Below, in pieces: positions 1-64,000 of a stretch of 64,000 nt of DNA. A program made the translations under genes and the position numbers. The notes under the pieces were generated by a model. The model was not told the origin of the DNA. It worked only from the letters and a program-made list of their open reading frames with translations, and made no database searches. The DNA comes from Dyadobacter flavalbus (GTDB lineage Bacteria > Bacteroidota > Bacteroidia > Cytophagales > Spirosomataceae), in contig NZ_VBSN01000049.1 of the NCBI RefSeq assembly GCF_006149045.1, positions 558,001 to 622,000 on the forward strand. The letters run 5' to 3'. Position 1 is the first letter of the stretch. Each line of letters opens with the position of its first letter.

Positions 1-729
1 CCTAATCACTTCTCGATCCAAGATACTATGCAGCGCTTCAATATGGCCGTTCTCTTCTGGTGTTGCCACATGTGTGAACTCCTGCACAACATCATTTTCT
101 TTTAAATATTCCCTTACTAAATGAGCTATAAATTGACTGCCATTATCATTTCTTAATCGAATGCCCTTTACCTGGTATTCCTGCAACACGCCGTCCAGCA
201 GTAAAACTACATCGTGCTTTTTGATACTCGGCTTTAAAACATGGCCTAGCACCTTACGGGTACAGATATCAATGACCGTTAGCAAAAATACATTCCGTTT
301 TTCTCCATGGATGTACACGTATTTGATGTCCATAGCTAAAAACTGCATTGGGTACTTAGCTTCTACCTTCCGAACCTTGACAAACTCCCGTTTTCCAGAA
401 GTCAAAATAGCTTTTTTGTTTAAGAGCAGTTTCTCATCAGCCATCAACCTGTAAGTCTTTTTTGGATTGATAATAAAGCCTGCGTCCCTGAGCTCTGACG
501 TGGTTTTCTGATAACCATAGCAAATGAATTCTTCATTCAAGATCTTCCTGATAGCTCCAACAACTTCTTGGTTAGGTACCGAACTGCCAGTAACAGTCAT
601 CGTATGCGTGCTGGGCTTTCTGCCAGGCCTATTTTCAGACTGTCGATAATACCAGCTGCTCTTATGCTCTGAGAACCAGGCAAGTAAACGGCTGAGCCTA
701 ACTTTGCACTTGAACTTTTCGACTGTCAT
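1..729 (-). CDS. IS3-family transposase OrfB (DDE integrase), partial
   Basis: This is the catalytic transposase subunit, a cytoplasmic DDE recombinase that cuts and joins the ends of the IS. Translating the minus strand from the ATG at 729 gives an open frame of 243 codons running off the window edge. An HTH_21-like region is followed by an rve core. The DDE residues are visible: D in LAMDIKYVY, D in RNDNGSQF and E in PEENGHIEALHS. The start codon overlaps the orfA stop (ATGA), one base back in frame, with AAGGA just upstream, so OrfB can be made by coupling, and a -1 frameshift fusion as in other IS3 elements is also possible. The C-terminus is missing only because the window ends. Confidence 0.9.
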   Translation of the reverse strand, partial: MTVEKFKCKVRLSRLLAWFSEHKSSWYYRQSENRPGRKPSTHTMTVTGSSVPNQEVVGAIRKILNEEFICYGYQKTTSELRDAGFIINPKKTYRLMADEKLLLNKKAILTSGKREFVKVRKVEAKYPMQFLAMDIKYVYIHGEKRNVFLLTVIDICTRKVLGHVLKPSIKKHDVVLLLDGVLQEYQVKGIRLRNDNGSQFIAHLVREYLKENDVVQEFTHVATPEENGHIEALHSILDREVIR

Positions 730-1037
730 CTTCCTTGCATGCGCATCTGTTCCGTTTTTTTTAAAAGCTCAGTTTTAACAGCCAGCTCTAAAGCCTGGTC
801 AGCAACAATCCTTTTCAAGCGTTCATTTTCCTGCTGGATGGCCCGTAGTTCCGGATTAATGGTTTTGTACTGCGGTAGAAGCCCGTCCTTACCCTTGAGC
901 TCGAACTGGTGCTTCCAGCGGTAAAACAAAGCCTGTGATAATTCGAATTTGCGGCAGGTCGTCAACATGCCCTCAGATTCAGCCTCCCGTAGAATCTGCA
1001 TTTTTTGCTCTAATGTAAATTGTCTGCGTTTTCCCAT
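726..1037 (-). CDS. IS3-family transposase OrfA (helix-turn-helix)
   Basis: This is the DNA-binding subunit of the IS3 transposase, 103 residues, a usual OrfA length. Residues about 8-45 form the transposase_8-type helix-turn-helix (FTLEQKMQILREAESEG, then CRKFELSQALFYRWKHQF). Residues about 65-95 form a leucine-rich coiled coil (ELRAIQQENERLKR) that mediates oligomerisation in this family. The gene ends in an ATGA overlap with orfB. It starts 68 bases inside the right end of the IS. No internal stop is present, so the element may still be active. Confidence 0.9.
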   Translation of the reverse strand: MGKRRQFTLEQKMQILREAESEGMLTTCRKFELSQALFYRWKHQFELKGKDGLLPQYKTINPELRAIQQENERLKRIVADQALELAVKTELLKKTEQMRMQGR

Positions 1038-1105
1038 TTGAAATCTAATTTAACTCTACTAAATCTTTTTTAAAATTTAGTCCGGTTAATTTGGGGGCTA
1101 GAACA

Positions 1106-1338
1106 CTTTTGCTGACGCAGATAAATTTGACATTATCATCTATGGCCACTCCTGTTCAAATACTGATCGAACACTCTTAAACACGTTGTTTGAACATCCA
1201 AACTGTATTTCAATTCAGCCATTTTTACGTAAACCAGAAAGCGCCTCGATCTATACTAATATATACAGATGTTTTAAAGATAAGGCATTAATGCGCAAAC
1301 GTGTAGTAGATGCAACAAATACGATAAGAGGTTTCTAG
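1106..1338 (+). pseudogene. AbiH-family abortive infection protein, C-terminal remnant
   Basis: An open frame begins at the IS3 boundary and runs to TAG at 1336-1338 with no start codon of its own, so it is the tail of a gene interrupted by the insertion. It encodes about 77 residues including FDIIIYGHSCSNTDRTLL, LFEHPNCISIQPF and KDKALMRKRVVDAT. I recognise these as the conserved C-terminal motifs of AbiH proteins (GHS..DRTLLN..FEH.NC, then LMR.RVV). AbiH proteins are phage abortive-infection factors of about 300-400 residues, so about 80% of the gene is absent; the 5' part may lie beyond the other end of the IS, outside the window. Assignment is from memory of the family, not a search. Confidence 0.7.
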
Positions 1339-1426
1339 CTCTTATTTTAATTTCAATTATGCTATGATTATAATCAGGTTTTAGCATTGTTACGACCTAA
1401 TTGCTTTTAGCTTGTCATACGTTTAT

Positions 1427-1434
1427 TACATTTG
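1427..1434 (+). promoter_or_regulatory. -7 promoter element for the small membrane gene
   Basis: TACATTTG matches the Bacteroidetes -7 consensus TAnnTTTG, 17 bases before the start codon at 1452. The nearest upstream TTG (1401-1403) is 23 bases away rather than 19-20, so the -33 half is weak. Confidence 0.4.
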
Positions 1435-1451
1435 CATATCTAATTTGATTC

Positions 1452-1694
1452 ATGGAAAGACTATATATTGTTGCCCTTATCTGGGCCGTTGCAAACTTGA
1501 TCCTTTTTGGCTTAATGATGTTCATTAAAAAAAATGCAGGTTCACACGATCTGTTTGTTGTTTGCCGGATTGCTTTGTCTGCCAGTATGATCATGATGCT
1601 ACTTTATGGTTTGGGTTTTTACAAACTCGACAAAAGCGGAATCCTTTTTTCTTCAATACATACACACTTAAATATTAAAATTCATGAAACTTGA
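1452..1694 (+). CDS. small two-helix membrane protein, unknown function
   Basis: An 80-residue protein I do not recognise. Two hydrophobic segments are clear: residues about 4-24 (YIVALIWAVANLILFGLMMF) and about 35-57 (VCRIALSASMIMMLLYGLGF). They are joined by a short basic loop (IKKNAG), so it should sit in the inner membrane with both ends on one side. It has a plausible -7 promoter element just upstream and its last 11 bases overlap the next start, suggesting co-transcription with the broken gene that follows. It lies between an IS-broken defence gene and an integrase, so it is probably island cargo. The existence of a real gene is supported by protein-like composition and promoter, not homology. 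Confidence 0.5.
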   Translation: MERLYIVALIWAVANLILFGLMMFIKKNAGSHDLFVVCRIALSASMIMMLLYGLGFYKLDKSGILFSSIHTHLNIKIHET

Positions 1695-2024
1695 AATTCC
1701 TTTTGAGCCGCACGTTTACAAATTCTTGACTTCTCTGGAAATGTACGGAGCCAAGTTGCCACTCAAAGCAAAAAAGGATAATATCTTAGGTCTGGTTATT
1801 ATTATGCTTGCCACAAAAGGAACCATCGAGTTAGGGGACTACTACCATGACCGGTTGTTGCCGGTTGAATCCACTTTATCATCGAGAAGGAATTCATTAA
1901 GGAAGAGAACTTAATGTATGACGACCAGCTGCTTTCCATGATGTTTGAAATGAAAGTAATTTTTTACGCGCTTGGCTACATGGCTTGTCAAGGTAGTGAG
2001 CGTGGTGCCATTTCAAAACTTTAG
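1684..2024 (+). pseudogene. small unknown gene broken by a frameshift
   Basis: The first part reads in one frame from ATG 1684 (MKLEIPFEPHVYKFL to DRLLPV, about 61 codons), then the frame degenerates into an S/R-rich tail with a stop at 1912-1914. In the -1 frame, from about 1869 to TAG 2022-2024, the sequence continues protein-like: FIIEKEFIKEENLMYDD, then MMFEMKVIFYALGYMAC. Joining them gives a coherent protein of about 113 residues. I see no slippery heptamer or stimulatory hairpin at 1860-1875, so a mutation or sequencing error is more likely than programmed frameshifting. The family is unknown. It converges on the integrase gene with an 8-base gap. Confidence 0.5.
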
Positions 2025-2031
2025 GAGTTAA

Positions 2032-3192
2032 TCACCACTTGTAAGTATGCAAGTTAGGATCCGTTCTCAGGCCTAATGATTTCAGGTAAATATCTGTAAT
2101 CTGCACGGATGAATGACGAAGAAAGTTTTGAAGCTCCTTCAATCCGATACCTGCCAAATAAGCATTTACAGCACCGGTATGCTTCCAGGAATAAAACGTA
2201 TATCCTTTATTATCTAATCCCAATTCCTTCAATGCTTTTTCATGTCTTCTGAATGGTACCTGTTTTCCAGACACCTTAATTCCTGGCTTCAAACCGGATG
2301 AGAACAGCAGTAAATTCGGTTTCTTGTCTTTGAGAATTCCGGAATCATCCATGTGCTTCATAAGTGGCGGAATGATCGGAGCTGTTTCAGTTTTGCCGTT
2401 TTTGCTTATCATACCTTTTATTGTAATGTACCTGTTTGCTGTACTTACATCTTCAATCCGGATGTTGAGAAGTTCACCCGGCCGGATAAAAGCGTAATAA
2501 ATAAAACGGGTAAAAAGAAACACTTCCGGTTCGTGCTCCATCAGGTAAGATTCAATGATTGCCCTGTCCTCATCGGTTATCGCGATATTCTTGTTGGTAG
2601 CTTGTTGTTTCAGCTTGTTAATCTTGAACGGGCTTTCTTTTAAGGCCGTCCGGCTTTTCATGTGACCATATACCGTGTTCAAATGAACCAATGTGTTGTT
2701 GGCTGTCCGCGGCGAGTTCTTCAACGTAATAATCAAATGATCCCTGAACCGGATGGCATCCTGTGTAGTGTAGGCTGAAACATCTACCGGATCAACCAGA
2801 AAATCCTTCAGTTTGGCAATTGCAGAATTATAGGTAACCACGGATTTTGGCCGCAAAGTCGGGCTGATTGTGGAAAGTGTTGCTTCCAGACTTAGGATCA
2901 GTTCATTTTTAGATTCTGTTACAATGTCGGTTGCTGGTGAAGGCTTTTTAGGTGCAAAGTGGAATCCTTGTTCCAGAAGTTTGTTGGCTTTTGCAATAAG
3001 CTTGTTGGCATGCTCTACCCTACTCTTTTTGTCCCGAAATGACATCGGGATCTTGATCCGCTTACGGACCAGCTTTTCTTCCAGCTCGGACCAGGCGTAA
3101 AATTCAACAAACCATTCTTTGGAAAGATCGCCTTTCCTGTCCCTGAGAACGGCTCTTTTATAAGGTAAGTGTGTGTTGTGATCTTTAACCAT
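2032..3192 (-). CDS. tyrosine recombinase / phage-type integrase
   Basis: A site-specific recombinase that integrates and excises the island by strand exchange through a covalent phosphotyrosine. The C-terminal catalytic domain shows the box I arginine (FIRPGELLNIRIEDV), a beta-hairpin lysine (MISKNGKTETAPI), a YSWKHTGAV box where canonical HxxR is Y/K (common in Bacteroidetes integrases as I recall), RHSSVQIT, and the nucleophile in DIYLKSL. An Arm-type and SAM-like N-terminal half precedes it. The open frame extends upstream to 3264 but would then begin inside the tRNA terminator, so I chose the ATG at 3192 (MVKDHNTHLPYKRAVL), giving 386 residues. It sits directly downstream of tRNA-Ser on the same strand, the classical arrangement for an element integrated at a tRNA 3' end. 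Confidence 0.88.
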   Translation of the reverse strand: MVKDHNTHLPYKRAVLRDRKGDLSKEWFVEFYAWSELEEKLVRKRIKIPMSFRDKKSRVEHANKLIAKANKLLEQGFHFAPKKPSPATDIVTESKNELILSLEATLSTISPTLRPKSVVTYNSAIAKLKDFLVDPVDVSAYTTQDAIRFRDHLIITLKNSPRTANNTLVHLNTVYGHMKSRTALKESPFKINKLKQQATNKNIAITDEDRAIIESYLMEHEPEVFLFTRFIYYAFIRPGELLNIRIEDVSTANRYITIKGMISKNGKTETAPIIPPLMKHMDDSGILKDKKPNLLLFSSGLKPGIKVSGKQVPFRRHEKALKELGLDNKGYTFYSWKHTGAVNAYLAGIGLKELQNFLRHSSVQITDIYLKSLGLRTDPNLHTYKW

Positions 3193-3235
3193 ATCGTTCA
3201 ATACATTTGTCCCGATATTTGTCCCGAAAACTAAA

Positions 3236-3265
3236 AATGCCCCTACTGAGTACAGTAAGGGCATT
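3236..3265 (-). terminator. intrinsic terminator of tRNA-Ser
   Basis: On the minus strand TGCCCTTACTG ... CAGTAGGGGCA forms an 11-bp stem with a TACT loop, followed by TTTTTAG. It starts four bases beyond the tRNA 3' end and separates the tRNA from the integrase. Confidence 0.8.
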
Positions 3266-3268
3266 CTG

Positions 3269-3353
3269 CAGAGAGAGAGGGATTCGAACCCCCGGACCTG
3301 TTACAGTCAACGGTTTTCAAGACCGTCGCAATCGACCACTCTGCCATCTCTCT
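3269..3353 (-). tRNA. tRNA-Ser (anticodon TGA)
   Basis: Read on the minus strand, an 85-nt type II tRNA: acceptor stem AGAGAGA/TCTCTCT, D arm GCAGAGTGGTCGATTGC, anticodon arm CGGTC TTGAAAA CCG with anticodon TGA, a long variable arm, and T arm with GGTTCGAATCC. Discriminator base is G and CCA is not encoded. It decodes UCA-type serine codons. It has a near-perfect promoter upstream and a terminator downstream. An integrase gene follows on the same strand, so its 3' end is the likely attachment site of the island at 1-3.2 kb. No second copy of the tRNA 3' end was seen in the window. Confidence 0.95.
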
Positions 3354-3385
3354 AAAAATCATTTCGCCAAATGCGAAACGTGGTG

Positions 3386-3415
3386 CAAAGGTAAAAACAA
3401 ATTTTATAAGTGCAA
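3386..3415 (-). promoter_or_regulatory. promoter of tRNA-Ser
   Basis: On the minus strand TTG-N19-TACCTTTG, an exact match to the Bacteroidetes -33/-7 consensus at the standard 19-base spacing. It is followed by GCACCACGTTT, which is also found after the tRNA-Asp promoter. The start of transcription should fall about 25-30 bases before the tRNA 5' end. Confidence 0.85.
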
Positions 3416-3478
3416 CAAGTGACCCTATATTTTTAAATCTTTAACTTGATCCGTAATTGTACCGGATGCCCGTTTTTC

Positions 3479-4819
3479 CTACTTTTGATTTTGCGAGATT
3501 ATAATAACTTGTCTTGTATAATCCTGAATACGAAAGCGTTCGTCTGATCTTACGCCTACAACCCAGATGATTTCGCCATTCCTATTTTCCAGTATATAAA
3601 TATTTTCTTTTTGAAATAAATCGAATTTAAGGTCAACCAACAGATCACTGATTTTCTTCTTTTTCCCTTTCATCCCAAAAGGCATAAAATAATCTCCTGT
3701 TTTCCATTTTCTGATCGTCAATGGAAAAATCAGTTTAACAGCATCTATGTATGCAGTGTGTTTTTCTTTACTGATCACTAACTCATCAACGTCCAGAACC
3801 TTGCTGAAAGTAAGCGAATAATACGGCAAAACAATATTAGTATCCGGTTCTGTAACGTATATATTGTTTACATCCTCAGCACCCTGTTTCGGTTTAAGAA
3901 TCAGCTCACTCCTGTCCATCAGCAGGCTGTGTGTGGATGATGAAAACAGTCTTCCTGAAATGCCGCTGAGATTATTTCCTATTTGCCGGACCTGACTATA
4001 TGTAAATCCAAAATCCTGCAAAATTGACCATAGTCTGTAAATCGGTTCATTTGCGGAGATTATTTTGCTGATCGGTATGCGTACAAGTTCATTTTCAATG
4101 TGCAATACCTCCTTTTTCCAATCTTCAAGATACACCCTGAGCAAATTGTCTGCTGCTTTTAGCCGTTCAGAGCTTGAAACAAAAGTTGATTCCAGTGACG
4201 GATTCATTTCCCTGAATACCGGAATTACTTTGTGCCTGATCAAATTGCGCTTGTAATCATCCGAATCATTGGAGCGATCTTCCCGCCATTTCAAATCGTG
4301 CGCTGCTGCATAATTCATTATTTCTTCACGGCTTGCAAAAAGAAGCGGCCGGATGACAAAATTATTTCTGGAAGAAATTCCGTACAAACCGGAAATACCC
4401 GTTCCTCTTACGAGATTTAACAAACTGGTTTCCAAAGAGTCATTGATATGATGAGCCGTGGCAATCCATTCCAGGTTGTAAGATTTCCTGACCTCTTCAA
4501 ACCAGCTGTACCTTAGCTCCCGAGCCGCCATCTGTGTAGATACAGATTGTTCCCCAGCAAACAACCTGGTATCAAATTTCTTTGAAACAAACGCAAATCC
4601 ATAGGCTTCTGCAAGTTGATTTACAAAGGTCTCGTCACCATCAGACTCCGCTCCTCTCAAACTAAAATTACAATGTGCGACAACCGCAGCATATCCCATT
4701 TTGTAGAATAAATGCGTCATAACCACAGAATCGACCCCCCCGCTTACCGCAAGTAAACAAGATTGGTCTCGGAGATCAAGCCCCTGCTGGTTAATAAAAG
4801 TTAAAAAAGAATCCAACAT
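3479..4819 (-). CDS. tilS: tRNA(Ile)-lysidine synthase
   Basis: TilS modifies C34 of tRNA-Ile(CAU) to lysidine with ATP and lysine, converting it from methionine to isoleucine decoding; it is essential and cytoplasmic. The 446-residue protein carries the PP-loop signature LAVSGGVDSVV at about residues 22-32, then AHCNFSLRG, TAHHINDSLET and LVRGTGISGLYGI, all typical of the TilS N-terminal domain. The C-terminal TilS domain has RKWKTGDYFMPFGMKGKKK and lysine-rich KKKISD near residues 365-385. Length is normal. It is read away from the OstA-like gene, with about 108 bases between the two starts. The ATG at 4819 starts directly before the expected N-terminus. Confidence 0.95.
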   Translation of the reverse strand: MLDSFLTFINQQGLDLRDQSCLLAVSGGVDSVVMTHLFYKMGYAAVVAHCNFSLRGAESDGDETFVNQLAEAYGFAFVSKKFDTRLFAGEQSVSTQMAARELRYSWFEEVRKSYNLEWIATAHHINDSLETSLLNLVRGTGISGLYGISSRNNFVIRPLLFASREEIMNYAAAHDLKWREDRSNDSDDYKRNLIRHKVIPVFREMNPSLESTFVSSSERLKAADNLLRVYLEDWKKEVLHIENELVRIPISKIISANEPIYRLWSILQDFGFTYSQVRQIGNNLSGISGRLFSSSTHSLLMDRSELILKPKQGAEDVNNIYVTEPDTNIVLPYYSLTFSKVLDVDELVISKEKHTAYIDAVKLIFPLTIRKWKTGDYFMPFGMKGKKKKISDLLVDLKFDLFQKENIYILENRNGEIIWVVGVRSDERFRIQDYTRQVIIISQNQK

Positions 4820-4927
4820 GAACCTTGAAGAGGTATTTGATGTAATTTTGCGTATATAAGTAAACTTTATCTTTTACAGTGCAATGGTACAACGGGCACA
4901 ACCAAAGGTAAAAGAAAGAACACCAAC

Positions 4928-6538
4928 ATGAATAAAAAAATATATATAACAAACTGCAACCCTTTAAAACTTTTGTGCGTCTTCGGTATTAAAGGAAATT
5001 TATCCTTTGCAGTGTTCTTTGTCATCATGATTGTCTCATCTTTTCCGGGCGTGCAGCAGGTCTTGGCGCAAGTTAAGCCGGCACAAAGTGAGGATCTGGT
5101 GGAAATACTTAAATCGGATGAGCTGGAACTTATCAATGAAAACGGTATTGATTCCAGGCGTGTAACCAACGGCGTTTTCAGGCACAAAGGTGCTCTTTTA
5201 TACAGTAATCTGGCCATTCAGAATATCAGCACCAACGTGATTGAAGCTTTTGGAAATGTAAAAATTGTTCAGGGCGATACGGTGACGGTTACAGGCGATA
5301 CGCTTTATTATTACGGAAATACGCGCCTCGCTATTGTCAGCGGTCGAAAAACAGTACTTAAAGACCGCAAACGTACGCTTACTACGCAGAAAATAGAATA
5401 TAATATGGCTCAGGGAATAGCCAGTTACAAGGTTCCCGGCCGCACGGTGGATGAAGAAAATATTCTGACCAGTACAGAAGGTTTTTACAATACGGCAACA
5501 AAGGAATTTACTTATTATAAAAATGTAAAACTGGTCAATAAAAAATATACGCTTACAACCGATACGCTGCTCTATCATTCGCTGACAAAATGGTCCTATT
5601 TTAACGGAGACACCAAAATCACGAACAAAGACGGTACCGTTAAAGGCACAAAGGGCCGCTATAACACCGAATCTGCAGAGTCCGCATTTCAGAACAGAAC
5701 AACGGTTGACAATGAAACGTATACACTGACCGCAGATTCGCTGGAAGTAGACGGAAAGAGCAACAATGGAAAAGGAAAAGGAAATGTTGTAATCGTTGCA
5801 AAAAAAGATAAAACCATACTGAACGGCGACGAAGGATATTATTGGAAAACGGCAGGTTATTCAAAAATATTCGGCCATGCATACGTCAGAAATGTAGTTG
5901 CCGAGGATACCCTTTACATTCGTGCCGACACTTTGTATTCTTATGAAAACAGCAGGGACAGCACAAGAAAGCTGATCGGAAACAAAAATGTTTTTATCTA
6001 TAAATCTGATTTTCAGGGCAAATGCGACTCCATAAGCTACAATACAGCAGATTCTGTCATCCGTTTTTTTCAGAAACCGATACTCTGGAGCGAGCAGCAT
6101 TATCAGATGGAAGCCGATTCGATCACTGCATTTCTTGTAAACAACCAGATTAACCGGATGCTGCTGAAAGGAAAATCTTTTGTGATTACCGAAGATACGC
6201 TTGTAAAACAGTTTAATCAGGTCAAAGGCCGTACAATCAATGCGTATTTTCAAACGGGCAACAAGCTGAAACAAGTGCTGGTGGATGGAAATGGAGAAAG
6301 TGCTTATTATGCAGTTGACGATAAGGAAAAGAATATCGGGCTTAACCGGGTGGAATGCGGAAGAATGAATCTTTTGTTTGAAGACAACCGGGTCCAGGGA
6401 ATTTCCTTCATTGGAAAGCCGGACGGAAGACTGATTCCCCCGTCAAAAATAAAGCTGACAGAGAGACAATTAGAAGGATTTAACTGGCGGATCACGGAAA
6501 AACCAACCCGCGAAAAAACGATTTGGGCGGAGTTATAA
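4928..6538 (+). CDS. OstA/LptA-like LPS-transport protein
   Basis: A 536-residue secreted or periplasmic protein of the OstA/LptA/LptD-N beta-jellyroll type, thought to carry lipopolysaccharide across the periplasm. An N-terminal signal segment lies at about residues 20-48 (LSFAVFFVIMIVSSFPG, cleavage near VLAQ). It is followed by repeated jellyroll strands of the form V.GDT..YY and A.F.NRTTV, e.g. VQGDTVTVTGDTLYYYGN, FYNTATKEFTYYKNV, ADTLYSYE. It is longer than E. coli LptA (about 185 residues) but such long OstA-like proteins are usual in Bacteroidota. The start is placed at ATG 4928; a shorter signal from an internal Met is possible. lptC is encoded 8 kb away, fitting the same pathway. Confidence 0.8.
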   Translation: MNKKIYITNCNPLKLLCVFGIKGNLSFAVFFVIMIVSSFPGVQQVLAQVKPAQSEDLVEILKSDELELINENGIDSRRVTNGVFRHKGALLYSNLAIQNISTNVIEAFGNVKIVQGDTVTVTGDTLYYYGNTRLAIVSGRKTVLKDRKRTLTTQKIEYNMAQGIASYKVPGRTVDEENILTSTEGFYNTATKEFTYYKNVKLVNKKYTLTTDTLLYHSLTKWSYFNGDTKITNKDGTVKGTKGRYNTESAESAFQNRTTVDNETYTLTADSLEVDGKSNNGKGKGNVVIVAKKDKTILNGDEGYYWKTAGYSKIFGHAYVRNVVAEDTLYIRADTLYSYENSRDSTRKLIGNKNVFIYKSDFQGKCDSISYNTADSVIRFFQKPILWSEQHYQMEADSITAFLVNNQINRMLLKGKSFVITEDTLVKQFNQVKGRTINAYFQTGNKLKQVLVDGNGESAYYAVDDKEKNIGLNRVECGRMNLLFEDNRVQGISFIGKPDGRLIPPSKIKLTERQLEGFNWRITEKPTREKTIWAEL

Positions 6539-6625
6539 AAAACATTTAAAAATATTACAAAAAACTTTTCAAACGGCATGGTTTTTTATTTGGAAAAATA
6601 AAGACAGACGTTCACACAATATATT

Positions 6626-6656
6626 TTGAATATACAATTATTTCTCTATATTTTTG
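6626..6656 (+). promoter_or_regulatory. promoter of the small T9SS cargo gene
   Basis: TTG at 6626-6628, a 20-base spacer, then TATTTTTG at 6649-6656, matching TTG-N19/20-TAnnTTTG. It lies about 58 bases before the ATG at 6715. Confidence 0.65.
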
Positions 6657-6714
6657 TAGTGTACTTTAACTATGTTGATGAAAATATTAGTCAAAAGTAT
6701 CCTGATTATCAGCT

Positions 6715-7329
6715 ATGAAAAGAACTATACTTTATTTTATTATATTGATCGCATTAACCTGGCAAGGGCTTAGTGCACAAACGGTTTCGAATGGAAGCCG
6801 GCTGAATATGGTCGGCAAGAAAAAACCGGCTTCTGGTGAAAACATGAAATTTGCAGGCCTTGCATCGGGTCTGACTTACAAGCCTTTGTCGTTGCAAAAT
6901 CCGAAAGCGCTTAACAGTTTTTACCGTTCATTTCTTTTTTCGACACCAAGCGCTTCGGAAAGCACCAGTGTTCAGGTCACTGAAATCGTTGAAAAAAATC
7001 CTGAAAAAAGAAGCCCGGCAATAGAAGCACCTGTAAAAGTAGAAGAGCAGTTGTTTGTTAATGAAAAGATTTCTGTTTCCAACATGTATCCAAATCCGGC
7101 CAGCGAATATGCTGATCTTGATTTCAACATAGCTTCGGGCATCAGAGATGCAAAAGTAATTATCTACAATGTCCTTGGCTCTCAAATGGTTGAGCTGCCA
7201 CTAAACAAGAATGAAAGAAAGATAAGGGTAAATACCAAAGATATGCCGACAGGACTCTACTTTTATCAGCTGTCGCTCGACGGCAAAAAGGTAGCAACAA
7301 AAAAAATGCTTGTACGTCATCAGCAATAA
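6715..7329 (+). CDS. T9SS type A sorting-domain protein, short
   Basis: A 204-residue exported protein. Residues about 1-21 are a signal peptide (ILYFIILIALTWQGLSAQ). Residues about 120-204 are a complete type A C-terminal sorting domain: ISVSNMYPNPASEYADL, VIIYNVLGSQMVELPL, MPTGLYFYQLSLDGKKVATKKMLV. This domain targets proteins through the type IX secretion system to the cell surface, where it is normally removed. What remains between signal and sorting domain is only about 100 low-complexity residues with no domain I recognise, so either the mature part is tiny or the sorting domain has been kept for another role. It has its own promoter and a strong terminator, so it is a monocistronic unit. 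Confidence 0.85.
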   Translation: MKRTILYFIILIALTWQGLSAQTVSNGSRLNMVGKKKPASGENMKFAGLASGLTYKPLSLQNPKALNSFYRSFLFSTPSASESTSVQVTEIVEKNPEKRSPAIEAPVKVEEQLFVNEKISVSNMYPNPASEYADLDFNIASGIRDAKVIIYNVLGSQMVELPLNKNERKIRVNTKDMPTGLYFYQLSLDGKKVATKKMLVRHQQ

Positions 7330-7348
7330 GCTCATTCTAACACTATAT

Positions 7349-7387
7349 AAGCTACGCATTCGTTAGGAATGGTGTAGCTTTTTTTTA
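7349..7387 (+). terminator. intrinsic terminator after the T9SS cargo gene
   Basis: AAGCTAC-G-CATTC, loop GTTAG, GAATG-GT-GTAGCTT, followed by eight Ts. A strong hairpin separating this gene from bamD. Confidence 0.9.
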
Positions 7388-7388
7388 T

Positions 7389-7396
7389 TACCTTTG
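7389..7396 (+). promoter_or_regulatory. -7 element upstream of bamD
   Basis: TACCTTTG fits TAnnTTTG exactly and lies 8 bases before the bamD ATG, which would give a very short leader. No TTG is found 19-20 bases upstream (that position is in the preceding terminator), so the call is tentative. Confidence 0.4.
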
Positions 7397-7404
7397 CAGT
7401 TAAT

Positions 7405-8328
7405 ATGCGAAAAAACAGTTTAGCAAGTTATTTCTTGCTTTTTATCACGCTTCTTGTTTTTACTTCCTGCAGTAAATTTTCTAAATTACAGAAAACCGGT
7501 ACGGACCAGGAAAAGTATGATGCTGCCATGTCATACTACAAAAAAGGGGATTTTTACAAATCCGGCCTGTTGTTCGAAGAGCTGATTCCGCTGCTTAAAG
7601 GAAGTACCGAATCCGAACTGGCGCAGTTCTATTATGCCTATACGCAGTATCAGCAGAGCCAGTATAATACGAGCCAGTTTCTGTTTAAAAAGTTTTATGA
7701 TACTTATGCGCGCAGTGATTATGCTCAGGAAGCATTGTATATGCATGCATTTTCTCTTTACAAGGATTCCTCGCCTTACAATCTCGATCAGACAAGTACA
7801 TTTACGGCCATTTCTGCCATGCAGGATTTTATCAATACTTATCCTGAAAGCGCGTTCCGTGAAGAATGTACAAAATACATACTGGAACTGCGGTCAAAGC
7901 TGGAAAGAAAAGCTTACGAAAGAGCCAAGCTTTATCATAAGGTCAGCGATTTTAACATGATGTCCCTGAAATCGGCTGTTATTTCCATTGAGAATTTCCG
8001 TAAGGATTTTCCGGATTCGCAGTACAATGAAGAGCTTGCATTTTTGAAAGTCGAATCGCAGTACAATCTGGCTTCCAACAGTTTTACCGGCAAGCAAAAA
8101 GATCGTTATCAGGACGTTATCAAATTTTATCAGGAACTGATCGACAAATATCCGACCGGCAAATTCAACAGGGATGCGGAAAGGATGTTTGAAGACAGTC
8201 AGAAACAATTAGAAGTTATTGCAAAGGCTGATCTGGAAAGACAGAAATTACTGCAAACCGAGCCCGAGCCGGATAATAAACCGACGAAAGTAACTGCTCC
8301 GACTACTCCGGAAGCAAAAGCGCAGTAA
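7405..8328 (+). CDS. bamD: outer membrane assembly lipoprotein BamD
   Basis: BamD is the TPR lipoprotein of the beta-barrel assembly (BAM) machine, anchored to the inner face of the outer membrane and binding BamA and substrate barrels. The 307-residue protein has a lipoprotein signal ending LLVFTSC (Cys about 23), then TPR helices throughout: YDAAMSYYKKGDFYKSGLLF, AQFYYAYTQYQQSQYNTSQF, AQEALYMHAFSLYKDSSPYN. The C-terminal 35 residues are a charged, proline-rich tail. Length is near the E. coli protein (245) plus this tail. It leads the bamD-rpoZ-coaBC-porD gene order seen across Bacteroidota. Confidence 0.92.
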   Translation: MRKNSLASYFLLFITLLVFTSCSKFSKLQKTGTDQEKYDAAMSYYKKGDFYKSGLLFEELIPLLKGSTESELAQFYYAYTQYQQSQYNTSQFLFKKFYDTYARSDYAQEALYMHAFSLYKDSSPYNLDQTSTFTAISAMQDFINTYPESAFREECTKYILELRSKLERKAYERAKLYHKVSDFNMMSLKSAVISIENFRKDFPDSQYNEELAFLKVESQYNLASNSFTGKQKDRYQDVIKFYQELIDKYPTGKFNRDAERMFEDSQKQLEVIAKADLERQKLLQTEPEPDNKPTKVTAPTTPEAKAQ

Positions 8329-8376
8329 ACCGGACTTAATCACTACATTAAAAAATTCAACTAGATAAAACCAATT

Positions 8377-8688
8377 ATGGCAACGAATCCATCAATTATC
8401 ACGCGGGATACGGACAAAATAGCGGACGTAACCGGAAATTTATATGAGTCGGTATCAGTAATTTCAAAAAGAGCACGTCAGATATCCAGCAAAATGAAAG
8501 AAGAGCTGAATAACAAGCTGGCAGAATTTGCATCCGGCGTAGATAACCTTGAAGAAGTTTTTGAAAACAGAGAGCAAATCGAAATCTCCAAATTTTACGA
8601 ACGCATGCCGAAAGCAGGCAGCATTGCTATCGATGAATTCATAGAAGGCAAAACGTATCACAGCTACCGCGAGAATTCGGAAGAATAA
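8377..8688 (+). CDS. rpoZ: RNA polymerase omega subunit (Bacteroidota type)
   Basis: A 103-residue RpoZ/Rpb6-type subunit that helps fold and hold the beta-prime subunit of RNA polymerase. Visible features: IITRDTDKIADVTGNLYESVSVISKRARQI in the N-terminal half (the omega helix region), then a long helix MKEELNNKLAEF and the acidic tail. It lies 48 bases after bamD and just before coaBC, matching the E. coli association of rpoZ and coaBC with nucleotide and envelope genes, and the Bacteroidota order. A strong terminator follows. Confidence 0.85.
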   Translation: MATNPSIITRDTDKIADVTGNLYESVSVISKRARQISSKMKEELNNKLAEFASGVDNLEEVFENREQIEISKFYERMPKAGSIAIDEFIEGKTYHSYRENSEE

Positions 8689-8697
8689 TCGGAAACA

Positions 8698-8738
8698 TAA
8701 AAAAGCAGCCGCAAGAGTATTTTGCGGCTGCTTTTTTA
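8698..8738 (+). terminator. intrinsic terminator after rpoZ
   Basis: AAAAGCAGCCGCAA, loop GAGTA, TTTTGCGGCTGCTTTTTT: a perfectly paired 14-bp stem with flanking A and T runs, able to act in both directions. Confidence 0.92.
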
Positions 8739-8820
8739 TGTATGAACCAAAATAAATCTGAATGTAAAAGGTAACTTTATACCTTCATAATCCGTTCCAC
8801 TTCAATAATCAGAATACGAG

Positions 8821-10029
8821 TTGAATCTTAAAGGAAAGAAAATACTGCTCGGCGTTTCCGGAAGTATTGCTGCATACAAGGCTGCATTGCTTGTCAGGCT
8901 GCTGGTTAAGCAGGAAGCGGAAGTTAAAGTGGTCATGACCGAGTCGGCAAAAGACTTTATTACGCCGCTTACTTTGTCCGTGTTGTCCAAAAATCCGGTT
9001 TTCAGTTCATTTTCCAACGATGCGGACGGCACATGGAATAATCATGTCGAACTTGGGCTTTGGGCCGATGCAATCATCATTGCGCCTGCAACCGCAAAAA
9101 CTTTGTCCAAATGCGCAACCGGAAATTGTGATGACTTGCTTACAGCCGTTTACCTGTCTGCAAGATGCCCGGTTTTTTTTGCACCCGCCATGGATGCGGA
9201 TATGTTTCAGCATGGAACGACCAAACAGAATATCCATACTTTAATTTCATTTGGAAACCATTTCATAGATCCGGATCATGGCGAACTGGCCAGCGGGCTC
9301 ACCGGTGAAGGGCGGCTTGCGGAGCCGGAAAAGATCATTCACGAGCTTTCGGTATTCTTTTCCAGAGTTCCGGTTGCTGCGCGGAAAAAAGTACTGATCA
9401 CTGCCGGCCCGACGCTGGAAGCAATTGATCCGGTGCGCTATATCGGCAATCGTTCCTCGGGAAAAATGGGTTATGCCATTGCCTCGGCCTTTTCAGCTGC
9501 CGGCGCATCCGTAACGCTGATCAGCGGCCCGACCAGTCTGAAATCTGCGGATCAGTCGATTAAGCTGCATTCGGTGCAAAGTGCAAAGGAAATGTTTGAG
9601 GCTGCAAGTGCGGAATTTGACCAGCATGATGTTGTCATTTTTGCTGCTGCTGTTGCCGATTACACACCCAAATACGTTGCCGGACAAAAGATCAAAAAAC
9701 AGGGTTCCGAAATGAGCCTTGAACTGACGCGTACGCCGGACATTGCCGGAACACTCGGAAAGCTGAAAAAAGAAAATCAGCTGCTCATCGGTTTTGCGCT
9801 GGAAACAGAAAATGAACTGCAATATGCCATCGACAAGCTGGAACGGAAAAATTTTGACTACATTATTTTGAACTCGCTGAACGATCCCGGCGCTGGCTTT
9901 GCACACGATACGAACAAAATTACCGTTATTGACAAAGACAAAAATGTGAGCCATTTCAACCTTAAATCAAAGGAAGATGTTGCCCGTGATATTTTAAATA
10001 TTGTTTTAGCCAAATGGATGGAGGCATGA
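8821..10029 (+). CDS. coaBC: phosphopantothenoylcysteine decarboxylase / phosphopantothenate-cysteine ligase
   Basis: Bifunctional enzyme of coenzyme A synthesis: CoaB joins cysteine to 4'-phosphopantothenate, CoaC decarboxylates the product with FMN. The 402-residue protein has the CoaC flavoprotein half at about residues 1-175 (GKKILLGVSGSIAAYKA, APAMDADMF) and the CoaB half from about 185 (KVLITAGPTLEAIDPVRYIGNRSSGKMGYAIA, FAAAVADYTPKY, GFALETENE). I take the TTG at 8821 as start since no ATG precedes the conserved LKGKKILLGVSG; the next Met would remove it. It overlaps the next gene by ATGA. Together with coaX at 16.4-17.2 kb the window holds two steps of the CoA pathway. Confidence 0.95.
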   Translation: MNLKGKKILLGVSGSIAAYKAALLVRLLVKQEAEVKVVMTESAKDFITPLTLSVLSKNPVFSSFSNDADGTWNNHVELGLWADAIIIAPATAKTLSKCATGNCDDLLTAVYLSARCPVFFAPAMDADMFQHGTTKQNIHTLISFGNHFIDPDHGELASGLTGEGRLAEPEKIIHELSVFFSRVPVAARKKVLITAGPTLEAIDPVRYIGNRSSGKMGYAIASAFSAAGASVTLISGPTSLKSADQSIKLHSVQSAKEMFEAASAEFDQHDVVIFAAAVADYTPKYVAGQKIKKQGSEMSLELTRTPDIAGTLGKLKKENQLLIGFALETENELQYAIDKLERKNFDYIILNSLNDPGAGFAHDTNKITVIDKDKNVSHFNLKSKEDVARDILNIVLAKWMEA

Positions 10030-10943
10030 AAAAGATACTTTTTTTACTGTTGCTGTTTTTCTTTTTAAAAGCTCCTGAAAGTTTATACGCACAGGAATTT
10101 CAGTTTACGGTTAACCTGAATTATGAGCAGCTCGTTGCCCAGCAAAAAACAGATCCGCAGTCGATGAGTCAATTGCAGACTTACATGAACGATTTTCTCA
10201 ACAATACGCGCTGGACAAACGACGAGTTTAACAAAGAAGAAAAAATCAAATGCAAGCTCAACGTGAACCTCACGCGTTCCCTGAACCAGGGAAGTTATGA
10301 AGGGAACGCACAGCTTGTGGTTTCAAGGCCGGTTTACAATTCCAGTTACGAAACGGTACTTTTTACTTATGTAGACAAGAATTTTACATTCTCCTATTTG
10401 CCGAGTACGCAGCTGTATTTCAATGAAAACAGTTACACTGAAGAACTGCCTTATATTCTGGCATTTTATGCAAATGTCGCACTTATCTTTGATTACGATT
10501 CTTTCAGCAGAATGGGCGGCTCGCCTTATGTTCAGAAAGCCTTTAACCTTGTAAATCAGGCACGTAATTCTTCTCCGAACAAAAGAGGATGGGACTCCAA
10601 CGGCGACACGCGCAACCGCTACTGGCTGATTGAAAACCTGATGAGCCAGCAATTCACGCCTTTCCGGGAAGGAATGTACAAGTATTACCGCGAAGGCCTT
10701 GATATTGCCATTCAGAACCCTGCTGGAACACGTGCAAGCGTACTGGAATTTCTGGATATCCTGAGCAGTGTAAATCAGCTCAGACCGGCAAGCGTGGTGA
10801 TCAATTCGTTTTTTGATGCAAAATCGGATGAACTGTATAAAATCCTGATTGAAGGTTTACCTGAAGAAAGGGCGCAGGCATACAATATCCTCGTAAGCCT
10901 CGACCCTTCCAAAACACAGCTTTATCAAAGGCTCACGCTTTAA
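10026..10943 (+). CDS. PorD-like protein (DUF4835), type IX secretion associated
   Basis: A 305-residue exported protein of the DUF4835/PorD family, implicated in the type IX secretion system of Bacteroidota. A signal peptide ends near SLYAQEFQF (residues about 1-23). Family features follow: VNLNYEQLV, FLNNTRWTNDEF, KCKLNVNLTRSL, VVSRPVYNSSYETVL, ILAFYANVALIFDYDSFSRMGG, GWDSNGDTRNRYWLIENL. The open frame starts at 10014 (MDGG) but the ATG at 10026, overlapping the coaBC stop as ATGA and preceded by GGATGGAGGC, gives a clean MKKILFLLLL signal and is preferred. Its placement after coaBC is the usual Bacteroidota order. The window's two T9SS cargos are possible clients. Confidence 0.85.
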   Translation: MKKILFLLLLFFFLKAPESLYAQEFQFTVNLNYEQLVAQQKTDPQSMSQLQTYMNDFLNNTRWTNDEFNKEEKIKCKLNVNLTRSLNQGSYEGNAQLVVSRPVYNSSYETVLFTYVDKNFTFSYLPSTQLYFNENSYTEELPYILAFYANVALIFDYDSFSRMGGSPYVQKAFNLVNQARNSSPNKRGWDSNGDTRNRYWLIENLMSQQFTPFREGMYKYYREGLDIAIQNPAGTRASVLEFLDILSSVNQLRPASVVINSFFDAKSDELYKILIEGLPEERAQAYNILVSLDPSKTQLYQRLTL

Positions 10944-10973
10944 CCCGGTAACAAGCATTTTCCAGATCATTTT

Positions 10974-11204
10974 ATGAGTAAAAGATTGACGCGCGTCCGT
11001 GCGGGTAAAATTCATCCTTTATCCGAAAAACTGCTTGGCTGCGACATTCATGCCGTCCTGCAAAATGGAAATACACATTTCGGGAAACTGGAATCCCTGA
11101 CTGAAAATCACCTGTTGATCCGTGATCCGCGCAATCATCTGCACAATCTGGCTGTAACCGATCTGTATGAAATTGTTTATGATGCCGTGCAGCTTAAACA
11201 ATAA
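10974..11204 (+). CDS. small conserved protein, possible Sm-like fold
   Basis: A 76-residue soluble protein I cannot name. It begins with a basic segment (SKRLTRVRAGKIHPL) followed by what reads as alternating beta-strands: CDIHAVLQNGNTHFGKLESLTENHLLIRDP and LAVTDLYEIVYD. A short strand-rich chain with an N-terminal helix and a final strand of the form DLYEIVYD resembles LSm/Hfq-type small barrels, but this is only inference from pattern. It sits 30 bases after the porD-like gene and is probably in its operon. It could equally be an unrelated small beta protein. Confidence 0.65.
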   Translation: MSKRLTRVRAGKIHPLSEKLLGCDIHAVLQNGNTHFGKLESLTENHLLIRDPRNHLHNLAVTDLYEIVYDAVQLKQ

Positions 11205-11335
11205 AATTACTTTTACGAACAGGATTGATTTTCTATTTGTTGATATCGTAACTATATTCGTATCGGAGACATTATTATGACTTTCCTTCTTGAAGGCATG
11301 ATTGCTCGATCTCCGGTAATCTGCCTGAAATAGTC

Positions 11336-12991
11336 ATGCTTTCTAATTTACTGATAAAAAATTACGCATTGATCAAGCAACTGGAGATGTCACCTGATCC
11401 GGGGCTTAATATCATAACCGGTGAAACCGGTGCTGGAAAATCCATTATGCTTGGTGCCATCGGCTTGCTTCTGGGCAATCGTGCCGATGTAAAATCACTT
11501 TATGATGCCAGTCAAAAATGCATTATAGAAGGAAGTTTCAACCTTTCCGGCTATGATCTGGCACCCAATTTCGAGGATGAAAATCTGGACTTTTCGGATG
11601 AATGTATTATCCGAAGGGAAATTTCGGTTGCCGGAAAATCACGTGCTTTCATTAACGACACGCCTGTTAATCTGGATGCGCTGCGGCGGATTGGTGGCCA
11701 GCTCCTGGATATTCATTCGCAGCATGATTCCGTTATGCTCGGAAACAATGAATTTCAGCTGAAAGTGGTCGATTCCTATGCGGATAATTCAGGTTTGCTG
11801 AAAACTTATACGACGCATTATCAGGCTTACCGCGAGGCTGTAAAATCTTTCGAAGACCTTCGGAAAAGAGCACTTCAGCTTCGCAAGGAATTTGATTATG
11901 ACCAGTTTTTGTTTCAGGAATTAAGCAATGCAAATCTCGAGGCGGATGAACAGGACAGACTGGAACAGGAACTGACAATTCTCGAAAACGCCGTTGAAAT
12001 CCGGGAAAAGCTTCAACTTGCGCATGCCTATTTTGATAATCCTGAAAATTCAATTCTGGAATTGCTGAAAAGTGCAATCGGTGTACTCGGGCAAGCTGCA
12101 AAACTGGTTCCGGCATACGATTCGCTCAGACAAAGAGCGCAAAGTTCATTGATCGAACTGCGTGATCTTGCCGATGAAATTGATCAGGTCAACAGTTCCG
12201 TGGAAGTGGACCGCAGCCGGAGCGAAATTGTACAGGAACGGCTGGATTTGATTTATTCCTTATCCAAAAAGCATCAGGCATCTTCGGTAAGCCAGTTGCT
12301 GCAAATACAGGAAGAGCTGCAAAACAAGCTGAGCCTGGTGATGAACCTCGACGACGAATTGATAAAAGCGGAAAAAGCGGCTTTGCAGACGAAAGAAAAA
12401 ATGCTGAAAAGTGCAGGCACGCTTTCCGCCAAACGGCATAAAGTAACGGCGGCAATTGAATCGCTGATTCTGAACCGGCTTGCGGAACTTGGAATCCCCA
12501 ATGCTACTTTGTCCATTCAGATTTCTGAAATACCGCCGTCCGTCAACGGCATAGATTCTGTTGTTTTTATGTTTTCCGGCAACAAGGGAATTGTCCCGCA
12601 GGAGCTTAAAAACGTCGCTTCCGGCGGGGAATTCAGCCGGCTGATGATGGTGATCAAATACATTCTGGCGGACAAGCGGAAACTTCCTACGATTATTTTT
12701 GACGAAATTGATACGGGCGTTTCCGGGGAAACGGCAAAAAAAATGGGAAAAATGATGCTGAAAATGTCCCATAATCACCAGATTATTGCCATCACGCATT
12801 TGCATCAGATTGCGAGCAGCGGAAATGCGCATTACTTCGTTTATAAAGATCATTCTTCTGACAAAACGGTAAGCAAGATCAAAAAGCTTTCGGTTGACGA
12901 GCGCGTTCAGGAAATAGCACAAATGATCGGCGGACATAATCCTTCGGAAGCCGTTCTGATCAATGCAAGGGAAATGATTTCAAAGGAATAA
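11336..12991 (+). CDS. recN: DNA repair protein RecN
   Basis: RecN is an SMC-like ATPase acting early in double-strand break repair, tethering DNA ends. The 551-residue protein matches the family length. The N-terminal ATPase lobe has NYALIKQLEM and Walker A GETGAGKSIMLGAIGLLLGNR (about residues 27-47). A central coiled coil spans about 150-380. The C-terminal lobe has the signature ASGGEFSRLMMVIKYIL, Walker B TIIFDEIDTGVSGETA and ITHLHQIA. It lies at the end of the coaBC-porD cluster, as in many Bacteroidota. A 131-base gap before it may hold its own promoter, but I saw no clear TTG/TAnnTTTG pair. Confidence 0.95.
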   Translation: MLSNLLIKNYALIKQLEMSPDPGLNIITGETGAGKSIMLGAIGLLLGNRADVKSLYDASQKCIIEGSFNLSGYDLAPNFEDENLDFSDECIIRREISVAGKSRAFINDTPVNLDALRRIGGQLLDIHSQHDSVMLGNNEFQLKVVDSYADNSGLLKTYTTHYQAYREAVKSFEDLRKRALQLRKEFDYDQFLFQELSNANLEADEQDRLEQELTILENAVEIREKLQLAHAYFDNPENSILELLKSAIGVLGQAAKLVPAYDSLRQRAQSSLIELRDLADEIDQVNSSVEVDRSRSEIVQERLDLIYSLSKKHQASSVSQLLQIQEELQNKLSLVMNLDDELIKAEKAALQTKEKMLKSAGTLSAKRHKVTAAIESLILNRLAELGIPNATLSIQISEIPPSVNGIDSVVFMFSGNKGIVPQELKNVASGGEFSRLMMVIKYILADKRKLPTIIFDEIDTGVSGETAKKMGKMMLKMSHNHQIIAITHLHQIASSGNAHYFVYKDHSSDKTVSKIKKLSVDERVQEIAQMIGGHNPSEAVLINAREMISKE

Positions 12992-13035
12992 AATTTTCAA
13001 TATAACCCTCAGTTTAACAGAATAAACCTCATAAA

Positions 13036-13473
13036 ATGAAAAAGTATTTACTGGCTGCTGCTGCTTTGTTTCTTGTTTACGGATGTAACAGCGATGCAGA
13101 GAAAGATAAAATTACAGGCCTTGAAACTGAAGTACTGACTTTGCACGATGAAGTAATGCCTAAAATGGATGAGATTATGACTTTAAAGTCACAGCTTTCC
13201 AGAAAAATCCAGCATATGGACAGTCTTCAGAACGAAGGAATCAGCAGCATTACCTTTGCCGAAGAGAGAATAAAAGCCGTTGACCTGAACCAGAAACTGA
13301 ACGAATCGGATAAACTGATGATGAAGTGGATGCATGAATACCGCGGAGATTCTGCAAAGAAGCTCAAATCAGATCAGGCATTGGCCTACTTTGAAAAAGA
13401 GAAGGAAAAGATACTGAACGTAAAACAAACAACATTAAAATCAATACAGGAAGCTGAAACATTCCTGAAGTAA
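13036..13473 (+). CDS. coiled-coil lipoprotein, unknown function
   Basis: A 145-residue lipoprotein: signal MKKYLLAAAALFLVYGC with the lipobox cysteine at residue 17. The rest is almost entirely helical and heptad-like (ITGLETEVLTLHDEVMPKMDEIMTLKSQL, then DLNQKLNESDKLMMKWMHEYRG). It is followed 3 bases later by a SCO copper chaperone and then a cytochrome c, so it is probably in the same transcript and may serve respiratory copper or cytochrome assembly. That role is inferred only from position; no catalytic or metal-binding residues stand out. Confidence 0.75.
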   Translation: MKKYLLAAAALFLVYGCNSDAEKDKITGLETEVLTLHDEVMPKMDEIMTLKSQLSRKIQHMDSLQNEGISSITFAEERIKAVDLNQKLNESDKLMMKWMHEYRGDSAKKLKSDQALAYFEKEKEKILNVKQTTLKSIQEAETFLK

Positions 13474-13476
13474 GTT

Positions 13477-14142
13477 ATGGCATACAACTCAAGGTTCAAT
13501 TTGATATACCTATTTATTCTGACCGTTTTTGTGGCAGGATTCTCAGCATGCTCCGATAGTGAAAGGAAACTTCCGATTTACGGAGAAAGAGATACCGTTA
13601 CCAAAACGGTTGACGGAAAAGAAGTTGTCGATACAATTTACAATACGATTCCGCCCTTTTCTTTTGTAAATCAGGAAGGCGATACCGTTTCGGAAAAACT
13701 GGTGGAAGGAAAAATTTATGTAACGGACTTTTTCTTCACAACCTGCCCGACGATTTGCCCGGTAATGAAACGTCAGATGATCAAGGTTTTCAATGACATA
13801 AAAGGAAAACCGGATGTTATGATCCTCTCCCACTCTATTGATCCGGAACATGATACGCCGCAAGTGCTCAAAAAATATGCGCAGGATCTCGGCGTTGAAG
13901 GTTCGCAATGGCAGTTTCTGACCGGCCAGAAAGAGAAAATCTATGAAATTGGCCAGAAAAGTTATCTTTCAACGGCCAAGGAAGACAAATCTGCCGAAGG
14001 CGGTTATATTCACAGCGGCGCATTTATTCTTGTTGACAAGGAAAAGCATGTAAGAGGCATGTATGACGGAACAACGGAAGAAGGCACACAAAAGCTGATT
14101 GCCGATATCAAAACATTGCAGGAAGAATACAACACCAAGTAA
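13477..14142 (+). CDS. SCO1/SenC family copper chaperone
   Basis: A 221-residue membrane-anchored thioredoxin-fold protein that delivers copper to the CuA site of cytochrome c oxidase or acts in thiol redox. An N-terminal lipid or membrane anchor (IYLFILTVFVAGFSACSDS, Cys about 25) is followed by the SCO motif TDFFFTTCPTICPVMKRQM, the CxxxC copper ligands, and the conserved distal histidine in EGGYIHSGAFILVDKE. SHSIDPEHDTPQVLKKYA is also typical. It lies between the coiled-coil lipoprotein and a cytochrome c with almost no gap, so the three form a small respiratory operon. Confidence 0.92.
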   Translation: MAYNSRFNLIYLFILTVFVAGFSACSDSERKLPIYGERDTVTKTVDGKEVVDTIYNTIPPFSFVNQEGDTVSEKLVEGKIYVTDFFFTTCPTICPVMKRQMIKVFNDIKGKPDVMILSHSIDPEHDTPQVLKKYAQDLGVEGSQWQFLTGQKEKIYEIGQKSYLSTAKEDKSAEGGYIHSGAFILVDKEKHVRGMYDGTTEEGTQKLIADIKTLQEEYNTK

Positions 14143-14571
14143 ATGTTCCGATTTGCAATGATAAAACAAGCTGCTGCCTTCATGGCTCTGTGCGTACTGG
14201 CCTCCTGCCAGAATGCCGAGGAATTAAAAAGCGAGCAATACTTTGTCGAAGGTTATCATTTGTACACGGCCAATTGTTCCAATTGTCATCAGCCAGACGG
14301 TAAAGGAATGTCCAATCTTTACCCGCCGCTTGCAGGCTCCAAAAAACTGGCTGACCGATCAGGTATTGCCTGTATTATCAGAAACGGAATGAAAGGAACC
14401 ATTCTGGTTAACGGAAAAGAATTCAACCGTCCAATGCCTGCGAATGCAAAGCTGACTGAAATCGAGATTGCAGAGATTGTAAGCTATGTAAGTATGAAAT
14501 GGGGAAAAGACAGCCTGTATACGCCGATTACTTACGTGCAGAATGCGTTGCAGAACTGCAAGCCGGATTAA
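14143..14571 (+). CDS. cytochrome c (class I) lipoprotein
   Basis: A 142-residue c-type cytochrome. A lipoprotein-type signal ends at LCVLASC (Cys about 22). The haem-binding motif is CSNCHQPDGKGM and the distal methionine lies in FNRPMPANAKLT; EIAEIVSYVSMKWG is the usual terminal helix. It is probably exported and haem-loaded outside the cytoplasm and passes electrons near the oxidase whose copper is supplied by the SCO protein encoded just before. The ATG at 14143 is in contact with the SCO stop; a second Met at 14158 (MIKQAAAFMALC) is an alternative start with a cleaner signal. The gene converges on lptC with a 4-base overlap. Confidence 0.9.
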   Translation: MFRFAMIKQAAAFMALCVLASCQNAEELKSEQYFVEGYHLYTANCSNCHQPDGKGMSNLYPPLAGSKKLADRSGIACIIRNGMKGTILVNGKEFNRPMPANAKLTEIEIAEIVSYVSMKWGKDSLYTPITYVQNALQNCKPD

Positions 14572-15146
14572 GGTCCTGTAAACTTGTAAATACCCGTTGC
14601 CTTCCTGAATTTTATCCGCGTAAAATCCTGTTCGGCGTCCATCCCGATTGCATTGGTTATTTCCGAAGTTCTGGTATTTTTAACGGCAAGCGGCTTGTCT
14701 GTAAAAACCTTTCTGGTTCTCGGACTCCAGTTTAATTCCGTTGTAGTCAGCGTTTCCTGCGTTTCGGATTTCACAACGCGGACATTTCCTTTCACAATGT
14801 AAACGTCCGCATTCTGGTCGTATCTTCCCGAATCGGAACGGAGGCGCGTTACAACAGTTCCCAGAGAATCATAAAAACTGATATTGATGGTATCCGGAAA
14901 AATTTTGGTTTCATTCTGATATCGAAACGACTTCGGCGTCTTCATCAGTACTTTGAGCCTTCCCTGCTCGCTGTACTTTACTTCCACATTATTGACAATT
15001 TCCAGCGGACCCGTATAAAGCGCACCGATTTTGTTCTTCTTACTTTCACAGGCAGTTACAAGCAGGAAGCTGCACAGCAATACACAAAAAGGAGATAAAA
15101 ATTTATCTCCTTTTTTCCAGATTTTATATTTAAGTCTGCTGAACAT
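14568..15146 (-). CDS. lptC: LPS export protein LptC
   Basis: LptC is the single-span protein linking the inner-membrane LPS ABC transporter to the periplasmic bridge. The 192-residue chain has a hydrophobic lipid-anchor signal (PFCVLLCSFLLVTACESKK, Cys about 33) and the jellyroll of the family: NNVEVKYSEQGRLKVLMKTPKSFRY, INISFYDSLGTVVTRLRSDSGRYDQ, VYIVKGNVRVVKSETQETLTT, LNWSPRTRKVFTDKPLAVK. The length matches E. coli LptC (191). It follows the barrel gene and coaX on the minus strand, an order I recall from Bacteroidota. It would work with the OstA-like protein encoded at 4.9-6.5 kb. Confidence 0.88.
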   Translation of the reverse strand: MFSRLKYKIWKKGDKFLSPFCVLLCSFLLVTACESKKNKIGALYTGPLEIVNNVEVKYSEQGRLKVLMKTPKSFRYQNETKIFPDTINISFYDSLGTVVTRLRSDSGRYDQNADVYIVKGNVRVVKSETQETLTTTELNWSPRTRKVFTDKPLAVKNTRTSEITNAIGMDAEQDFTRIKFRKATGIYKFTGP

Positions 15147-15156
15147 AAACTCCGGC

Positions 15157-16464
15157 TTAATCGATTTTTTGTTTTACAAACCATCTTTCAAGCAAAGTAA
15201 TGCCAAGCACGGCTCTTCCGTATCTTTCGCGGATCATGCCGTTGCCTGTATTTCCTCTTTGTCCTGCCACAAGGGCAATGGAAAGAAAATTCTGATAACC
15301 GCGTCCCATTGGGAAAGTGAAGCCGAGACTTACATTGGTGTCATTTACATCCCGGTTATTGATGGAATAAGGCGTTTTGCCATGACTGAAACCGATGCGG
15401 TACCTTACCAGATCAAAATAGTTCAATGAAGTAAAACGCGGTAAGTATTCGAGGCCAACATTAACACGGCCTACATCTTTAAGACCATCATTGGTTCCGG
15501 CAATGCTTCTGTATTTGGACCACGACTGACGATTGTAATCCGCAGAAATCACAAGCTTGAACGGCCATTCAAGGCTTGCACCAACCTGATACTGTTCCGG
15601 GGTTTTCAGTCCGCCGCCGGCATTATTGATCAATGTGTCGGGATCTACGATATTAAATGTATTTTGTGTAACATCAAACGAAGTTGTCTGACTTGCATTG
15701 ATGCTTGTACTTAAACTGTAAGCACCGCCCAGATTCAGGTTCAGCTTATTGTTCTTTTTAATCGGAATCCGCAGAGCCGCGCCGCCGCGAAAAGAAATAT
15801 CCGAATAAGTGGTACGCTCATTCAAACTTACGAGATAATCATTCTCCAGATTAACTTGTGTCCCTTGTGGCAAAACCACTTCAGAAGCTTTGCGCACGTT
15901 TCCGAAAAAGTATGAACTCTCCAGACCGATGCTCAGGTATTTGCCAATCTGAAATGAATTGGTAAGAGAAGCTTTGTTGATGCCGCCCTTTCCGGTAGTA
16001 CTGTAATGTGCAGTAGCCGGCGTCCCGGGTACGGCGCGCGTAGAAGTGTTCTCGTAATCTACAAAAGTGTAAGGCTTAAGGCTTACACCCAGTGCCCATC
16101 TGGGACTTACCGGGAAAGACAAAGATACATAACCCAGATTGCCGCCCGAGTTACGCTGGTTTTTACTTCCCGAAACAATGTCCTTGTACTGACCGATCAA
16201 GCCGATATCCAGCGTTGTAAACCGGTTTCGTACCCATAAGGCAGGATTCAGGTTATTGACCTGAAAACCCGAACTGGTACTTACGCCGGACTGGCCCATT
16301 CCTGTATTATCAGAATATGACTCACCATAAAATTCACCCATACCCAGAGAAGAGTAAGGAGAATTGCCCAAACCTTGCGCTTGGAGCGCCGAAGTCAGGA
16401 AAGTACAGCTGCAGGTGAGTGTAATTGCAAATGTGAGTATTCTGAATCTACTGTAAAGAGACAT
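15157..16464 (-). CDS. outer membrane beta-barrel protein, unknown cargo
   Basis: A 435-residue predicted outer-membrane barrel. A signal peptide covers about residues 1-29 (ITLTCSCTFLTSALQAQ). The mature N-terminus GLGNSPYSSLGMGEFYG and repeated aromatic, alternating strands (LGYVSLSFPVSPRWALGVSL, YLSIGLESSYFFGNVRKA, LGLTF..GRGYQNFLSIALVAG) resemble the FadL/PorV-like barrels of Bacteroidota. It could be a lipid or fatty acid channel, but no substrate can be read from the sequence. It overlaps the coaX 3' end by 17 bases and precedes lptC by 10 bases, so the three are one operon. Confidence 0.75.
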   Translation of the reverse strand: MSLYSRFRILTFAITLTCSCTFLTSALQAQGLGNSPYSSLGMGEFYGESYSDNTGMGQSGVSTSSGFQVNNLNPALWVRNRFTTLDIGLIGQYKDIVSGSKNQRNSGGNLGYVSLSFPVSPRWALGVSLKPYTFVDYENTSTRAVPGTPATAHYSTTGKGGINKASLTNSFQIGKYLSIGLESSYFFGNVRKASEVVLPQGTQVNLENDYLVSLNERTTYSDISFRGGAALRIPIKKNNKLNLNLGGAYSLSTSINASQTTSFDVTQNTFNIVDPDTLINNAGGGLKTPEQYQVGASLEWPFKLVISADYNRQSWSKYRSIAGTNDGLKDVGRVNVGLEYLPRFTSLNYFDLVRYRIGFSHGKTPYSINNRDVNDTNVSLGFTFPMGRGYQNFLSIALVAGQRGNTGNGMIRERYGRAVLGITLLERWFVKQKID

Positions 16465-17167
16465 TATATGTTAAAATTCTGTTCAATCCTATTAAAACCA
16501 ATTCCGGTACAAAGATGGCTTGTTTCATGCTACTTTCAAAAAAAGCAGCATCCCCGCCACATAGTACTACGCGTAAAGATGGTGATTTGTGCCGGTACCT
16601 TTCAATTATTCCGTTCATTTCTGCTAAAATGCCGTTCATTACGCCGCTTTGAAGCGCTGCCGCAGTACTTTTCCCGATCAGTTCCGGATTTTCCTCGGGC
16701 TGCACAAGCGGAAGCCTTTTAGTAAACGTATGCATGGCATTAAATCGCATCTTTACACCGGGAGAAATCAGTCCGCCCTGAAAAGTTGCGGTACTGTCAA
16801 TCAGGTCATAAGTAATGCAGGTTCCCATATCCACAACAACGACATCTTCATTCGGGTAAAGAAAATTGGCACCTGCCGAAGCAGCAATCCGGTCTGCTCC
16901 CAGTGTATGCGGCGTATCGTAATTTTTTATGATCGGCAAAGGCGTTTCGGCCGAAAGATCATAAACCCGCACCAGCAGCCCGAGTGCTTCTCTGAATTCC
17001 TCCACCGGACGGTTTACGGACGAATAAAAAATATTATCCGGAACATTGGAGCGCACGGTCCGGACCAGTTCTTCAAAACTTAGGCCTTTCGTATAGCGTA
17101 TCAGTTTTTCTTCCTGAAACCAGCCGATCTTTGAATACGTATTACCTGAATCAATTACAACATTCAT
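16448..17167 (-). CDS. coaX: type III pantothenate kinase
   Basis: CoaX phosphorylates pantothenate, the first step of coenzyme A synthesis; this type is insensitive to CoA feedback. The protein has the ASKHA fold: MNVVIDSGNTYSKIGWF (phosphate 1), PHTLGADRIAASAGA, VVVDMGTCITYDLID (phosphate 2), FQGGLISPGVKMRFNAMH and VLCGGDAAFF. The open frame runs back to 17197, but the conserved start is the ATG at 17167, giving 239 residues. It leads the coaX-barrel-lptC operon on the minus strand. The next CoA steps are catalysed by CoaBC, encoded at 8.8-10.0 kb. Confidence 0.93.
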   Translation of the reverse strand: MNVVIDSGNTYSKIGWFQEEKLIRYTKGLSFEELVRTVRSNVPDNIFYSSVNRPVEEFREALGLLVRVYDLSAETPLPIIKNYDTPHTLGADRIAASAGANFLYPNEDVVVVDMGTCITYDLIDSTATFQGGLISPGVKMRFNAMHTFTKRLPLVQPEENPELIGKSTAAALQSGVMNGILAEMNGIIERYRHKSPSLRVVLCGGDAAFFESSMKQAIFVPELVLIGLNRILTYNVSLQ

Positions 17168-17320
17168 ATTGCATGCAAAAATCATACATTCTGTCAATAA
17201 ATACTAATTGCCTGATGCAGACACTTTTTGGCTCATTTTCTATTATAATGCGCGGATAACGGCTTTTTTTCTTCAATTTAGAGGCAAAATCCCTAGCCTG
17301 AATTTTTTTAGCCTGAAAAT

Positions 17321-17351
17321 TTGCAATTACACTTTTATTTAGTTACCTTCG
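17321..17351 (+). promoter_or_regulatory. predicted promoter of rho
   Basis: TTG at 17321-17323, a 20-base spacer, then TACCTTCG at 17344-17351 (one mismatch to TAnnTTTG). If used, the rho mRNA has a leader of about 305 bases. Confidence 0.5.
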
Positions 17352-17356
17352 TCACA

Positions 17357-17663
17357 CTGAGTCCAGTATCGACTTGTAAATCCAAATTCCATCTCGCGGT
17401 AATCTTCAACGTTATCGAGGTTTTAAAAATCTTGCCGATTTATTGTCTTTACTTCCTGTATTATTTTGCAAACTTTTCATAGTTGATCCAACAAAGTTTT
17501 TCATTTTGTAAAGCCTTATACCCTAGCTTTCACAAAAAAATTCTTATTCTGATATCAATGACCAACACGTGACCCTCGAGACAGACTTCTCGCATTTGTC
17601 TAACCAAATACACAAACTTATTATCCATTTGGTAAAGCCCTTGCTTTACTTTCCATTTTATGT
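17357..17663 (+). promoter_or_regulatory. long rho leader with two repeated hairpins
   Basis: The gap between coaX and rho is nearly 500 bases. It contains two imperfect copies of a 44-base segment at about 17490-17533 and 17611-17654 (shared core CATTTkGTAAAGCC ... GCTTT). Each can fold with stem AAAGC/GCTTT; in the second copy GTAAAGC (17632-17638), loop CCTT, GCTTTAC (17643-17649) is a perfect 7-bp hairpin ending 14 bases before the rho ATG, close enough to affect ribosome binding. Autoregulation of rho through its leader is known in other bacteria; a role here is inferred. I found no convincing small gene in this gap. Confidence 0.45.
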
Positions 17664-19478
17664 ATGCCTACAATTGATGATTTAAACATTAAGCTTCTAT
17701 CAGAGCTTAGAGAAATAGCAGGTAACTTGGGAATACCTGATCACACGAAACTTCCTAAAAAAGAGATAATCAACAGAATTCTGACGCAACAGGACGCCGC
17801 TCAGGCTGCCGGCACAATGCCTTCGGAACAGGCTGTACGCAATTCCGGTGACGGAGTTCAGGTTGATGGTGTTTCAGCGGCCGCTGTTGCCGATACTTCC
17901 GTGGAAGAACCCAAGAAAAAAAGAATCCGCCGGCCGTCCGATGTTGCCGAGCCTGCGGTGAAGCAAGGAAATAACCGTCCTGCACGTAATAAAAAAGATC
18001 AGGCTGCTGCGTCATCCGCACCGTTGTTTGATGCTCCTGCCAAGACAGAACTTCCGGCCAAAAATGACGAAAGGCCTCAAAATATAGATATTTCCGGAGA
18101 AAATGATTCGGATAGTGACACACTGAACGACTTAGGCAAAGCAGAAGCCGACAGCCAGCCGGAAAACGAGCAAACACCGGTTTCTGAAAATAATCAGGAA
18201 AAAACCGGTGAAAATGTTCAGGAAAGTTCGCCTGCTCCAAAAGCAGAAAGAGAATTCCGCCAGAACAATGAAAATACGGAACGTACGCCTCAGCAGCAAA
18301 ATCACCGCGATGATCCTTCTTCAAAAATCAAGCGCAACTATAACAATTACGTTAGAGAGTTTGATGGTCTGATCGTCAATGAAGGTGTACTTGAAATCAT
18401 GCAGGACGGCGGATACGGTTTCCTTCGCTCGGCGGATTACAATTATCTTGCAAGTCCGGATGATATATATGTGTCACCGTCACAAATAAAATTGTTTGGT
18501 CTTAAAACAGGCGATACTGTAAAGGGCCAGATCCGTCCGCCCAAGGAAGGTGAAAAATATTTCGCCCTGCTCCGGGTTGAAACCGTTAACGGCAAAACAA
18601 CTGAAGAAATCAGGGACCGCATTCCTTTTGAATACCTTACCCCGCTTTTCCCGGATGAATGCCTTAAACTAAGCTCCCGTCCGGATCAGTATTCCACCAG
18701 GATTCTGGATCTTTTTGCACCGATCGGGAAAGGACAGCGTGGTATGATTGTGGCGCAGCCTAAAACCGGTAAAACGGTTTTGCTGAAAGAGATCGCCAAT
18801 GCAATCACCCGTAATCACCCGGAGGTTTTTCTGCTTATACTTCTGATTGACGAACGTCCGGAAGAAGTTACTGACATGCAGCGCAGCGTGCGTGCCGAAG
18901 TAATTGCTTCCACATTTGACGAACAGGCTGACCGCCATGTGAAAGTGGCCAGTATCGTTCTGGAAAAAGCAAAAAGAATGGTTGAATGCGGTCATGATGT
19001 TGTGATTTTGCTGGATTCAATAACCCGTCTGGCGCGTGCGTACAATACGGTTGTTCCGTCTTCCGGTAAAATACTTTCCGGTGGTGTGGATGCCAATGCA
19101 CTGCATAAGCCAAAACGTTTCTTCGGTGCTGCCAGAAACGTGGAACACGGCGGATCTTTAACCATCATTGCAACGGCCCTGATTGATACAGGTTCCAAAA
19201 TGGACGAAGTTATCTTTGAAGAATTCAAAGGTACCGGTAACATGGAACTGCAGCTTGACCGCAAACTTTCAAACAAACGCGTATTCCCGGCCATTGATGT
19301 AATGGCATCCGGAACACGCCGCGAAGATCTGCTTCTGGATAAGGAAACGCTTAAGAAAGTCTGGATTCTCCGAAAACATATGTCGGATATGAATGCCATG
19401 GAATCCATGGATTTCCTGCTCGAACATATGAAAGGAACCCGGAACAATGAAGAGTTTCTGATTTCCATGAACCGATAA
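17664..19478 (+). CDS. rho: transcription termination factor Rho
   Basis: Rho is the hexameric RNA-translocating ATPase that ends transcription of untranslated RNA. The 604-residue protein has an N-terminal SAP-like Rho_N domain ([18 protein letters not shown], residues about 5-45). A roughly 180-residue low-complexity segment rich in E, N, P and Q follows (about 46-225). Then comes the RNA-binding cold-shock-like domain ([19 protein letters not shown], about 247-265) and the RecA-like motor: Walker [31 protein letters not shown], Walker [18 protein letters not shown]-loop [12 protein letters not shown]. coli Rho has 419 residues; the disordered insertion is usual for Bacteroidota and may aid RNA binding or condensation. 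Confidence 0.96.
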
Positions 19479-19483
19479 GTAAA

Positions 19484-19514
19484 GAAGCCCGGGTATATAT
19501 CCGGGCTTTTTTGC
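19484..19514 (+). terminator. intrinsic terminator after rho
   Basis: AAGCCCGG, loop GTATATAT, CCGGGCTTTTTT: an 8-bp GC-rich stem with a six-T tail, starting six bases after the rho stop codon. Confidence 0.9.
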
Positions 19515-19610
19515 TTTTTAGTATGTACTGTTGCAAGTTACAGGCAGGAAAGTTATTTTTAGAAAAGCAATAACAACTTTCAGGGTACATAAAATTTACT
19601 CTCAGGGAAA

Positions 19611-20129
19611 ATGTTTAAAAGCAGGGCGTTCTGGTGGATACTTCTGGTTGCCTGGATGACTGGGGCAACTTACTGGCATGTCTGCAAAATAAAACAGCTT
19701 TGCGGCGTTACGCCTTATTACCGTTCCACAACTGTGGATGAATCCTCGCTCAACATCACGGACGGAAACAAACTGAACCTGGAATCTACCGGCAATATTA
19801 CCTTTGCAAAATCACAGGCAGCCGCCAATTATGATGCCGCCAAACCGGAACTTGATTCCCTGGTCAGATACCTGAAAGCAAATCCGGCGAAATACGTGAT
19901 GATAAAAGGTGCTTATCTGCCGGACGAAAAGAACTATACAACTTTTTCCAACCTCGGGCTGGCCCGCGCCTCCAACATTAAAAAATACCTGATCATTCAG
20001 GGTTTGCCCGATTCCATATTCACGATTTCAAGTCAGGTACGATCGAATAACGGAAACAGGAAAGATGCCATAGTCGGAGGAATCGAATTTCAGTTTTCCA
20101 GCCGCCGCTTACCCTCGCTCGTTCAATAA
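19611..20129 (+). CDS. OmpA-like domain membrane protein
   Basis: A 172-residue protein with one N-terminal membrane segment (residues about 7-25, FWWILLVAWMTGATYW) and a C-terminal OmpA/MotB-type domain: ITFAKSQAAANYDAAKPELDSLVRYLKANPAKYVMIKGAYL, then NLGLARASNIKKYLIIQGLPDSIFTISSQV. The usual peptidoglycan-binding NxxLSxxRA is present only in degenerate form as NLGLARASNIK, so cell-wall binding is uncertain. It is the first of three closely spaced genes (gaps of 22 and 18 bases) that all encode small membrane proteins. The terminator after rho separates it from that gene. Confidence 0.75.
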   Translation: MFKSRAFWWILLVAWMTGATYWHVCKIKQLCGVTPYYRSTTVDESSLNITDGNKLNLESTGNITFAKSQAAANYDAAKPELDSLVRYLKANPAKYVMIKGAYLPDEKNYTTFSNLGLARASNIKKYLIIQGLPDSIFTISSQVRSNNGNRKDAIVGGIEFQFSSRRLPSLVQ

Positions 20130-20151
20130 TCCATTTTAAATTTCTGAGACC

Positions 20152-20325
20152 ATGTTTGATCTTAATCCATACGGAAATTCCAGCGCTCCCTGGCAACATA
20201 TCATGATGATCGCCGTTACGGCTTGCCTAGGTTTTCTTGCTGCCTATATGCCCGGCAAAAAGAAAGTGAGTGAAATGGAACATAAACTCAAACGCATCAG
20301 CAGCGAACTGGAAAGCTATCAATAA
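20152..20325 (+). CDS. 57-residue single-span membrane protein
   Basis: ATG at 20152 opens a 57-residue frame ending TAA at 20325. It reads MFDLNPYGNSSAPWQH, then a membrane span of about 18 residues (MMIAVTACLGFLAAYMPG), then a basic and charged helix (KKKVSEMEHKLKRISSELE). It lies between the OmpA-like and HhH genes with short gaps on both sides, and all three share the plan of one N-terminal membrane segment plus a soluble part, which argues it is a real gene. The C-terminal helix looks like a short coiled coil. Function unknown. Confidence 0.7.
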   Translation: MFDLNPYGNSSAPWQHIMMIAVTACLGFLAAYMPGKKKVSEMEHKLKRISSELESYQ

Positions 20326-20343
20326 ACAGCAATATCTTTTACA

Positions 20344-20853
20344 ATGGAACTAAATCCCCAGAGCTTGTCAGGAGCAATTGCAGAAATACTGATCTTGCTA
20401 TTCATTGCAGCAAGTACCGGATGGCTGTGCGCCAGAGCGATTATCAACAAACAGCTTTACAAGATCAATCTGGAAATCACGCAGAAAAAAGCGGATCTTG
20501 CCCATTACAAAATCACGCATCATGAACACACGTTTGAACCGACCGTAGCCAAAGTTTCCAAAACTGTTTATCCCGATCATATCAAAACAATTGCTGAACC
20601 CGATAATTTTCTGCTCATTGAAGGCATCGGACCAAAAACAGTAGAACTGCTGAACAAGGAAGGAATACTCACTTTTGAACAGCTGGCAGGAACTTCGGCC
20701 ATTATGCTTTCCGGAATCCTGAAAAAGGCCGGCCCCAGGTTTCAGATTCAGGACCCGACGTACTGGCCGCAGCAGGCAAGTTTTGCAAAAGACGGGCAAT
20801 GGGAAGAGCTGAAAGAGTATCAAACCTATCTGACAGCAGGAAAAAGCAACTAA
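20344..20853 (+). CDS. membrane-anchored helix-hairpin-helix protein
   Basis: A 169-residue protein. Residues about 8-30 are a membrane span (LSGAIAEILILLFIAASTGWLC), followed by a short helix, and residues about 90-130 carry a helix-hairpin-helix of the kind LLIEGIGPKTVELLNKEGILTFEQLAG (GIGPKT is the HhH hairpin), as in DUF4332 and ribosomal L21-associated proteins. The C-terminus has the WPQQASFAKDGQWEELKEYQ motif seen in such proteins. HhH motifs bind DNA non-specifically or act in protein contacts. Being third in a cluster with an OmpA-like and a small membrane protein, it may join nucleoid or ribosome to the envelope, but this is inference. Confidence 0.78.
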   Translation: MELNPQSLSGAIAEILILLFIAASTGWLCARAIINKQLYKINLEITQKKADLAHYKITHHEHTFEPTVAKVSKTVYPDHIKTIAEPDNFLLIEGIGPKTVELLNKEGILTFEQLAGTSAIMLSGILKKAGPRFQIQDPTYWPQQASFAKDGQWEELKEYQTYLTAGKSN

Positions 20854-20861
20854 TTAGAACC

Positions 20862-20894
20862 AAAAAGGCCCGCACGCAAATGCAGGCCTTTTTT
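20862..20894 (+). terminator. intrinsic terminator after the HhH gene
   Basis: AAAAAGGCCCGCA, short loop, TGCAGGCCTTTTTT. It lies between this operon and the convergent htpG and can serve both. Confidence 0.85.
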
Positions 20895-20912
20895 GCTAAT
20901 ATCAATTAGAAC

Positions 20913-22751
20913 TTACAAACTTGTAACGGTTCTCTGGATAAACTTGGTCAGATCATTTCCTGTCAGCAATCCTTGTGAAAGCAATGCAAGATCGTAAACC
21001 TGTTTTGCAAGTGATTTCTGATCTTCTTCACCTTCCGTTTGAAGAATACGGCTGATCACCGGATGATTGGAGTTCAGGGAAACAGTATACATCAGCGGCA
21101 TGTCACCAAACATAGAACGCTGTCCGGAACTTGCCTGCATGTCCGTCATACGGCGCATGAATTCAGGAAATGTAATGACAACCGGCAGCTCGTCAACCGG
21201 CATGGCTTCCACCTGAACGTGTGCACTTTTGCTTCCGGCCACTTCTTCAAACACTTTCTTCACTTTTTCCTGATCGTCACTCGAAAGGATGCTTTCCAGC
21301 TTGACATCTTTTTCAACCAGTTTGTCGAGCGTATCGGCATCCACACGTTTGATGCTGATTTTTTCAAGTTTCTGTTCCAGTGCGTTGATAAAGTGCGAAT
21401 CAATGACGCTGTTTAGTGTCAGTACGTCATAACTTCTTTTCTTTGCCGACTGGATAAATGCATCCTGCTTGTTTTCGTCCGTGGTGTAAAGGAAAATCTG
21501 CGTGTCATTTTTGTCGGTCTGATTTTCCTTGATGTGTTCGCGGTATTCTTCAAAAGTGAAGTATTTGCCGTCTGTATTTTTCAGCAAACAGAAATCTTTG
21601 GCTTTTTCGTAGAATTTGTCATCGCTAATGATTCCGTATTTGACAAACAGGCCGATGTCATCGAATTTTTTCTCAAAACCTTCACGGTCATTCTTGAAAA
21701 TTTCGGATAACTTGTCAGCCACCTTACGCGTAATGTAACCGTTTATTTTTTTCACATTTCCGTCGGCCTGCAGGTAACTTCTGGAAACGTTCAGAGGAAT
21801 ATCCGGCGAATCGATCACACCGTGCAACAACTGAAGAAAATCGGGAACAATGTCTTTAACTTCGTCCGTAATGAAAACCTGACGGCTGTAAAGCTGGATT
21901 TTTTCACGCTGTCCCTGAAAGTCGTTTTTCAGTTTCGGGAAGTACAGAACGCCGGTCAGATTAAACGGATAATCCACATTCAGGTGAATCCAGAAAAGCG
22001 GATCTTCGCTGAACGGATAAAGTTCTTTATAGAAAGCCAGATAATCTTCATCGCTCAGATCGGAAGGGTTTTTGGTCCAGATCGGGCTCGGATTGTTGAT
22101 TATCTTATCTTCAAATTCAATTTCAACAGGCAGGAATTTGCCGTATTTTTCAAGAATGCCGCGCAGACGGTGTTCATCAAGGAATTCTTCGGAATCCGCA
22201 GCAATGTGTAGGATTATATCAGAACCGCGTTCCGTTTTGTCGGCTGCCGACAGTTCAAATTCGGTAGAACCGTCGCATTGCCAGCGAACGGCTTCGCTGC
22301 CTTCTTTATAGGATTTGGTTACGATTTCAACATTTTCCGCAACCATATAGGCCGAATAGAAACCTAGACCAAAATGGCCGATAATGCCTTTATCTCCTTT
22401 TCCGTCTTCGCCTTTGTCCTTGTATTTTTCAACAAACTCGGTCGCACCGGAAAAAGCAATCTGATTAATATATTTCTTGATCTCGTCCGCCGTCATACCG
22501 ATCCCATTGTCGCTGATGGTGATCGTTTTGGCTTCTTTGTCAAGTTTTACAACAACTTTAAGATCGCCCAGTTCGCCGTTGAATTCGCCATACGAAGCCA
22601 GTTTTTTGATTTTCTGCGTAGCATCAACAGCGTTGGAAACCAATTCTCTTAAAAAAATTTCGTGGTCCGAATAAAGGAATTTTTTAATTATCGGAAATAT
22701 GTTCTCGGTATGAATGCTTAAGTTCCCTTTTTCCTGAATCACTGATTCCAT
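20913..22751 (-). CDS. htpG: chaperone HtpG (Hsp90)
   Basis: Bacterial Hsp90, an ATP-dependent dimeric cytoplasmic chaperone. The 612-residue length is close to E. coli HtpG (624). Family motifs are clear: KFLYSDHEIFLRELVSNAVDA (residues about 25-45), ITISDNGIGMTADEIKKYINQIAFSGA, GHFGLGFYSAYMVA of the GHKL ATP site, QLYSRQVFITDEVKDIVPDFLQLLHGVIDSPDIPLNVSRSYLQ in the middle domain, and a C-terminal dimerisation region. It stands alone between two convergent or divergent units. I saw no CIRCE-type operator before it. Confidence 0.96.
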   Translation of the reverse strand: MESVIQEKGNLSIHTENIFPIIKKFLYSDHEIFLRELVSNAVDATQKIKKLASYGEFNGELGDLKVVVKLDKEAKTITISDNGIGMTADEIKKYINQIAFSGATEFVEKYKDKGEDGKGDKGIIGHFGLGFYSAYMVAENVEIVTKSYKEGSEAVRWQCDGSTEFELSAADKTERGSDIILHIAADSEEFLDEHRLRGILEKYGKFLPVEIEFEDKIINNPSPIWTKNPSDLSDEDYLAFYKELYPFSEDPLFWIHLNVDYPFNLTGVLYFPKLKNDFQGQREKIQLYSRQVFITDEVKDIVPDFLQLLHGVIDSPDIPLNVSRSYLQADGNVKKINGYITRKVADKLSEIFKNDREGFEKKFDDIGLFVKYGIISDDKFYEKAKDFCLLKNTDGKYFTFEEYREHIKENQTDKNDTQIFLYTTDENKQDAFIQSAKKRSYDVLTLNSVIDSHFINALEQKLEKISIKRVDADTLDKLVEKDVKLESILSSDDQEKVKKVFEEVAGSKSAHVQVEAMPVDELPVVITFPEFMRRMTDMQASSGQRSMFGDMPLMYTVSLNSNHPVISRILQTEGEEDQKSLAKQVYDLALLSQGLLTGNDLTKFIQRTVTSL

Positions 22752-22988
22752 AGTTATTCTGTTTTGGTTTTATATTTTAGAATTGCTTTCTGTGTTGCAA
22801 TACTGCGTAAAAATATGCGTTCCAATTACAATCATATTTCCGGTAAGCTGACACATTGTCAGGAATGCATCATTATGAAGAACGACAGGCAACAGACTGG
22901 TAACTGACTTGCTTTTTTCTTAATATTGCGGCGAGGAAACTGCTCAATCAAATTTTCAAACAAGTTCTTAAGAACACGAATTACAAGT

Positions 22989-23540
22989 ATGAACCTGATT
23001 AAAAAACTTATTGCCGGCGTGCTGTTGTTCAGCGGGATATCTGCATGTACTACAATGAATTCCGTTCCTTTGTCCAATTACACTGTCTTTACAGAAGATT
23101 TGCGGAGAGACCTGGAAGCCGCCAATATTCCAATCAGTAAGGTTCAGTTTTTCAATGACAAAGCCATCAATATCCGCCGGGAAGTTTCCGACCCGAACGA
23201 TATCAAGGTCAATCCGGAAGGCCAGATTACCATGAGCAACGGCAAAAGCATCCAGACGATCAATGTGCTTCCGTTTACGCCCGGCGTTGCACTGAGTTCG
23301 GATAACGGCGTTATAAACGTTTCCTGGGACGATACGCAACAGGATACCAAAGGAATGAAGTTCAACCTGAGTGGCCAGCACTATTTTCTGGACATTCTGC
23401 CAAACAATAAATTTGAATACAAAGAGCGTACATTCGATTTGCAGGGCGGAAGCGGAACGCGTCTCTTCGTAAAAAAAGACCTTTTGAAGCAGGTTAAAAA
23501 TGAAAGGGAAACGCTGAAAGGAAGAAAAGTAAATCAGTAA
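22989..23540 (+). CDS. lipoprotein of unknown function
   Basis: A 183-residue predicted lipoprotein. The open frame begins at 22926, but the ATG at 22989 gives a standard lipoprotein signal (MNLIKKLIAGVLLFSGISAC, Cys at about residue 20), so I start there. The mature part is strand-rich with no recognised domain: FTEDLRRDLEAANIPISKVQFFNDKAINIRREV, LPFTPGVALSSDNGVINVSWDD, FDLQGGSGTRLFVKKDLLK. The mixture of short strands suggests a small beta-sandwich. It is monocistronic, ending at a strong bidirectional terminator shared with the convergent receptor gene. Confidence 0.7.
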   Translation: MNLIKKLIAGVLLFSGISACTTMNSVPLSNYTVFTEDLRRDLEAANIPISKVQFFNDKAINIRREVSDPNDIKVNPEGQITMSNGKSIQTINVLPFTPGVALSSDNGVINVSWDDTQQDTKGMKFNLSGQHYFLDILPNNKFEYKERTFDLQGGSGTRLFVKKDLLKQVKNERETLKGRKVNQ

Positions 23541-23553
23541 TTTATATAAAAGA

Positions 23554-23597
23554 TAACGAAAAAAGTCCGGAACGTACGCTCCGGACTTTTTTCGTTA
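23554..23597. terminator. bidirectional intrinsic terminator
   Basis: TAACGAAAAAAGTCCGG ... CCGGACTTTTTTCGTTA is a near-perfect palindrome with an A tract and a T tract, so it can end both the rightward lipoprotein gene and the leftward receptor gene. Confidence 0.9.
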
Positions 23598-23614
23598 ACA
23601 GAAGTGAAATAAAG

Positions 23615-26122
23615 TTATTTCTGCGCATCGCCGCCGCCAACAACATCCGTATTGTCTACCGATTTTGTCTTTTTCTTAGGCGCATTGAAGTTCATTTTTC
23701 CGATGGAATAATTGAAAGTGATTTTGAAGTTCCGGTTGTAAAGCTGCGTCTGTCCGGTTTGTATAAACTGTGCCGAATTCAGGTCAGAAGTGAAACGCAC
23801 GCCTTTGGTAGCAAAGTTTTCAGCAGCAAATCCGATGCTTCCTTTTTTGTTTGCGAAATCCTTCTTGAAGCCCAGCGAATACATGTAAAAACCTGTACGC
23901 GTTCCCTGTAACTGGATTTCCTTGCCTCGGTAAAAGCCGAACGCCTGCAAACCCCAACCCTGCGGCAGTGAAAGTTGCGACATCAGCCTTCCGCCATAAT
24001 TGAAACCTGAATTGCTGATGAGTTCTGAAGTGCCGGATTCCGTGACAGCCTGTCCTTCCAGGTACGAATGCAGGACGTCAACGCTTCCGTTCAGAGTCCA
24101 TTTGGGAGTCAGATATACGTTTGCAAAAACGTTCATACCGTATGCCTGCTGCTTTCCGATATTCTCAAAAGTGGTTACAATGGCGCCTTGCAGCGTATCC
24201 ACGGCCATTCTGACCTGCGTAATGGAGTTGTTGGTCTGCCGCATGAAAACGGACGCATTTACATATGTTTTCTTGATATTCGTACTCATTGCAAGTTCAA
24301 AATTATCCGTCAGTTCCGGGCTCAGAGCCGGATTTCCCGTACTGATACTTTGCGGATTGGAAAGGTTCACGTTCGGGTTCAGCTGCTGGATTCCCGGCCG
24401 CTGGATTCTGCGGTTATAAGCGGCTTTCAGCGTTGTACTTTCCGAAATGCTTTTGGATACGTTGATACTCGGAACGATGTTTCCGTAATTCGGAATGGCT
24501 ACACTGCCTTTTTCACCCAGATCAGCCGCTATTCCTGTAAATTCATACCTTGTTCCCACCTTGAAAGTATACTTGTTTTTGGTCGAAAGCGAGTAGGAAA
24601 CATAGCCCGCCGCTACATTCTGGTTGTAATTCAAAACGCCCGACGGATTGTTTGTGCTTAGCGAAAAATCACCCGATTCCGTCGCAGTCAAGTATTTAAA
24701 GTTGCTGTTTACCGTACGGAAAATGCCTTTTACACCAAACTCCACAAGCTGATTTTTACCTACCGGCGTTTGATAATCTGTTTGTAAAGTAAATTCTGTA
24801 TTGTAATTCTTGTTATCGTTTTTCAGTCTGCCGCTGATCGCGCCGGATTCGTTCAGCAAGTCTGTGTTGAAATTGTTGGTTAAATTCGTTCTGCTGTAAA
24901 GTGTTGAAATGCTCCACTCCTGCTGCGGTTTGAACGTCCGGATGTAATCCACGTTCATATCCACGGTTCCGGACAAATCCTTGCGGTCTACTTTCCGCTG
25001 CGAGTTTTGGTCCAGAATGCTGTTTTCAAACTGGCTGATGTAAAGATTCTGTTTTTGAATAAAGTTTCGGGTTCCGTAACGCAGCCCGGCGGACAATGCC
25101 TGATTTTTGCCCAGATCATAATCCCAGCCCAGCGTATACTGCCCGAACAACCCTCTGTCTTTGGCATCCGAAGTCTGCTTAGTCAGATATGCATTGCCGT
25201 TTGAAAAAGTAGTCTGATCCAGCAACGATTCTGCTTTATTGTAAAATGCACGCCCAAATCCGCCGAGTGTAAAACCCATTTTACCTTTGCGGTAACTGCC
25301 GTTCAGGCCGAGGTTGGTGCCGCGGTTGCCGACGCCGGAATCAATGTTCAGCGTAAGTCCCTGCAGATTGTTTTTCTTGGTTATAATGTTGATGATCCCG
25401 CCCGAGCCCTCTGCATCGTATTTGGCCGAAGGCGAAGTAATGACTTCAACCGATTTGATCATATCGGCCGGAATCTGCTTCAATGCATCCGCTACGTTGC
25501 TGGCAATGATGGTTGAAGGCTTGTTGTTGATGAGTACGCGGATGTTGGAACTCCCTCTCAATGACACATTTCCGTCCAGATCTACGGAAAGCATCGGGAC
25601 TTTTCTCAACAAATCGGAAGCATCGCCGCCTTTGGAGGTAATGTCTTTTTCAGCATTGAAAACCAGCCGGTCCACTTTTTCCTCGATCAGCGATTTCTCA
25701 CCCGTAATCGTAACTTCTTTCAGGTTCTGGATGCTCGATGACAACTGAATGGAACCCAGTTCAATGTCTTTGCCTTTTTCAACTTTGATGTTGTCGATGG
25801 TTTTGTCCTTGAAACCGATAAAGGAAATAAGCAGCTTGTAATTGCCGGGAGCAACTTTCGTAATGGAGAATTTACCGGTTTCGTCAGCCGTGTTTCCGTC
25901 AATGGCCTTGTTGTCGGAAGCACTGAATAATGCAACACTTGCAAACTCAACGCCTTTGGCAGCAGCTGAATCCAGTACAATTCCCGAGATTCTGGAACTG
26001 CCTTTTACGGCCTGCTCACTTGTTTCCTGCGCGGGAGCCTGCGCCATTGTTTTGCCTGCACAAACTGTCAGCATGACTGTCAGCAAAACAATCCGGAATT
26101 TTGATAAAAACGTTCTTTTCAT
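23615..26122 (-). CDS. TonB-dependent receptor-like outer membrane protein
   Basis: A large outer-membrane barrel with an N-terminal carboxypeptidase-regulatory-like domain and a TonB plug, of the OMP_b-brl_3 (outer membrane beta-barrel family) type found widely in Bacteroidota; substrate unknown. After a signal (VLLTVMLTVCAGKTMAQ), residues about 45-125 hold ISGIVLDSAAAKGVEFASVALF to GNYKLLISFIGFKDKTI, then a plug VTITGEKSLIEEKVDRLVFN, RGSSNIRVLINNKPS, and SPSAKYDAEGSGGIINIITKKNNLQG. The rest is barrel strands. The frame opens at 26212 but ATG 26122 (MKRTFLSKFRIVLL) gives the proper signal and 835 residues. It is a single gene, and no SusD partner is present. Confidence 0.88.
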   Translation of the reverse strand: MKRTFLSKFRIVLLTVMLTVCAGKTMAQAPAQETSEQAVKGSSRISGIVLDSAAAKGVEFASVALFSASDNKAIDGNTADETGKFSITKVAPGNYKLLISFIGFKDKTIDNIKVEKGKDIELGSIQLSSSIQNLKEVTITGEKSLIEEKVDRLVFNAEKDITSKGGDASDLLRKVPMLSVDLDGNVSLRGSSNIRVLINNKPSTIIASNVADALKQIPADMIKSVEVITSPSAKYDAEGSGGIINIITKKNNLQGLTLNIDSGVGNRGTNLGLNGSYRKGKMGFTLGGFGRAFYNKAESLLDQTTFSNGNAYLTKQTSDAKDRGLFGQYTLGWDYDLGKNQALSAGLRYGTRNFIQKQNLYISQFENSILDQNSQRKVDRKDLSGTVDMNVDYIRTFKPQQEWSISTLYSRTNLTNNFNTDLLNESGAISGRLKNDNKNYNTEFTLQTDYQTPVGKNQLVEFGVKGIFRTVNSNFKYLTATESGDFSLSTNNPSGVLNYNQNVAAGYVSYSLSTKNKYTFKVGTRYEFTGIAADLGEKGSVAIPNYGNIVPSINVSKSISESTTLKAAYNRRIQRPGIQQLNPNVNLSNPQSISTGNPALSPELTDNFELAMSTNIKKTYVNASVFMRQTNNSITQVRMAVDTLQGAIVTTFENIGKQQAYGMNVFANVYLTPKWTLNGSVDVLHSYLEGQAVTESGTSELISNSGFNYGGRLMSQLSLPQGWGLQAFGFYRGKEIQLQGTRTGFYMYSLGFKKDFANKKGSIGFAAENFATKGVRFTSDLNSAQFIQTGQTQLYNRNFKITFNYSIGKMNFNAPKKKTKSVDNTDVVGGGDAQK

Positions 26123-26393
26123 AATACAGACTGGAAGGAAAGAGGGCTTATTTGTTGTCTCCTGTTTAAATACAATTTTCATTACAAAGAAATAACAACT
26201 TTGAAACTTCAAATTTTATAATAGACAGAAAAGACGTTTTTGTCTGCGAAAAGGCATTTTCAGCATTTCGGTACCGGATCAGTCAACCGGACTTTGCGTA
26301 ATTATTTGAATATTTGCAAACTGGTATAATTTTATTGCAGCTCCTTGCAGCCACCGATTTGTTCACTTCTTACTCAAAAAAACGCCTCAGTAC

Positions 26394-27116
26394 ATGAATG
26401 ATGTTGCCATTGATTTCAGCAAGGTTCATCAGATCCAGGTTTTCGGAATTACCATTTTAGAACCTTCGACTGTTATCTCAAGCCTGATGATGACTGTCAT
26501 TTGTATCTATGCGTTTGTTCAACTTGGCAAGCTGCAGCGTACGCACCGCATGTACAAACAGCTTCAGTACTTTTTTCTTTTTATGGGAATTGCTACGGCC
26601 ATTGGCGGCGTTCTGGGACATGGCTTTTTGTATATGACCGGCATGCGGGGCAAAATCCCGGGCTGGTTTGCCAGTATGATCGCTGTCGCATTGATGGAAC
26701 GCGCTGCTATCTGGCATGTAAAACCTCTGCTGCAACGAAGAGGCGGACTGATCCTCGGCTGGCTGAATTATGTGGAACTGGCCATTTTCTTTATACTGAC
26801 TTTTGTTACGCTCAACTTTCTGATTGTCGAGATACATGCATTTTACGGACTGTTCCTGATGCTTTTTATGATTGAGATCTATGTTTACAAACGAAAGAAA
26901 GATCCGGGCAGCAAAGATGTATTCATCGCCACCTTTTTAGGGGCTGCATCCGCCGGCCTGCACGCGCTCAAATTCAGTTTCGGGCCGTGGTTCAACTATA
27001 ATGACATCAGCCATATTACAATGGGCGCTTCCATCTGGTTCTATTATCAGGCAGCCAGGCATATGGTTTATTATGGTGAAGAGGTAACCAAGCCGGAAGA
27101 AGTAATTGAAAACTGA
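26394..27116 (+). CDS. polytopic membrane protein (DUF6962-like)
   Basis: A 240-residue protein with about seven hydrophobic segments, for example VISSLMMTVICIYAFV, YFFLFMGIATAIGGVLGHG, FASMIAVALMERAAIW, GWLNYVELAIFFILTFVTLN, FYGLFLMLFMIEIYVY. Polar residues stand at helix ends (GHGFLYMTG near residue 80, HALKFSFGPWFNYNDISHITMG near 195-216). I associate it, with moderate confidence, with the uncharacterised family DUF6962. The histidines and aspartates near the membrane faces recall CREST-type membrane hydrolases, but the pattern is too loose to claim that. It is monocistronic, ended by a strong terminator shared with the peroxiredoxin gene. Confidence 0.7.
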   Translation: MNDVAIDFSKVHQIQVFGITILEPSTVISSLMMTVICIYAFVQLGKLQRTHRMYKQLQYFFLFMGIATAIGGVLGHGFLYMTGMRGKIPGWFASMIAVALMERAAIWHVKPLLQRRGGLILGWLNYVELAIFFILTFVTLNFLIVEIHAFYGLFLMLFMIEIYVYKRKKDPGSKDVFIATFLGAASAGLHALKFSFGPWFNYNDISHITMGASIWFYYQAARHMVYYGEEVTKPEEVIEN

Positions 27117-27135
27117 TTTCCGTATAATATATAAA

Positions 27136-27174
27136 CAAAAATGAGGGTGTCCGCTTGGACATCCTCATTTTTGT
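27136..27174. terminator. bidirectional intrinsic terminator
   Basis: AAAAATGAGG(G)TGTCC, loop GCTT, GGACATCCTCATTTTT, flanked by A and T runs. It lies between the convergent membrane-protein and peroxiredoxin genes. Confidence 0.9.
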
Positions 27175-27193
27175 TTACCGCTTTTCAGCAGAA

Positions 27194-27829
27194 TTATTTA
27201 TTAGGCTGAGGCGTATAACGCAGATAAGGTTTAACGATATTCAGACCTTTCGTAAATTTCTTTTCAGCATCTTCGGTACTTACAGCAGGCACAACGATCA
27301 CGTCGTCACCGTCATTCCAGTCGGCCGGCGTGGCAACGGAATAATTGGCAGTAAGCTGAAGAGAATCTATTACACGGAGAATTTCAGTGAAATTACGGCC
27401 TGTGGATGCCGGGTATGTCAGCGTAAGTTTGATCTTTTTATCCGGCCCGATGATAAATACCGAACGTACGGTGGCTCTTTCACTCGCATTCGGATGGATC
27501 ATATCGTAAAGCTCGGCCACTTTACGGTTTTCATCCGCAATAATCGGGTAATTGACTTCTGTATTGTTAACTTCATTGATATCCGGAATCCACCGATTAT
27601 GGGAATCAATGTCATCCACACTTACCGCAAGGACTTTTACATTACGTTTTTCGAACTCGCCTGTCAAAAGGGCTGTTTTTCCCAGTTCGGTGGTACATAC
27701 CGGCGTAAAATCACCCGGATGTGAAAACAGCAATCCCCAGCTGTTACCCAACCATTCATGAAATTTAATAGGCCCTTGTGTGGTGTTTGCCTCAAAATCC
27801 GGTGCAATATCTCCTAGTCGAAGTGACAT
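27194..27829 (-). CDS. peroxiredoxin, Prx6 (1-Cys) type
   Basis: A thiol peroxidase reducing peroxides. The 211-residue protein carries the Prx6 signature: GDIAPDFEANTTQGPIKFHEWLG, the active-site HPGDFTPVCTTELG (Cys about 47), VSVDDIDSHNRWIPDI, and the extended C-terminal arm VATPADWNDGDDVIVVP typical of Prx6. No second resolving cysteine is visible, consistent with a 1-Cys enzyme. The frame opens at 27853, but MSLRLGDIAPDF at 27829 is the family start. A TATTTTTG -7-like element lies on this strand at about 27885 without a good TTG at the right distance. Confidence 0.9.
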   Translation of the reverse strand: MSLRLGDIAPDFEANTTQGPIKFHEWLGNSWGLLFSHPGDFTPVCTTELGKTALLTGEFEKRNVKVLAVSVDDIDSHNRWIPDINEVNNTEVNYPIIADENRKVAELYDMIHPNASERATVRSVFIIGPDKKIKLTLTYPASTGRNFTEILRVIDSLQLTANYSVATPADWNDGDDVIVVPAVSTEDAEKKFTKGLNIVKPYLRYTPQPNK

Positions 27830-27853
27830 AATCTTAATATTTAAATGAAACAA

Positions 27854-28355
27854 TTAATCTACTAACCTTGTAGGGTTTAACACAAAAATAATTAATAAGT
27901 TTCAATTTAGATACCAATTTATTTACCATTCCTGCATTCCGGGAAGTATTGGCACTTTTTACCTGCCCCGACCGGGAAAGTTACGTCTTCTCAACTTTAA
28001 CCGCATTTTAAGTCGCATTTAATTGCGTTTTAATTGCCTGTAAGCTCCTTTGGGTATCAATTGAAAATCAGGGTAAATTCTGGTTTACGGTTACAAAAAC
28101 CGGATTGTCCGGGCATCGTTTAATGCGTCAGATTTTATCACAGACGTACTTGCCATTATTCTGATTGATATCCATACAATGTAAAACCAGAAGCCGTCTC
28201 AGTGAAGGAAATGGCTGAAGATCTTCATAATTGTAGTTAACCTGTTCGTTTTAGTTTCAGAAACCATCTCATGCTTAAAATGGGATGGTTTTTTGTTTAT
28301 ATTGAACTATAAATAATGTTTTTGCTTTCTTGAATCAGAACAACATTGCAACCGA
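27854..28355. other. gene-free stretch with a short tandem repeat
   Basis: About 500 bases between the divergent peroxiredoxin and desulfurase genes. I find no credible protein gene. At 28003-28038 three imperfect tandem copies of GCATTTTAA/GCATTTAATT/GCGTTTTAATT lie in a row. A rightward terminator lies at 28261-28296 with no gene to end, so an unannotated short RNA or an attenuator before the desulfurase gene is possible. Confidence 0.5.
28261..28296 (+). terminator. orphan intrinsic terminator
   Basis: AAACCATCTCAT, loop GCTTAAA, ATGGGATGGTTTTTT: a stem of about 9-11 bp with one wobble and a six-T tail, on the plus strand. No coding gene lies upstream in this orientation for several hundred bases. 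Confidence 0.75.
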
Positions 28356-29540
28356 ATGGCCCTGAAACTGCCCGTATATCTTGACAATAATGCAACAACG
28401 CCGATGGACCCGAGGGTTCTGGAAGCAATGCTGCCTTATTTTACAGAGAAGTTCGGCAATGCCGCCAGCCGTACGCATTCGTATGGCTGGGAAGCGGAAG
28501 AAGCCGTTGATATCGCACGTGAAAATGTGGCCGCGCTGATCGGTGCGCATCCACATGAAATCGTATTCACATCGGGCGCTACGGAAGCTGTCAATCTCGC
28601 CGTCAAAGGCGTTTTGGAAAATTTCTCCGGTCAGAACAAACACATCATTACCGTTGCCACCGAGCATAAAGCCGTTTTGGATACATGCAGGCATCTTGAA
28701 AAAACAGGAACCCGCGTTACTTATCTGCCCGTTTCCGAACAGGGCACCGTTGATCTTGATGCACTGGAAAAGGCAATTACGGACCAAACCGTTCTCATTT
28801 CGGTGATGTATGCCAACAATGAAACCGGCGTCATCCAGCCTGTTCAGGAAATCGGAAATATGGCCAGACAATACCGGATTCCGTTTATGACCGATGCAAC
28901 GCAGGCTGTGGGCAAAATTCCTGTCGATGTAAATTCAGACAACATTGATCTGCTGACGTTCAGTGCACATAAAATATATGGCCCCAAAGGTACAGGCGTG
29001 CTTTTTGTCAGAAAAAAACATCCGGCAGTTTCCATTATATCACAGATCGATGGCGGAGGCCATGAACGCAACATGCGCAGCGGTACGCTTAATGTACCCG
29101 GGATAGTTGGTCTTGGCAAAGCCTGTGAATTATGCAACGAAGAAATGGATGCTGAAAACGAAAGGTTGATGCTGCTCCGCAATACTTTTGAAAATCAGTT
29201 GCTTGCGTTAAGCGACGTTCACATCAACGGGAAAGACAGCCTGCGGCTTCCGCATGCAACTAACATTTCATTCCGTTATATAGATGGTGAAAAGCTGATT
29301 TTCGAAGCCGGCAGCAACATGGCTTTTTCAAGAAGTTCTGCATGTACGTCTGCAACGCTTGAACCCAGTTATGTACTGAAAGCAATGGGCTTGTCGGATG
29401 AAATGATCCATAATTCCTTTCGTTTCAGCTTCGGCAGGTTTTCGACTGATGACGAGCTTTCGCATGCCGTTCAAATCATTTCCAAACTAGTAAAAGAACA
29501 TCGCAATGAAAGAAATTACGGACATCATAAAATCCTATGA
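28356..29540 (+). CDS. cysteine desulfurase (IscS/NifS class V aminotransferase)
   Basis: A PLP enzyme that takes sulfur from cysteine as a persulfide. The 394-residue protein shows VYLDNNATTPMDPRVLEAM at the N-terminus, the PLP lysine in TFSAHKIYGPKGTG (about residue 206), GGGHERNMRSGTLNVPGIVGL, and the catalytic cysteine in SSACTSATLEPSYVLKAMG (about 331), the group I type loop. Instead of iscU or other Fe-S genes, it is followed (35-base overlap) by xdhC and a MobA-like nucleotidyltransferase. In Rhodobacter the desulfurase NifS4 works with XdhC to sulfurate the molybdenum cofactor, so a role in Moco maturation is the best inference. A housekeeping Fe-S or tRNA thiolation role cannot be excluded. 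Confidence 0.9.
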   Translation: MALKLPVYLDNNATTPMDPRVLEAMLPYFTEKFGNAASRTHSYGWEAEEAVDIARENVAALIGAHPHEIVFTSGATEAVNLAVKGVLENFSGQNKHIITVATEHKAVLDTCRHLEKTGTRVTYLPVSEQGTVDLDALEKAITDQTVLISVMYANNETGVIQPVQEIGNMARQYRIPFMTDATQAVGKIPVDVNSDNIDLLTFSAHKIYGPKGTGVLFVRKKHPAVSIISQIDGGGHERNMRSGTLNVPGIVGLGKACELCNEEMDAENERLMLLRNTFENQLLALSDVHINGKDSLRLPHATNISFRYIDGEKLIFEAGSNMAFSRSSACTSATLEPSYVLKAMGLSDEMIHNSFRFSFGRFSTDDELSHAVQIISKLVKEHRNERNYGHHKIL

Positions 29541-30708
29541 ACGTGCCGTAACCGCCGGAAAAAGAATGGCGCTTGCAACCGTTGTACATGTGGAAGGTTC
29601 CTCCTATCGCCGCCCCGGCGCACGCATGCTCGTTACGGACGACGGACAGCTTACCGGCGCGATCAGCGGCGGGTGTCTGGAAGGCGATGCATTGCGGAAG
29701 GCACTGCTTGCCATTTCGCAGCAGAAAAACAAACTGGTTACTTACGATACAACCGACGAAACGGACACAACGCTTGGCGTTCAGCTTGGCTGCAACGGCA
29801 TCGTACATATTCTGTTCGAACCCATTCTTCCCGATCAGCCGAATCATCCGGTTGCCCTGCTGAAAAGAATTACCGAAAAAAGGCAGAATGCGGTACTGAT
29901 TACTTTATTTTCACTTCAATCCAGAAACGGAAATCAGCCGGGAACCTGTTATCTGGATCTTGAAACAGATCGAATTACGGTCAGCAATGTAGCGGAAACA
30001 GACTTTGACTCAATACTGCAGCAAGAAGCAAATCTGGCAAAAGAAAGACAGGAATCAGCTTTCAGGACATTCAGTTTCAAGAACCAGAAACTCACCGGAT
30101 TCGTAGAATACCTGAAAATTCCGCCGTTGCTTGTGATTGCCGGAGCCGGAAACGACATTATTCCGCTGATGGAAATGGCTGCTGTGCTGGGTTGGGAAAT
30201 CACCATTGTGGACGGCCGCGCCGGACATGCAACCACACAGCGTTTTCCAAAAGCCAAACATGTCTTTGTAACCAAATCATCCGGCGTTCTGGACTTGATC
30301 AGCGTGGATTCCCGTACGTTTTTTGTGCTGATGACACATAATTACAACTACGATCTGGCTTTGCTGAAAGAACTCATTGCATTGGAAGAATGCATTTACA
30401 TCGGGGCTTTGGGACCCAGGAAAAAGCTGGAAAGGATGTTTGATGAACTGGAAAATAGCGGAATGACAATTACTGAACAGCAAAAGTCAAAAGTATTCGG
30501 GCCGGTCGGGCTGGACATCGGGGCTGAAACTTCCGAAGAAATTGCCTTGTCCGTACTGGCTGAAATCAAGGCGGTTTTGAACGGACGGACCGGTATTTCG
30601 TTACGCGGAAAGTCAGAGCCTATTCACAGCCGTACGGACCAGAAAGTAGATTATGCAAAAACGGCACGCGAAGATTTTCTTTGTGCGATCCAAACATCGG
30701 AATCCTGA
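29506..30708 (+). CDS. XdhC/CoxI family molybdenum-cofactor chaperone
   Basis: XdhC binds the molybdenum cofactor, guides its sulfuration and inserts it into xanthine-dehydrogenase-type enzymes. The 400-residue protein has the N-terminal XdhC_CoxI domain (MALATVVHVEGSSYRRPGARMLV, about residues 23-45; ISGGCLEGDA, about 52-61; GVQLGCNG) and the C-terminal Rossmann-like domain (PPLLVIAGAGNDIIPLMEMAAVLGWEITIVDGRAG, FFVLMTHNYNYDLALL, YIGALGPRKK). It overlaps the desulfurase gene by 35 bases and the next gene by one base, so the three are translated from one message. No molybdenum hydroxylase gene lies in the window. Confidence 0.92.
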   Translation: MKEITDIIKSYERAVTAGKRMALATVVHVEGSSYRRPGARMLVTDDGQLTGAISGGCLEGDALRKALLAISQQKNKLVTYDTTDETDTTLGVQLGCNGIVHILFEPILPDQPNHPVALLKRITEKRQNAVLITLFSLQSRNGNQPGTCYLDLETDRITVSNVAETDFDSILQQEANLAKERQESAFRTFSFKNQKLTGFVEYLKIPPLLVIAGAGNDIIPLMEMAAVLGWEITIVDGRAGHATTQRFPKAKHVFVTKSSGVLDLISVDSRTFFVLMTHNYNYDLALLKELIALEECIYIGALGPRKKLERMFDELENSGMTITEQQKSKVFGPVGLDIGAETSEEIALSVLAEIKAVLNGRTGISLRGKSEPIHSRTDQKVDYAKTAREDFLCAIQTSES

Positions 30709-31322
30709 TGATGCAGTCAAATTCACAATACGGCATCGTTATTCTTGCAGCTGGCAATTCGTCCCGCCTCGGTGAGCCCAAACAGCTGCTGAAATATCAG
30801 GATAAAACCCTGATCTGTCATATTGCAGAAGCTGCGGTTGAAGCTGCCAGCCGGGAAGTTGTTGTCGTAACGGGTTCCGGCGCAACTTTAATCGAAAAAG
30901 AGCTCGAACCATTAACATTTCATCAGGCCTTCAATGCAAACTGGGAAATGGGCATGGGCTCATCCGTAGCGGCAGGAATTGCAAAGCTGCTGGAAGTAAA
31001 TCCTTTGGGCAAAGGCGCTATTATTGCAGTCAGCGATCAGCCGTTTGTTACTTCCGATTTATTCAATGCATTGTTTCAAAAGTCGGAAGAAACCGGTGCC
31101 GGCATTGCGGCCTGTGCTTATGACGATACAATCGGAACACCCGTTTTTTTCAGTAAAAAATACTTTGATATACTGCTGAAACTAAACGGTGCAGATGGTG
31201 CCAAAAAGCTTTTAAAAAAATATGAAAGTGACGTTACAACGGTTTCTTTCCCCGCGGGAAGCATCGATATTGACACCGCTGCGGATTATCAGAAATTGCT
31301 GAAAAGCGGTTTAATTAACTAA
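30708..31322 (+). CDS. MobA/MocA-type nucleotidyltransferase
   Basis: A 204-residue NTP transferase of the MobA/MocA kind that joins CMP or GMP to molybdopterin to give the dinucleotide cofactor. Motifs: GIVILAAGNSSRLGEPKQLLKYQDKTLI (the nucleotide-binding LAAG.S.R.G..K), VVVTGSGATLIEKEL, NANWEMGMGSSVAAGIAKLLE, VSDQPFVTSDLF, and CAYDDTIGTPVFFSKKYF with GADGAKKLLKKY. The frame opens at 30681, but the ATG at 30708 (MMQSNSQYG) overlaps the xdhC stop (TGATG) and is preferred. With XdhC and the desulfurase it forms a likely MCD-maturation unit. Confidence 0.88.
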   Translation: MMQSNSQYGIVILAAGNSSRLGEPKQLLKYQDKTLICHIAEAAVEAASREVVVVTGSGATLIEKELEPLTFHQAFNANWEMGMGSSVAAGIAKLLEVNPLGKGAIIAVSDQPFVTSDLFNALFQKSEETGAGIAACAYDDTIGTPVFFSKKYFDILLKLNGADGAKKLLKKYESDVTTVSFPAGSIDIDTAADYQKLLKSGLIN

Positions 31323-31340
31323 TGCGGGCTGTGATAAAAC

Positions 31341-31375
31341 AAAAAAGCGCGCCTTATGTTAAGCGCGCTTTTTTA
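31341..31375. terminator. bidirectional intrinsic terminator
   Basis: AAAAAAGCGCGC, loop CTTATGTTAA, GCGCGCTTTTTT. It ends the Moco unit and can also end the convergent gnd-zwf-pgl operon. Confidence 0.9.
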
Positions 31376-31405
31376 TAATCTGAATTGTTCAGCTTCCGAA
31401 AAAAT

Positions 31406-32137
31406 TCATTTTCCGGATTGATACAAACTTGCAGCTGCTTCATCGACAAACCAATGCAGTTGCCCGTTTTCAGGGTTTATGATTTGTGACGGATAAAGAT
31501 CAATGTTTCTTTCTCCTTGGAGCACATTTTTCAAAGTTTCCGCTTTTCCGGAACCTGCCGCAAGAAAAACCACACACGCCGATTGATTAACCAGCGGAGC
31601 CGTCAGCGTAATCCGGTACATGTCCTGTGCAGGCAGAAAAAACGAAGTCGCCCATGCATTCTGCTCGTGAATCACATCCGTTCCCGGAAACAATGATAAC
31701 GTATGACCGTCGTCGCCCATTCCAAGCAGCACCAGATCAAAAGTTGTTTCAGAATCCTGAAAATACGTTTTCAAAATACTTTCATACGCCTTTGCCGAAG
31801 AATCCGGATCAAGGTCCGTACGCATGACATGGATGTTTTCTGCAACGACAGGCACTTTGTCCAGCAGTTCTTCGAAACACATTCTGGCATTGTTCCGCGA
31901 ATCCTCAAAAGGCACAGCCCGTTCGTCGCCCCAGAAGAAATGTATCCTGTTCCAGGGAATGGATTTCTTATAAGGCATTTCTGCCAGTTTGGAATACAGC
32001 AGTTTCGGAGTGCTGCCGCCGGACAGCACAAAGGTAAAGCGTTCCTTCTTTTCCAGAACCTGCTGAATGTAATGGCTTATCCATTCGGCCAGTTCATTAC
32101 TCAGCTGTTCTGTATCTTTTGAAATGTGAATTTCCAT
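31406..32137 (-). CDS. pgl: 6-phosphogluconolactonase
   Basis: Pgl hydrolyses 6-phosphogluconolactone, step two of the oxidative pentose phosphate pathway, in the cytoplasm. The 243-residue protein has the family motifs FTFVLSGGSTPKLLYSKLAE (about residues 37-56), NRIHFFWGDERAVPFEDSRNNARM, and LVLLGMGDDGHTLSLFPG. The length is that of DevB-type lactonases. It is the last gene of gnd-zwf-pgl, three bases after the zwf stop, so expression is coupled to the two dehydrogenases that make its substrate and use its product. Confidence 0.93.
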   Translation of the reverse strand: MEIHISKDTEQLSNELAEWISHYIQQVLEKKERFTFVLSGGSTPKLLYSKLAEMPYKKSIPWNRIHFFWGDERAVPFEDSRNNARMCFEELLDKVPVVAENIHVMRTDLDPDSSAKAYESILKTYFQDSETTFDLVLLGMGDDGHTLSLFPGTDVIHEQNAWATSFFLPAQDMYRITLTAPLVNQSACVVFLAAGSGKAETLKNVLQGERNIDLYPSQIINPENGQLHWFVDEAAASLYQSGK

Positions 32138-32140
32138 AAA

Positions 32141-33649
32141 TCAGGGAACTGGCGGTAAATTAATCCACGTATGTCCGTCGCGTGCAATCAATGCATCGGC
32201 ATCGTCAGGGCCCCATGAATCCGGCGCATAGTTCGGAAAATCCTGAGGTGTTCTGCTTTCCCATGTTTCCAGAATCGGCATGATCACTTTCCATGCCGCA
32301 TCCACCTGATCATTCCGCATAAACAAAGTCGCATCGCCTTCCATTACGTCCAGCAGCAAGGTTTCATATGCTTCGGGCGCATGGTCTCCGGCAATGGCGT
32401 CATAATCAAAAGTCATGTCAACGGGATCGAGCGTCATGGTCTGGCCGGGACGCTTGGACTGAAAACGGATGCTTATGTCCATGTTCGGTTGGATACTGAT
32501 CGTCAGCCTGTTTGAACGCCACGTTTCAGCTGCTTCCGCCGGAAATGCATAGTGCGGCGCCGGTTTGAACTGCAACGTTATATGCGTTGCTTTCTGGTTC
32601 AGGTATTTTCCGGTACGCACATAAAACGGTACGCCCTGCCAGCGCCAGTTGTCAATATAGAATTTGGCGGCAGCAAAAGTATCAATGTTGGAATGCGGAT
32701 CCACGCCTTCTTCCTGACGGTAGCCGACTACTTTCTCCCCTTTTTTCCAACCACCTGAATATTGTCCGCGGACGGCAAAGTCATGCACCTGATCCTTGGT
32801 AATACGGCGGATCGCGTTCAGTACATCCACTTTTTTATTACGGATTTCGTTGGCATCAAAGGAAACCGGCGGTTCCATGGCGATCATGCAAAGGATCTGC
32901 AGAATATGGTTCTGAACCATATCCCGCAATGCGCCGGCATGCTCGAAATAACCGCCCCGTCCTTCCAGACCCACACTTTCAGCGGCTGTAATCTGGATAT
33001 GATCAATGTAATTCCTGTTCCATAAAGGTTCAAAGAGAGCATTTGCAAAGCGCAGGGCGAGAATGTTCTGCACTGTTTCCTTTCCGAGATAATGATCAAT
33101 CCTGAAAATCTGCTCTTCGGCAAACATGCTGGAAAGCAAGGTATTCAGTTGATGTGCGCTTTCCAGATCATGCCCGAAAGGTTTTTCCACCACAATCCGC
33201 GTTGTGCTTTTTTCCGAGCAGATTTTAAGCGTACCCAGTTTTTGCGCAATGGAAGGCACAAGCTGCGGTGCAACGGCCAGATAAAAAATCACATTAGGGT
33301 GTACGCCCCACTCCTCTTCCTTCTGTTTGACCAGATCCGTAATCAGATGATAAGCCTCGGCATTGTCGGCATCCATCTGCAGGTAAGTTACATGCTGGCT
33401 GAATTCCTGCCAGTGACCGTTCTGCTGTCCTTTTCTGCGCGAAAAACGTGTGACGCCATCCAGCAAATGTTCATAATAAGCTTCATTGGTATAAGGACTT
33501 CTTCCAATGCCGGCAATGGCGAATTTTTCCGGCATCCAGTTGTCCAGAAACAGGTTATAAAGTGCAGGCGTTAACTTTCTGAAGTTAAGGTCTCCGCTTC
33601 CGCCAAAAATAAAAAGGATTGAAGCAGGCGGACGTTTATTGATTTGCAT
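32141..33649 (-). CDS. zwf: glucose-6-phosphate 1-dehydrogenase
   Basis: Zwf oxidises glucose 6-phosphate to the lactone with NAD(P)+, the entry of the oxidative pentose phosphate pathway. The 502-residue length fits the family. Motifs: SILFIFGGSGDLNFRKLTPALYNL (dinucleotide binding), VVEKPFGHDLESAHQLN, the active-site FRIDHYLGKETVQNILALRFAN (about residues 180-201), and VPFYVRTGKYLNQKATHITLQFK. It lies between gnd (12-base gap) and pgl (3-base gap) on the minus strand. Confidence 0.96.
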   Translation of the reverse strand: MQINKRPPASILFIFGGSGDLNFRKLTPALYNLFLDNWMPEKFAIAGIGRSPYTNEAYYEHLLDGVTRFSRRKGQQNGHWQEFSQHVTYLQMDADNAEAYHLITDLVKQKEEEWGVHPNVIFYLAVAPQLVPSIAQKLGTLKICSEKSTTRIVVEKPFGHDLESAHQLNTLLSSMFAEEQIFRIDHYLGKETVQNILALRFANALFEPLWNRNYIDHIQITAAESVGLEGRGGYFEHAGALRDMVQNHILQILCMIAMEPPVSFDANEIRNKKVDVLNAIRRITKDQVHDFAVRGQYSGGWKKGEKVVGYRQEEGVDPHSNIDTFAAAKFYIDNWRWQGVPFYVRTGKYLNQKATHITLQFKPAPHYAFPAEAAETWRSNRLTISIQPNMDISIRFQSKRPGQTMTLDPVDMTFDYDAIAGDHAPEAYETLLLDVMEGDATLFMRNDQVDAAWKVIMPILETWESRTPQDFPNYAPDSWGPDDADALIARDGHTWINLPPVP

Positions 33650-33661
33650 AGGATATCTGAT

Positions 33662-35077
33662 TTATTGTGGCCCCCACTCTGTATGAAAAATACCGGGGAT
33701 ATCGATACGTTGATAAGTATGCGCTCCGAAATAATCACGCTGCGCCTGAATCAGATTGGTCGGCATGCTTTCCGTACGGAATGCGTCAAAATACGAAAGT
33801 GACGACATCAGACCGGCAGCCGGAATCCCTGAATTTGCAGCAAACGCAACCAGCGAACGCGTATTCTTTTCTACAGACTTAACGAGCGTGGCAACCTCTT
33901 GGTTCAACAGAATATTGGACAATTCCACCTCTTCCTTATACGCTTTGGCGAATGTTTCCAGTAAAGAAGAACGGATGATACAACCGCCGCGCCACACGCT
34001 GACTACATCCGGCAAAGGAATTTCCATGCTCAGATATTTGGAAGCCTGAAACAACATGGCCAGACCTTGTGCATAGCTTAATATCGTTGCAAAATAAAGC
34101 GCATCGTGAACCTGCTGAATGAATTCTTCGGTTGCAACCGGCACTTCGGTATTGTTCTCAGCATATAACTGGGAAGCTTTTACTCTTTCGTCCTTGTAAC
34201 CGGACAAAGTACGCATGGCAACTGCAGTATCAATAACAGGCACGGCCACGGGCAGTTCCATGGAATCCTGCGAAGTCCATTTACCCGTACCTTTGGAACC
34301 TGCTTTGTCCGAAATTACATCCACAAGATCGGCAGCGGACTGATCATCTTTCTGCAGGAAAATATCAGCTGTAATTTCAACCAGAAAAGACTGCAGCTTG
34401 CCTTCATTCCAGCTTTTGAATACTTCATGCAATTGCTGGTTACTCAATCCGGCGTGCTTAAGAATGGCGTAAGTTTCACTGATGAGCTGCATAATGGCAT
34501 ATTCAATGCCGTTGTGGACCATTTTTACATAATGTCCGGCACCGGATCTGCCGAGGTATGCCACACACGGCGTGCCGTCTACTTTGGCTGCAATGGCTTC
34601 CAGCATCGGTTTTACATTCTTATATGCAGTCTGATCGCCGCCGGGCATGATACTCGGGCCTGAACGTGCGCCCTGCTCACCACCGGATACGCCCATCCCC
34701 ATAAAGTGGATTCCTCTCTCACCCAGGTACTGCACCCGGCGCAATGTATCCGTATAATGGGAATTCCCTCCGTCAATGATGATATCCTCTTTTTCAACAA
34801 GCGGCAGCAGCGAATCGATCACATCATCAACCGGTTTGCCGGCAGGAACAAGCATCATTATTTTGCGGGGAGGCTGTAAAAGCTGAATCATCTGCGCAAG
34901 TTCGGGCACTCCCTTTACCGTAGTTCCCGGAGTAGCTGCCGATTCAAGCGCAGCGTTCTTGACTGCATCCTTATCAAAGCCGATGACAGAAAAGCCATGA
35001 TCAGCCATATTGAGCAACAGGTTCCTACCCATTACACCAAGCCCGATCATTCCAAAATCGAATAGGTTATTTGACAT
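33662..35077 (-). CDS. gnd: 6-phosphogluconate dehydrogenase (decarboxylating)
   Basis: Gnd converts 6-phosphogluconate to ribulose 5-phosphate, CO2 and NADPH. The 471-residue protein has the N-terminal Rossmann motif FGMIGLGVMGRNLLLNMADHGF, the signature GMGVSGGEQGARSGPSIMPGG (about residues 126-146), YVKMVHNGIEYAIMQLISE and SDKAGSKGTGKWTSQDSME in the all-alpha domain, normal for the long dimeric NADP+ form. As first gene of gnd-zwf-pgl it sets the transcript start; no clean TTG/TAnnTTTG pair is visible in the 230 bases upstream. Confidence 0.96.
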   Translation of the reverse strand: MSNNLFDFGMIGLGVMGRNLLLNMADHGFSVIGFDKDAVKNAALESAATPGTTVKGVPELAQMIQLLQPPRKIMMLVPAGKPVDDVIDSLLPLVEKEDIIIDGGNSHYTDTLRRVQYLGERGIHFMGMGVSGGEQGARSGPSIMPGGDQTAYKNVKPMLEAIAAKVDGTPCVAYLGRSGAGHYVKMVHNGIEYAIMQLISETYAILKHAGLSNQQLHEVFKSWNEGKLQSFLVEITADIFLQKDDQSAADLVDVISDKAGSKGTGKWTSQDSMELPVAVPVIDTAVAMRTLSGYKDERVKASQLYAENNTEVPVATEEFIQQVHDALYFATILSYAQGLAMLFQASKYLSMEIPLPDVVSVWRGGCIIRSSLLETFAKAYKEEVELSNILLNQEVATLVKSVEKNTRSLVAFAANSGIPAAGLMSSLSYFDAFRTESMPTNLIQAQRDYFGAHTYQRIDIPGIFHTEWGPQ

Positions 35078-35233
35078 AATTGAAGCGTCTTAAAAGAATA
35101 AAGAAGTTGCAATAATAAAGGAATTTACGCTACGGATTCGCTTTCAGCGTAATTTGTTGGGCTTTATCCTGAAATTAAATAACATCAGACATTTTGCACC
35201 TTTGCATATTGAAAAACGGAGGAAGCAAATAAT

Positions 35234-35275
35234 AAATGCCTTTCGTTTTCTGTACTGCGATTACGAAAGGCATTT
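35234..35275 (-). terminator. hairpin, probable terminator of the 93-residue gene
   Basis: AAATGCCTTTCGT ... ACGAAAGGCATTT forms a 13-bp stem with a 16-base loop. On the minus strand it is followed by ATTATTTG, a weak U tract, and it lies 36 bases beyond the stop of the gene at 35311. On the plus strand the tail is TTCAG, so leftward use is likelier. Confidence 0.5.
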
Positions 35276-35310
35276 TCAGTAGATAAACATCCTGTAAAAA
35301 TAACAGGCAA

Positions 35311-35592
35311 TTATCCGCGGCTTATATCAAACCCGTGCGACCGGATCAGATCCACAAATCTGAATGGATTGGGCAAATCCCAGATTGCACCGTCGGCTTC
35401 AAAAAATGTCTTGCCGCTTTTATAGATAACAAGCTTGCGGTCATCGTTGAAAATAACAATACCTTCGCCGTCGTCAGTCAATTTTGTGTTGTAATTTGTT
35501 CCTTCCTTCTCACAGACAAAGTCAAAAACTTCCTGACAAGCTTCTTTATTCTCGGCAAGTGCTATCAATGGTTTACTTTCTGATGTGTTCAT
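35311..35592 (-). CDS. small soluble protein, unknown function
   Basis: A 93-residue protein I do not recognise. It reads as a helix followed by a small sheet: KEACQEVFDFVCEKEGTNYN, then LTDDGEGIVIFNDDRKLVIYKSGKTFFEADGAIWDLPNPFRFVDLIRSHGFDI. No signal or membrane segment. It is followed by a hairpin and stands alone on the minus strand. The codon use looks normal for the window, so I accept it as a real gene of unknown role. Confidence 0.6.
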   Translation of the reverse strand: MNTSESKPLIALAENKEACQEVFDFVCEKEGTNYNTKLTDDGEGIVIFNDDRKLVIYKSGKTFFEADGAIWDLPNPFRFVDLIRSHGFDISRG

Positions 35593-35753
35593 ACAGATTA
35601 TTGTTGGTATATGCAGCGGACCTAAAAAAGCCGTACCCGTACGAACATCTCATTATTTTTATGCGTATTAAAGCAGTTCAGGACGCTTGAATTTTGTTAA
35701 AAATACTGCTTTCAAACTGCTGATTTCGTAAAATCATGTTTTTACGAGCGTCT

Positions 35754-36029
35754 TCATTCTTTATTCCAGACATTGCTTTTCAGGTGTTCCCGCAGGTAAA
35801 ATCCCTTTTCGGTCAATTCGCAATCCATAGGATATTCCTGATTTTTTTCCCAGGCACAGGCAATTGTATTATCCTGTTCAAGTCTTTTCAATGCCGAAAT
35901 GATATTCGGCTGCAGTTTTCTGTCGGACAAAAATGAGTAACGGTCTTCATCCTTGAAAAACTTCATAGCTTCCAATTCGTCTTCCATCGCTTTTTCTAAA
36001 TTGTTACAGGTTATTGTTAAGCTTTCCAA
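35754..36029 (-). CDS. small protein, possible winged-helix-like
   Basis: A 91-residue acidic protein. It has an N-terminal helix (NNLEKAMEDELEAMKFF) and a block LQPNIISALKRLEQDNTIACAWEKNQEYPMDCELTEKGFYLREHL. The order helix, helix, short hairpin, then LTEKGFYLREHL resembles small winged-helix proteins, where an 'LTxKG' segment ends the wing. No family could be named and no partner gene is adjacent (the neighbours are 160 and 107 bases away). Confidence 0.55.
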   Translation of the reverse strand: MESLTITCNNLEKAMEDELEAMKFFKDEDRYSFLSDRKLQPNIISALKRLEQDNTIACAWEKNQEYPMDCELTEKGFYLREHLKSNVWNKE

Positions 36030-36135
36030 TTAGTGCATTTCTTTGCAAAAATCCACATTTACCAAAAATATTTTAGCAAAAAAAGTAGGCCATTAACAAG
36101 TATTCCGGAATCGGATATAATCAGAAGTATTTACT

Positions 36136-38055
36136 TCATTTCCCGATTAACACCTTTTTTACCGAAGAGCTCCCGTCAGCCAGCGTAACCCGGACAAAGT
36201 AAATCCCGGTTGAAAAATCCTTAACAAACACACTCTGAACGGGCTTTTTACCAGAAATATATACTATATCAGAACGGCTGTTCAGCAGCTCCACGGTTTT
36301 AACCTTATGCCAGTCGGCCATTTCAATGTTCAAAACATCTGATGCCGGATTCGGGAAAATGTTCAATGCAACATCTGAATCAAAGTGCAGGCTTTGAATC
36401 TTGCTGTAAGTGAAACTGCCGTCTATGTCGATCATTTTAAGCCGGTAAAGGTTATCAACGCCATGTACGGGTTTGTTGTCAACCAGCATGTAATTGGCCG
36501 GCTTGTTTACATCACCATTGGATTTGACAGTAGCGATCAAATCCCAAGTTTTGCCGTTGAAGCTGCGCTGCACCTCAAAGCGGTCATTGCGGGTTTCGGA
36601 AGATGTGGACCAAGTAAGAAGCGCAGTTGTGTTTTCCTTTTGTGCGGTGAAGCTGGTGAGGGTAACGGGGAGTGGTTCGGGAGCGAGTTTAACTATCCAG
36701 TAGTCCTCATATCCGCGACTGTTTTCTGACTTTTCCCCACTCACAGGCGAATCAGAAAAACTGGCTAGGATAACACCTCCATCCTTGGTTGGCGCCAGTG
36801 ATTGCAACCTATCTGTTTGTGACCCTCCAATTGTTCTGTCCCAAACTTTTGTCCTGTTTGAATCCAGCTTGACTACCCATACGTCCCGGCGTCCTCCTCT
36901 TGAAGGTTCTGATTTATCTCGCCCTGCACTGCTTCGGGAGCTTCCTCCCAGTAAATAGCCTCCATCACTGGTTTTGACTGCGGAAGTAAGAAAATTAAGA
37001 TTGTATCCCTGAGCATCGTATCCGGATCCAATGGTTTTATCCCATAGTTTATTTCCCTGTGCATCGATTCTGACAATCCAGAAATCCTGACAAGACGCAC
37101 AAATGTATTCACCTTGATCGTCTAAGGTAGTAGTTATAGCCTCTCCTCCAAGTAAAAAACTGCCATCATTTAATTGTTGTATAGATTTCAGGATATTATC
37201 ACCAGCACCAGCAATGGTTTTTTCCCATTGTACAGCACCATTTTGACTTAATCTGGCGAGATAAAAGTCTTCTACATATTCATACAGAGGATTGGGGCCT
37301 TGGGAGCCGCCAATCAGATAGCCGCCATCCGATGTAAGCTCGACGATTGCACCTTCATTTCTGTAATGCATCCCATCCTGCCGTCTTCCCAGTACAACAT
37401 CCCATTGCACTGTTCGGGATGCAGAAAGTTTCACAATCCAATGATCCGTATAGCCTTTATCCAAAGGTGCTTTTGTTTTGTTGTTACCAATTTCAGATTC
37501 AGAGCTTCCTGCCAGAATATAACCTCCGTCTTTTGTCGGTTTCACAGAGGTAAGCAGATCTATATCCGGACCTCCAATGGTTTTGTCCCACTCTACTGCT
37601 CCACTGGCACTGAGCTTAATGATCCAGTAATCAAGCTTATCTTCGGGGTATATGCCATACGCAGGCTCACTCTTTATGGGACCCACACCGGAATTGGAAG
37701 AAGTACCCACAATATATCCGCCATCAGGTGTTAGTTCAATAAAAGTATTTTGCTCTGTGCCTTCGCCTCCCAGGATTTTGTCCCATTGTTTGCTTCCATC
37801 AGCTGCTAATTTGATAATCCAAATATCACTGCTGCCATAACCCACCTGATTTTTGTCACCACTTAGGGTGGTTGTGCCACTAATAATGAACCCACCGTCT
37901 GCGGTTTGCTTGATAGAATTGGGCACATCGCCTCCGGTACCTCCATAAATCTTTTCCCACTCAATTTTGGGTTGCGCGAATACACTTGCCTGCACAAAGA
38001 CCAGTAAGGCAAGCAGAAATTTGAAGATGTGCTGAGGAAGTAGAATTCTATTCAT
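36136..38055 (-). CDS. T9SS cargo with propeller-like repeats
   Basis: A 639-residue exported protein. A signal peptide (FKFLLALLVFVQASVFAQPKIEWEK) leads to about seven repeats of 55-80 residues built as DGGYI(L/V)GGSS ... DYWI(V/I)KLSASG..(Q/E)WDKTIGG, which by spacing and the GG/W pattern look like a beta-propeller of the delta-60 or bulb-type kind. From about residue 465 a fibronectin-like segment follows (PLPVTLTSFTAQKENTTALLTWSTSSE). The C-terminus is a type A sorting domain (ALNIFPNPASDVLNIEM, GIYFVRVTLADGSSSVKKVLIGK). It should be exported by the type IX system to the surface. Ligand unknown. It is monocistronic. Confidence 0.85.
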   Translation of the reverse strand: MNRILLPQHIFKFLLALLVFVQASVFAQPKIEWEKIYGGTGGDVPNSIKQTADGGFIISGTTTLSGDKNQVGYGSSDIWIIKLAADGSKQWDKILGGEGTEQNTFIELTPDGGYIVGTSSNSGVGPIKSEPAYGIYPEDKLDYWIIKLSASGAVEWDKTIGGPDIDLLTSVKPTKDGGYILAGSSESEIGNNKTKAPLDKGYTDHWIVKLSASRTVQWDVVLGRRQDGMHYRNEGAIVELTSDGGYLIGGSQGPNPLYEYVEDFYLARLSQNGAVQWEKTIAGAGDNILKSIQQLNDGSFLLGGEAITTTLDDQGEYICASCQDFWIVRIDAQGNKLWDKTIGSGYDAQGYNLNFLTSAVKTSDGGYLLGGSSRSSAGRDKSEPSRGGRRDVWVVKLDSNRTKVWDRTIGGSQTDRLQSLAPTKDGGVILASFSDSPVSGEKSENSRGYEDYWIVKLAPEPLPVTLTSFTAQKENTTALLTWSTSSETRNDRFEVQRSFNGKTWDLIATVKSNGDVNKPANYMLVDNKPVHGVDNLYRLKMIDIDGSFTYSKIQSLHFDSDVALNIFPNPASDVLNIEMADWHKVKTVELLNSRSDIVYISGKKPVQSVFVKDFSTGIYFVRVTLADGSSSVKKVLIGK

Positions 38056-38217
38056 ATCATGATAGGTTAGGCAATCTGTAGTTACAAATACAATTGTAAG
38101 TACAATTTTCTTCTATCTACTTCGCGAACTTATTTAACGGTAGCTATATGGTGCGACGAAAAATTTCTGACAAACAGTCAATATCGTAATTCTTGGTATT
38201 TTCTCAAATGGCGCCAA

Positions 38218-38260
38218 AACAAAAATGGCCTTTTGGTAATTAAACCAAAAGGCCATTTCA
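38218..38260 (-). terminator. intrinsic terminator of tRNA-Ala
   Basis: AAATGGCCTTTTGGT, loop TTAATT, ACCAAAAGGCCATTTTTG on the minus strand: a 15-bp perfect stem with a five-T tail, just past the tRNA-Ala 3' end. Confidence 0.88.
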
Positions 38261-38274
38261 TATGTAAAAAAATG

Positions 38275-38348
<74 letters not shown>

Positions 38349-38406
38349 GGGTTTAATCATGCCGGCAAAAACCTTTATTATGCCGGCCGGATTTTTTTAT
38401 GGTGTG

Positions 38407-38437
38407 CAAAGATTAAACAGAGAACTTTGATAAACAA
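38407..38437 (-). promoter_or_regulatory. promoter of tRNA-Ala
   Basis: On the minus strand TTG-N20-AATCTTTG (one mismatch to TAnnTTTG), followed by GCACACC, similar to the GCACC run after the other tRNA promoters in the window. Confidence 0.7.
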
Positions 38438-38474
38438 GCATACGCGCTAATTTTCTATCTGAAAACGGAAAACT

Positions 38475-38654
38475 TTATCCGCGCCGCCCTCCGCCAAATA
38501 CTCTGGAAAGTGCCCATATTACGATTGCAATGATGGCAACAACAAGTATAACTCCCGTCCAGACTCCCGTTTTGAATATATCACCAATTGCTGCACAGCT
38601 GGTAAACATGACGGATATAAGAAGAATAACAAGGCAATTGATATAAGCTTTCAT
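38475..38654 (-). CDS. 59-residue lipoprotein with C-terminal membrane helix
   Basis: ATG at 38654 to TAA at 38475 encodes 59 residues. An N-terminal lipoprotein signal ends in MFTSC (Cys at about 20), then AAIGDIFKTGVWTG, a 17-residue hydrophobic run (VILVVAIIAIVIWALSR) and a glycine/arginine tail (VFGGGRRG). I recall proteins of this build (a short lipobox plus one helix and a G/R-rich end) as a recurring small family in Bacteroidota, function unknown. It lies alone on the minus strand between tRNA-Ala and the exonuclease gene. Confidence 0.7.
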   Translation of the reverse strand: MKAYINCLVILLISVMFTSCAAIGDIFKTGVWTGVILVVAIIAIVIWALSRVFGGGRRG

Positions 38655-38702
38655 CGGGAAGAATAATTTAGTTTAGCAATTTTTAACTAAACTTCTAAAA
38701 AA

Positions 38703-39254
38703 TCATTCCACGAAAAGGTCCGGCCTGCTGCTATACGAAGGTTCTACCGGAATCAGCTTCTTGCTGTCATTCGAAAGTAATTTTTCAAACAATCGTACGG
38801 TTGCTTCTGCATCGCCATGCGCGCGGTGCCGGTTTTCAATGTTGATCCCAAGGCTTTCACACAGCTTTCCCAGACTATACGATTTCAAACCGGGGAATAT
38901 TTTTCTGCTGAGCTGAACCGTGCATAAAATATCACGCTGATAATATTCTTCCAAGGCGCCGTATTCCCTTTTTATAAATCCGTAATCAAACCTTGCGTTG
39001 TGCGCTACAAACCATGCGTCTTTGGTTATCGCCCGCAAAGCATCCTGAACGTCAAAAAATGTGGGTGAATCCCGTACCATTTCATTATCAATTCCGGTCA
39101 GGCGTGTAATGAACGGCGGAATGTAAATCTCCGGGTTTATCAGTGAATGAAAAGTGTCAACAACTTTTGAACCATCATGTCTGAAAACAGCTATTTCCGT
39201 TATGCGCGCTGTTCCTCCTCCTCCGGTCGTCTCTATATCAATGATGGCGTACAT
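38703..39254 (-). CDS. DnaQ-like 3'-5' exonuclease
   Basis: A DEDD-type exonuclease of the DNA polymerase III epsilon / DinG family. In 183 residues it shows Exo I (AIIDIETTGGGG, D6 and E8), Exo II (FVAHNARFDYGFI, D of FDY), and Exo III (HRAHGDAEATVRLF, H and D), the catalytic acidic residues of the DEDDh class. It stops soon after the exonuclease domain; in some Bacteroidota relatives a GIY-YIG nuclease domain follows, but it is absent here. It may act as proofreading subunit or in repair; the sequence does not decide. Confidence 0.88.
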   Translation of the reverse strand: MYAIIDIETTGGGGTARITEIAVFRHDGSKVVDTFHSLINPEIYIPPFITRLTGIDNEMVRDSPTFFDVQDALRAITKDAWFVAHNARFDYGFIKREYGALEEYYQRDILCTVQLSRKIFPGLKSYSLGKLCESLGINIENRHRAHGDAEATVRLFEKLLSNDSKKLIPVEPSYSSRPDLFVE

Positions 39255-39385
39255 TAAATTTGCAGAATAAAATAAATATCAGGAAAGTTGAGCAGTAAAT
39301 TTTATAGTACAAAAAAAAGAAAAAATCCCCGTTTTAACGAGGATTTTCTGTTATACAGGACGGTATTTACGCGATATACAGTATT

Positions 39386-40408
39386 TCAATTAAGCTGGAA
39401 TGCAATCGGCAATGTAAAACGGACACGGACCGGAGCGCCTGACTGCTTGCCCGGAATCCAGTTCTGCATAAGTTTTACAACCCGCACTGCTTCTTCATCA
39501 CACCCGAACCCGATTCCTTTGATTGCAGTAACGTTTTCAATCTTCCCATCCGTCCCCACTGTAAATTCGACGAAAACCCTTCCCTGAATTCCGGCTGCGG
39601 CAGCCGGGGACGGATATTTCAGGTTTTTCTGCAGAAATGCGCTCATGGCAGCAATTCCGCCTCTGTATTCCGGTGCCTGTTCCACAATCCGGAAAATTTC
39701 ATCGTTCTTTGGCTTTACTTCCACGGCAACCGCCTTATCATTTGCAACCGGTGCCGACGGCGGCACGATGAAACCCATATCTTCAATCCCTTTTATATCT
39801 TCCTGTCCCGGCAACGCGGATTCCAGCTCTTCCTTTGTAGGCGGAATATTTTCAATCTCTACTTGATTGTCAGGCAATACAACCGGCGGCAGCGACCTTA
39901 CCGTTTTTACCGACGGAGCAGCTTTTTCTGCTGGCGGCGGAGGTAACGGAACTTCCATCTTGATATCCACCGGATGAGCTTCCACAACATAGGCAATATC
40001 GGAGGCCTTCGGCTCCGGCACAAGCCGCGCATACAAATTCGGCAGCATCACCATCAGCAAAAACAGGGTAACCCCCATCAGCACTGAACGCTGGATGGTT
40101 TGTCCGTAACTTTTCCTCAGGTCATAGGCTCCGTAAAGCTTGTTTCTTCCTTCAAAAACGATGTCATTCAGTGATTTTTCCATGGCTAACAGATTTTTAT
40201 GATCAACACTCAAATTCAGGAGCAATTGCGCATCAGCAGTTTCCGTGATTTCCTTGTATACCTGCTCAAACGGCTTACCGTTCCAAAGACATTCTTCTGC
40301 CTCGCAAGCCAGATGATCCAGTATTTCGGGAATCAGTTCCGGGTCCAGCTTGCTTGCCTGCAAATAGTTATTAATCAAATCAATGCGATTTTCCTGAAGG
40401 CGTTTCAT
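39386..40408 (-). CDS. energy transducer TonB with extra N-terminal domain
   Basis: TonB carries inner-membrane energy to outer-membrane receptors. Residues about 76-340 are a normal Bacteroidota TonB: MEKSLNDIVFEGRNKLYGAYDLRKSYG, one membrane span (SVLMGVTLFLLMVMLPNLYARL), a proline-rich linker (EVPLPPPPAEKAAPSVK), and the C-terminal domain FLQKNLKYPSPAAAAGIQGRVFVEFTVGTDGKIENVTAIKGIG to VRVRFTLPIAFQLN. Uniquely, a 75-residue soluble helical domain precedes it (ENRIDLINNYLQASKLDPELIPEILDHLACEAEECLWNGKPFEQVYKEI). This helical pattern resembles HAAS-type domains, which accompany PadR regulators. The PadR gene is directly upstream (36-base gap), supporting a regulated pair. Start at 40408 is required by that domain. 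Confidence 0.85.
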   Translation of the reverse strand: MKRLQENRIDLINNYLQASKLDPELIPEILDHLACEAEECLWNGKPFEQVYKEITETADAQLLLNLSVDHKNLLAMEKSLNDIVFEGRNKLYGAYDLRKSYGQTIQRSVLMGVTLFLLMVMLPNLYARLVPEPKASDIAYVVEAHPVDIKMEVPLPPPPAEKAAPSVKTVRSLPPVVLPDNQVEIENIPPTKEELESALPGQEDIKGIEDMGFIVPPSAPVANDKAVAVEVKPKNDEIFRIVEQAPEYRGGIAAMSAFLQKNLKYPSPAAAAGIQGRVFVEFTVGTDGKIENVTAIKGIGFGCDEEAVRVVKLMQNWIPGKQSGAPVRVRFTLPIAFQLN

Positions 40409-40444
40409 CGGATTATCTGTTTAGATTTCAGCCATGTAAAGAAT

Positions 40445-40798
40445 TTATTCTGAGGTCAGGACTCTTGGAGCCAACAATAATCTTACTGCTTCTATAAATC
40501 TTTCCAAATCAGTGGTTTTATCCCGTGCGGCTTCATTGCCGGGCGTAGTAAGTGAATAATATTTTCTCAGCCTTCCGTCCACTTCCACCGATTCCGTAAT
40601 CAGCAAGCCTTCCTGTTCCAGCTTGTGCAGCACCGGGTACAATGCCCCGAATGTAAGCGCAATAGCTCCTCCCGTCCTGTCTTTAACTTCCTGCGTGATC
40701 TCGTATCCGTACATCCGACTATGTTCAGCAAGTAAATTCAATACGATCGTTTTCAATGTACCGCGTACATATTCGTTACTGGTTGCGTTGTTATCCAT
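40445..40798 (-). CDS. PadR family transcriptional regulator
   Basis: A 117-residue winged-helix repressor. The PadR domain spans about residues 10-85: LKTIVLNLLAEHSRMYGYEITQEVKDRTGGAIALTFGALYPVLHKLEQEGLLITESVEVDGRLRKYYSLT, where GALYPVLHKLE is the recognition helix and RLRKYYSLT the wing. A short C-terminal helix completes the dimer. It lies upstream of, and on the same strand as, the HAAS-like/TonB gene, so it likely controls that gene and itself through the palindrome in its promoter. The inducing ligand is unknown. Confidence 0.92.
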   Translation of the reverse strand: MDNNATSNEYVRGTLKTIVLNLLAEHSRMYGYEITQEVKDRTGGAIALTFGALYPVLHKLEQEGLLITESVEVDGRLRKYYSLTTPGNEAARDKTTDLERFIEAVRLLLAPRVLTSE

Positions 40799-40816
40799 AA
40801 GTCATAATTTTCTTTA

Positions 40817-40846
40817 CAAATATATATAAGTTTTTTATATATCAAA
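40817..40846 (-). promoter_or_regulatory. promoter with overlapping palindromic PadR operator
   Basis: On the minus strand a TTTG at the -33 position, an 18-base spacer and TATATTTG at the -7 position. The spacer and part of the -7 box hold an inverted repeat ATATATAA-N5-TTATATAT (plus-strand 40822-40842). A PadR dimer bound there would cover the RNA polymerase site. The palindrome is seen; its use as operator is inferred from position. Confidence 0.6.
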
Positions 40847-40887
40847 CAAAGAACAAGAAATTTTGTTTTTAATATAAACATAAAGTT

Positions 40888-41358
40888 TCAGGATTCGGCA
40901 AGCGGAATGGAGCGGTTGATACGTTCTTCAAGTGAAATAAATGTTTCGGTCCGCTGGATGCCGTTCACTTTCTGAATCTTATCATGAAGAATTTCCCTTA
41001 AATGCCCTGTATCGCGGCAGACGATTTTTATAAAAATACTGTAAATACCCGTTGTATAATGAATATTGACTACTTCCGGAATGCTTTCCAGCTCGGTTGC
41101 TACTTGCTCATACAAAGAACTTTTTTCGAGGTAAATCCCTAAAAACGCGCTGATGTCCCAGCCGAGCTTTGCAGGATCGATAATCAGCTGGGAACCGCGT
41201 ACAATTCCCATCTGTTCCAGCTTTTTCATACGCACATGCACAGTACCGCCGGAAACAAAAACCCTCTTGCCGATCTCGGTATAAGGCAGCGCAGCGTTCT
41301 CCATCAGCAGAGAAAGAATGCGCAAGTCTGTATTATCAATATCAGAATATTTTTGCAT
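40888..41358 (-). CDS. Lrp/AsnC family transcriptional regulator
   Basis: A 156-residue feast/famine regulator. The N-terminal winged helix shows DNTDLRILSLLMENAALPYTEIGKRVFVSGGTVHVRMKKLEQMGIVRGSQLIIDPAKLG (residues about 6-66), and the C-terminal RAM (ligand-binding) domain shows SAFLGIYLEKSSLYEQVATELESIPEVVNIHYTTGIYSIFIKIVCRDTGHLREIL. Such proteins sense amino acids and act as octamers or as activators and repressors. It is oriented away from the structured RNA that starts 121 bases upstream; the two promoters could share control. Confidence 0.93.
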   Translation of the reverse strand: MQKYSDIDNTDLRILSLLMENAALPYTEIGKRVFVSGGTVHVRMKKLEQMGIVRGSQLIIDPAKLGWDISAFLGIYLEKSSLYEQVATELESIPEVVNIHYTTGIYSIFIKIVCRDTGHLREILHDKIQKVNGIQRTETFISLEERINRSIPLAES

Positions 41359-41467
41359 TTAGCCTGATTTGTTTGAATAATTTACAATAATAATAACCAA
41401 ATTATGGAAAAATTGTAAATTTTGACAATTTTAAATGAAAAAATTTTATATTTAAGATGAGAAGTTT

Positions 41468-41475
41468 TAGTTTTG
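41468..41475 (+). promoter_or_regulatory. -7 element of the structured RNA
   Basis: TAGTTTTG, exact to TAnnTTTG and identical to the -7 box of the tRNA-Asp promoter, followed by CAC as in the tRNA promoters of the window. No TTG is found at 19-20 bases upstream (only TTT), so the -33 half is weak. Confidence 0.5.
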
Positions 41476-41478
41476 CAC

Positions 41479-41803
41479 AATCAAATCGAGAAAGCAGTTT
41501 AAATGCTTTTCTGAATTGATTATCACATTGTAGGGTGATGAAATTGGCAGCCATGCCCTCCTGTCTCGGGGGTGGTGAATAAGGGATAAACGCGGCATAA
41601 TGCCGACGCAAGTCGACTGGGGTGGACCACCAACAGTATTTGTACCGTAGCTAACCGCACCGTGGGTGGTTCGAATCCCCCTCCTACAGCAAAAAAAACT
41701 TGACAAGCGAATTTTTTCGTATTAGTTTTATTTGGTTTTTAGTTTGTTGATGAAGTGTAATTTGACACGCGGGTTCATTTTGAAACCTGCGTGTTTTTTA
41801 TTT
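41479..41803 (+). ncRNA. structured RNA with tRNA-Leu-like body and giant variable arm
   Basis: No protein gene lies here. After a -7 element comes a long hairpin (41479-41521, 18-base arms). From 41530 a tRNA-like body follows: 5' GTAGGG (41530-41535) pairs with TCCTAC (41682-41687); D stem ATG/CAT with Leu-type loop AAATTGGCAGC; anticodon stem CCCTC/GGGGG with loop CTGTCTC (41561-41567, triplet GTC at 41563-41565); a stem GGTG/CACC closing an 80-base variable arm (41578-41657) that contains further hairpins such as CGGCA-TAA-TGCCG; T loop TTCGAAT (41670-41676) on GGTGG/CCCCC with one mismatch; discriminator A. The 3' end is A-G-C, not CCA. A rightward terminator at 41764-41799 fits a transcript of about 320 bases. 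It is not a normal tRNA (158 nt). Class unknown. Confidence 0.6.
41764..41799 (+). terminator. intrinsic terminator of the structured RNA
   Basis: ACACGCGGGTT, loop, AACCTGCGTGTTTTTT: an 11-bp stem with one G-U pair and a six-T tail on the plus strand. The only plus-strand gene-like unit before it is the tRNA-like RNA. Confidence 0.8.
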
Positions 41804-41920
41804 GCCACCATACAATCCGTAAAGGCCGTCTTTCCAAGCAATACAAATAAGGTTCTGCCCGCTCCTGCCCTATCCAAAACTGACCTTGTATTGAATGAAG
41901 CAATTGCCTGAAGCAAAGAA

Positions 41921-41945
41921 CGCCGGGCAAAACTGCTGCCCGGCG
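41921..41945 (-). terminator. hairpin after susD
   Basis: CGCCGGGCA, loop GCAGTTT, TGCCCGGCG followed by TTCTTTG on the minus strand, 30 bases after the susD stop. Strong stem, short U tract. Confidence 0.6.
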
Positions 41946-41974
41946 TAAAAAATTCAAATCAACAAGCTGCAATT

Positions 41975-43777
41975 CTAATAACCTGAATTCTGCGTCAGAA
42001 CCGAAGTTCCATTCTGGTTACTAAGGTCAATCTGCCGCTGCGGAATCGGGAAATAATCGTTTTTGTTGGCCGTGAAATTGGCTCCGCGGATATCCGTTGT
42101 TATGGTGCTTTCGTAAGCGAAGTAAGCATTCAATGTGCTCTGTGCAATTCCCCAGCGTACCAGATCAAAAAAGCGGTGACCTTCCATGGCCAGTTCCAGC
42201 TTTCTTTCAAAGTAAATGGCATTCAGAGCCCCGGCCTTACCCATTCCGGCAAAGGCACCTGCGGGATAAACCGCAATCTTGTAATTGGCAGCCGGCGTTG
42301 TGGAGAAACCCGCCAGCGGATTATTGTCATTGATGTACTTTTTAAGGTAATTAATCGGATCTGCCGCTCTTGCGCGTACCAGATTTACATAGGTCTGTGC
42401 CTGCGCCAGATTGTTGAGCTGTGCTTCTGCTTCGGCAGCCATCAGCAGCACATCCGCAAACCGGATGACATTATAATTGATGGCAGTTCCCGGCGCCCAC
42501 ACGCTCTGATCGGAATAAATATCCTGCGTTGCCTGCCAGTAAATGTTCTTTTTAGGCGAATAAGGTCCGGCATACGTCTGCCCCGGGCTGCGGATCCACT
42601 TTGCTCCGGGATGATACCCCCAGTCATGGTATGGAAGTCCGCGGCGTCCCACGGTCCAGTCAAGCCGCGGATCGAGCGGGCCGGGATCGGGTGTAAACGG
42701 CTGATTGGATGAAATTCCCTGATCGCTTTTTACCGGATGCAGATTGTAATCATTCAGATAAGGCAAACCCGCTTCTGTTGTTCTGTACGAGTTCACCAGA
42801 TCCTGACTTGGCTGATAAAAACCGCAGCACCGGAACGGACTGTCGCCATACGGAAAATTAAGCATATCGCCCTGATTGCCGTTTGCAATGCTGTTTGTCC
42901 CGTCGTGTACCGCCATCTGAATGGCAAAAACCGTTTCGGAATTATTCTCCGTCGCTGCGTCAAAGTTATCTTCAAATCTTTTTGTAAGCGCGTATTTCAG
43001 TCCGTTCGTAGTAATGCCCTGCGCAACAACAACGTCAAAAAGCGTTTTGGCTTCCTGATATTTTTTCTCGTACAGATACGTTTTGGCAAGATAGGAAGCA
43101 GCCGCCCATTTATTAACTTTTCCAACTTCCGGCTGTGTGGCGGGAAGATTGTCATAAGCAAACTGAAAATCAGCTTCAATTCTCGGCCAGATATTTTCTG
43201 TGTTGGTCTGCAAAGGCGCTTCTGCGCTTGGCGTCGTTTCATCAATCCAGGGAACATTGTTCCACATTTTTTTCAGTTCAAAATAATAATGGCCCCGCAG
43301 AAAACGCGCTTGTGCGTTCAGGTTTGCGCGGTCGGCTTCCGAAATCTCAGGAACCTGCGCAAGTACCCGGATAACTGTATTGGTCCGGTTTACACCTTCA
43401 TAAAGCGACCGCCATTTGCTGTTAAAAAAACTGTTGCTCGGATCGGCTGTAAATTTGGCAATGGCATCGATGCCCGGCTGGTCGCTGCCGTCACTTCCCT
43501 TGTGTGCCTCTCCGCCTGCAATACTGCCGAAAACCCAGTTGGTCGGCGACGCTTCCCATGCGTTTGTCCCGCTCAGGTTCTGCGCCGCGCCGTTCGTATA
43601 CTGCTGCGCATCAAGGGCTGCATAAGCGCCGGTCAAAAGCGCGTCAACGCCTGCGCGATTAAGCAGTTGCTGTTCGCTCAGCGCACCCTGCGCTCCGATA
43701 TCAAGATCATCTTTGCAGGAATCGAGTAAAATCCCGCTCAGTAGAAGTGCAATTAATATGTATGGTTTAAGCTTCAT
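41975..43777 (-). CDS. SusD/RagB family nutrient-binding lipoprotein
   Basis: A surface lipoprotein that caps the SusC transporter and binds its substrate, usually glycan oligomers. The 600-residue protein has a lipoprotein signal ending LLSGILLDSCKDD (Cys about 20), then the SusD N-terminal segment (NRAGVDALLTGAYAALD, SFFNSKWRSLYEGVNRTNTVIRVL, ARFLRGHYYFELKKMWNNVPWID), TPR-like middle helices (AASYLAKTYLYEKKYQEAKTLF, ADVLLMAAEAEAQLNNLAQAQTYVNLVRARA), and the C-terminal IYFERKLELAMEGHRFFDLVRWGIAQS with YFPIPQRQIDLSN. It lies 19 bases after susC in one operon. No glycosidase or regulator of a polysaccharide locus is adjacent, so the substrate cannot be inferred. Confidence 0.95.
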   Translation of the reverse strand: MKLKPYILIALLLSGILLDSCKDDLDIGAQGALSEQQLLNRAGVDALLTGAYAALDAQQYTNGAAQNLSGTNAWEASPTNWVFGSIAGGEAHKGSDGSDQPGIDAIAKFTADPSNSFFNSKWRSLYEGVNRTNTVIRVLAQVPEISEADRANLNAQARFLRGHYYFELKKMWNNVPWIDETTPSAEAPLQTNTENIWPRIEADFQFAYDNLPATQPEVGKVNKWAAASYLAKTYLYEKKYQEAKTLFDVVVAQGITTNGLKYALTKRFEDNFDAATENNSETVFAIQMAVHDGTNSIANGNQGDMLNFPYGDSPFRCCGFYQPSQDLVNSYRTTEAGLPYLNDYNLHPVKSDQGISSNQPFTPDPGPLDPRLDWTVGRRGLPYHDWGYHPGAKWIRSPGQTYAGPYSPKKNIYWQATQDIYSDQSVWAPGTAINYNVIRFADVLLMAAEAEAQLNNLAQAQTYVNLVRARAADPINYLKKYINDNNPLAGFSTTPAANYKIAVYPAGAFAGMGKAGALNAIYFERKLELAMEGHRFFDLVRWGIAQSTLNAYFAYESTITTDIRGANFTANKNDYFPIPQRQIDLSNQNGTSVLTQNSGY

Positions 43778-43796
43778 GATTTTAATTTTTTATGGA

Positions 43797-46700
43797 TCAG
43801 AATGATAAATTAAGCCCGAAAATGAACTGGCGCTGGTTTGGATAAACGCCCTCGTCGATGCCGAATGAGGTTGATGAAGAAAACGACTGGTTCAGGCTGC
43901 CTCCGGATGTATTATTGGTATTGGCCGTCGTTCCGATTTCCGGGTCCAGACCTGAGTACTTCGTTATGGTGAACAAATTGGCCGCCTGCACATAGACGCG
44001 CATACGATCGATTTTCCATTTTTTAAGCATGTCCGGAGAAATGGTGTATCCGATCTGGGCATTTCTCGCCCGCAGATAAGATCCGTTTTCGACAAAATAG
44101 GAATTCGGCACATTGGCAGTACTGAACGAACCCACCGTTTCCTGAATCGGTGCTTTTGCATTGTGATTTTCCGGGGTCCAGGAATCGTACAGTGCCGTTT
44201 TGCTTTTTGCTCCCTGGAAATTGGCATTGAAATCCGTCCACCATCTTACGTTGTTCCAGATGTCATTTCCCTGCGATCCGTACAGAAAAATACTGAAATC
44301 AAAGCTTTTGTAGTTTCCGCCAAGGTTAAGGCCATAGGTAAAATCAGGATTCGGATTGCCCAGATAGGTTCTGTCGTCTGCCGTTACCAAACCGTCGCCA
44401 TTTACATCTGCATAACGGAACCGGCCAACGGCCACATCGGCCTGATACAATGCCGAAGCATTTCCGGAAGCCTGCTGTGCAGCCGTATTGGCAGCCGTTA
44501 TTTCCTCTTGCGAATTCCAGAACCCATCGACTTTGTATCCGAAAAACTGTCCGATCGAGTGGCCAACCGAATTCCGGACGATGTAGCTTCCGTTAAATCT
44601 CCTTCCCTCCTGATCAAAATAATCCACGCCTTCCGCCAGCGAAACAATCTTGTTGTTATAGGTAGTGAAAGTCAGTGTGGCGTTCAGTTTCAGATTATCG
44701 CTGACATCCAGATTGGTCGTTGCCGAAAGGTCAATACCGTGGTTTTTCATCCGGGCAATGTTCACATAAGGTACGGCGCCGAGGCCGGAAGTTCCCGCCA
44801 GCTCGGGATTGTAAAGCAGGTCGCGGATTTCCTTGCTGTAATAATCAACGGTAAGTTCCAGTTTGCCTTTGAAAAGCGCCGCATCAATACCGATGTTGCT
44901 GTTGATGTTCTTCTCCCACTTGGCGTCCGGATTTCCGATCCTTGTCCGCTGAAGTCCCATCATGGTAGTCTGGTTGGTTCCGTTGATGTCATAAAAAGAA
45001 GATGTCCGGTCCTGGCCGTAAGTTGTGTACGCATTGGAAGGATCAACATTCAGCTGATTTCCCATTACGCCGTACCCTCCTCTTATTTTCAGGTCGTCAA
45101 TCCATGTAAGATTTTCCATAAACCCTTCTTTTGAAATACGCCAGCCCGCGCTTACAGACGGAAACCATCCGTAACGGTAAGTAAGGAAGCGGGACGATCC
45201 GTCGCGGCGGATTGTAGCACCGATCAGATATTTGTCTCTCAGTGAATAGTCAATCCGTCCGATCAGTGAAGCGAGTGCATCCTTGAAACGCGCACTGTAG
45301 TTGGTCGGCGTTCCGGAACCGGTTGACAAGGTTGTAAAATCAGGGTCAAACGTAAAATACCCCGTTGTGGTGCCTCCGACATAGTTTCCGCTGTTCTTGT
45401 AATTTTCAGTACCGATCAAAACCTTTACATCGTGGATATCGCCGAATACATGCTGGTAATTGATCGTATTGGTCCAGGTCCAGTTGAAGCCGCTGAATGA
45501 GTTTTCCGTATAGGAATTGATCGTGTTATTTTCCTGATTTTCATATTCAGGATACGCAAATGACCGGAAAGCACCAGTGTACAGTTCGCCTCCGAAACTG
45601 GTCCGCAACGTAAAATCCTTGAACAGATCCACTTCGGCATACATGTTCCCGAAAAGGCGGTTCCGCAATCCCTGATTATTTCTGGAACGCTGCTGAATCG
45701 CAACCGGATTTTCGGCATTTCCCAGACCCTGACCAAATCCGCCGCCATAATTTCCCATAATGTCATAAACGGGTATGATCGGCTGTTCCCGGAATGCCAT
45801 CCCGATCGCGCTTCCTTCTGTCAAGGCGTTAACGCGCGGGTTATCTGACACGGAAAAAGCAATATTTTCACCGATCCGGACATGATTTCCTACGTTATAC
45901 TGGCTGTTTGCACGGATTGTGTAACGTTTCAGATATGTATTGATCAGCGTGCCCTGCTGATTGAAATAGTTGAATGAAAACAGGTAATTACCCTGCGGAC
46001 CGCCGCCGCTTGCGCTCAGGTTGTGGCTGGTGATCATGGCCGGCTTGAAAATCTCATGAAACCAGTCGGTACCTTCTTTGTTGGCGCGGGTAATCCTGTA
46101 AAAGTTATTATACTGATCCGTAGTCGTAAAATTCGGATTGACATTATACAAGGACTGATTTACGGAAGGATCGCCCTCGCTTGCGCCCTGCGGCGTGATA
46201 TAATCCGGCAGCACAGGCACCGTGCCGCTTCCGTACAACGGATCATTGATCGGATCATTCGGGTTGACGTTCCTGAGCGCGTTGAATTTCAATTGTGCGG
46301 TTTCCTGCGGATTCAGCAGGTTCCATACATTGCCGGCTTTGGGAACCTGCACGCCGACATAGGCATCGTACTGGACTTTTATTTTTCCGCTTCCCCGGCG
46401 AGTCGTGATTACAATTACGCCGTTTGCTGCCCTGGAACCATAAATAGAAGCAGAACCGGCATCTTTCAACACCTGCATGGTTGCTACGTCATTCGGGTTT
46501 ATATCATTGATATTCTGCGTAGGAACGCCGTCAACGATATACAAAGGCGAATTGTTTCCAAAAGTATTGATACCCCGGATCCTGATCTGCGGCGCTTCGC
46601 CGGGCTGTCCGGAACCCAGCACGGTTACGCCCGAAGCACGTCCCTGAAGCTGGCTCGTAATCTGTGAAGTCGGCTGCTGCTGCAGTTCGGAAACGTTGAC

Positions 46701-47168
46701 GACAGCTACTGCGCCTGTCAGGTCTTTTTTCCGCTGTGTACCATAGCCCACAACCACAACCTCGCTCAATGCTTTCACATCCGACGCCAGTACAACGTCC
46801 TGCGTGGCATTGTTCCCCGGCTGGATTTCCTGAGTAGCATATCCTACAAATGAAAAAACGAGTGTAAAATTGGGGTCATCGGGAATATTGAGCGAATACT
46901 TGCCGTCTGCATCTGTCGTAGTTCCGTTCTGGGAACCTTTGAGCACTACGCTTACACCTGGCAACGCTTCATTATTATCGCCGCGGACCGTACCGGAAAT
47001 AATCCTGTCTGCATCATTTACAGATTTTGCATCCATATGATTACCGGAAAGAATACGAAAATGGGCGCTGCCGGGCATTGCCATGGCCGCCCCTGTCATG
47101 CCTAAAGAAACTGCCAGATGAAGCAGCGGAATCCTTAGCGTAAAAAGGGAATTGTAAGTTTTTTTCAT
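43797..47168 (-). CDS. SusC/RagA family TonB-linked outer membrane protein
   Basis: An outer-membrane active transporter, usually paired with SusD. The coding region begins at the ATG at 47168 (MKKTYNSLFTLRIPLL); the open frame reaches 47288 but lacks a signal there, so this start gives 1123 residues. After the signal comes a carboxypeptidase-like domain (ISGTVRGDNNEALPGVSVVLKGSQNGTTTDADGKYSLNIPD), the TonB box region (ALSEVVVVGYGTQRKKDLTGAV), the plug (QLQGRASGVTVLGSGQPGEAPQIRIRGINTFGNNSPLYIVDGVPTQNINDINPNDVATMQVLKDAGSASIYGSRAANGVIVITTRRG, split by my quoting) and then the barrel, ending QFIFGLNLSF. It is upstream of susD in the same operon; the region before it is a 640-base gap. Confidence 0.95.
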   Translation of the reverse strand: MKKTYNSLFTLRIPLLHLAVSLGMTGAAMAMPGSAHFRILSGNHMDAKSVNDADRIISGTVRGDNNEALPGVSVVLKGSQNGTTTDADGKYSLNIPDDPNFTLVFSFVGYATQEIQPGNNATQDVVLASDVKALSEVVVVGYGTQRKKDLTGAVAVVNVSELQQQPTSQITSQLQGRASGVTVLGSGQPGEAPQIRIRGINTFGNNSPLYIVDGVPTQNINDINPNDVATMQVLKDAGSASIYGSRAANGVIVITTRRGSGKIKVQYDAYVGVQVPKAGNVWNLLNPQETAQLKFNALRNVNPNDPINDPLYGSGTVPVLPDYITPQGASEGDPSVNQSLYNVNPNFTTTDQYNNFYRITRANKEGTDWFHEIFKPAMITSHNLSASGGGPQGNYLFSFNYFNQQGTLINTYLKRYTIRANSQYNVGNHVRIGENIAFSVSDNPRVNALTEGSAIGMAFREQPIIPVYDIMGNYGGGFGQGLGNAENPVAIQQRSRNNQGLRNRLFGNMYAEVDLFKDFTLRTSFGGELYTGAFRSFAYPEYENQENNTINSYTENSFSGFNWTWTNTINYQHVFGDIHDVKVLIGTENYKNSGNYVGGTTTGYFTFDPDFTTLSTGSGTPTNYSARFKDALASLIGRIDYSLRDKYLIGATIRRDGSSRFLTYRYGWFPSVSAGWRISKEGFMENLTWIDDLKIRGGYGVMGNQLNVDPSNAYTTYGQDRTSSFYDINGTNQTTMMGLQRTRIGNPDAKWEKNINSNIGIDAALFKGKLELTVDYYSKEIRDLLYNPELAGTSGLGAVPYVNIARMKNHGIDLSATTNLDVSDNLKLNATLTFTTYNNKIVSLAEGVDYFDQEGRRFNGSYIVRNSVGHSIGQFFGYKVDGFWNSQEEITAANTAAQQASGNASALYQADVAVGRFRYADVNGDGLVTADDRTYLGNPNPDFTYGLNLGGNYKSFDFSIFLYGSQGNDIWNNVRWWTDFNANFQGAKSKTALYDSWTPENHNAKAPIQETVGSFSTANVPNSYFVENGSYLRARNAQIGYTISPDMLKKWKIDRMRVYVQAANLFTITKYSGLDPEIGTTANTNNTSGGSLNQSFSSSTSFGIDEGVYPNQRQFIFGLNLSF

Positions 47169-47288
47169 ATGCTGTAAAACTTTGGAAGTTGCAGTTACCC
47201 GTCGCCAAGATGGAGTAACATACTGTTTCGGAATGATTGCATTTGGTACCGCACTGGGATTTTCAGGAACTGGTTCAGATTGGAGCAC

Positions 47289-47928
47289 TATCCCATACCG
47301 GATGATTTTGACTTGATCATAATGTTTATTTTAGATGAAATTAGATTTTATTAATTCCGGCGGCTCAACAAAAAATATTCCATGTGTGCTTTTCAGGACT
47401 TTGAAATGCCAAACATTGTAAAAGGATCAGGAGACAGCCAGAAGAATTGATTTAAAATGATTGTTGCGGGAATGTGTGTATGTCACCAGGAATATACGGT
47501 GTAAAAAATCTACAAATTATTCCAAAGTACATTGAGTGGCATCAAAGAAGTAGTATGATCCGCATAGTTATTGTCTGTTTTACCGGCTTTCCGAAATTGA
47601 AATACAGGATAAACAGGAAGCTATTATATTCCGGAGGTGACATGGCAGCGTAAATGCCGCATGGCTTGTCAGATCAGCAGCATGTCCTTTTAAAGGTTTA
47701 CGAATCCAAACAGGCCAGTTTTATTTACATGCAAGGGCCAGTCTTTTGAATTCAGGTATGGAATGTAATCAAGACAGCTGTTTTGCAGAGTTCCTGAAAT
47801 GTGTTTATGTACTTTATCTGTTAAAAATGCTGCTTTATTGCAGTATATGACCTATACGCCCCAGACGCAGCAAACCTCTTGTAAATAATCAAAGCATAAT
47901 AATTATTTTCGTTTCTGTATTACCCTTC
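47289..47928. other. gene-free stretch between susC and SWIM gene
   Basis: About 640 to 760 bases between divergent units. I see no ORF with protein-like composition and no exact TTG-N19-TAnnTTTG promoter. The base composition is AT-rich and irregular, so the stretch holds the divergent regulatory regions of the susCD and MoxR-type operons and perhaps degraded sequence. Nothing else can be supported. Confidence 0.5.
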
Positions 47929-49245
47929 ATGATCCTACGAATGCATTATACCAGAGATCAGGTCCTGAAAATGGCACCTGACGATGCTTCTGCCAAGGCC
48001 GGGCAACAATTGGCAAACAACGCAAAATGGGCAGCTAAAAGCGTACACGACAAAGCACTCTGGGGCGATTGCCAGGGCAGCGGCAAAACGCCCTATAAAA
48101 CCATTGTTGATCTTCAGAATATTGCTTTCAAGTGTTCTTGCCCCAGCAGGAAATTTCCCTGCAAGCACGGATTGGGACTGTTGCTGCTTTACACGCAACA
48201 GCCTGATGTGTTTACTGCATCAGAAATGCCGCAGCATGTATGCGAATGGCTGAGCAAACGGGAAGAAAAAGAAGTCACAAAGGAAATAAAAGAAGCCAGG
48301 CCGACGGATGAAGCAGCTCAGGCGAAACGGGCGGCTTCCCGGGAAAGAAAGGTGGATGCAGGCATTGAAGAATTGCGGTTATGGATTAAGGACGTTGTCA
48401 GAGCGGGTATTAGGAATGTACCGCAAAACAGCTATCAGTTCAATCAGCATATTACGGCACGTATGGTCGATGCGCAGGCCGGCGGACTTGCGAATCAGTT
48501 AAGGCAGATCAATAACATCCATTTTTTTAAGGAAGGCTGGCAACGCCTCCTGATCAAAAGGCTAGCCGGCATTTACCTGATTACAGAAGCATTCAGGCAT
48601 GTGGACGGTCTGTCGCCGGAAATGGCGAGAGAATTACAAACGCTGATCGGCTGGACTACACCAAAAGAAGAAGTACTGCAAAGCATTCCGGTTCGGGATA
48701 CATGGGTTGTGCTGTCCGTTACTATCACTGAAGAAAATAATTTAAGTACGGAAAGAATATGGCTTTACGGCTTGGCGAACAGCCGGTTTGCACTGCTGCT
48801 AAATTTCTATGCAGGCAGCCAAATGCCGCAGCACATGCTTTTTCCGGGTTTGCAACTGGAAGCGGATGTTGTCTACTTCCCAGGCATTACTTTCCGGGCC
48901 TTGCTCAAAGAACAGCGTGCATTGCCTGCTGCCGGAATCCCTATTGAATCCGGATGTTCCCTGCAATCCGTATTCAGCGGAATCACATCGCAACTGGCCC
49001 GAAATCCATTTACAGAACGGATTCCCTTTTTACTGAGCGAAGTACGGGTAACTTTTCAGGATAATACATGGCTGCTGTTTGATCAGGACAAACAAGGCTG
49101 CGCCTTAGCCAATCCGGAAGAAGCGTGCTGGCGGATGCTTGCATTTACAAAAGGCAAACCCTGCTCCTGCTTCGGTATTTATGAAAATGAGCAGTTCCGG
49201 ATTCATACACTTTGGTCGGATGATAAAACCTATTTTATAAAATGA
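47929..49245 (+). CDS. SWIM zinc finger protein
   Basis: A 438-residue protein with a SWIM zinc finger, CxCx6CxH, at residues 69-80 (CSCPSRKFPCKH), a fold that binds zinc and often DNA or protein. After it comes a charged linker (KREEKEVTKEIKEARPTDEAAQAKRAASRERKVDAG) and a helical region (IEELRLWIKDVVRAGIRNVPQ). The C-terminal half is unrecognised. It is the first gene of a five-gene operon and overlaps the next by ATGA. In other bacteria I recall SWIM proteins beside DUF5691, MoxR AAA, DUF5682 and VWA genes. It may recruit the system to its target, but that is inference. Confidence 0.85.
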   Translation: MILRMHYTRDQVLKMAPDDASAKAGQQLANNAKWAAKSVHDKALWGDCQGSGKTPYKTIVDLQNIAFKCSCPSRKFPCKHGLGLLLLYTQQPDVFTASEMPQHVCEWLSKREEKEVTKEIKEARPTDEAAQAKRAASRERKVDAGIEELRLWIKDVVRAGIRNVPQNSYQFNQHITARMVDAQAGGLANQLRQINNIHFFKEGWQRLLIKRLAGIYLITEAFRHVDGLSPEMARELQTLIGWTTPKEEVLQSIPVRDTWVVLSVTITEENNLSTERIWLYGLANSRFALLLNFYAGSQMPQHMLFPGLQLEADVVYFPGITFRALLKEQRALPAAGIPIESGCSLQSVFSGITSQLARNPFTERIPFLLSEVRVTFQDNTWLLFDQDKQGCALANPEEACWRMLAFTKGKPCSCFGIYENEQFRIHTLWSDDKTYFIK

Positions 49246-50705
49246 CAGCCAACGAAATCCTGAAAGCTGCCTTGCTGGGAACAGATAATTACATGCCGCA
49301 GCCTTCGCTATCGTTACAGGAAACCGGCGAAAAGATAGCATTACAAAACACGGACAAAGAAGACCGCTTCCTTAAACTTGCCATTACTGCGCTTTTATAC
49401 GAAGAAGCCGGCAGAAATCCGCTACGGGTCGAAAGTTGCATGCCGGAATGTCCGGCGGAAACATTGCCGCTGATCGGTGAAAAGATGCATGGCAGCATCA
49501 TGGCCGCGCTGACGGCAAAAGATGAAGTATTGTTTCAATACCTTGTTTATGTTGTCAATAAAAGCAACCAGGTACTGACTTCCGAGCTGATCCCGCTGAT
49601 TTTGAACAAGGCACTGGAACACAAAAAAGCAGCATTCCCGCTCATCAAAGCCTGTGGAGAAACAGGCAAATGGCTTTGTCAGCTTAATGAGAACTGGCGT
49701 ATCTTTTTTGAAAACAGCGATGAAGAAAATGTATGGGAAACCGGAAGCTTTGAAAGCCGGAAAGCATTCCTGAAAAACATACGCAACAGTGATCCGCAAA
49801 GAGCCATCGAACTGCTGGAACAGACCTTTTCCACTGAAAATGCGGCAAATCGTCAGGCGTTCCTTGAACTGCTGGAGCAGAATCTTTCCATTGCCGATGA
49901 ACCGTTTCTGCAAAGTCTGCTGAAAGACAAAAGCCAGAAAGTGCGGGAAACTGCCACTGAATTTTTGCGGAAAATCCAGGGATCGGCTATTAATAAAAGT
50001 TATCTGGAGTACGTACTGAATGTCATCAGCATTAAAGAAGAAAGACATTTACTGGTTACAAAAAAGAAAGTTTTAAGCATCAGGAACGATGTTTTGCCCG
50101 ACGAAAACCTTTTTAAAACCGGCATTGAGAAAGTCAGTTCCTGCAAAGAAGTACCCGATTACATTTACATTACCGGCCAGGCGCTGCAATATGTTGACCC
50201 CGTTATATTGGCACAGCAGCTGGCAGTAACGGAGCCGGAACTGATTCGGTTGTTTATTCAGCACAAGGATTCCAAATACCTGCTCCGGCACCTGGCTTTT
50301 TCAGCTTCCTGTTTCAAGAGTAAAACCTGGGCATTGGCTTTGCTTCATACTCAGGAAGTGCAGGATATTATTTTGCTGAATGTCTTGACGGAGCCCGAAC
50401 GTATGCCCTTTTACGAACAGTTTATAGAAGGAAATCTGCAACAGTTACTGACTTATCTGCTGGATGACAATTACAGCATCTTGCCGGAATCCTTGTCACA
50501 ACGCCTGCTTGGATTTCTTCTCCAAAATCCGTATGAAATCACTCAGCCGGTTTATCATAGGCTGGCGCTGCACTTGCCTGTTCAGATTTTACCAAAATTA
50601 AAACACTATGCAGAAGATGCCGGCGAAGGTTATCAGCACAGGTATTTCAAAGTTCAGGCGCTGGAAATGATGCGAATAATTGATTTAAAAAATAATATAA
50701 TCTGA
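49242..50705 (+). CDS. DUF5691 domain protein
   Basis: A 487-residue protein of the uncharacterised DUF5691 family (MTANEILKAALLGTDN at the start is characteristic). It reads almost wholly as helical repeats of the HEAT/ARM kind: LKLAITALLYEEAGRNP, FLELLEQNLSIADEPFLQSLLKDKSQKVRETATEFLRKIQ, and TYLLDDNYSILPESLSQRLLGFL. No catalytic motif was found. It overlaps the SWIM gene by four bases and precedes the MoxR gene by nine bases, so translation is coupled. A scaffolding role in the operon's complex is plausible. Confidence 0.85.
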   Translation: MTANEILKAALLGTDNYMPQPSLSLQETGEKIALQNTDKEDRFLKLAITALLYEEAGRNPLRVESCMPECPAETLPLIGEKMHGSIMAALTAKDEVLFQYLVYVVNKSNQVLTSELIPLILNKALEHKKAAFPLIKACGETGKWLCQLNENWRIFFENSDEENVWETGSFESRKAFLKNIRNSDPQRAIELLEQTFSTENAANRQAFLELLEQNLSIADEPFLQSLLKDKSQKVRETATEFLRKIQGSAINKSYLEYVLNVISIKEERHLLVTKKKVLSIRNDVLPDENLFKTGIEKVSSCKEVPDYIYITGQALQYVDPVILAQQLAVTEPELIRLFIQHKDSKYLLRHLAFSASCFKSKTWALALLHTQEVQDIILLNVLTEPERMPFYEQFIEGNLQQLLTYLLDDNYSILPESLSQRLLGFLLQNPYEITQPVYHRLALHLPVQILPKLKHYAEDAGEGYQHRYFKVQALEMMRIIDLKNNII

Positions 50706-50714
50706 AAACTCCTT

Positions 50715-51797
50715 ATGTCATCAACTATTTTAAGAGCCTCCGCCGAACAGCAGTTTGCACAGGAAATAGAAGAACTTGCAAAACAGGATACAGTTACCCG
50801 ACCGGCCAACTGGCTGCTCTCTCCGCAAGCCGTAGTAACCTACCTGATGGGCGGCACGTTAAAGAACGGTTTTACTGTAAGCCCGAAATACATAGGCAAC
50901 AGAAGATTAATGGAAATAGCTGTGGCTACGCTTACAACAGACAGGGCTCTGCTGCTTTATGGATTGCCGGGCACTGCCAAATCCTGGGTTTCCGAACACC
51001 TGAGCGCCGCCATTTCCGGCAGTTCCGCACTAGTTATACAGGGAACAGCCGGCACAAGCGAAGAATCCGTACGGTATGGCTGGAACTATGCACAACTGCT
51101 TTCTTCCGGGCCTACCATGCAGGCAATTGTAGAAACGCCGGTCATGCGCGGCATGAAAGAAGGCAAAATCGTGAGAATAGAAGAGCTTACCCGCATCGGA
51201 TCCGATGTTCAGGATACACTCATTACCATTTTATCCGAAAAGATCCTGCCCGTTCCGGAACTCAATACGCAGATACAGGCAGTTCGGGGCTTTAACATCA
51301 TTGCTACTGCCAATAACCGAGACAAAGGCGTGAATGACTTGTCCAGCGCGTTGAAACGGAGATTCAATACCGTTATACTTCCGGTGCCGGTCACGATAGA
51401 AGAAGAAGTGCAGATCGTGCAGCAACGTGTTGCCAGTTTCAGCAAAGGCATAGACTTGCCTGTTGAAAAGCCGATTCTGGAAGAAATAAACCGGATTGTA
51501 ACCATATTCCGTGAACTAAGGAACGGCGTATCTGCAGACGGCAAAACAAAGCTCAAATCGCCCTCGGGCACGCTCAGCACGGCCGAGGCCATATCCGTGA
51601 TGAACAACGGCTTGTCGCTTGCCTATCATTTTGGTGACGCCAGCCTGAAAGCGGATGACCTTGCCAGCAGCCTTGTCGGTGCCATTATCAAAGATCCGGT
51701 GCAGGATAAAATTGTTTTTCAGGAATATATGGAAACAGTGCTGAAGCAGCGGGACGGCTGGAAGGATATTTACCGGGCATGCCGGGATATTGTTTGA
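50715..51797 (+). CDS. MoxR-type AAA+ ATPase
   Basis: A 360-residue AAA+ ATPase of the MoxR/RavA group, which remodels partner proteins, usually together with a VWA protein. Walker A is GLPGTAKS at residues 83-90. A Walker B-like segment, KIVRIEELTR at about 150-158, has a glutamate pair rather than the usual DE-box. Sensor 1 lies in NIIATANNRDKGVNDLSSALKRRFN with the arginine finger SSALKRRF. A C-terminal lid follows (LKSPSGTLSTAEAISVMNNGLSLA). It lies in the middle of the operon, between DUF5691 and DUF5682, with the VWA partner encoded last. Confidence 0.9.
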   Translation: MSSTILRASAEQQFAQEIEELAKQDTVTRPANWLLSPQAVVTYLMGGTLKNGFTVSPKYIGNRRLMEIAVATLTTDRALLLYGLPGTAKSWVSEHLSAAISGSSALVIQGTAGTSEESVRYGWNYAQLLSSGPTMQAIVETPVMRGMKEGKIVRIEELTRIGSDVQDTLITILSEKILPVPELNTQIQAVRGFNIIATANNRDKGVNDLSSALKRRFNTVILPVPVTIEEEVQIVQQRVASFSKGIDLPVEKPILEEINRIVTIFRELRNGVSADGKTKLKSPSGTLSTAEAISVMNNGLSLAYHFGDASLKADDLASSLVGAIIKDPVQDKIVFQEYMETVLKQRDGWKDIYRACRDIV

Positions 51798-51842
51798 CAA
51801 CCTGACCTTTTTCAGCCATAAACCCGTTAAACAGCAAAGTAC

Positions 51843-54077
51843 ATGTCGCTTCATCTTTTAGGCATCCGGCATCATGGGCCTGGCTCTTCCAGGCATGTGC
51901 TCAATGCACTTCACGCCATTCGCCCGGACATTATATTAATAGAAGGCCCTCCCGAAGGTGAGAACATGCTGCCATGGGTCATGCATGCGGACATGAAACC
52001 TCCGGTAGCCCTGCTCGCCTATGTTCCTGATAACCCGGATCAGGCCGTCTTTTATCCGTTTGCCGCTTTTAGTCCCGAATGGAACGCTGTCAGGTATGCA
52101 TTGCAGCATAAAATTCCGGTCCGGTTTATTGATATGCCGCTTGCACACAGCCTGGCGAAAGCACAACAGCCTGAAATACAGATTGTACCTGCATTGGAAA
52201 GTTCAGAGGAAAATCAGGTACCAGACCATGCAGACATACTGACGATCAGAAAAAATCCGATTGCTTATCTGGCTGAGATCGCAGGCTTTGAAGATGCCGA
52301 AGAATGGTGGGAACACAAGTTTGAAATTGCAGATCATCCATCTGAGGTATTTAGCGCCATAGCCAGCGCTATGGAGGCTCTGCGGAAAGATTTGCCCCAG
52401 AACAAAAATGATGAAGAAGCGGTGCGGGAAGCCTTTATGCGTAAAGCCATACGGACGGCGCAAAAGGAAATGTACACGAATATAGCCGTAATATGCGGTG
52501 CATGGCATGTGCCTGCATTAAGCAACATGCCAAAGCAGAAAGAGGACGATGTGCTTTTGAAAAACCTGCCGAAAGTAAAAGTGGAAACCACGTGGATACC
52601 CTGGACCAATGACCGCTTGTCATTTGCAAGCTGGTACGGTGCGGGACTGGAATCGCCCGGCTGGTATCATCATGCCTGGCATCATCCGGAAGACAATGGC
52701 GCTTTATGGCTATCGCATGCAGCCCGCGTATTTCGTGATCATCAAATGGATATTTCGTCTGCACACATCATCGAGTCGGTTCGTCTTGCCAATGCGCTTG
52801 CAGGATTAAGACAATTGCAAAGGCCCGGATTAAAAGAATTCAATGAATCCATTCTGGCAGTAATGTGTATGGGTGATCCTATTTTCATGAAGCTTGTTCA
52901 TCAGGAACTGATTGTAGGAAAGGAGTTGGGACAAATTCCGGAAGGCACACCGCAGGTGCCTGTTCAGAGAGATCTGGAGCAACTCATTAAAAAGCTGAGG
53001 TTAAAAATCAGTCCTGATGAAAAAAATATCAAACTGGACCTGAGAGATGAAAATGATCTGCAGAAGAGCATACTGTTCCATCGGCTTATCGTATTGAATG
53101 TGGATTGGGCCGGCTTGCAGCACAGCAGCGGAAAAGGCACTTTCAGGGAAGAATGGCGTTTGCTCTGGTATCCCGAACTGACCATTAAATTACTGGAAAA
53201 AGCGCCTTGGGGCAATACCATAGAAGAAGCTGCCAATAAATATCTGGAGCATGAAGCTCGCAGCTGTACCCGTCTGGATGAAATTACGGTTCTGGTACAA
53301 AAAGCTTTGCCGTCTGACCTGCAAAATGCCGCTGCATCTGCCATGAAACGGATGGATGAACTGGCTGCCAGTACTGCCGACACGACTGTCCTTATGAATG
53401 CATTCGTTCCGCTCGTACGGATCAGCCGTTATGGCAATGTACGCAAAACCGATCTGGATGCTGTGAATTTAATTTTAAAGGCAATTTTTTACAGAATTTC
53501 AGCCGGGCTTCCGCTGAGCTGTACGGGTATTGACGAAGAACAGGCCGCTGTGATTACTGAAAAAATAAAGGATGTAAACCAATCTGTACTCCTGCTGGAT
53601 GACGAAGAACTGAAAACTGCCTGGATAGAAACCATAAGGAAAATGACAGCATTAACGCATGCGGCACCTAAGGTGCAGGGTTACTGCTGTAAAACATTGT
53701 ACGATGCCCATGTACTGGACAATGAAGCAATGAGCGCTGAATTCTCCAAAGCTTTATCAATAAACAACAACCCTGATTTTTCGGCCGCCTGGCTGGAAGG
53801 CTTTTTAAATGATGCTGCAACAGTACTGATCCTTGACGACAACATCTGGAATATCGTAAACAAGTGGCTGCTTGGTCTTGAAGAAGCTGTTTTTCTGCAG
53901 ATCATACCATTGCTGCGGCGCACTTTTTCCATATACAGTAATGTAGAAAAACGCAAGATCGCACAACGGGTAAATCAGGTAAAAGCAGAAACAGGCCATA
54001 TACCCACACAGACGGAGATAGATGAAGAAAGAGCAAAGCAGGTGTTGCCATTGCTGGAAAAACTTATGGGCGTATAA
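51843..54077 (+). CDS. DUF5682 protein, TraB/Tiki-like N-terminal motifs
   Basis: A 744-residue protein of the family DUF5682. Its N-terminus is HLLGIRHHGPGSSRHVLNAL (residues about 4-23), followed by IRPDIILIEGPPEGE (E34), and later ICGAWHVPAL (G219-A-W-H222). These three segments match, in order and spacing, the pattern of TraB/Tiki/ChaN-type proteins (GxxHx(n)S, PDxxxxE, and a late GAxH). If correct it is a metal-dependent hydrolase or protease-like fold at the N-terminus; no catalytic residues beyond these can be read. The C-terminal 450 residues are helical and unrecognised. It is the largest gene of the operon, nine bases before the VWA gene. Confidence 0.82.
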   Translation: MSLHLLGIRHHGPGSSRHVLNALHAIRPDIILIEGPPEGENMLPWVMHADMKPPVALLAYVPDNPDQAVFYPFAAFSPEWNAVRYALQHKIPVRFIDMPLAHSLAKAQQPEIQIVPALESSEENQVPDHADILTIRKNPIAYLAEIAGFEDAEEWWEHKFEIADHPSEVFSAIASAMEALRKDLPQNKNDEEAVREAFMRKAIRTAQKEMYTNIAVICGAWHVPALSNMPKQKEDDVLLKNLPKVKVETTWIPWTNDRLSFASWYGAGLESPGWYHHAWHHPEDNGALWLSHAARVFRDHQMDISSAHIIESVRLANALAGLRQLQRPGLKEFNESILAVMCMGDPIFMKLVHQELIVGKELGQIPEGTPQVPVQRDLEQLIKKLRLKISPDEKNIKLDLRDENDLQKSILFHRLIVLNVDWAGLQHSSGKGTFREEWRLLWYPELTIKLLEKAPWGNTIEEAANKYLEHEARSCTRLDEITVLVQKALPSDLQNAAASAMKRMDELAASTADTTVLMNAFVPLVRISRYGNVRKTDLDAVNLILKAIFYRISAGLPLSCTGIDEEQAAVITEKIKDVNQSVLLLDDEELKTAWIETIRKMTALTHAAPKVQGYCCKTLYDAHVLDNEAMSAEFSKALSINNNPDFSAAWLEGFLNDAATVLILDDNIWNIVNKWLLGLEEAVFLQIIPLLRRTFSIYSNVEKRKIAQRVNQVKAETGHIPTQTEIDEERAKQVLPLLEKLMGV

Positions 54078-54086
54078 TCAAAAACG

Positions 54087-55220
54087 ATGGACAATAAAGA
54101 TGCAGTCAAACGCTGGCGCTTGATACTGGGTAAAGAGACGCACGAAGAATTGAATACGACATTTAGCAAAGAAGAAAATGGCATCGATAAAACATTGGAG
54201 GCGCTTTATAATAGCGAAAGAAAAGGCGGACTTGGCGCTTCTTCTCCCAATGTTTCCCGCTGGCTGGGCGACATACGGGAGTATTTCCCTGCTTCCGTAG
54301 TAAAAATAATGCAGCAGGACGCATTAAAACGGCTAAACCTCACCGCCATGCTCACGGAGCCGGAAATGCTGGAAACAGTAGTGCCGGATATTCATTTGGT
54401 AGCCAACCTGATGACGCTGGGAAAACTGATTCCTGAAAAAACAAAATCAACGGCAAGGCAAGTAGTTAAAAAGGTAGTGGATGAATTGATTCAGAAACTC
54501 TCCGGTCCGACACAGCAGGCTATTACGGGTATGCTGAACCGCGCGGCAAGAAATATTCGGCCTCGCCACAATGAAATAAACTGGAACGAAACGATCCGGA
54601 AAAATCTTAAACACTACCAGCCGGAATACAAAACCATTATTCCTGAAATCCGGATCGGATTTGGCCGCAAACGCAAAGCAATGAAAGATGTGGTACTTTG
54701 CATTGACCAAAGCGGTTCTATGGGCACTTCGGTAATTTACTCCGGCATTTTCGGCGCTGTAATAGCATCCATTCCTGCCATACAGACCAAAATGGTTGTT
54801 TTTGACACAGCCGTAGTTGATCTGACGGAAGAACTTAGGGATCCGGTGGAATTGTTGTTTGGTGTACAGCTGGGCGGCGGCACGGATATACACAAAGCCC
54901 TGAGCTACTGCCAGCAAATCATAAGCCGGCCTCTGGATACTGTACTGGTTCTGATCAGTGACTTATATGAAGGCGGCAATCAGGAAGAAATGCGAAAAAA
55001 GGCCGTTCAGCTTGTAAGCAGCGGTGTGCAGATCATTGCATTGCTGGCATTAAATGACGATGGCGCTCCTTTTTACGACCATCAGAATGCCGAATTTTTT
55101 GCAGCTGCAGGTATTCCTGTCTTTGCCTGTACTCCCGACAAATTTCCGGGTTTAATGGCTGCCGCGTTAAGCAAACAAAACCTGGCTAGCTGGGCGGGAA
55201 GCAATGACATCAAGTTGTAG
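54087..55220 (+). CDS. VWA domain (CoxE-like) protein
   Basis: A 377-residue protein whose C-terminal half is a von Willebrand A domain. The MIDAS metal site is complete: D207-Q-S209-G-S211 (CIDQSGSMG), T266 in GGGTDI, and D292 in ISDLYEGG. The N-terminal half (residues 1-200) is helical with QQAITGMLNRAARNIRPRHNEINWNETIRKNLKHY. VWA proteins of this sort bind MoxR ATPases and hand them substrates, as ViaA does for RavA. It ends the operon; nothing else follows in the same direction until the IS1182 element. Confidence 0.9.
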   Translation: MDNKDAVKRWRLILGKETHEELNTTFSKEENGIDKTLEALYNSERKGGLGASSPNVSRWLGDIREYFPASVVKIMQQDALKRLNLTAMLTEPEMLETVVPDIHLVANLMTLGKLIPEKTKSTARQVVKKVVDELIQKLSGPTQQAITGMLNRAARNIRPRHNEINWNETIRKNLKHYQPEYKTIIPEIRIGFGRKRKAMKDVVLCIDQSGSMGTSVIYSGIFGAVIASIPAIQTKMVVFDTAVVDLTEELRDPVELLFGVQLGGGTDIHKALSYCQQIISRPLDTVLVLISDLYEGGNQEEMRKKAVQLVSSGVQIIALLALNDDGAPFYDHQNAEFFAAAGIPVFACTPDKFPGLMAAALSKQNLASWAGSNDIKL

Positions 55221-55323
55221 CGACGCAAGCTGAAAAGTTTAGCACAAAGATTACATAATTGATATGTTCATATTGCTGCCAAATTTGACTATTTATGAAA
55301 ACTTGAAGATCATATTACAACAA

Positions 55324-57090
55324 AAACGAGGGTGTCTCAAAAAAAGAGTGAGGCACCCTCTTTTTGTTATTTCAGGATAAAGTCAAACTACACTTTGATT
55401 TTGTGTGATTAATCCTCACAAAGTTTGTTATACGTTATAAGCCTTAGGGACCTTCTTTATGCGGCCTTTTTCCTAAGATTTTGGGCTATTGCAATTAATC
55501 CCCATTCGATTTCAACTTTTTTCCTACCGCGGAGCATGAACCTGCGGAAGCCATGGTTATTTTTGATGTTCCCAAAGACAGGTTCTACATCGAAGCATCG
55601 CTTCTTTCGTTTTCGTATCCCTTCTTCACTTTTTAATAGCTGATCTGCCTGTTGCTTTTGCCTTTCCAGTTTCACATTCACCTGTATAATCCGGTTTCCT
55701 TTTGATTTGTGGCAAGCGCCATTTAGTGGACATGTTTCGCAGTTGCTAGCTTTGTACATCCGGGCAGTTTGAAGGAAGCCAGTTACGGTCTTATTAGTCC
55801 TGTTACCGATGTAATGCATTTTCTGGCCCATTGGGCAGATATAATGATCACCTTGCTGATTGTAGAAGAGCTTGTCGGCGCTGAATGGGTGCTTTTTATT
55901 AAAGCTTTTATTCTGATGCTTGTCAAAGAGGCCATACTTCACATAGGCTGCGATTTGCTTTTCTTTCAAAAGGGTGTAGTTATCTTCCGAACCATAACCC
56001 GCATCCGCAGTCAATGATTTTAATGAACTACCAAAGCTCTTTTCATATTGGTCAAGATGGTTAGCTAGTGTATTAGTATCAGTTGGGTCCGAGTGGATTG
56101 TATAATTAACAATGAACTGGTTTGAAGTAGAAATTTGTACATTATAGGCTGGTTTTAACTGGCCATTCCGCATGTGGTCCTCCTTCAAACGCATAAAGGT
56201 TGCATCCGGATCGGTTTTGCTATAACTATTGCGGTTATCCAAAATAGCTTCCTGCTGCTCATAACGGGCCATGTTGGCAGGATAATGCTTGGTCACATAG
56301 TCCAGCCTGGCCTTCATCTTCTTGTCGACATTCTCCTTTTTACCTAATACCTCATTGAGCTTATCAACTGTATCCTTGACTTTCTCTTTGTTAATCCTGG
56401 TAAAGTCCGGCGGGTCAGGTAAATCATCTTCGGCAGCAGCCATACTCTGGGCATACTGCCAAATCTGGGCAAGCTGCTTCTTGATCTTTTCCTTGTTGGT
56501 AGCAATCGCCTTTCTCCAAACGAAAGTGTATTTATTGGCATTGACTTCGATCTTAGTGCCGTCCGTGTAGACTTCTTCAATGCTCAAAAGCCCTTCCTGA
56601 GCCAATAGCAGCACCACTTCTTCGAAAATCTTGCGAAATGCATCCTTCAAACGCACGCTTCTGAACCGGTTGATGGTGTTGTGGTCAGGGTAGCTCATTG
56701 AGCTCAGAAACATGAAATAAATACTCTCTTTACATGCTGCTTCCAACTTGCGACTTGAATAGATGTTGCTTACATAGCCGTAGACCAGCACTTTCAAAAG
56801 CATCTGAGGATGGTAGCTCGATGATCCTTTTATATGATAGGCCGCATTCAGCGGCTCTAAATTGATGTTATTGATTACTTCATTGACTACACGGCAAGCA
56901 TGCTCTTTGGGGATCAATTCGTCTAAACTGGGAGGAAGCAGCATTAATTGATGCTGGTGATAGGGCTTAAAGATCGGTTGTCGTCTGGCCATCGGGTCCT
57001 GTATTGCTGTTAGCTAAAGATAACCAATTCCAAGAAATATGGCAAGGCCATTAATGCAAAAGAGGCTGCCTTTTTGAGACAGCCTCGTTT
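55324..57090 (-). mobile_element. IS1182-family insertion sequence
   Basis: About 1767 bases. The inverted ends read AAACGAGGNTGTCTCAAAAA: left AAACGAGGGTGTCTCAAAAA at 55324, and the complement of the right end AAACGAGGCTGTCTCAAAAA ending at 57090. Both ends also carry an inner hairpin (GAGGGTGTCTCA ... TGAGGCACCCTC with T5 at the left; GAGGCTG ... CAGCCTC at the right). One intact transposase gene lies inside. It sits between the MoxR-type operon and the tRNA-Asp array; the sequence to its right (ACTTAAACTTGAAGCGG) is repeated before the second tRNA-Asp, so it inserted in or by the array. The exact target duplication is unclear. Confidence 0.85.
55457..56992 (-). CDS. IS1182-family transposase
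   Basis: A 511-residue DDE transposase with the N-terminal DUF772 domain (FKPYHQHQLMLLPPSLDELIPKEHACRVVNEVI, YHPQMLLKVLVYGYVSNIYSSRKLE) and the C-terminal DDE_Tnp_1_6 domain (GLLSIEEVYTDGTKIEVNANKYTFVWRK; SLTADAGYGSEDNYTLLKEK; the CxxC-like YKASNCETCPLNGACHK; KRCFDVEPVFGNIKNNHGFRRFMLRG). No stop or frameshift is visible, so it can be active. The whole gene lies inside the predicted ends, in minus orientation. Confidence 0.92.
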   Translation of the reverse strand: MARRQPIFKPYHQHQLMLLPPSLDELIPKEHACRVVNEVINNINLEPLNAAYHIKGSSSYHPQMLLKVLVYGYVSNIYSSRKLEAACKESIYFMFLSSMSYPDHNTINRFRSVRLKDAFRKIFEEVVLLLAQEGLLSIEEVYTDGTKIEVNANKYTFVWRKAIATNKEKIKKQLAQIWQYAQSMAAAEDDLPDPPDFTRINKEKVKDTVDKLNEVLGKKENVDKKMKARLDYVTKHYPANMARYEQQEAILDNRNSYSKTDPDATFMRLKEDHMRNGQLKPAYNVQISTSNQFIVNYTIHSDPTDTNTLANHLDQYEKSFGSSLKSLTADAGYGSEDNYTLLKEKQIAAYVKYGLFDKHQNKSFNKKHPFSADKLFYNQQGDHYICPMGQKMHYIGNRTNKTVTGFLQTARMYKASNCETCPLNGACHKSKGNRIIQVNVKLERQKQQADQLLKSEEGIRKRKKRCFDVEPVFGNIKNNHGFRRFMLRGRKKVEIEWGLIAIAQNLRKKAA

Positions 57091-57104
57091 ACTTAAACTT
57101 GAAG

Positions 57105-57221
57105 CGGTCTGGACGGGACTCGAACCGGGCGGCGTTCCGTCCGCGACCCCATGCGTGACACCCTGCGCAGGCCGGGCCATCGTAGCGCGGCATGTATTCT
57201 AACCAACCGAACTACCAATCC
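57105..57221 (-). pseudogene. tRNA-Asp copy with two GC-rich insertions
   Basis: Compared with the intact copies this 117-base tRNA carries 43 extra bases. Read on the plus strand a 15-base GGGCGGCGTTCCGTC interrupts the T arm (after CGAACC), and a 28-base CCCTGCGCAGGCCGGG... lies between GTGACA and GGCATG. In tRNA orientation the latter falls between C32 and T33 of the anticodon loop (CATGCC // TGTCACG). The acceptor stem also has a mismatch (GGATTGG against CCAGACC) and the D arm a change (TTCGGTTGG). It should not give a functional tRNA unless the insertions are removed. The insertion sites are seen; an intron-like role is speculation. Confidence 0.75.
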
Positions 57222-57344
57222 AGTACTTGTAAAGAACTTTATTTTAACCGACGGTATAAATGAAATTCGAACCGGACGGAAGTAGATAATCACTTGCAAA
57301 ATGCAAGATCAAAGACATTCCTTTAATGGATTATTACTGGAAAT

Positions 57345-57378
57345 AAAAAAAGCCCATAAAATATATTACGGGCTTTTA
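57345..57378 (-). terminator. intrinsic terminator after the second tRNA-Asp copy
   Basis: On the minus strand AAAAGCCCGTAATATATTTTATGGGCTTTTTTTATT: stem AAAGCCC/GGGCTTT, tail TTTTTTT, 14 bases downstream of the tRNA at 57392-57465. Confidence 0.75.
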
Positions 57379-57391
57379 CTTAAACTTGAAG

Positions 57392-57465
57392 CGGTCTGGA
57401 CGGGACTCGAACCCGCGACCCCATGCGTGACAGGCATGTATTCTAACCAACTGAACTACCAAACC
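57392..57465 (-). tRNA. tRNA-Asp (anticodon GTC), copy 2
   Basis: 74 nt on the minus strand: acceptor GGTTTGG/CCAGACC, D arm AGTTCAGTTGGTTAGAAT, anticodon arm CATGC CTGTCAC GCATG (anticodon GTC), T arm GCGGG TTCGAGT CCCGT, discriminator G, no CCA. Intact cloverleaf. Its flanks repeat those of the other copies (ACTTGTAAAGAACT upstream, ACTTAAACTTGAA downstream), showing tandem duplication. Confidence 0.95.
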
Positions 57466-57512
57466 AATACTTGTAAAGAACTAAAATAAATTTGCCACTT
57501 CATTCTGCAAGT

Positions 57513-57573
57513 CCCCATGCGTGACACCCTGCGCGGGCCGGGCATGTATTCTAACCAACTGAACTACCAAACC
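57513..57573 (-). pseudogene. tRNA-Asp fragment with anticodon-loop insertion
   Basis: Only the 5' part and the anticodon arm remain (from the 5' acceptor GGTTTGG to GGGG). Between CATGCC and TGTCACGCATG lies a 14-base GC-rich insertion, CGGCCCGCGCAGGG in tRNA orientation, at the same position as in the 57105-57221 copy and sharing its GCGCAGGG end. The T arm and 3' acceptor are missing. It is a truncated copy, not a functional tRNA. Confidence 0.7.
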
Positions 57574-57632
57574 AATACTTGTAAAGAACTTTAAACTTTC
57601 TGTTGTCTATTATAGACAAAACTTAAAACTGG

Positions 57633-57706
57633 CGGTCTGGACGGGACTCGAACCCGCGACCCCATGCGTGACAGGCATGTATTCTAACCAACTGAACTAC
57701 CAAACC
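57633..57706 (-). tRNA. tRNA-Asp (anticodon GTC), copy 4 (first transcribed)
   Basis: 74 nt, identical in its body to the copy at 57392-57465: acceptor GGTTTGG/CCAGACC, anticodon GTC in loop CTGTCAC, T loop TTCGAGT, discriminator G, no CCA. It stands nearest the array promoter at 57741-57770, so it is the first copy in the transcript and probably the main source of tRNA-Asp. Confidence 0.95.
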
Positions 57707-57740
57707 AGTTTATTTCACAGCTTTTCTGTAAAACGTGGTG

Positions 57741-57770
57741 CAAAACTACTATTATTATTTTCCGTTGCAA
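57741..57770 (-). promoter_or_regulatory. promoter of the tRNA-Asp array
   Basis: On the minus strand TTG-N19-TAGTTTTG, exact to the -33/-7 consensus with 19-base spacing, followed by CACCACGTTTTAC. It lies 35 bases before the first tRNA-Asp copy. Confidence 0.85.
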
Positions 57771-57864
57771 TACTTACGACACCAATTTAGTTATTTTATT
57801 TGCAAATAAAAATAGATGAAGAAAGGAATATATTGAAAATGAAATAGTTGTAGCAAATAAAAAA

Positions 57865-58965
57865 ATGACATATATAAGTGAAGTAATTCAGGAGCTGGAA
57901 AAACTGGCTCCGCCTGCGTATCAGGAAAGCTATGATAATGCAGGCCTTTTGGTAGGTTCCGCGCAAACCGGAGTATCAGGCGTGCTTTTCACACTGGACG
58001 TGACCGAAAAAGTGGTGGAAGAAGCCATTGAAAAAAAATGCAATCTGATTGTAGCGCATCATCCCATTATTTTCAAAGGTTTGAAAAAATTCAATGGAAA
58101 CAATTATGTGGAAAGAACGGTAATCAAAGCTATAAAGAACGATATTGCCATTTACGCGATCCATACCAATCTTGATCATGTTGAAAAAGGAGTAAACTGG
58201 AAAATAGCCGAACGACTCGGACTTGAAAACGTCCGCGTACTTGCTCCCAAAAAAAATCTGCTGATGAAACTGGCTTTTTTTGTTCCGGTCAAGGATACAA
58301 AATCGGTTCTTGATGCTCTTTTTGCAGCTGGTGCAGGCCAAATCGGCCAGTATAAAAATTGCAGTTTCAGGACTGAAGGAACCGGAACTTTTTTGCCCGG
58401 CGAGTCGGCACATCCTGTAATCGGCACGGCAGGAAAGTTGGAAGAAGTGGAGGAACATCGCATTGAAGTCATGTTTCCGGCACACATGCAGTCAAAAGTC
58501 CTTTCGGCATTGCGTCAGGCTCATCCGTATGAAGAAGTTGCCTATTATCTGACTTCTCTTGAAAATGAAAATCAGGAAGTCGGAGCCGGCGCGGTCGGGG
58601 AATTGCCGGATGCGGTTGATCCAGCTGACTTTTTGGCCCTGCTGAAAGAAAAAATGCAGCTCAAAGTGATCAAACATACTGCCGCAGCCAGAAGTACGAT
58701 CAAACGGGTTGCTGTGTGCGGAGGCGCGGGAAGCTTTCTTTTACCGGATGCAATCCGGGCAAACGCGGATGTTTTTATAACCTCGGATTACAAATATCAT
58801 GAATATTTCGACGCAGAAAATAAAATTATGATCTGTGATATAGGACATTATGAGAGTGAAGTCTTTACTAAAGATTTACTCTTTAACTATTTATCAGGAA
58901 AATTTAGTAATTTCGCACGCTGTTTGTCAGAAGTCAATACCAATCCGGTACAATATTTTGTTTAG
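57865..58965 (+). CDS. Nif3-like dinuclear metal centre protein
   Basis: A protein of the NIF3/DUF34 family, a toroidal hexamer with a two-metal site, sometimes named GTP cyclohydrolase 1 type 2; its true reaction is unsettled. The 366-residue chain shows the metal motifs VAHHPIIFKGLKKF (about residues 64-77), YAIHTNLDHVEKGVNW, and the C-terminal VAVCGGAGSFLLPDAIRANADVFITSDYKYHEYFDAENKIMICDIGHYESE. Residues about 130-250 are the inserted PII-like domain (VMFPAHMQSKVLSALRQAHPYEEVAYYL). It is followed by the zinc-ribbon gene, its usual neighbour in Bacteroidota and other phyla. Confidence 0.92.
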   Translation: MTYISEVIQELEKLAPPAYQESYDNAGLLVGSAQTGVSGVLFTLDVTEKVVEEAIEKKCNLIVAHHPIIFKGLKKFNGNNYVERTVIKAIKNDIAIYAIHTNLDHVEKGVNWKIAERLGLENVRVLAPKKNLLMKLAFFVPVKDTKSVLDALFAAGAGQIGQYKNCSFRTEGTGTFLPGESAHPVIGTAGKLEEVEEHRIEVMFPAHMQSKVLSALRQAHPYEEVAYYLTSLENENQEVGAGAVGELPDAVDPADFLALLKEKMQLKVIKHTAAARSTIKRVAVCGGAGSFLLPDAIRANADVFITSDYKYHEYFDAENKIMICDIGHYESEVFTKDLLFNYLSGKFSNFARCLSEVNTNPVQYFV

Positions 58966-59066
58966 AAAGCAATTTCATCTCAACTTATTTAACTGATATT
59001 CTGTTAAAATTTAGGGCTGACTACCTTCACTTATTACGCATTGAAACAAGTCCATTAAAGACATAC

Positions 59067-59813
59067 ATGGAAAATACAATCGCACAAAAATTAGACGCAC
59101 TCCTGAAGCTGCAGGAAATTGATTCAAGCCTTGACGAAATATTGAAAACACGCGGCGACCTTCCTGAAGAAGTCCGGGACCTTGAAGATGAAATCATTGG
59201 TTTCGAAACCCGCCTGGGAAAATTCAAAAGTGAAATTGCCACTTTGAATTCTGAAATAGACAACTTCAAAAATGCGCAGAAAGAAGGTGAAAAACTGATC
59301 AAAAAATACAAGGATCAGCAAATGAATGTCCGCAATAACCGCGAATATGATGCCATCACCAAAGAAATAGAATTGCAGGAACTGGATATGCAGCTGGCCG
59401 ACAAGAAAATAAATGAAGCCAGGGCACGTATCCGCCTGATCGAAGAAGATGCCAATCGTGCCGAATCCGTTCTGAATGAAAGAAACGAAGATCTGAAGGC
59501 GAAAAAAGGCGAACTGTCCGTCATCACAAGTGAAAGCGAAGCCGAAGAAAAAGCCCTGATTGCGGAAAGAGAAAAACACGTTAAGAAAATTGAAGAACGC
59601 CTTCTGAAATCATATCAGAAAATCCGGGATAATTCCATGAACGGCCTTGCAGTGGTGCATGTGTCGCGCGGTGCCTGCGGCGGCTGTTTCAGCATTGTTC
59701 CGCCACAGCGTCAGGCTGACATTCGTGAACGCAAAAAACTGATTGTTTGTGAACATTGCGGTCGTATTCTTGCCGATGTGGAAAGCGTTGAACCAGTTCA
59801 TCAGCGTCGCTAA
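59067..59813 (+). CDS. zinc-ribbon coiled-coil protein
   Basis: A 248-residue protein with a long coiled coil from about 20 to 190 (LRDLEDEIIGFETRLGKFKSEIATLNSEIDNFK, NRAESVLNERNEDLKAKKGEL) and a C-terminal C4 zinc ribbon: CGGC near residue 208 and CEHCGRI near 229. This is the zf-RING_7/DUF164-type family (CT398 of Chlamydia). It lies about 100 bases after the Nif3-like gene, a pairing found widely, so the two may act together; the function is unknown. Confidence 0.9.
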   Translation: MENTIAQKLDALLKLQEIDSSLDEILKTRGDLPEEVRDLEDEIIGFETRLGKFKSEIATLNSEIDNFKNAQKEGEKLIKKYKDQQMNVRNNREYDAITKEIELQELDMQLADKKINEARARIRLIEEDANRAESVLNERNEDLKAKKGELSVITSESEAEEKALIAEREKHVKKIEERLLKSYQKIRDNSMNGLAVVHVSRGACGGCFSIVPPQRQADIRERKKLIVCEHCGRILADVESVEPVHQRR

Positions 59814-59834
59814 AATTTTAAAAATATAGATTGT

Positions 59835-59863
59835 AAGGTTGTCTTGCCGGACAACCTTTTTTT
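59835..59863 (+). terminator. intrinsic terminator after the zinc-ribbon gene
   Basis: AAGGTTGTC, loop TTGCCG, GACAACCTTTTTTT. It covers the start of the longer frame of the next gene, which supports the later start codon at 59875. Confidence 0.85.
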
Positions 59864-59874
59864 GTGCCCGTAAA

Positions 59875-61407
59875 ATGACACTCCGGAAACTGCTTTTTTA
59901 CCCGAAGTATGCTTATTTAATAACAGGATTGCTGTTGCTGGTTTTTACCGGAAATCAGTCATTGGCTGAGAAAAACGATTACAAGGCAAGTTTTACTCCG
60001 AAGCTGCAAAAAGCATACTCCGACATTCAGAAGCTGCGCCTCCAGCCTGCACGCGCGTTACTGAATGCAGAACGTAAAACCCAGCCGGACAATGCGTTCG
60101 TACCTTATCTTGACAATTACGCAGACTTGCATTACCTGCTGATTTCGGAGGATAAAAATGCTTATAAACAACTGTCCCGGCTTGAAGAAGAACGTCTGGA
60201 TAAAATAGCAAAGCTTCCGGACAACTCGCCGTACAAACGGTTTCTTCAGGCGGAAATACGGATGCACTGGGCATTTGCCAAGTTAAAGTTCGGAAATGAA
60301 ATCAGCGGGTCATGGGAAATTATCAAAGCCTACAAACTGCTGGAAGAAAACCAGAAGAAATTCCCGAAGTTCCTTCCTACCCTTAAATCGCTCGGACTTT
60401 TGCACGTGCTGATCGGCTCCATACCGGAAAATTATACATGGGTTACCCGGATGCTGGGACTGAAAGGCAATATTCAGACGGGTATCCAGGAACTGCGCCG
60501 GGTTGCTGAAGAAGAACCTGTTTTCCGGCAGGAAGCCGAACTGATCGATCTTTTGCTGCATGCCTATACTTTGCATCTGTCTCCGGCGCAGCTTGCCAGA
60601 ATGCGCCAGTTGCCGGAAGAACAGCCAGATAATCTGCTTTATCACTTTTTTGCTACAACCATTTTTCTGAAAGAAAACAAAGGTGAAGAAGCTGCCGGAT
60701 TTCTGTCCAAGGCACCTTCCGGCCCTGCTTACATTCCGTTTCCGTTCCTGGATTATCTGCGCGGAGAAATAAAACTGCAAAAGGGCGATTACGAAAATGC
60801 TCTGGAGTCGTATCAACTTTTTCAGAGAAAATACAGCGGTTTCAATTACATCAAAGACAGCAGCCTGAAACTTTTCATGTGTCTTTGGCTGGATAACAAA
60901 GACAAGGAAGCGGTCAGGTTTATAAATAAAATAAATGCAGGCGGAAGTACGATTGTAGAAGCCGACCAGTCGGCGCAACGCTTTGCGGAGGATTTTCTTG
61001 CAGGAAAAATAAGCCCGTCAAACAAAACTTTGTATAAAGCAAGATATGCAACAGACGGCGGATACCTGCTGCAAGCCATGAACATCATGGATGCAGTTTC
61101 TGAAAATTCTTTTGGTTCAATGCCTGAAAAAGCAGAATTCAATTACCGAAAAGCGAGGATTTTTCAGAAATCGGGAAAAATAAACCAGTCCGTCCCTTAT
61201 TATGAACGTGCTTTAACGTTGTCGCATAAAGCGGCACCCGGCTTTGGAGCTTCTGCTGCATTACAGCTCGGGTACATTTGCATGGATAAAAAAGATAAAG
61301 TCAAAGCTGCCGGATATTTCAAAACGGCCATGTCGTTCAAAAAACATGAATACAAGAACAGCATTGATAACAAGGCACGTGCCGCATTGACGCTGCTCGG
61401 CGAGTAA
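59875..61407 (+). CDS. exported TPR-repeat protein
   Basis: A 510-residue helical protein. Start at ATG 59875 (MTLRKLLFYPKYAY) because the longer frame begins in the terminator. A signal peptide ends near QSLAEKNDYK (about residue 33). The rest is tetratricopeptide-like: SFTPKLQKAYSDIQKLRLQPARALLNAERK, YLRGEIKLQKGDYENALESYQLFQRKYSGF, FQKSGKINQSVPYYERALTLSHKAAPGFGASAALQLGYICMDKKDKVKAAGYFKTAM. It lies between the zinc-ribbon gene and radC without an operon partner. Probably a periplasmic scaffold protein; the role is unknown. Confidence 0.78.
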   Translation: MTLRKLLFYPKYAYLITGLLLLVFTGNQSLAEKNDYKASFTPKLQKAYSDIQKLRLQPARALLNAERKTQPDNAFVPYLDNYADLHYLLISEDKNAYKQLSRLEEERLDKIAKLPDNSPYKRFLQAEIRMHWAFAKLKFGNEISGSWEIIKAYKLLEENQKKFPKFLPTLKSLGLLHVLIGSIPENYTWVTRMLGLKGNIQTGIQELRRVAEEEPVFRQEAELIDLLLHAYTLHLSPAQLARMRQLPEEQPDNLLYHFFATTIFLKENKGEEAAGFLSKAPSGPAYIPFPFLDYLRGEIKLQKGDYENALESYQLFQRKYSGFNYIKDSSLKLFMCLWLDNKDKEAVRFINKINAGGSTIVEADQSAQRFAEDFLAGKISPSNKTLYKARYATDGGYLLQAMNIMDAVSENSFGSMPEKAEFNYRKARIFQKSGKINQSVPYYERALTLSHKAAPGFGASAALQLGYICMDKKDKVKAAGYFKTAMSFKKHEYKNSIDNKARAALTLLGE

Positions 61408-61464
61408 AAGTGACTTTACCGTTTCCGGAACGTCTAATCAGTAGCAATCCTGAAAACAGGCGTT

Positions 61465-62169
61465 ATGTCACAGAAAAATTACAACAGTACAAGAAAAATC
61501 CGCAGCTGGTTTGAAGAAGACAGACCACGTGAAAAGTTGCTTCTGAAAGGAAGGGCAGCCCTATCCGATGCCGAGCTTATTGCAATCCTAATCGGTTCCG
61601 GAACAGTCGATCTTTCCGCAGTCGATGTTGGTAAACAGATCATGAACTCGGTCGGAAATAATATCAATGAACTAGCCAAACTGAGTGTTACCGATCTTAC
61701 CAAAATCAGAGGAATCGGAGAAGCCAAGGCCATTACGATTGTTGCTGCTCTTGAACTCGGACGAAGAAGAAACGATATAACAAAAACCCAGAAGCGGAAA
61801 ATAACGGCACCCGCTGATGTTTACGAAGAAATGAAGCAGTATCTGCTGGATAAAGCGCATGAAGAATTCTGGATCATGCTGCTGAACCGCGCCAACGATG
61901 TAACGCGTACAATTCAGGTCAGCGTCGGAGGCGTTTCAGGTACGGTCGTGGATGTAAAAGTAATTTTCAAACTGGCCATTGATCATCTTGCAAGTTCGGT
62001 AATTCTGGTTCACAACCACCCTTCCGGCCAGTTACAGCCCAGCCATGCGGACCGGCAGCTTACGATGCAGGTTAAAGAAGCAGGACGTTTGCTGGACATT
62101 CCTGTTCTGGATCATATGATCTTTACGGACAGCGGCTTTTACAGCTTTCTGGACTCGGGTGAAATCTAG
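61465..62169 (+). CDS. radC: RadC family JAB/MPN protein
   Basis: A 234-residue protein. Residues about 15-90 hold the UPF0758 helix-hairpin-helix region (PREKLLLKGRAALSDAELIAILIGSG, LTKIRGIGEAKAITIVAALELGRRR). Residues about 110-234 are the JAB metalloprotease-like domain with the JAMM motif HNHPSGQLQPSHAD (zinc ligands H, H and D). The name comes from E. coli, but its DNA repair role is disputed; the true substrate is unknown. It ends in a 4-base overlap with the convergent lipoprotein gene. Confidence 0.93.
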   Translation: MSQKNYNSTRKIRSWFEEDRPREKLLLKGRAALSDAELIAILIGSGTVDLSAVDVGKQIMNSVGNNINELAKLSVTDLTKIRGIGEAKAITIVAALELGRRRNDITKTQKRKITAPADVYEEMKQYLLDKAHEEFWIMLLNRANDVTRTIQVSVGGVSGTVVDVKVIFKLAIDHLASSVILVHNHPSGQLQPSHADRQLTMQVKEAGRLLDIPVLDHMIFTDSGFYSFLDSGEI

Positions 62170-62981
62170 AAGAATATTGCTTTATCCATCACGTTTTCCA
62201 GTTCGGAATAGGGAATGACAAACTGAATTGCGCCGCGTGCATAAGGCGCAATTTCGTACGGATTATAATAGAACAGAATGCCTTCGCGCGTCAAAGCGTA
62301 ACTTGCGGGAATAAAAAACTTATGGTCGGAAAGGAAATAGCCGGCTTTTTCAAGGTCCATATCCGGCGCAAGATTTTCCGTTTTCCTGAAATGCTTTTCA
62401 ACCAGTTTTAAAAAGGAAACCGAATCCGTTATACACTTTTTTATATCTGTTTCCTCGCCTGTTGTACGGTCAAAAATATGAAAAGACCGGAAGCTGTTCG
62501 GGTGTGCGCCGCCGGTAAATGCATAATGATCGAGCCGGTACTGCAGCACTTTCGGAGTTGTCATAACGGTATCCCCTTTCAGCTCTACTTCCCAGCAGCC
62601 GGGCGCATCGGGAAAATCCTTTTTAAAGTCGTTGTAATTCTTCTGGAATAACTTAAAAGCGTCATCAACACTTCCGGAAGCAGACGGCATGGAAGCCAGC
62701 GTCGCCGAATCCAGATACGAGTTGATCCTCTGCAATGACTTTGCGGTCAGAATGTTACTTATCGCTCCGGTTGCGCTGTTTGAATCCGAGGGTGTCCAAA
62801 GATTTATTTTCAAAGAAACGCCGCTATTGCTGACCGTATCGCATTTCCCGTAAGATGACCGGATCATTTTACCATGCACAGGTTCAGGTTTAACTTTTTC
62901 ACCGGAATTTCCGGGAGTCCCGCATCCTGTAAACCAAACTGCCAACAACAGTAAAATGCAACCCGCAGCAATACGCATCAT
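62166..62981 (-). CDS. DUF3298-type lipoprotein
   Basis: A 271-residue lipoprotein (MMRIAAGCILLLLAVWFTGCGTP, Cys at 20). The C-terminal half, from about residue 135, matches the DUF3298 (RsiV C-terminal-like) domain: LQYRLDHYAFTGGAHPNSFRSFHIFDRTTGEETDIKKC to FFIPASYALTREGILFYYNPYEIAPYARGAIQFVIPYSEL, where YNPYEIAPYA is the family motif. The N-terminal half is the DUF4163-like segment. Function in Gram-negatives is unknown; in Bacillus the domain senses lysozyme. It lies downstream (28 bases) of the LytTR regulator on the same strand and may be in its operon. Confidence 0.82.
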   Translation of the reverse strand: MMRIAAGCILLLLAVWFTGCGTPGNSGEKVKPEPVHGKMIRSSYGKCDTVSNSGVSLKINLWTPSDSNSATGAISNILTAKSLQRINSYLDSATLASMPSASGSVDDAFKLFQKNYNDFKKDFPDAPGCWEVELKGDTVMTTPKVLQYRLDHYAFTGGAHPNSFRSFHIFDRTTGEETDIKKCITDSVSFLKLVEKHFRKTENLAPDMDLEKAGYFLSDHKFFIPASYALTREGILFYYNPYEIAPYARGAIQFVIPYSELENVMDKAIFF

Positions 62982-63008
62982 TTTTATTCAGGTTTGACCA
63001 ATGAAATG

Positions 63009-63743
63009 TTAAAGGCTCATCAATTCTTTAAACCGGATCGCCTGACGACGGGAGATCTCGATTTTATCTCCGCCCTGCAGTGTAACGAGCAGCCCGCCGC
63101 TAAACCAGGGTTCAATTTTCTCGATCCAGTGAAGATTGATGATATGCTTGCGGTTGGCACGGAAGTATGTGTTCGGGTCCAGCCGTTCTTCCAGATTGTT
63201 TAACGATTTTAGAACCAACGGTTTCTGATCGTCAAAATGAAGCCTTACATAATTGCCCATGGATTCAAAAAGCCGGATTTTGCCCAATTTTACAAACCAG
63301 CATTTTTCTCCGTCCTTTACAAAAACCTGATCATTTTCGCCCAGCACTTTTTCTGCACGTTCCTGCGCATGCGCAGATGTTTCGGGCGGCGCCTGATTTT
63401 CTTCAATCCGGTGAATGGTTTCTTTCAGCCGCTCATTATCAATCGGTTTCAGAAGATAATCCAGTGCATTAAATTCAAATGCTTTAATTGCGTATGCGTC
63501 GTATGCAGTTGTAAAAATTACTTCGGGGCTTTTTCCTTCAATGGACGAAAGCAGCTCAAACCCGTTTTTTCCGGGCATCTGAATATCCAGAAACAGCAGT
63601 TCCGGCTGCATTTCCTCAATCATCACCAACGCTTCTTCCGCATTGGCGGCCTCGCCGATAATTTCAATTTTGGTATACGGTTCAAGCAGCCTTTTCAATT
63701 CGTTTCTTGCAAGGCGCTCATCGTCAACAATTAAAGTTCTCAT
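63009..63743 (-). CDS. LytTR-family response regulator
   Basis: A 244-residue response regulator. The receiver domain has MRTLIVDDERLARNELKRLLEPY (acidic pocket D8, D9), the phosphoacceptor in LLFLDIQMPGKNGFELLSS (about D54), and VIFTTAYDAYAIKAFEFNALDYLLKP. The LytTR DNA-binding domain follows (FVKDGEKCWFVKLGKIRLFESMGNYVRLHF, LNNLEERLDPNTYFRANRKHIINLHWIEKIEPW). The frame reaches 63749, but ATG 63743 is the standard start. Its cognate histidine kinase is encoded 46 bases upstream. Confidence 0.93.
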   Translation of the reverse strand: MRTLIVDDERLARNELKRLLEPYTKIEIIGEAANAEEALVMIEEMQPELLFLDIQMPGKNGFELLSSIEGKSPEVIFTTAYDAYAIKAFEFNALDYLLKPIDNERLKETIHRIEENQAPPETSAHAQERAEKVLGENDQVFVKDGEKCWFVKLGKIRLFESMGNYVRLHFDDQKPLVLKSLNNLEERLDPNTYFRANRKHIINLHWIEKIEPWFSGGLLVTLQGGDKIEISRRQAIRFKELMSL

Positions 63744-63789
63744 GACCAATAAAATTAGGAATAATTAAGGTTAATGTTTAAACAGCTTT

Positions 63790-64000
63790 TTACCGGTTGC
63801 TCTCCTCTCCTGCCATCATAACATCTTCTGACAGCATCGGAATTTTTACTTCGGAGCATACGACATCTTCTTTTTCCTGAAAAATCCGGAAAGCAGCTCC
63901 TTTTCCGTATAGAATAGACAATCTTTCAGCGGTATTTTTCAGCCCTACGCCTCCGGAATCGGTATTTCCAAGATTGCCGGAATTCATGATTGTAATTACC
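63790..64000 (-). CDS. LytS-type histidine kinase, C-terminal end (partial)
   Basis: The frame enters from the right window edge and ends at 63790. The visible 69 residues include the ATP-lid G-box: VITIMNSGNLGNTDSGG, GVGLKNTAERLSILYGKGAAF, then a beta hairpin FRIFQEKEDVVCSEVKIPML. This is the end of a HATPase_c domain of the LytS/His_kinase type. It lies 46 bases upstream of the LytTR regulator gene, forming a two-component pair. The sensor part is outside the window. Confidence 0.85.
   Translation of the reverse strand, partial: VITIMNSGNLGNTDSGGVGLKNTAERLSILYGKGAAFRIFQEKEDVVCSEVKIPMLSEDVMMAGEESNR

Follow-up and report, generated by a model that had tools for sequence, protein, structure and literature searches.

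A conserved tRNA-like RNA of Bacteroidota and their phages as a candidate non-decoding carrier for asparagine synthesis

A 64,000-nucleotide stretch of the Dyadobacter flavalbus genome (hereafter the window) contains an RNA with a tRNA-Leu-like body, and we consider it likely that this RNA is a non-decoding, tRNA-derived carrier that would be charged with aspartate by AspRS and have that aspartate converted to asparagine by GatCAB. We favor this reading because the conserved bases of the RNA, its gene context and the pattern of gene exchange agree. With less assurance, we lean towards a broader proposal, namely that the RNA represents a new RNA class, in which a tRNA has given up decoding for good and acts instead as a reusable cofactor for the production of a free amino acid. 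Under this proposal, the RNA would have a regulator of its own, would be ancient in Bacteroidota and carried by phages, and could be exchanged for protein asparagine synthetases. The family is found in hundreds of genomes and in phages, is unlisted, and is skipped by current tRNA and Rfam annotation.

The RNA is present in a single copy in the 6.5-Mb host genome, and the features of its locus are collected in Table 1. Its body contains the canonical features of a tRNA: a 7-bp acceptor stem (TGTAGGG/TCCTACA, where an earlier note on this DNA had counted 6 bp), a D arm (ATG-AAATTGGCAGC-CAT), a 5-bp T arm with a TTCRA loop, and N73. The anticodon arm reads CCCTC-CTGTCTC-GGGGG, and the T arm, GGG(U)GG-TTCGAAT-CCCCC with one U bulged, is followed by G73 and C74. 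Between these arms, the variable arm consists of an outer stem (GGTG/CACC), an internal loop (GGGAUAAA/CUAAC) that is the shared core of this arm across the family, and an inner hairpin of variable length. The RNA is probably a class II tRNA paralogue, specifically of tRNA-Leu. That it lacks a CCA end, to which the earlier note had drawn attention, is uninformative, as many tRNA genes of such genomes and phages encode C74 only.

Table 1. Features of the RNA locus, in window coordinates
Feature	Position	Strand	Basis
AsnC-like Lrp-family regulator gene, divergent from the RNA	40888..41358	-	Pfam AsnC_trans_reg and HTH_AsnC-type
Exact 8-bp inverted repeat AAAATTGTAAATTTTGACAATTTT between regulator gene and RNA, candidate site for the regulator	41409..41432	.	
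TAnnTTTG-type -7 box TAGTTTTG, Bacteroidota promoter type	41468..41475	+	Sequence; motif enrichment upstream of homologues
5' leader, variable, with hairpin	41479..41528	+	Hairpin -13.6 kcal/mol
tRNA-like RNA, positions 1 to 74	41529..41690	+	Covariance model R1 147 bits; covariation; conservation in 216/291 order genomes
Acceptor stem 5' strand, starting U1-G2	41529..41535	+	U1-A72 in 291/297, G2-C71 in 297/297 distinct members
D arm, tRNA-Leu-like	41538..41554	+	Stem covariation AU, UA, GC
Anticodon arm; loop CUGUCUC = 41561-41567	41556..41572	+	U35, C36 invariant; positions 33, 34 variable
Expanded variable arm	41574..41661	+	Covarying outer and inner stems; missing from 77-nt forms
T arm, single bulged U at 41667	41664..41681	+	Alignment, pair counts
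Acceptor stem 3' strand, G73 and C74	41682..41690	+	G73 in 297/297 members
Conserved 3' element; core 41728-41770, terminator 41764-41795	41691..41799	+	97-100% within-genus identity

A 176-base query matched all 37 of the same-genus genomes (93-100% identity, the window's own genome included) and many other families too. The 36 distinct same-genus sequences are 91-100% identical over 41520-41799, and identity falls to about 0.3-0.35 from 41800, which makes the 3' boundary proposed earlier, 41803, nearly exact. Across most of the leader, within-genus identity is just 0.39-0.47. Such variability is what would be expected of a segment cut off in processing, and the leader, in which the previously described 5' hairpin is indeed present, is presumably removed by RNase P. 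The terminator of the earlier note was located within the conserved 3' element. This element begins with a promoter-like TTGACA...TAGTTTTA, has its own terminator, and is possibly a separate small RNA.

The helices are also supported by covariation. In an alignment of 112 distinct sequences, 96.6% of helix cells are paired, versus 85.5% when shuffled and 54-60% when slid, and in 19 of the 28 pairs both sides have changed. The folding energy is unexceptional (z 0.07) and therefore uninformative; we regard the RNA as real because it is conserved and covarying, not because of its folding energy, and on the same grounds a chance fold is ruled out. Upstream, the motif TAnnTTTG occurs within 200 nt of the RNA in 122 of 190 homologues, versus 39 downstream and about 28 in shuffles, with a positional peak 30-50 nt before the RNA, in agreement with the promoter-like box that had been noted. 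A search of Rfam, tRNA and tmRNA families included, returned no match for the window RNA, and ARAGORN called neither a tRNA nor a tmRNA there, so membership in a known Rfam family, tRNA or tmRNA was rejected. Searches of the available literature found no description of the tRNA-like RNA. The earlier note had taken the RNA for an independent, structured molecule with a body like that of tRNA-Leu; conservation and the stem covariation that it had proposed to check support this, and its suggested Infernal comparison with Rfam, tmRNA included, likewise matched no known class. Mimicry of an anti-Shine-Dalgarno sequence by the CCUCC of the anticodon stem was also considered and rejected, as the stem changes compensatorily and the loop does not.

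Family members differ greatly in size; some are a 77-nt cloverleaf with no variable arm at all, and the variable arms of others exceed 100 nt. This bears on the suggestion that the RNA is comparable to bacterial Y RNAs, or more generally that it is a structural RNA whose tRNA shape serves only for processing or protein binding. Such a role would be compatible with tRNA mimicry and with a long variable arm built around a conserved internal loop. However, the variable arm is dispensable, no Rfam family matched, and the links to asparagine genes described below would be left unexplained. The comparison with Y RNAs also sits poorly with a complete acceptor stem bearing G73 and C74, with the 77-nt cloverleaf members, and with bases and a context linked to asparagine. 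We therefore regard a structural role of this kind as highly improbable.

Among 297 distinct members (202 cellular and 95 viral), U1-A72 is found in 291, C38 in 296, and G2-C71, G73, U35 and C36 in every one, although these invariances partly reflect the entry rules of the set, namely TC at 35-36, C or T at 38 and GC at the 3' end; exceptions are rare in untrimmed covariance-model matches (e.g., L386). Some anticodon-arm bases were fixed in the patterns by which many members were collected, but positions 33, 34, 35 and 37 were unconstrained in the second viral pattern, and genomes were searched with the covariance model. G34 is present in 274 members, the window member among them, and is replaced by A, C or U in 23. 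The window member keeps U at position 33, as do all but 39 of the 297, and is one of the 295/297 with a pyrimidine at position 37. Position 10 is mostly A or U, G10 not being conserved. Five phage members have A1-U72. A T-stem bulge occurs in 43/297 overall (21/202 cellular, 22/95 viral).

Bacterial Asp identity comprises G73, G10, G34, U35, C36 and C38 (PMC9976931), and bacterial GatCAB recognises U1-A72 (PMC4206432). The family has the AspRS determinants G73, U35, C36 and C38 and does not conserve G10, and it has the GatCAB determinant in the 291 members with U1-A72. In other words, judged by its bases, the RNA is a putative combination of most AspRS determinants with the first-pair mark of GatCAB. 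Among the many-copy tRNA types of phage tRNA arrays, U1-A72 is dominant only in tRNA-Gln and tRNA-Ile; tRNA-Asp and tRNA-Asn in these arrays are mostly G1-C72.

The family departs from the canonical elongator pattern of U33 with a purine at 37, and this misfit at both positions makes the RNA seem unfit for reading the genetic code. An unusual decoding tRNA-Asp with anticodon GUC would account for the behavior of ARAGORN, which calls only the shortest family members and calls them tRNA-Asp, and for the presence of the RNA in phage tRNA arrays. It would not account for the non-U bases at 33, the nearly constant pyrimidine at 37 or the A or C that can occupy 34, and the window already holds two ordinary tRNA-Asp genes, all of which makes a decoding role very unlikely. 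Between these two intact genes lies a broken third tRNA-Asp (about 57500-57590, minus strand), with an insertion in its anticodon stem and its 3' half lost.

The regulator gene divergent from the RNA scores best against the NCBIfam model AsnC NF008384, at 163 bits (below the 227 cut-off), followed by LrpA at 78 bits. The earlier note had proposed a search for lrp-linked homologues in Cytophagales, and at 51 of the 92 cellular loci an Lrp-family gene does lie next to the RNA in divergent orientation. The orthologue of the AsnC-like gene is kept in 7/7 RNA-positive genomes tested and is missing from 13/20 RNA-negative ones. A conserved protein partner beyond the AsnC-like gene was considered and rejected, since the other neighbours showed just local suf or acyl-CoA-synthetase synteny. 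In RNA-negative genomes with AsnB (L438, L439 and L441), the place that the RNA would occupy, upstream of the AsnC-like gene, holds the short element TATAATTGGTT and a terminator-like hairpin.

An adjoining regulator gene and a conserved 3' element would also suit a regulatory role, in which the RNA is a decoy for AspRS, GatCAB or the AsnC-like protein and, by titrating its target, tunes asparagine metabolism without carrier turnover. A parallel exists in yeast, where the AspRS mRNA shows anticodon-like mimicry (PMC9976931). We think this unlikely, however, because the strictly kept U1-A72, G73 and C74 suggest a charged 3' end and because displacement of the RNA by complete enzymes, described below, suggests a catalytic pathway.

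The host has AspRS, AsnRS, LysRS, GlnRS and GatB, and GatB was found in 9/9 RNA-positive genomes tested. Searches of the host found no AsnA and no AsnB above cut-off; its sole sizeable AsnB-like protein is without a glutaminase domain and resembles a lasso-peptide cyclase. A non-discriminating AspRS together with GatCAB acting on tRNA-Asn could make asparagine without the tRNA-like RNA, by a route that is already published (PMC4206432). The N-terminal residues of AspRS did not separate RNA-positive from RNA-negative genomes.

In a contrast of 41 genomes, true AsnB was found in 0/20 RNA-positive versus 8/21 RNA-negative genomes, and AsnA in three genomes of each group; two of the three genomes with both AsnA and the RNA come from a family in which the RNA is degenerate in some genomes. 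Across the order, an AsnB orthologue is present in 14 of 291 genomes, all of them RNA-negative, and in none of the 216 that are RNA-positive (P = 2e-9 by counts), although the 14 genomes represent about four lineages and the effective evidence is accordingly weaker than this P. These counts used an AsnB equivalog query; TIGR01536 also passes longer paralogues, and raw counts made with it are misleading. Most RNA-negative genomes of the order are also without AsnB, and many are without both AsnB and AsnA (G480 among them). AsnB and AsnA do not account for every genome in which the RNA is missing.

Another kind of exchange is seen in two RNA-negative genomes of the same family, G681 and G696, which have an operon of gatC, gatA and gatB fused to aspS (gatB::aspS, about 1100 aa). 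The operon is followed by the conserved 3' element that stands behind the RNA in the window, as seen after gatC-gatA-gatB::aspS in L419 and L420. In G681, DUF819, a Wzi-like gene and lepA come after this element. Downstream of the RNA and on its strand, homologues are found at eight RNA-positive loci for DUF819 and at seven for lepA. An AmiA-like gene lies upstream of gatC, and a relative of it is found on the regulator side of the RNA in one locus (L091). Because the operon keeps the 3' element and the downstream genes found by the RNA in relatives, the simplest reading is that gatC-gatA-gatB::aspS, a set of enzymes for tRNA-based Asn synthesis, would have replaced the asnC-like gene and the RNA in place.

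It could also be supposed that Asp or Asn is loaded onto the RNA and passed on to another acceptor, such as a lipid, a cell-wall precursor or a peptide. The identity bases and the non-decoding loop also fit this, and there is a precedent in the tRNA-Gly used in Staphylococcus wall formation (PMC8007984). However, no transferase gene is linked to the RNA, and both the exclusion of AsnB and the displacement by gatCAB::aspS would be left unexplained, which leads us to regard donation to another acceptor as improbable.

With the covariance model, the RNA was found in 216 of the 291 genomes of the order, in one to seven copies each, often in tandem (true members mostly score at least 80 bits and 77-nt forms about 72, versus below about 70 for ordinary tRNA-Leu). 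It also occurs in other families of the class and in one family outside it, and named matches include Dyadobacter, Spirosoma, Hymenobacter, Algoriphagus, Cyclobacterium, Flammeovirga and Saprospiraceae. In Flammeovirga pacifica, five copies stand in tandem at a spacing of 197 nt. Two pattern scans of viral contigs, which are predictions and may include host DNA, gave carriers well in excess of 100, and the RNA occurs at more than 130 viral loci. An ordinary tRNA lies within 1 kb at 76/132 viral loci versus 0/168 cellular loci. There is a single match among named phages, LR756504.1, an uncultured 636-kb phage in whose unannotated record the RNA sits inside a tRNA cluster; LR756504.1 is not among the matches listed for the GatB and AsnB queries. 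Five phage members have an extra hairpin in the D loop. Five phage tRNA clusters contain several tRNA-Leu-like RNAs of about 100-150 nt (AGTCAGGTGGCG...CCTGACTAC); these have acceptor, D and T arms, but their inserts are diverse and an anticodon arm is not evident. We speculate that phages with tRNA arrays may carry the RNA, like their tRNAs, to replace host RNAs lost on infection.

Hypothetically, the carrier that we favor would work as follows. The RNA would be transcribed and would then undergo tRNA-type maturation, as its sequence suggests. AspRS would put aspartate on it by way of U35, C36, C38 and G73, plus G34 in most members, and GatCAB, reading U1-A72, would amidate the bound aspartate to asparagine, a step to which gene content also points. 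Some enzyme, or hydrolysis, would have to free the asparagine, which would then feed AsnRS and the remaining metabolism; the AsnC-like protein, given its adjacency, may tune the supply to asparagine. On the ribosome, the GUC-type anticodon of an Asn-charged RNA would misread Asp codons, and we hypothesize that the RNA is kept off it by the disrupted positions 33 and 37 and by the bulk of the variable arm, together with the T-stem bulge in a minority of members. If true, a cofactor made of RNA would be serving amino-acid synthesis alongside the modern translation system.

The arrangement of the locus recalls Escherichia coli, where asnC and asnA form a divergent pair. In both cases an AsnC-type regulator is divergent from a presumed asparagine-supply gene, but that gene is the enzyme AsnA in E. 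coli and an RNA here. A long variable arm is shared with allo-tRNAs, which include some with anticodon GUC (PMC7609411), and with other non-canonical class II tRNAs; allo-tRNAs, however, have 8/4 or 9/3 acceptor/T stems, whereas the present family is 7/5, with changes at positions 33 and 37. Staphylococcus uses a non-decoding tRNA-Gly copy in cell-wall synthesis (PMC8007984), which is likewise a tRNA gene copy turned over to metabolism, but with another amino acid, no variable-arm expansion and a product that goes into peptidoglycan. In Deinococcus, Thermus and Bdellovibrio, asparagine is synthesized on tRNA-Asn by a non-discriminating AspRS and GatCAB, and a survey found bacteria, some Bacteroidetes among them, that have AsnRS, GlnRS and GatCAB but no asparagine synthetase (PMC4206432); for part of these bacteria, the RNA offers a specific, testable answer. 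Like the tRNA-Asn route, our proposal places Asp on a U1-A72 RNA for amidation by GatCAB in cells with AsnRS and GlnRS and no asparagine synthetase. It differs in the carrier, which would be an RNA distinct from tRNA-Asn with a non-decoding anticodon loop of the Asp type; charging of this RNA is a prediction.

Follow-up and report, generated by a model that had tools for sequence, protein, structure and literature searches.

Short GC-rich hairpin units in redundant tRNA copies of Dyadobacter resemble a probable REP-like insertion unit of Spirosomataceae

Results

An array of intact and interrupted tRNA-Asp copies

The window, by which we mean the whole stretch of 64,000 nucleotides of Dyadobacter flavalbus DNA that was analysed, holds a tRNA-Asp array of two intact and two interrupted copies (Table 1), bordered by a DDE transposase gene on one side and a DUF34/NIF3 gene on the other. 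An earlier note had read the array in this way, and its reading is borne out, by ARAGORN and Rfam for the intact genes, which are the only two that these programs call, and by the sequence itself for the interrupted copies (57105-57221 and 57513-57573), which get no tRNA call from Rfam. The coordinates that it gave for these two copies hold as well, as do the lengths of the 28-base insert at 32/33 and the 15-base T-arm insert in the longer one and of the 14-base insert at the same 32/33 site in the other, truncated copy, which lacks the 3' half. Both anticodon-loop inserts contain GCGCAGGG, the sequence that the note had named as common to them.

Table 1. Features of the tRNA-Asp array
Feature	Position	Strand	Basis
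tRNA-Asp(GTC), intact, first gene of the array	57630..57706	(-)	ARAGORN and Rfam RF00005, 66.4 bits
tRNA-Asp(GTC), intact, second gene of the array	57391..57465	(-)	ARAGORN and Rfam RF00005, 66.4 bits
tRNA-Asp copy, truncated (5' half to about position 46), one unit at 32/33	57513..57573	(-)	Sequence
14-nt hairpin unit CGGCCCGCGCAGGG, between C32 and U33	57527..57540	(-)	Sequence; site and shape recur in other species
tRNA-Asp pseudogene, full-length, interrupted by three units	57105..57221	(-)	Sequence
28-nt insert at 32/33, tandem 14-nt units GCGCTACGATGGCC and CGGCCTGCGCAGGG	57161..57188	(-)	Sequence
15-nt unit CGGGCGGCGTTCCGT in the T arm, after GAAC^	57126..57140	(+), antisense to the tRNA	Genome-wide unit pattern

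The 28-nt insert at 57161..57188 has homologues at two other loci (L007 and L013), and one further genome (G025) holds relatives of the interrupted copy 57105..57221 at 91-92% identity. The copy at 57513..57573 is scored at 81.3 bits by model R1, of whose building set it is a part. When the genome-wide unit pattern described below was applied with up to two mismatches, 57126-57140 was its sole match in the window. A weak Rfam match to YrlA (E 0.003, far under the family cut-off) was read as tRNA resemblance and set aside. We found no phage match for the interrupted copy, and no interrupted tRNA-Asp in the viral contigs searched. The spacer at 57240-57300 contains ATTCGAACCGGACGGAAG, which may be the decayed remnant of a T arm that held a unit, and near the array, at 51843-55220, a gene for a DUF5682 protein is followed by one for a VWA_CoxE protein in an operon-like pair.

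Interrupted tRNA-Asp copies within and beyond Dyadobacter

The earlier note had proposed a comparison with the tRNA-Asp loci of relatives. When 48 Dyadobacter genomes were searched with the interrupted copy, many of them yielded relatives that contain inserts. With an E cut-off of 1e-9, a covariance model of the tRNA-Asp 5' half plus the inserted hairpin detected interrupted copies in 25 of these 48 genomes, and the 174 other genomes of the family gave none, though this model may miss other forms because it was trained on Dyadobacter sequences. We also scanned the genome contigs of about 85,000 species with a pattern for tRNA-Asp that allows 8-38 additional bases at 32/33, and all matches came from Dyadobacter. 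About half of the Dyadobacter species are without interrupted copies. Where such copies occur, many consist of half a tRNA or have a broken acceptor stem, and they lie after terminators with intact copies alongside. Taken whole, interrupted copies do not fold more stably than shuffled sequences.

Architecture and variation of the hairpin unit

The inserted unit consists of a 3-nt foot, CG[C/G], followed by a stem of 4 bp and a CGN(N) loop of 3-4 nt, for a total of 14-16 bp, and with few exceptions the insert at 32/33 is either 14 nt long or 28 nt long and made of two units. Its outer stem occurs at this site as CCT/AGG, CTC/GAG, TCC/GGA, CCG/CGG, GCC/GGC or CCC/GGG. Double-sided changes affect all four stem pairs, the covariation score is 0.69 where shuffles reach 0.20, and over the three outer pairs of 21 unit types 57 of 63 are Watson-Crick and a further two are G-U. 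In a set of nine full-body copies, divergence between genomes was 0.25 per site in the 32/33 unit and 0.05 in the tRNA body plus T-arm unit, a ratio that is a description and no test, since the set was hand-picked and related sequences were counted repeatedly. The foot and loop of the 32/33 unit are retained while its stem changes fast.

Units in copies of other tRNAs

Relics with the same kind of insert were sought near other tRNAs and found. In the window's own genome, a 14-nt unit is found exactly at 32/33 of extra tRNA-Lys and tRNA-Met copies, and the T arm of extra tRNA-Arg and tRNA-Lys copies holds one of 15-16 nt. Across the genus, CGCGCGGCGTCCGC or a close variant stands at 32/33 of Lys, Met and Val copies, and Arg copies have another stem type there. 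Units in the T arm belong to the same family, lie antisense after GAAC^, and are also present in extra tRNA-Pro and Ser-like tRNA copies; one tRNA-Val copy (L150) has both units while the rest of its tRNA sequence is complete. The recurrent insertion at one site to which the earlier note drew attention is far above chance, given the 25 of 48 Dyadobacter genomes and the use of 32/33 in five isoacceptors; a rough, post hoc estimate puts the chance that five isoacceptors share a C^Y site at about 5e-6.

Two arrays illustrate how such copies are arranged. One is a tRNA-Lys array in the genome to which the window belongs (L081; G000:C28, about 408000-408600): a 5' copy that carries a unit comes first, then two intact genes, then four copies of the 3' half that have T-arm inserts and terminators. 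In genome G021 (L178, 1501-2400), seven tandem tRNA-Val 3' parts each have a 32/33 unit and a T-arm unit and are each followed by terminator-like DNA; this series is a repeated tandem duplication of interrupted copies.

A unit interspersed across the family

A search of the genome for further insertions, also proposed in the earlier note, found units in other tRNA copies, in intergenic DNA and in IS genes. Outside tRNAs, the Lys/Met/Val-type unit has the consensus CGCGCGGCG[T/G]CCGC and lies in intergenic DNA and in dead IS transposase genes across the Spirosomataceae. With the preceding C included, the exact sequence CCGCGCGGCG[G/T]CCGC occurs in 78 of 222 Spirosomataceae genomes and in 14 of 36 genera, and a reversed-sequence control is almost zero; the highest count of the exact 14-mer in one genome is 77, where the control has none. 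Order-wide, over 390 genomes, there are few matches outside the Spirosomataceae, mostly in family f12, where the control matches too. In 0.4 Mb samples with up to two mismatches allowed we counted 15 units in G098 and 10 in G008 (controls 1 and 2), samples that were partly picked to contain known copies and so give no unbiased densities. Non-coding DNA, which makes up 11-12% of the sequence, holds 11 of these 15 and 6 of these 10 units. Most copies are single; of 12 close pairs in two genomes, 11 are inverted, spacers vary in length (41-151 bp in G098), and no conserved doublet was seen. Two units overlap head to head at G023:C3:156538-156559 and, judged from their overlapping matches on the two strands, should form a perfect palindrome of 22 bp.

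Within the DNA that was fetched, the stem types found in Asp copies turned up outside tRNA-Asp only in Arg copies and in one unit near a Y1 gene. What probably ties these stem types to the genome-wide unit, as read from sequence, is a common architecture, site and target rule. Our literature search, which left most subscription papers and preprints outside its reach, found no paper with the 14-mer and none with both Dyadobacter and tRNA-Asp.

Target sites

At 92 of 97 non-redundant sites the unit follows a C, and the next base on its other side is T in 53, C in 30, A in 13 and G in one, with no other strong signal. Units are found in both orientations, and target duplication is absent, save for a one-base ambiguity that arises because the unit ends in C. 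A preference for hairpin loops as targets is unsupported, as stems of at least 5 bp surround 10 of the 97 sites against 7.9 expected. The reuse of 32/33 and of the T-arm site needs a target preference beyond C^Y.

The coding targets that we examined are transposase genes, whose frames lengthen when it is removed (180 to 303, 249 to 398, 171 to 219, 197 to 233 and 239 to 358 aa). Different IS3-type transposases are struck at identical codons (W^SMDFV, DNG^PEF). Three loci from three genomes (L166, L266 and L290) encode IS3-type transposases that have units at WGF^WK and DNG^PEF and that differ in protein sequence, a strong hot spot. After unit removal, the IS copies at L161, L266 and L290 still hold further units and other lesions, so these copies look dead and the inserts do not look like spliced introns.

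Y1 genes and candidate enzymes

Y1 genes are common in Dyadobacter, and the consensus unit was found at none of the 30 Dyadobacter Y1-gene loci that were fetched; one genome (G010) has units and no Y1 gene. The hairpins beside the few Dyadobacter Y1 loci that were read are of other types. At L240, L248 and other Y1 loci, RAYT-like Y1 genes are flanked by short hairpins with varying stems (ATGCCGTAGGCAT, GTCGCTACGCGAC), which may be the true REPs of the Dyadobacter Y1 genes. Genera other than Dyadobacter have a small number of variant units close to Y1 genes, including one within another REP-like hairpin, and this proximity may be chance.

Discussion

The most probable account of these observations is that the inserts are copies of a GC-rich palindromic insertion unit of 14-16 bp that is interspersed in Spirosomataceae genomes and enters redundant tRNA copies. 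The earlier note had offered four explanations (a mini mobile element, gene conversion, a small intron and an assembly artefact), of which the first is the best supported, as units are interspersed across genomes and the family, follow a C, and come without target duplication. Transposition is suggested here by sequence pattern rather than by comparison between strains, and our best reading is of an ultra-short REP-like insertion unit.

Several known systems share features with it. Like the REPs of TnpA_REP/RAYT systems, the unit is a short interspersed palindrome with a foot before its hairpin, is mainly extragenic (11 of 15 and 6 of 10 units non-coding), uses C|T-like sites and forms inverted pairs (PMC3733652, PMC8266576). 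Described REP families have a GTAG or CGTC foot tag and a body of 20-40 bp (PMC3733652), whereas the unit spans 14-16 bp, as CG[C/G] plus an 11-12-nt hairpin, and enters tRNA copies at fixed structural sites. REPs flank a cognate tnpA_REP gene, and the 30 Dyadobacter Y1 loci revealed no such linked transposase. The composition of the unit's sites agrees with the CT/CA insertion sites of REPs, an agreement of composition alone in which C|C is also common. The unit is thus REP-like and lies outside the described GTAG/CGTC REP families, where we place it because it is too short, its foot differs, and no linked enzyme was found. Its close neighbours are mostly inverted pairs, as in REPINs and BIMEs (PMC3116915), but most copies are single, the spacers vary and no conserved doublet is shown. 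With IS200/IS605 elements, which are moved by HUH Y1 transposases, it shares terminal hairpins and the habit of inserting 3' of a fixed short motif with no duplication of the target, but it is geneless and too short for two ends. GC clusters and double-hairpin elements are small, mobile-looking, mainly non-coding palindromes of organelles. The mobile palindromes of fungal mitochondria resemble the unit in the same respects (PMC7218506), but all of these elements are organellar, have another sequence, and stand in no known relation to it; those of Fusarium are A/T microsatellites (PMC7218506).

The position of the inserts invites a reading as tiny tRNA introns, or as hairpins that are tolerated, so that interrupted copies would yield working tRNA-Asp, -Lys and -Val. 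Site 32/33 is occupied by some archaeal introns, and the short tRNA introns of archaea are found there and at other tRNA positions; removal of the insert leaves a complete tRNA sequence in some copies (L008, L150), and the stems covary and keep their pairing. We consider this reading unlikely, as we do the small intron of the earlier note, for an intron would be expected in sense orientation in otherwise functional genes, whereas T-arm units are antisense to those at 32/33, many copies are half-length or have broken acceptor stems and adjoin intact ones, and the same unit occurs in both orientations and also outside tRNAs, in intergenic DNA and in IS genes that are otherwise damaged. Group I and group II introns have catalytic cores of hundreds of nucleotides; the inserts have just 14-28 nt and Rfam shows no intron family at the locus, so both were rejected. 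Selection at the RNA level on structured small RNAs, for example decoys, would explain why the 32/33 unit evolves fast (0.25 per site) and still keeps its pairs (57 Watson-Crick and two G-U of 63), its foot and its loop. That idea seems just as improbable, as the copies are often truncated, lie after terminators, are absent from about half of the species, and do not fold more stably as a whole than shuffles.

Anticodon and T loops of tRNAs serve as integration sites, and truncated copies break near unit sites, as might be expected of scars left by tRNA-targeting integrases or larger elements since lost. This is very unlikely in view of clean insertions of the same unit at places remote from tRNAs, both between genes and within IS genes, and of an interrupted copy that has no phage match. 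Still less credible is a defence-like or repeat-induced system that marks duplicated DNA with a hairpin: IS genes, tandem tRNA copies and intergenic repeats are indeed among the targets, but in G098 and G008 the unit sites are repeated no more often than the rest of the intergenic C^Y sites. A short, GC-rich, recurring sequence might also raise suspicion of an assembly or sequencing artefact, to which we give almost no credence, since the inserts occur in many genomes, including ones assembled into one or two contigs, are restricted to one family, and have lineage-specific stem variants that are nearly always complementary. Gene conversion, also named in the earlier note, may account for the conserved tRNA bodies, with intact neighbours at hand, and cannot account for the inserts.

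Returning to the insertion unit, we envisage that tandem duplication produced spare tRNA-Asp copies in the window and that units then inserted into these copies, both at 32/33 and in the T arm, which would have left pseudo-tRNAs beside the two intact genes. The mover may be an HUH nuclease (Y1, TnpA_REP-like) that handles the unit as single-stranded DNA and cuts at C|T, or it may be another enzyme. Nucleases of the TnpA_REP kind act on single-stranded DNA, which they cleave at C|T and, in one of the systems, at C|A (PMC8266576). In an HUH scheme single-stranded CCGCGCGGCGTCCGCT would be a candidate substrate for Y1 cutting and joining. We hold this single-strand route, the best supported of those considered, tentatively, drawing on the clean C|Y insertion without duplication, the foot-plus-hairpin shape, and the inverted pairs, all of which resemble REP sequences. 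Gene conversion from intact neighbours could keep the tRNA bodies uniform, and stems at 32/33 might stay paired through palindrome-templated repair, unit replacement, or selection on RNA. More speculative again, and rather doubtful, is the view that this is a self-contained transposable unit of 14 bp, perhaps the smallest known, whose enzyme reads structural sites of tRNA genes and which is exchangeable, so that the stem varies while pairing and loop stay.

Overall, the unit looks like a mobile one of a REP-like kind, unusually small and so far undescribed. The reuse of 32/33 and the T arm across tRNAs, and a stem that is fast-changing yet nearly always paired, pose puzzles that can be tested. 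For annotation of Spirosomataceae genomes there is a practical warning, in that short hairpin inserts can create pseudo-tRNAs and break transposase genes. If the units do move, the lower size bound of interspersed mobile DNA would be very low, and spare tRNA copies would serve as a record of such insertions.
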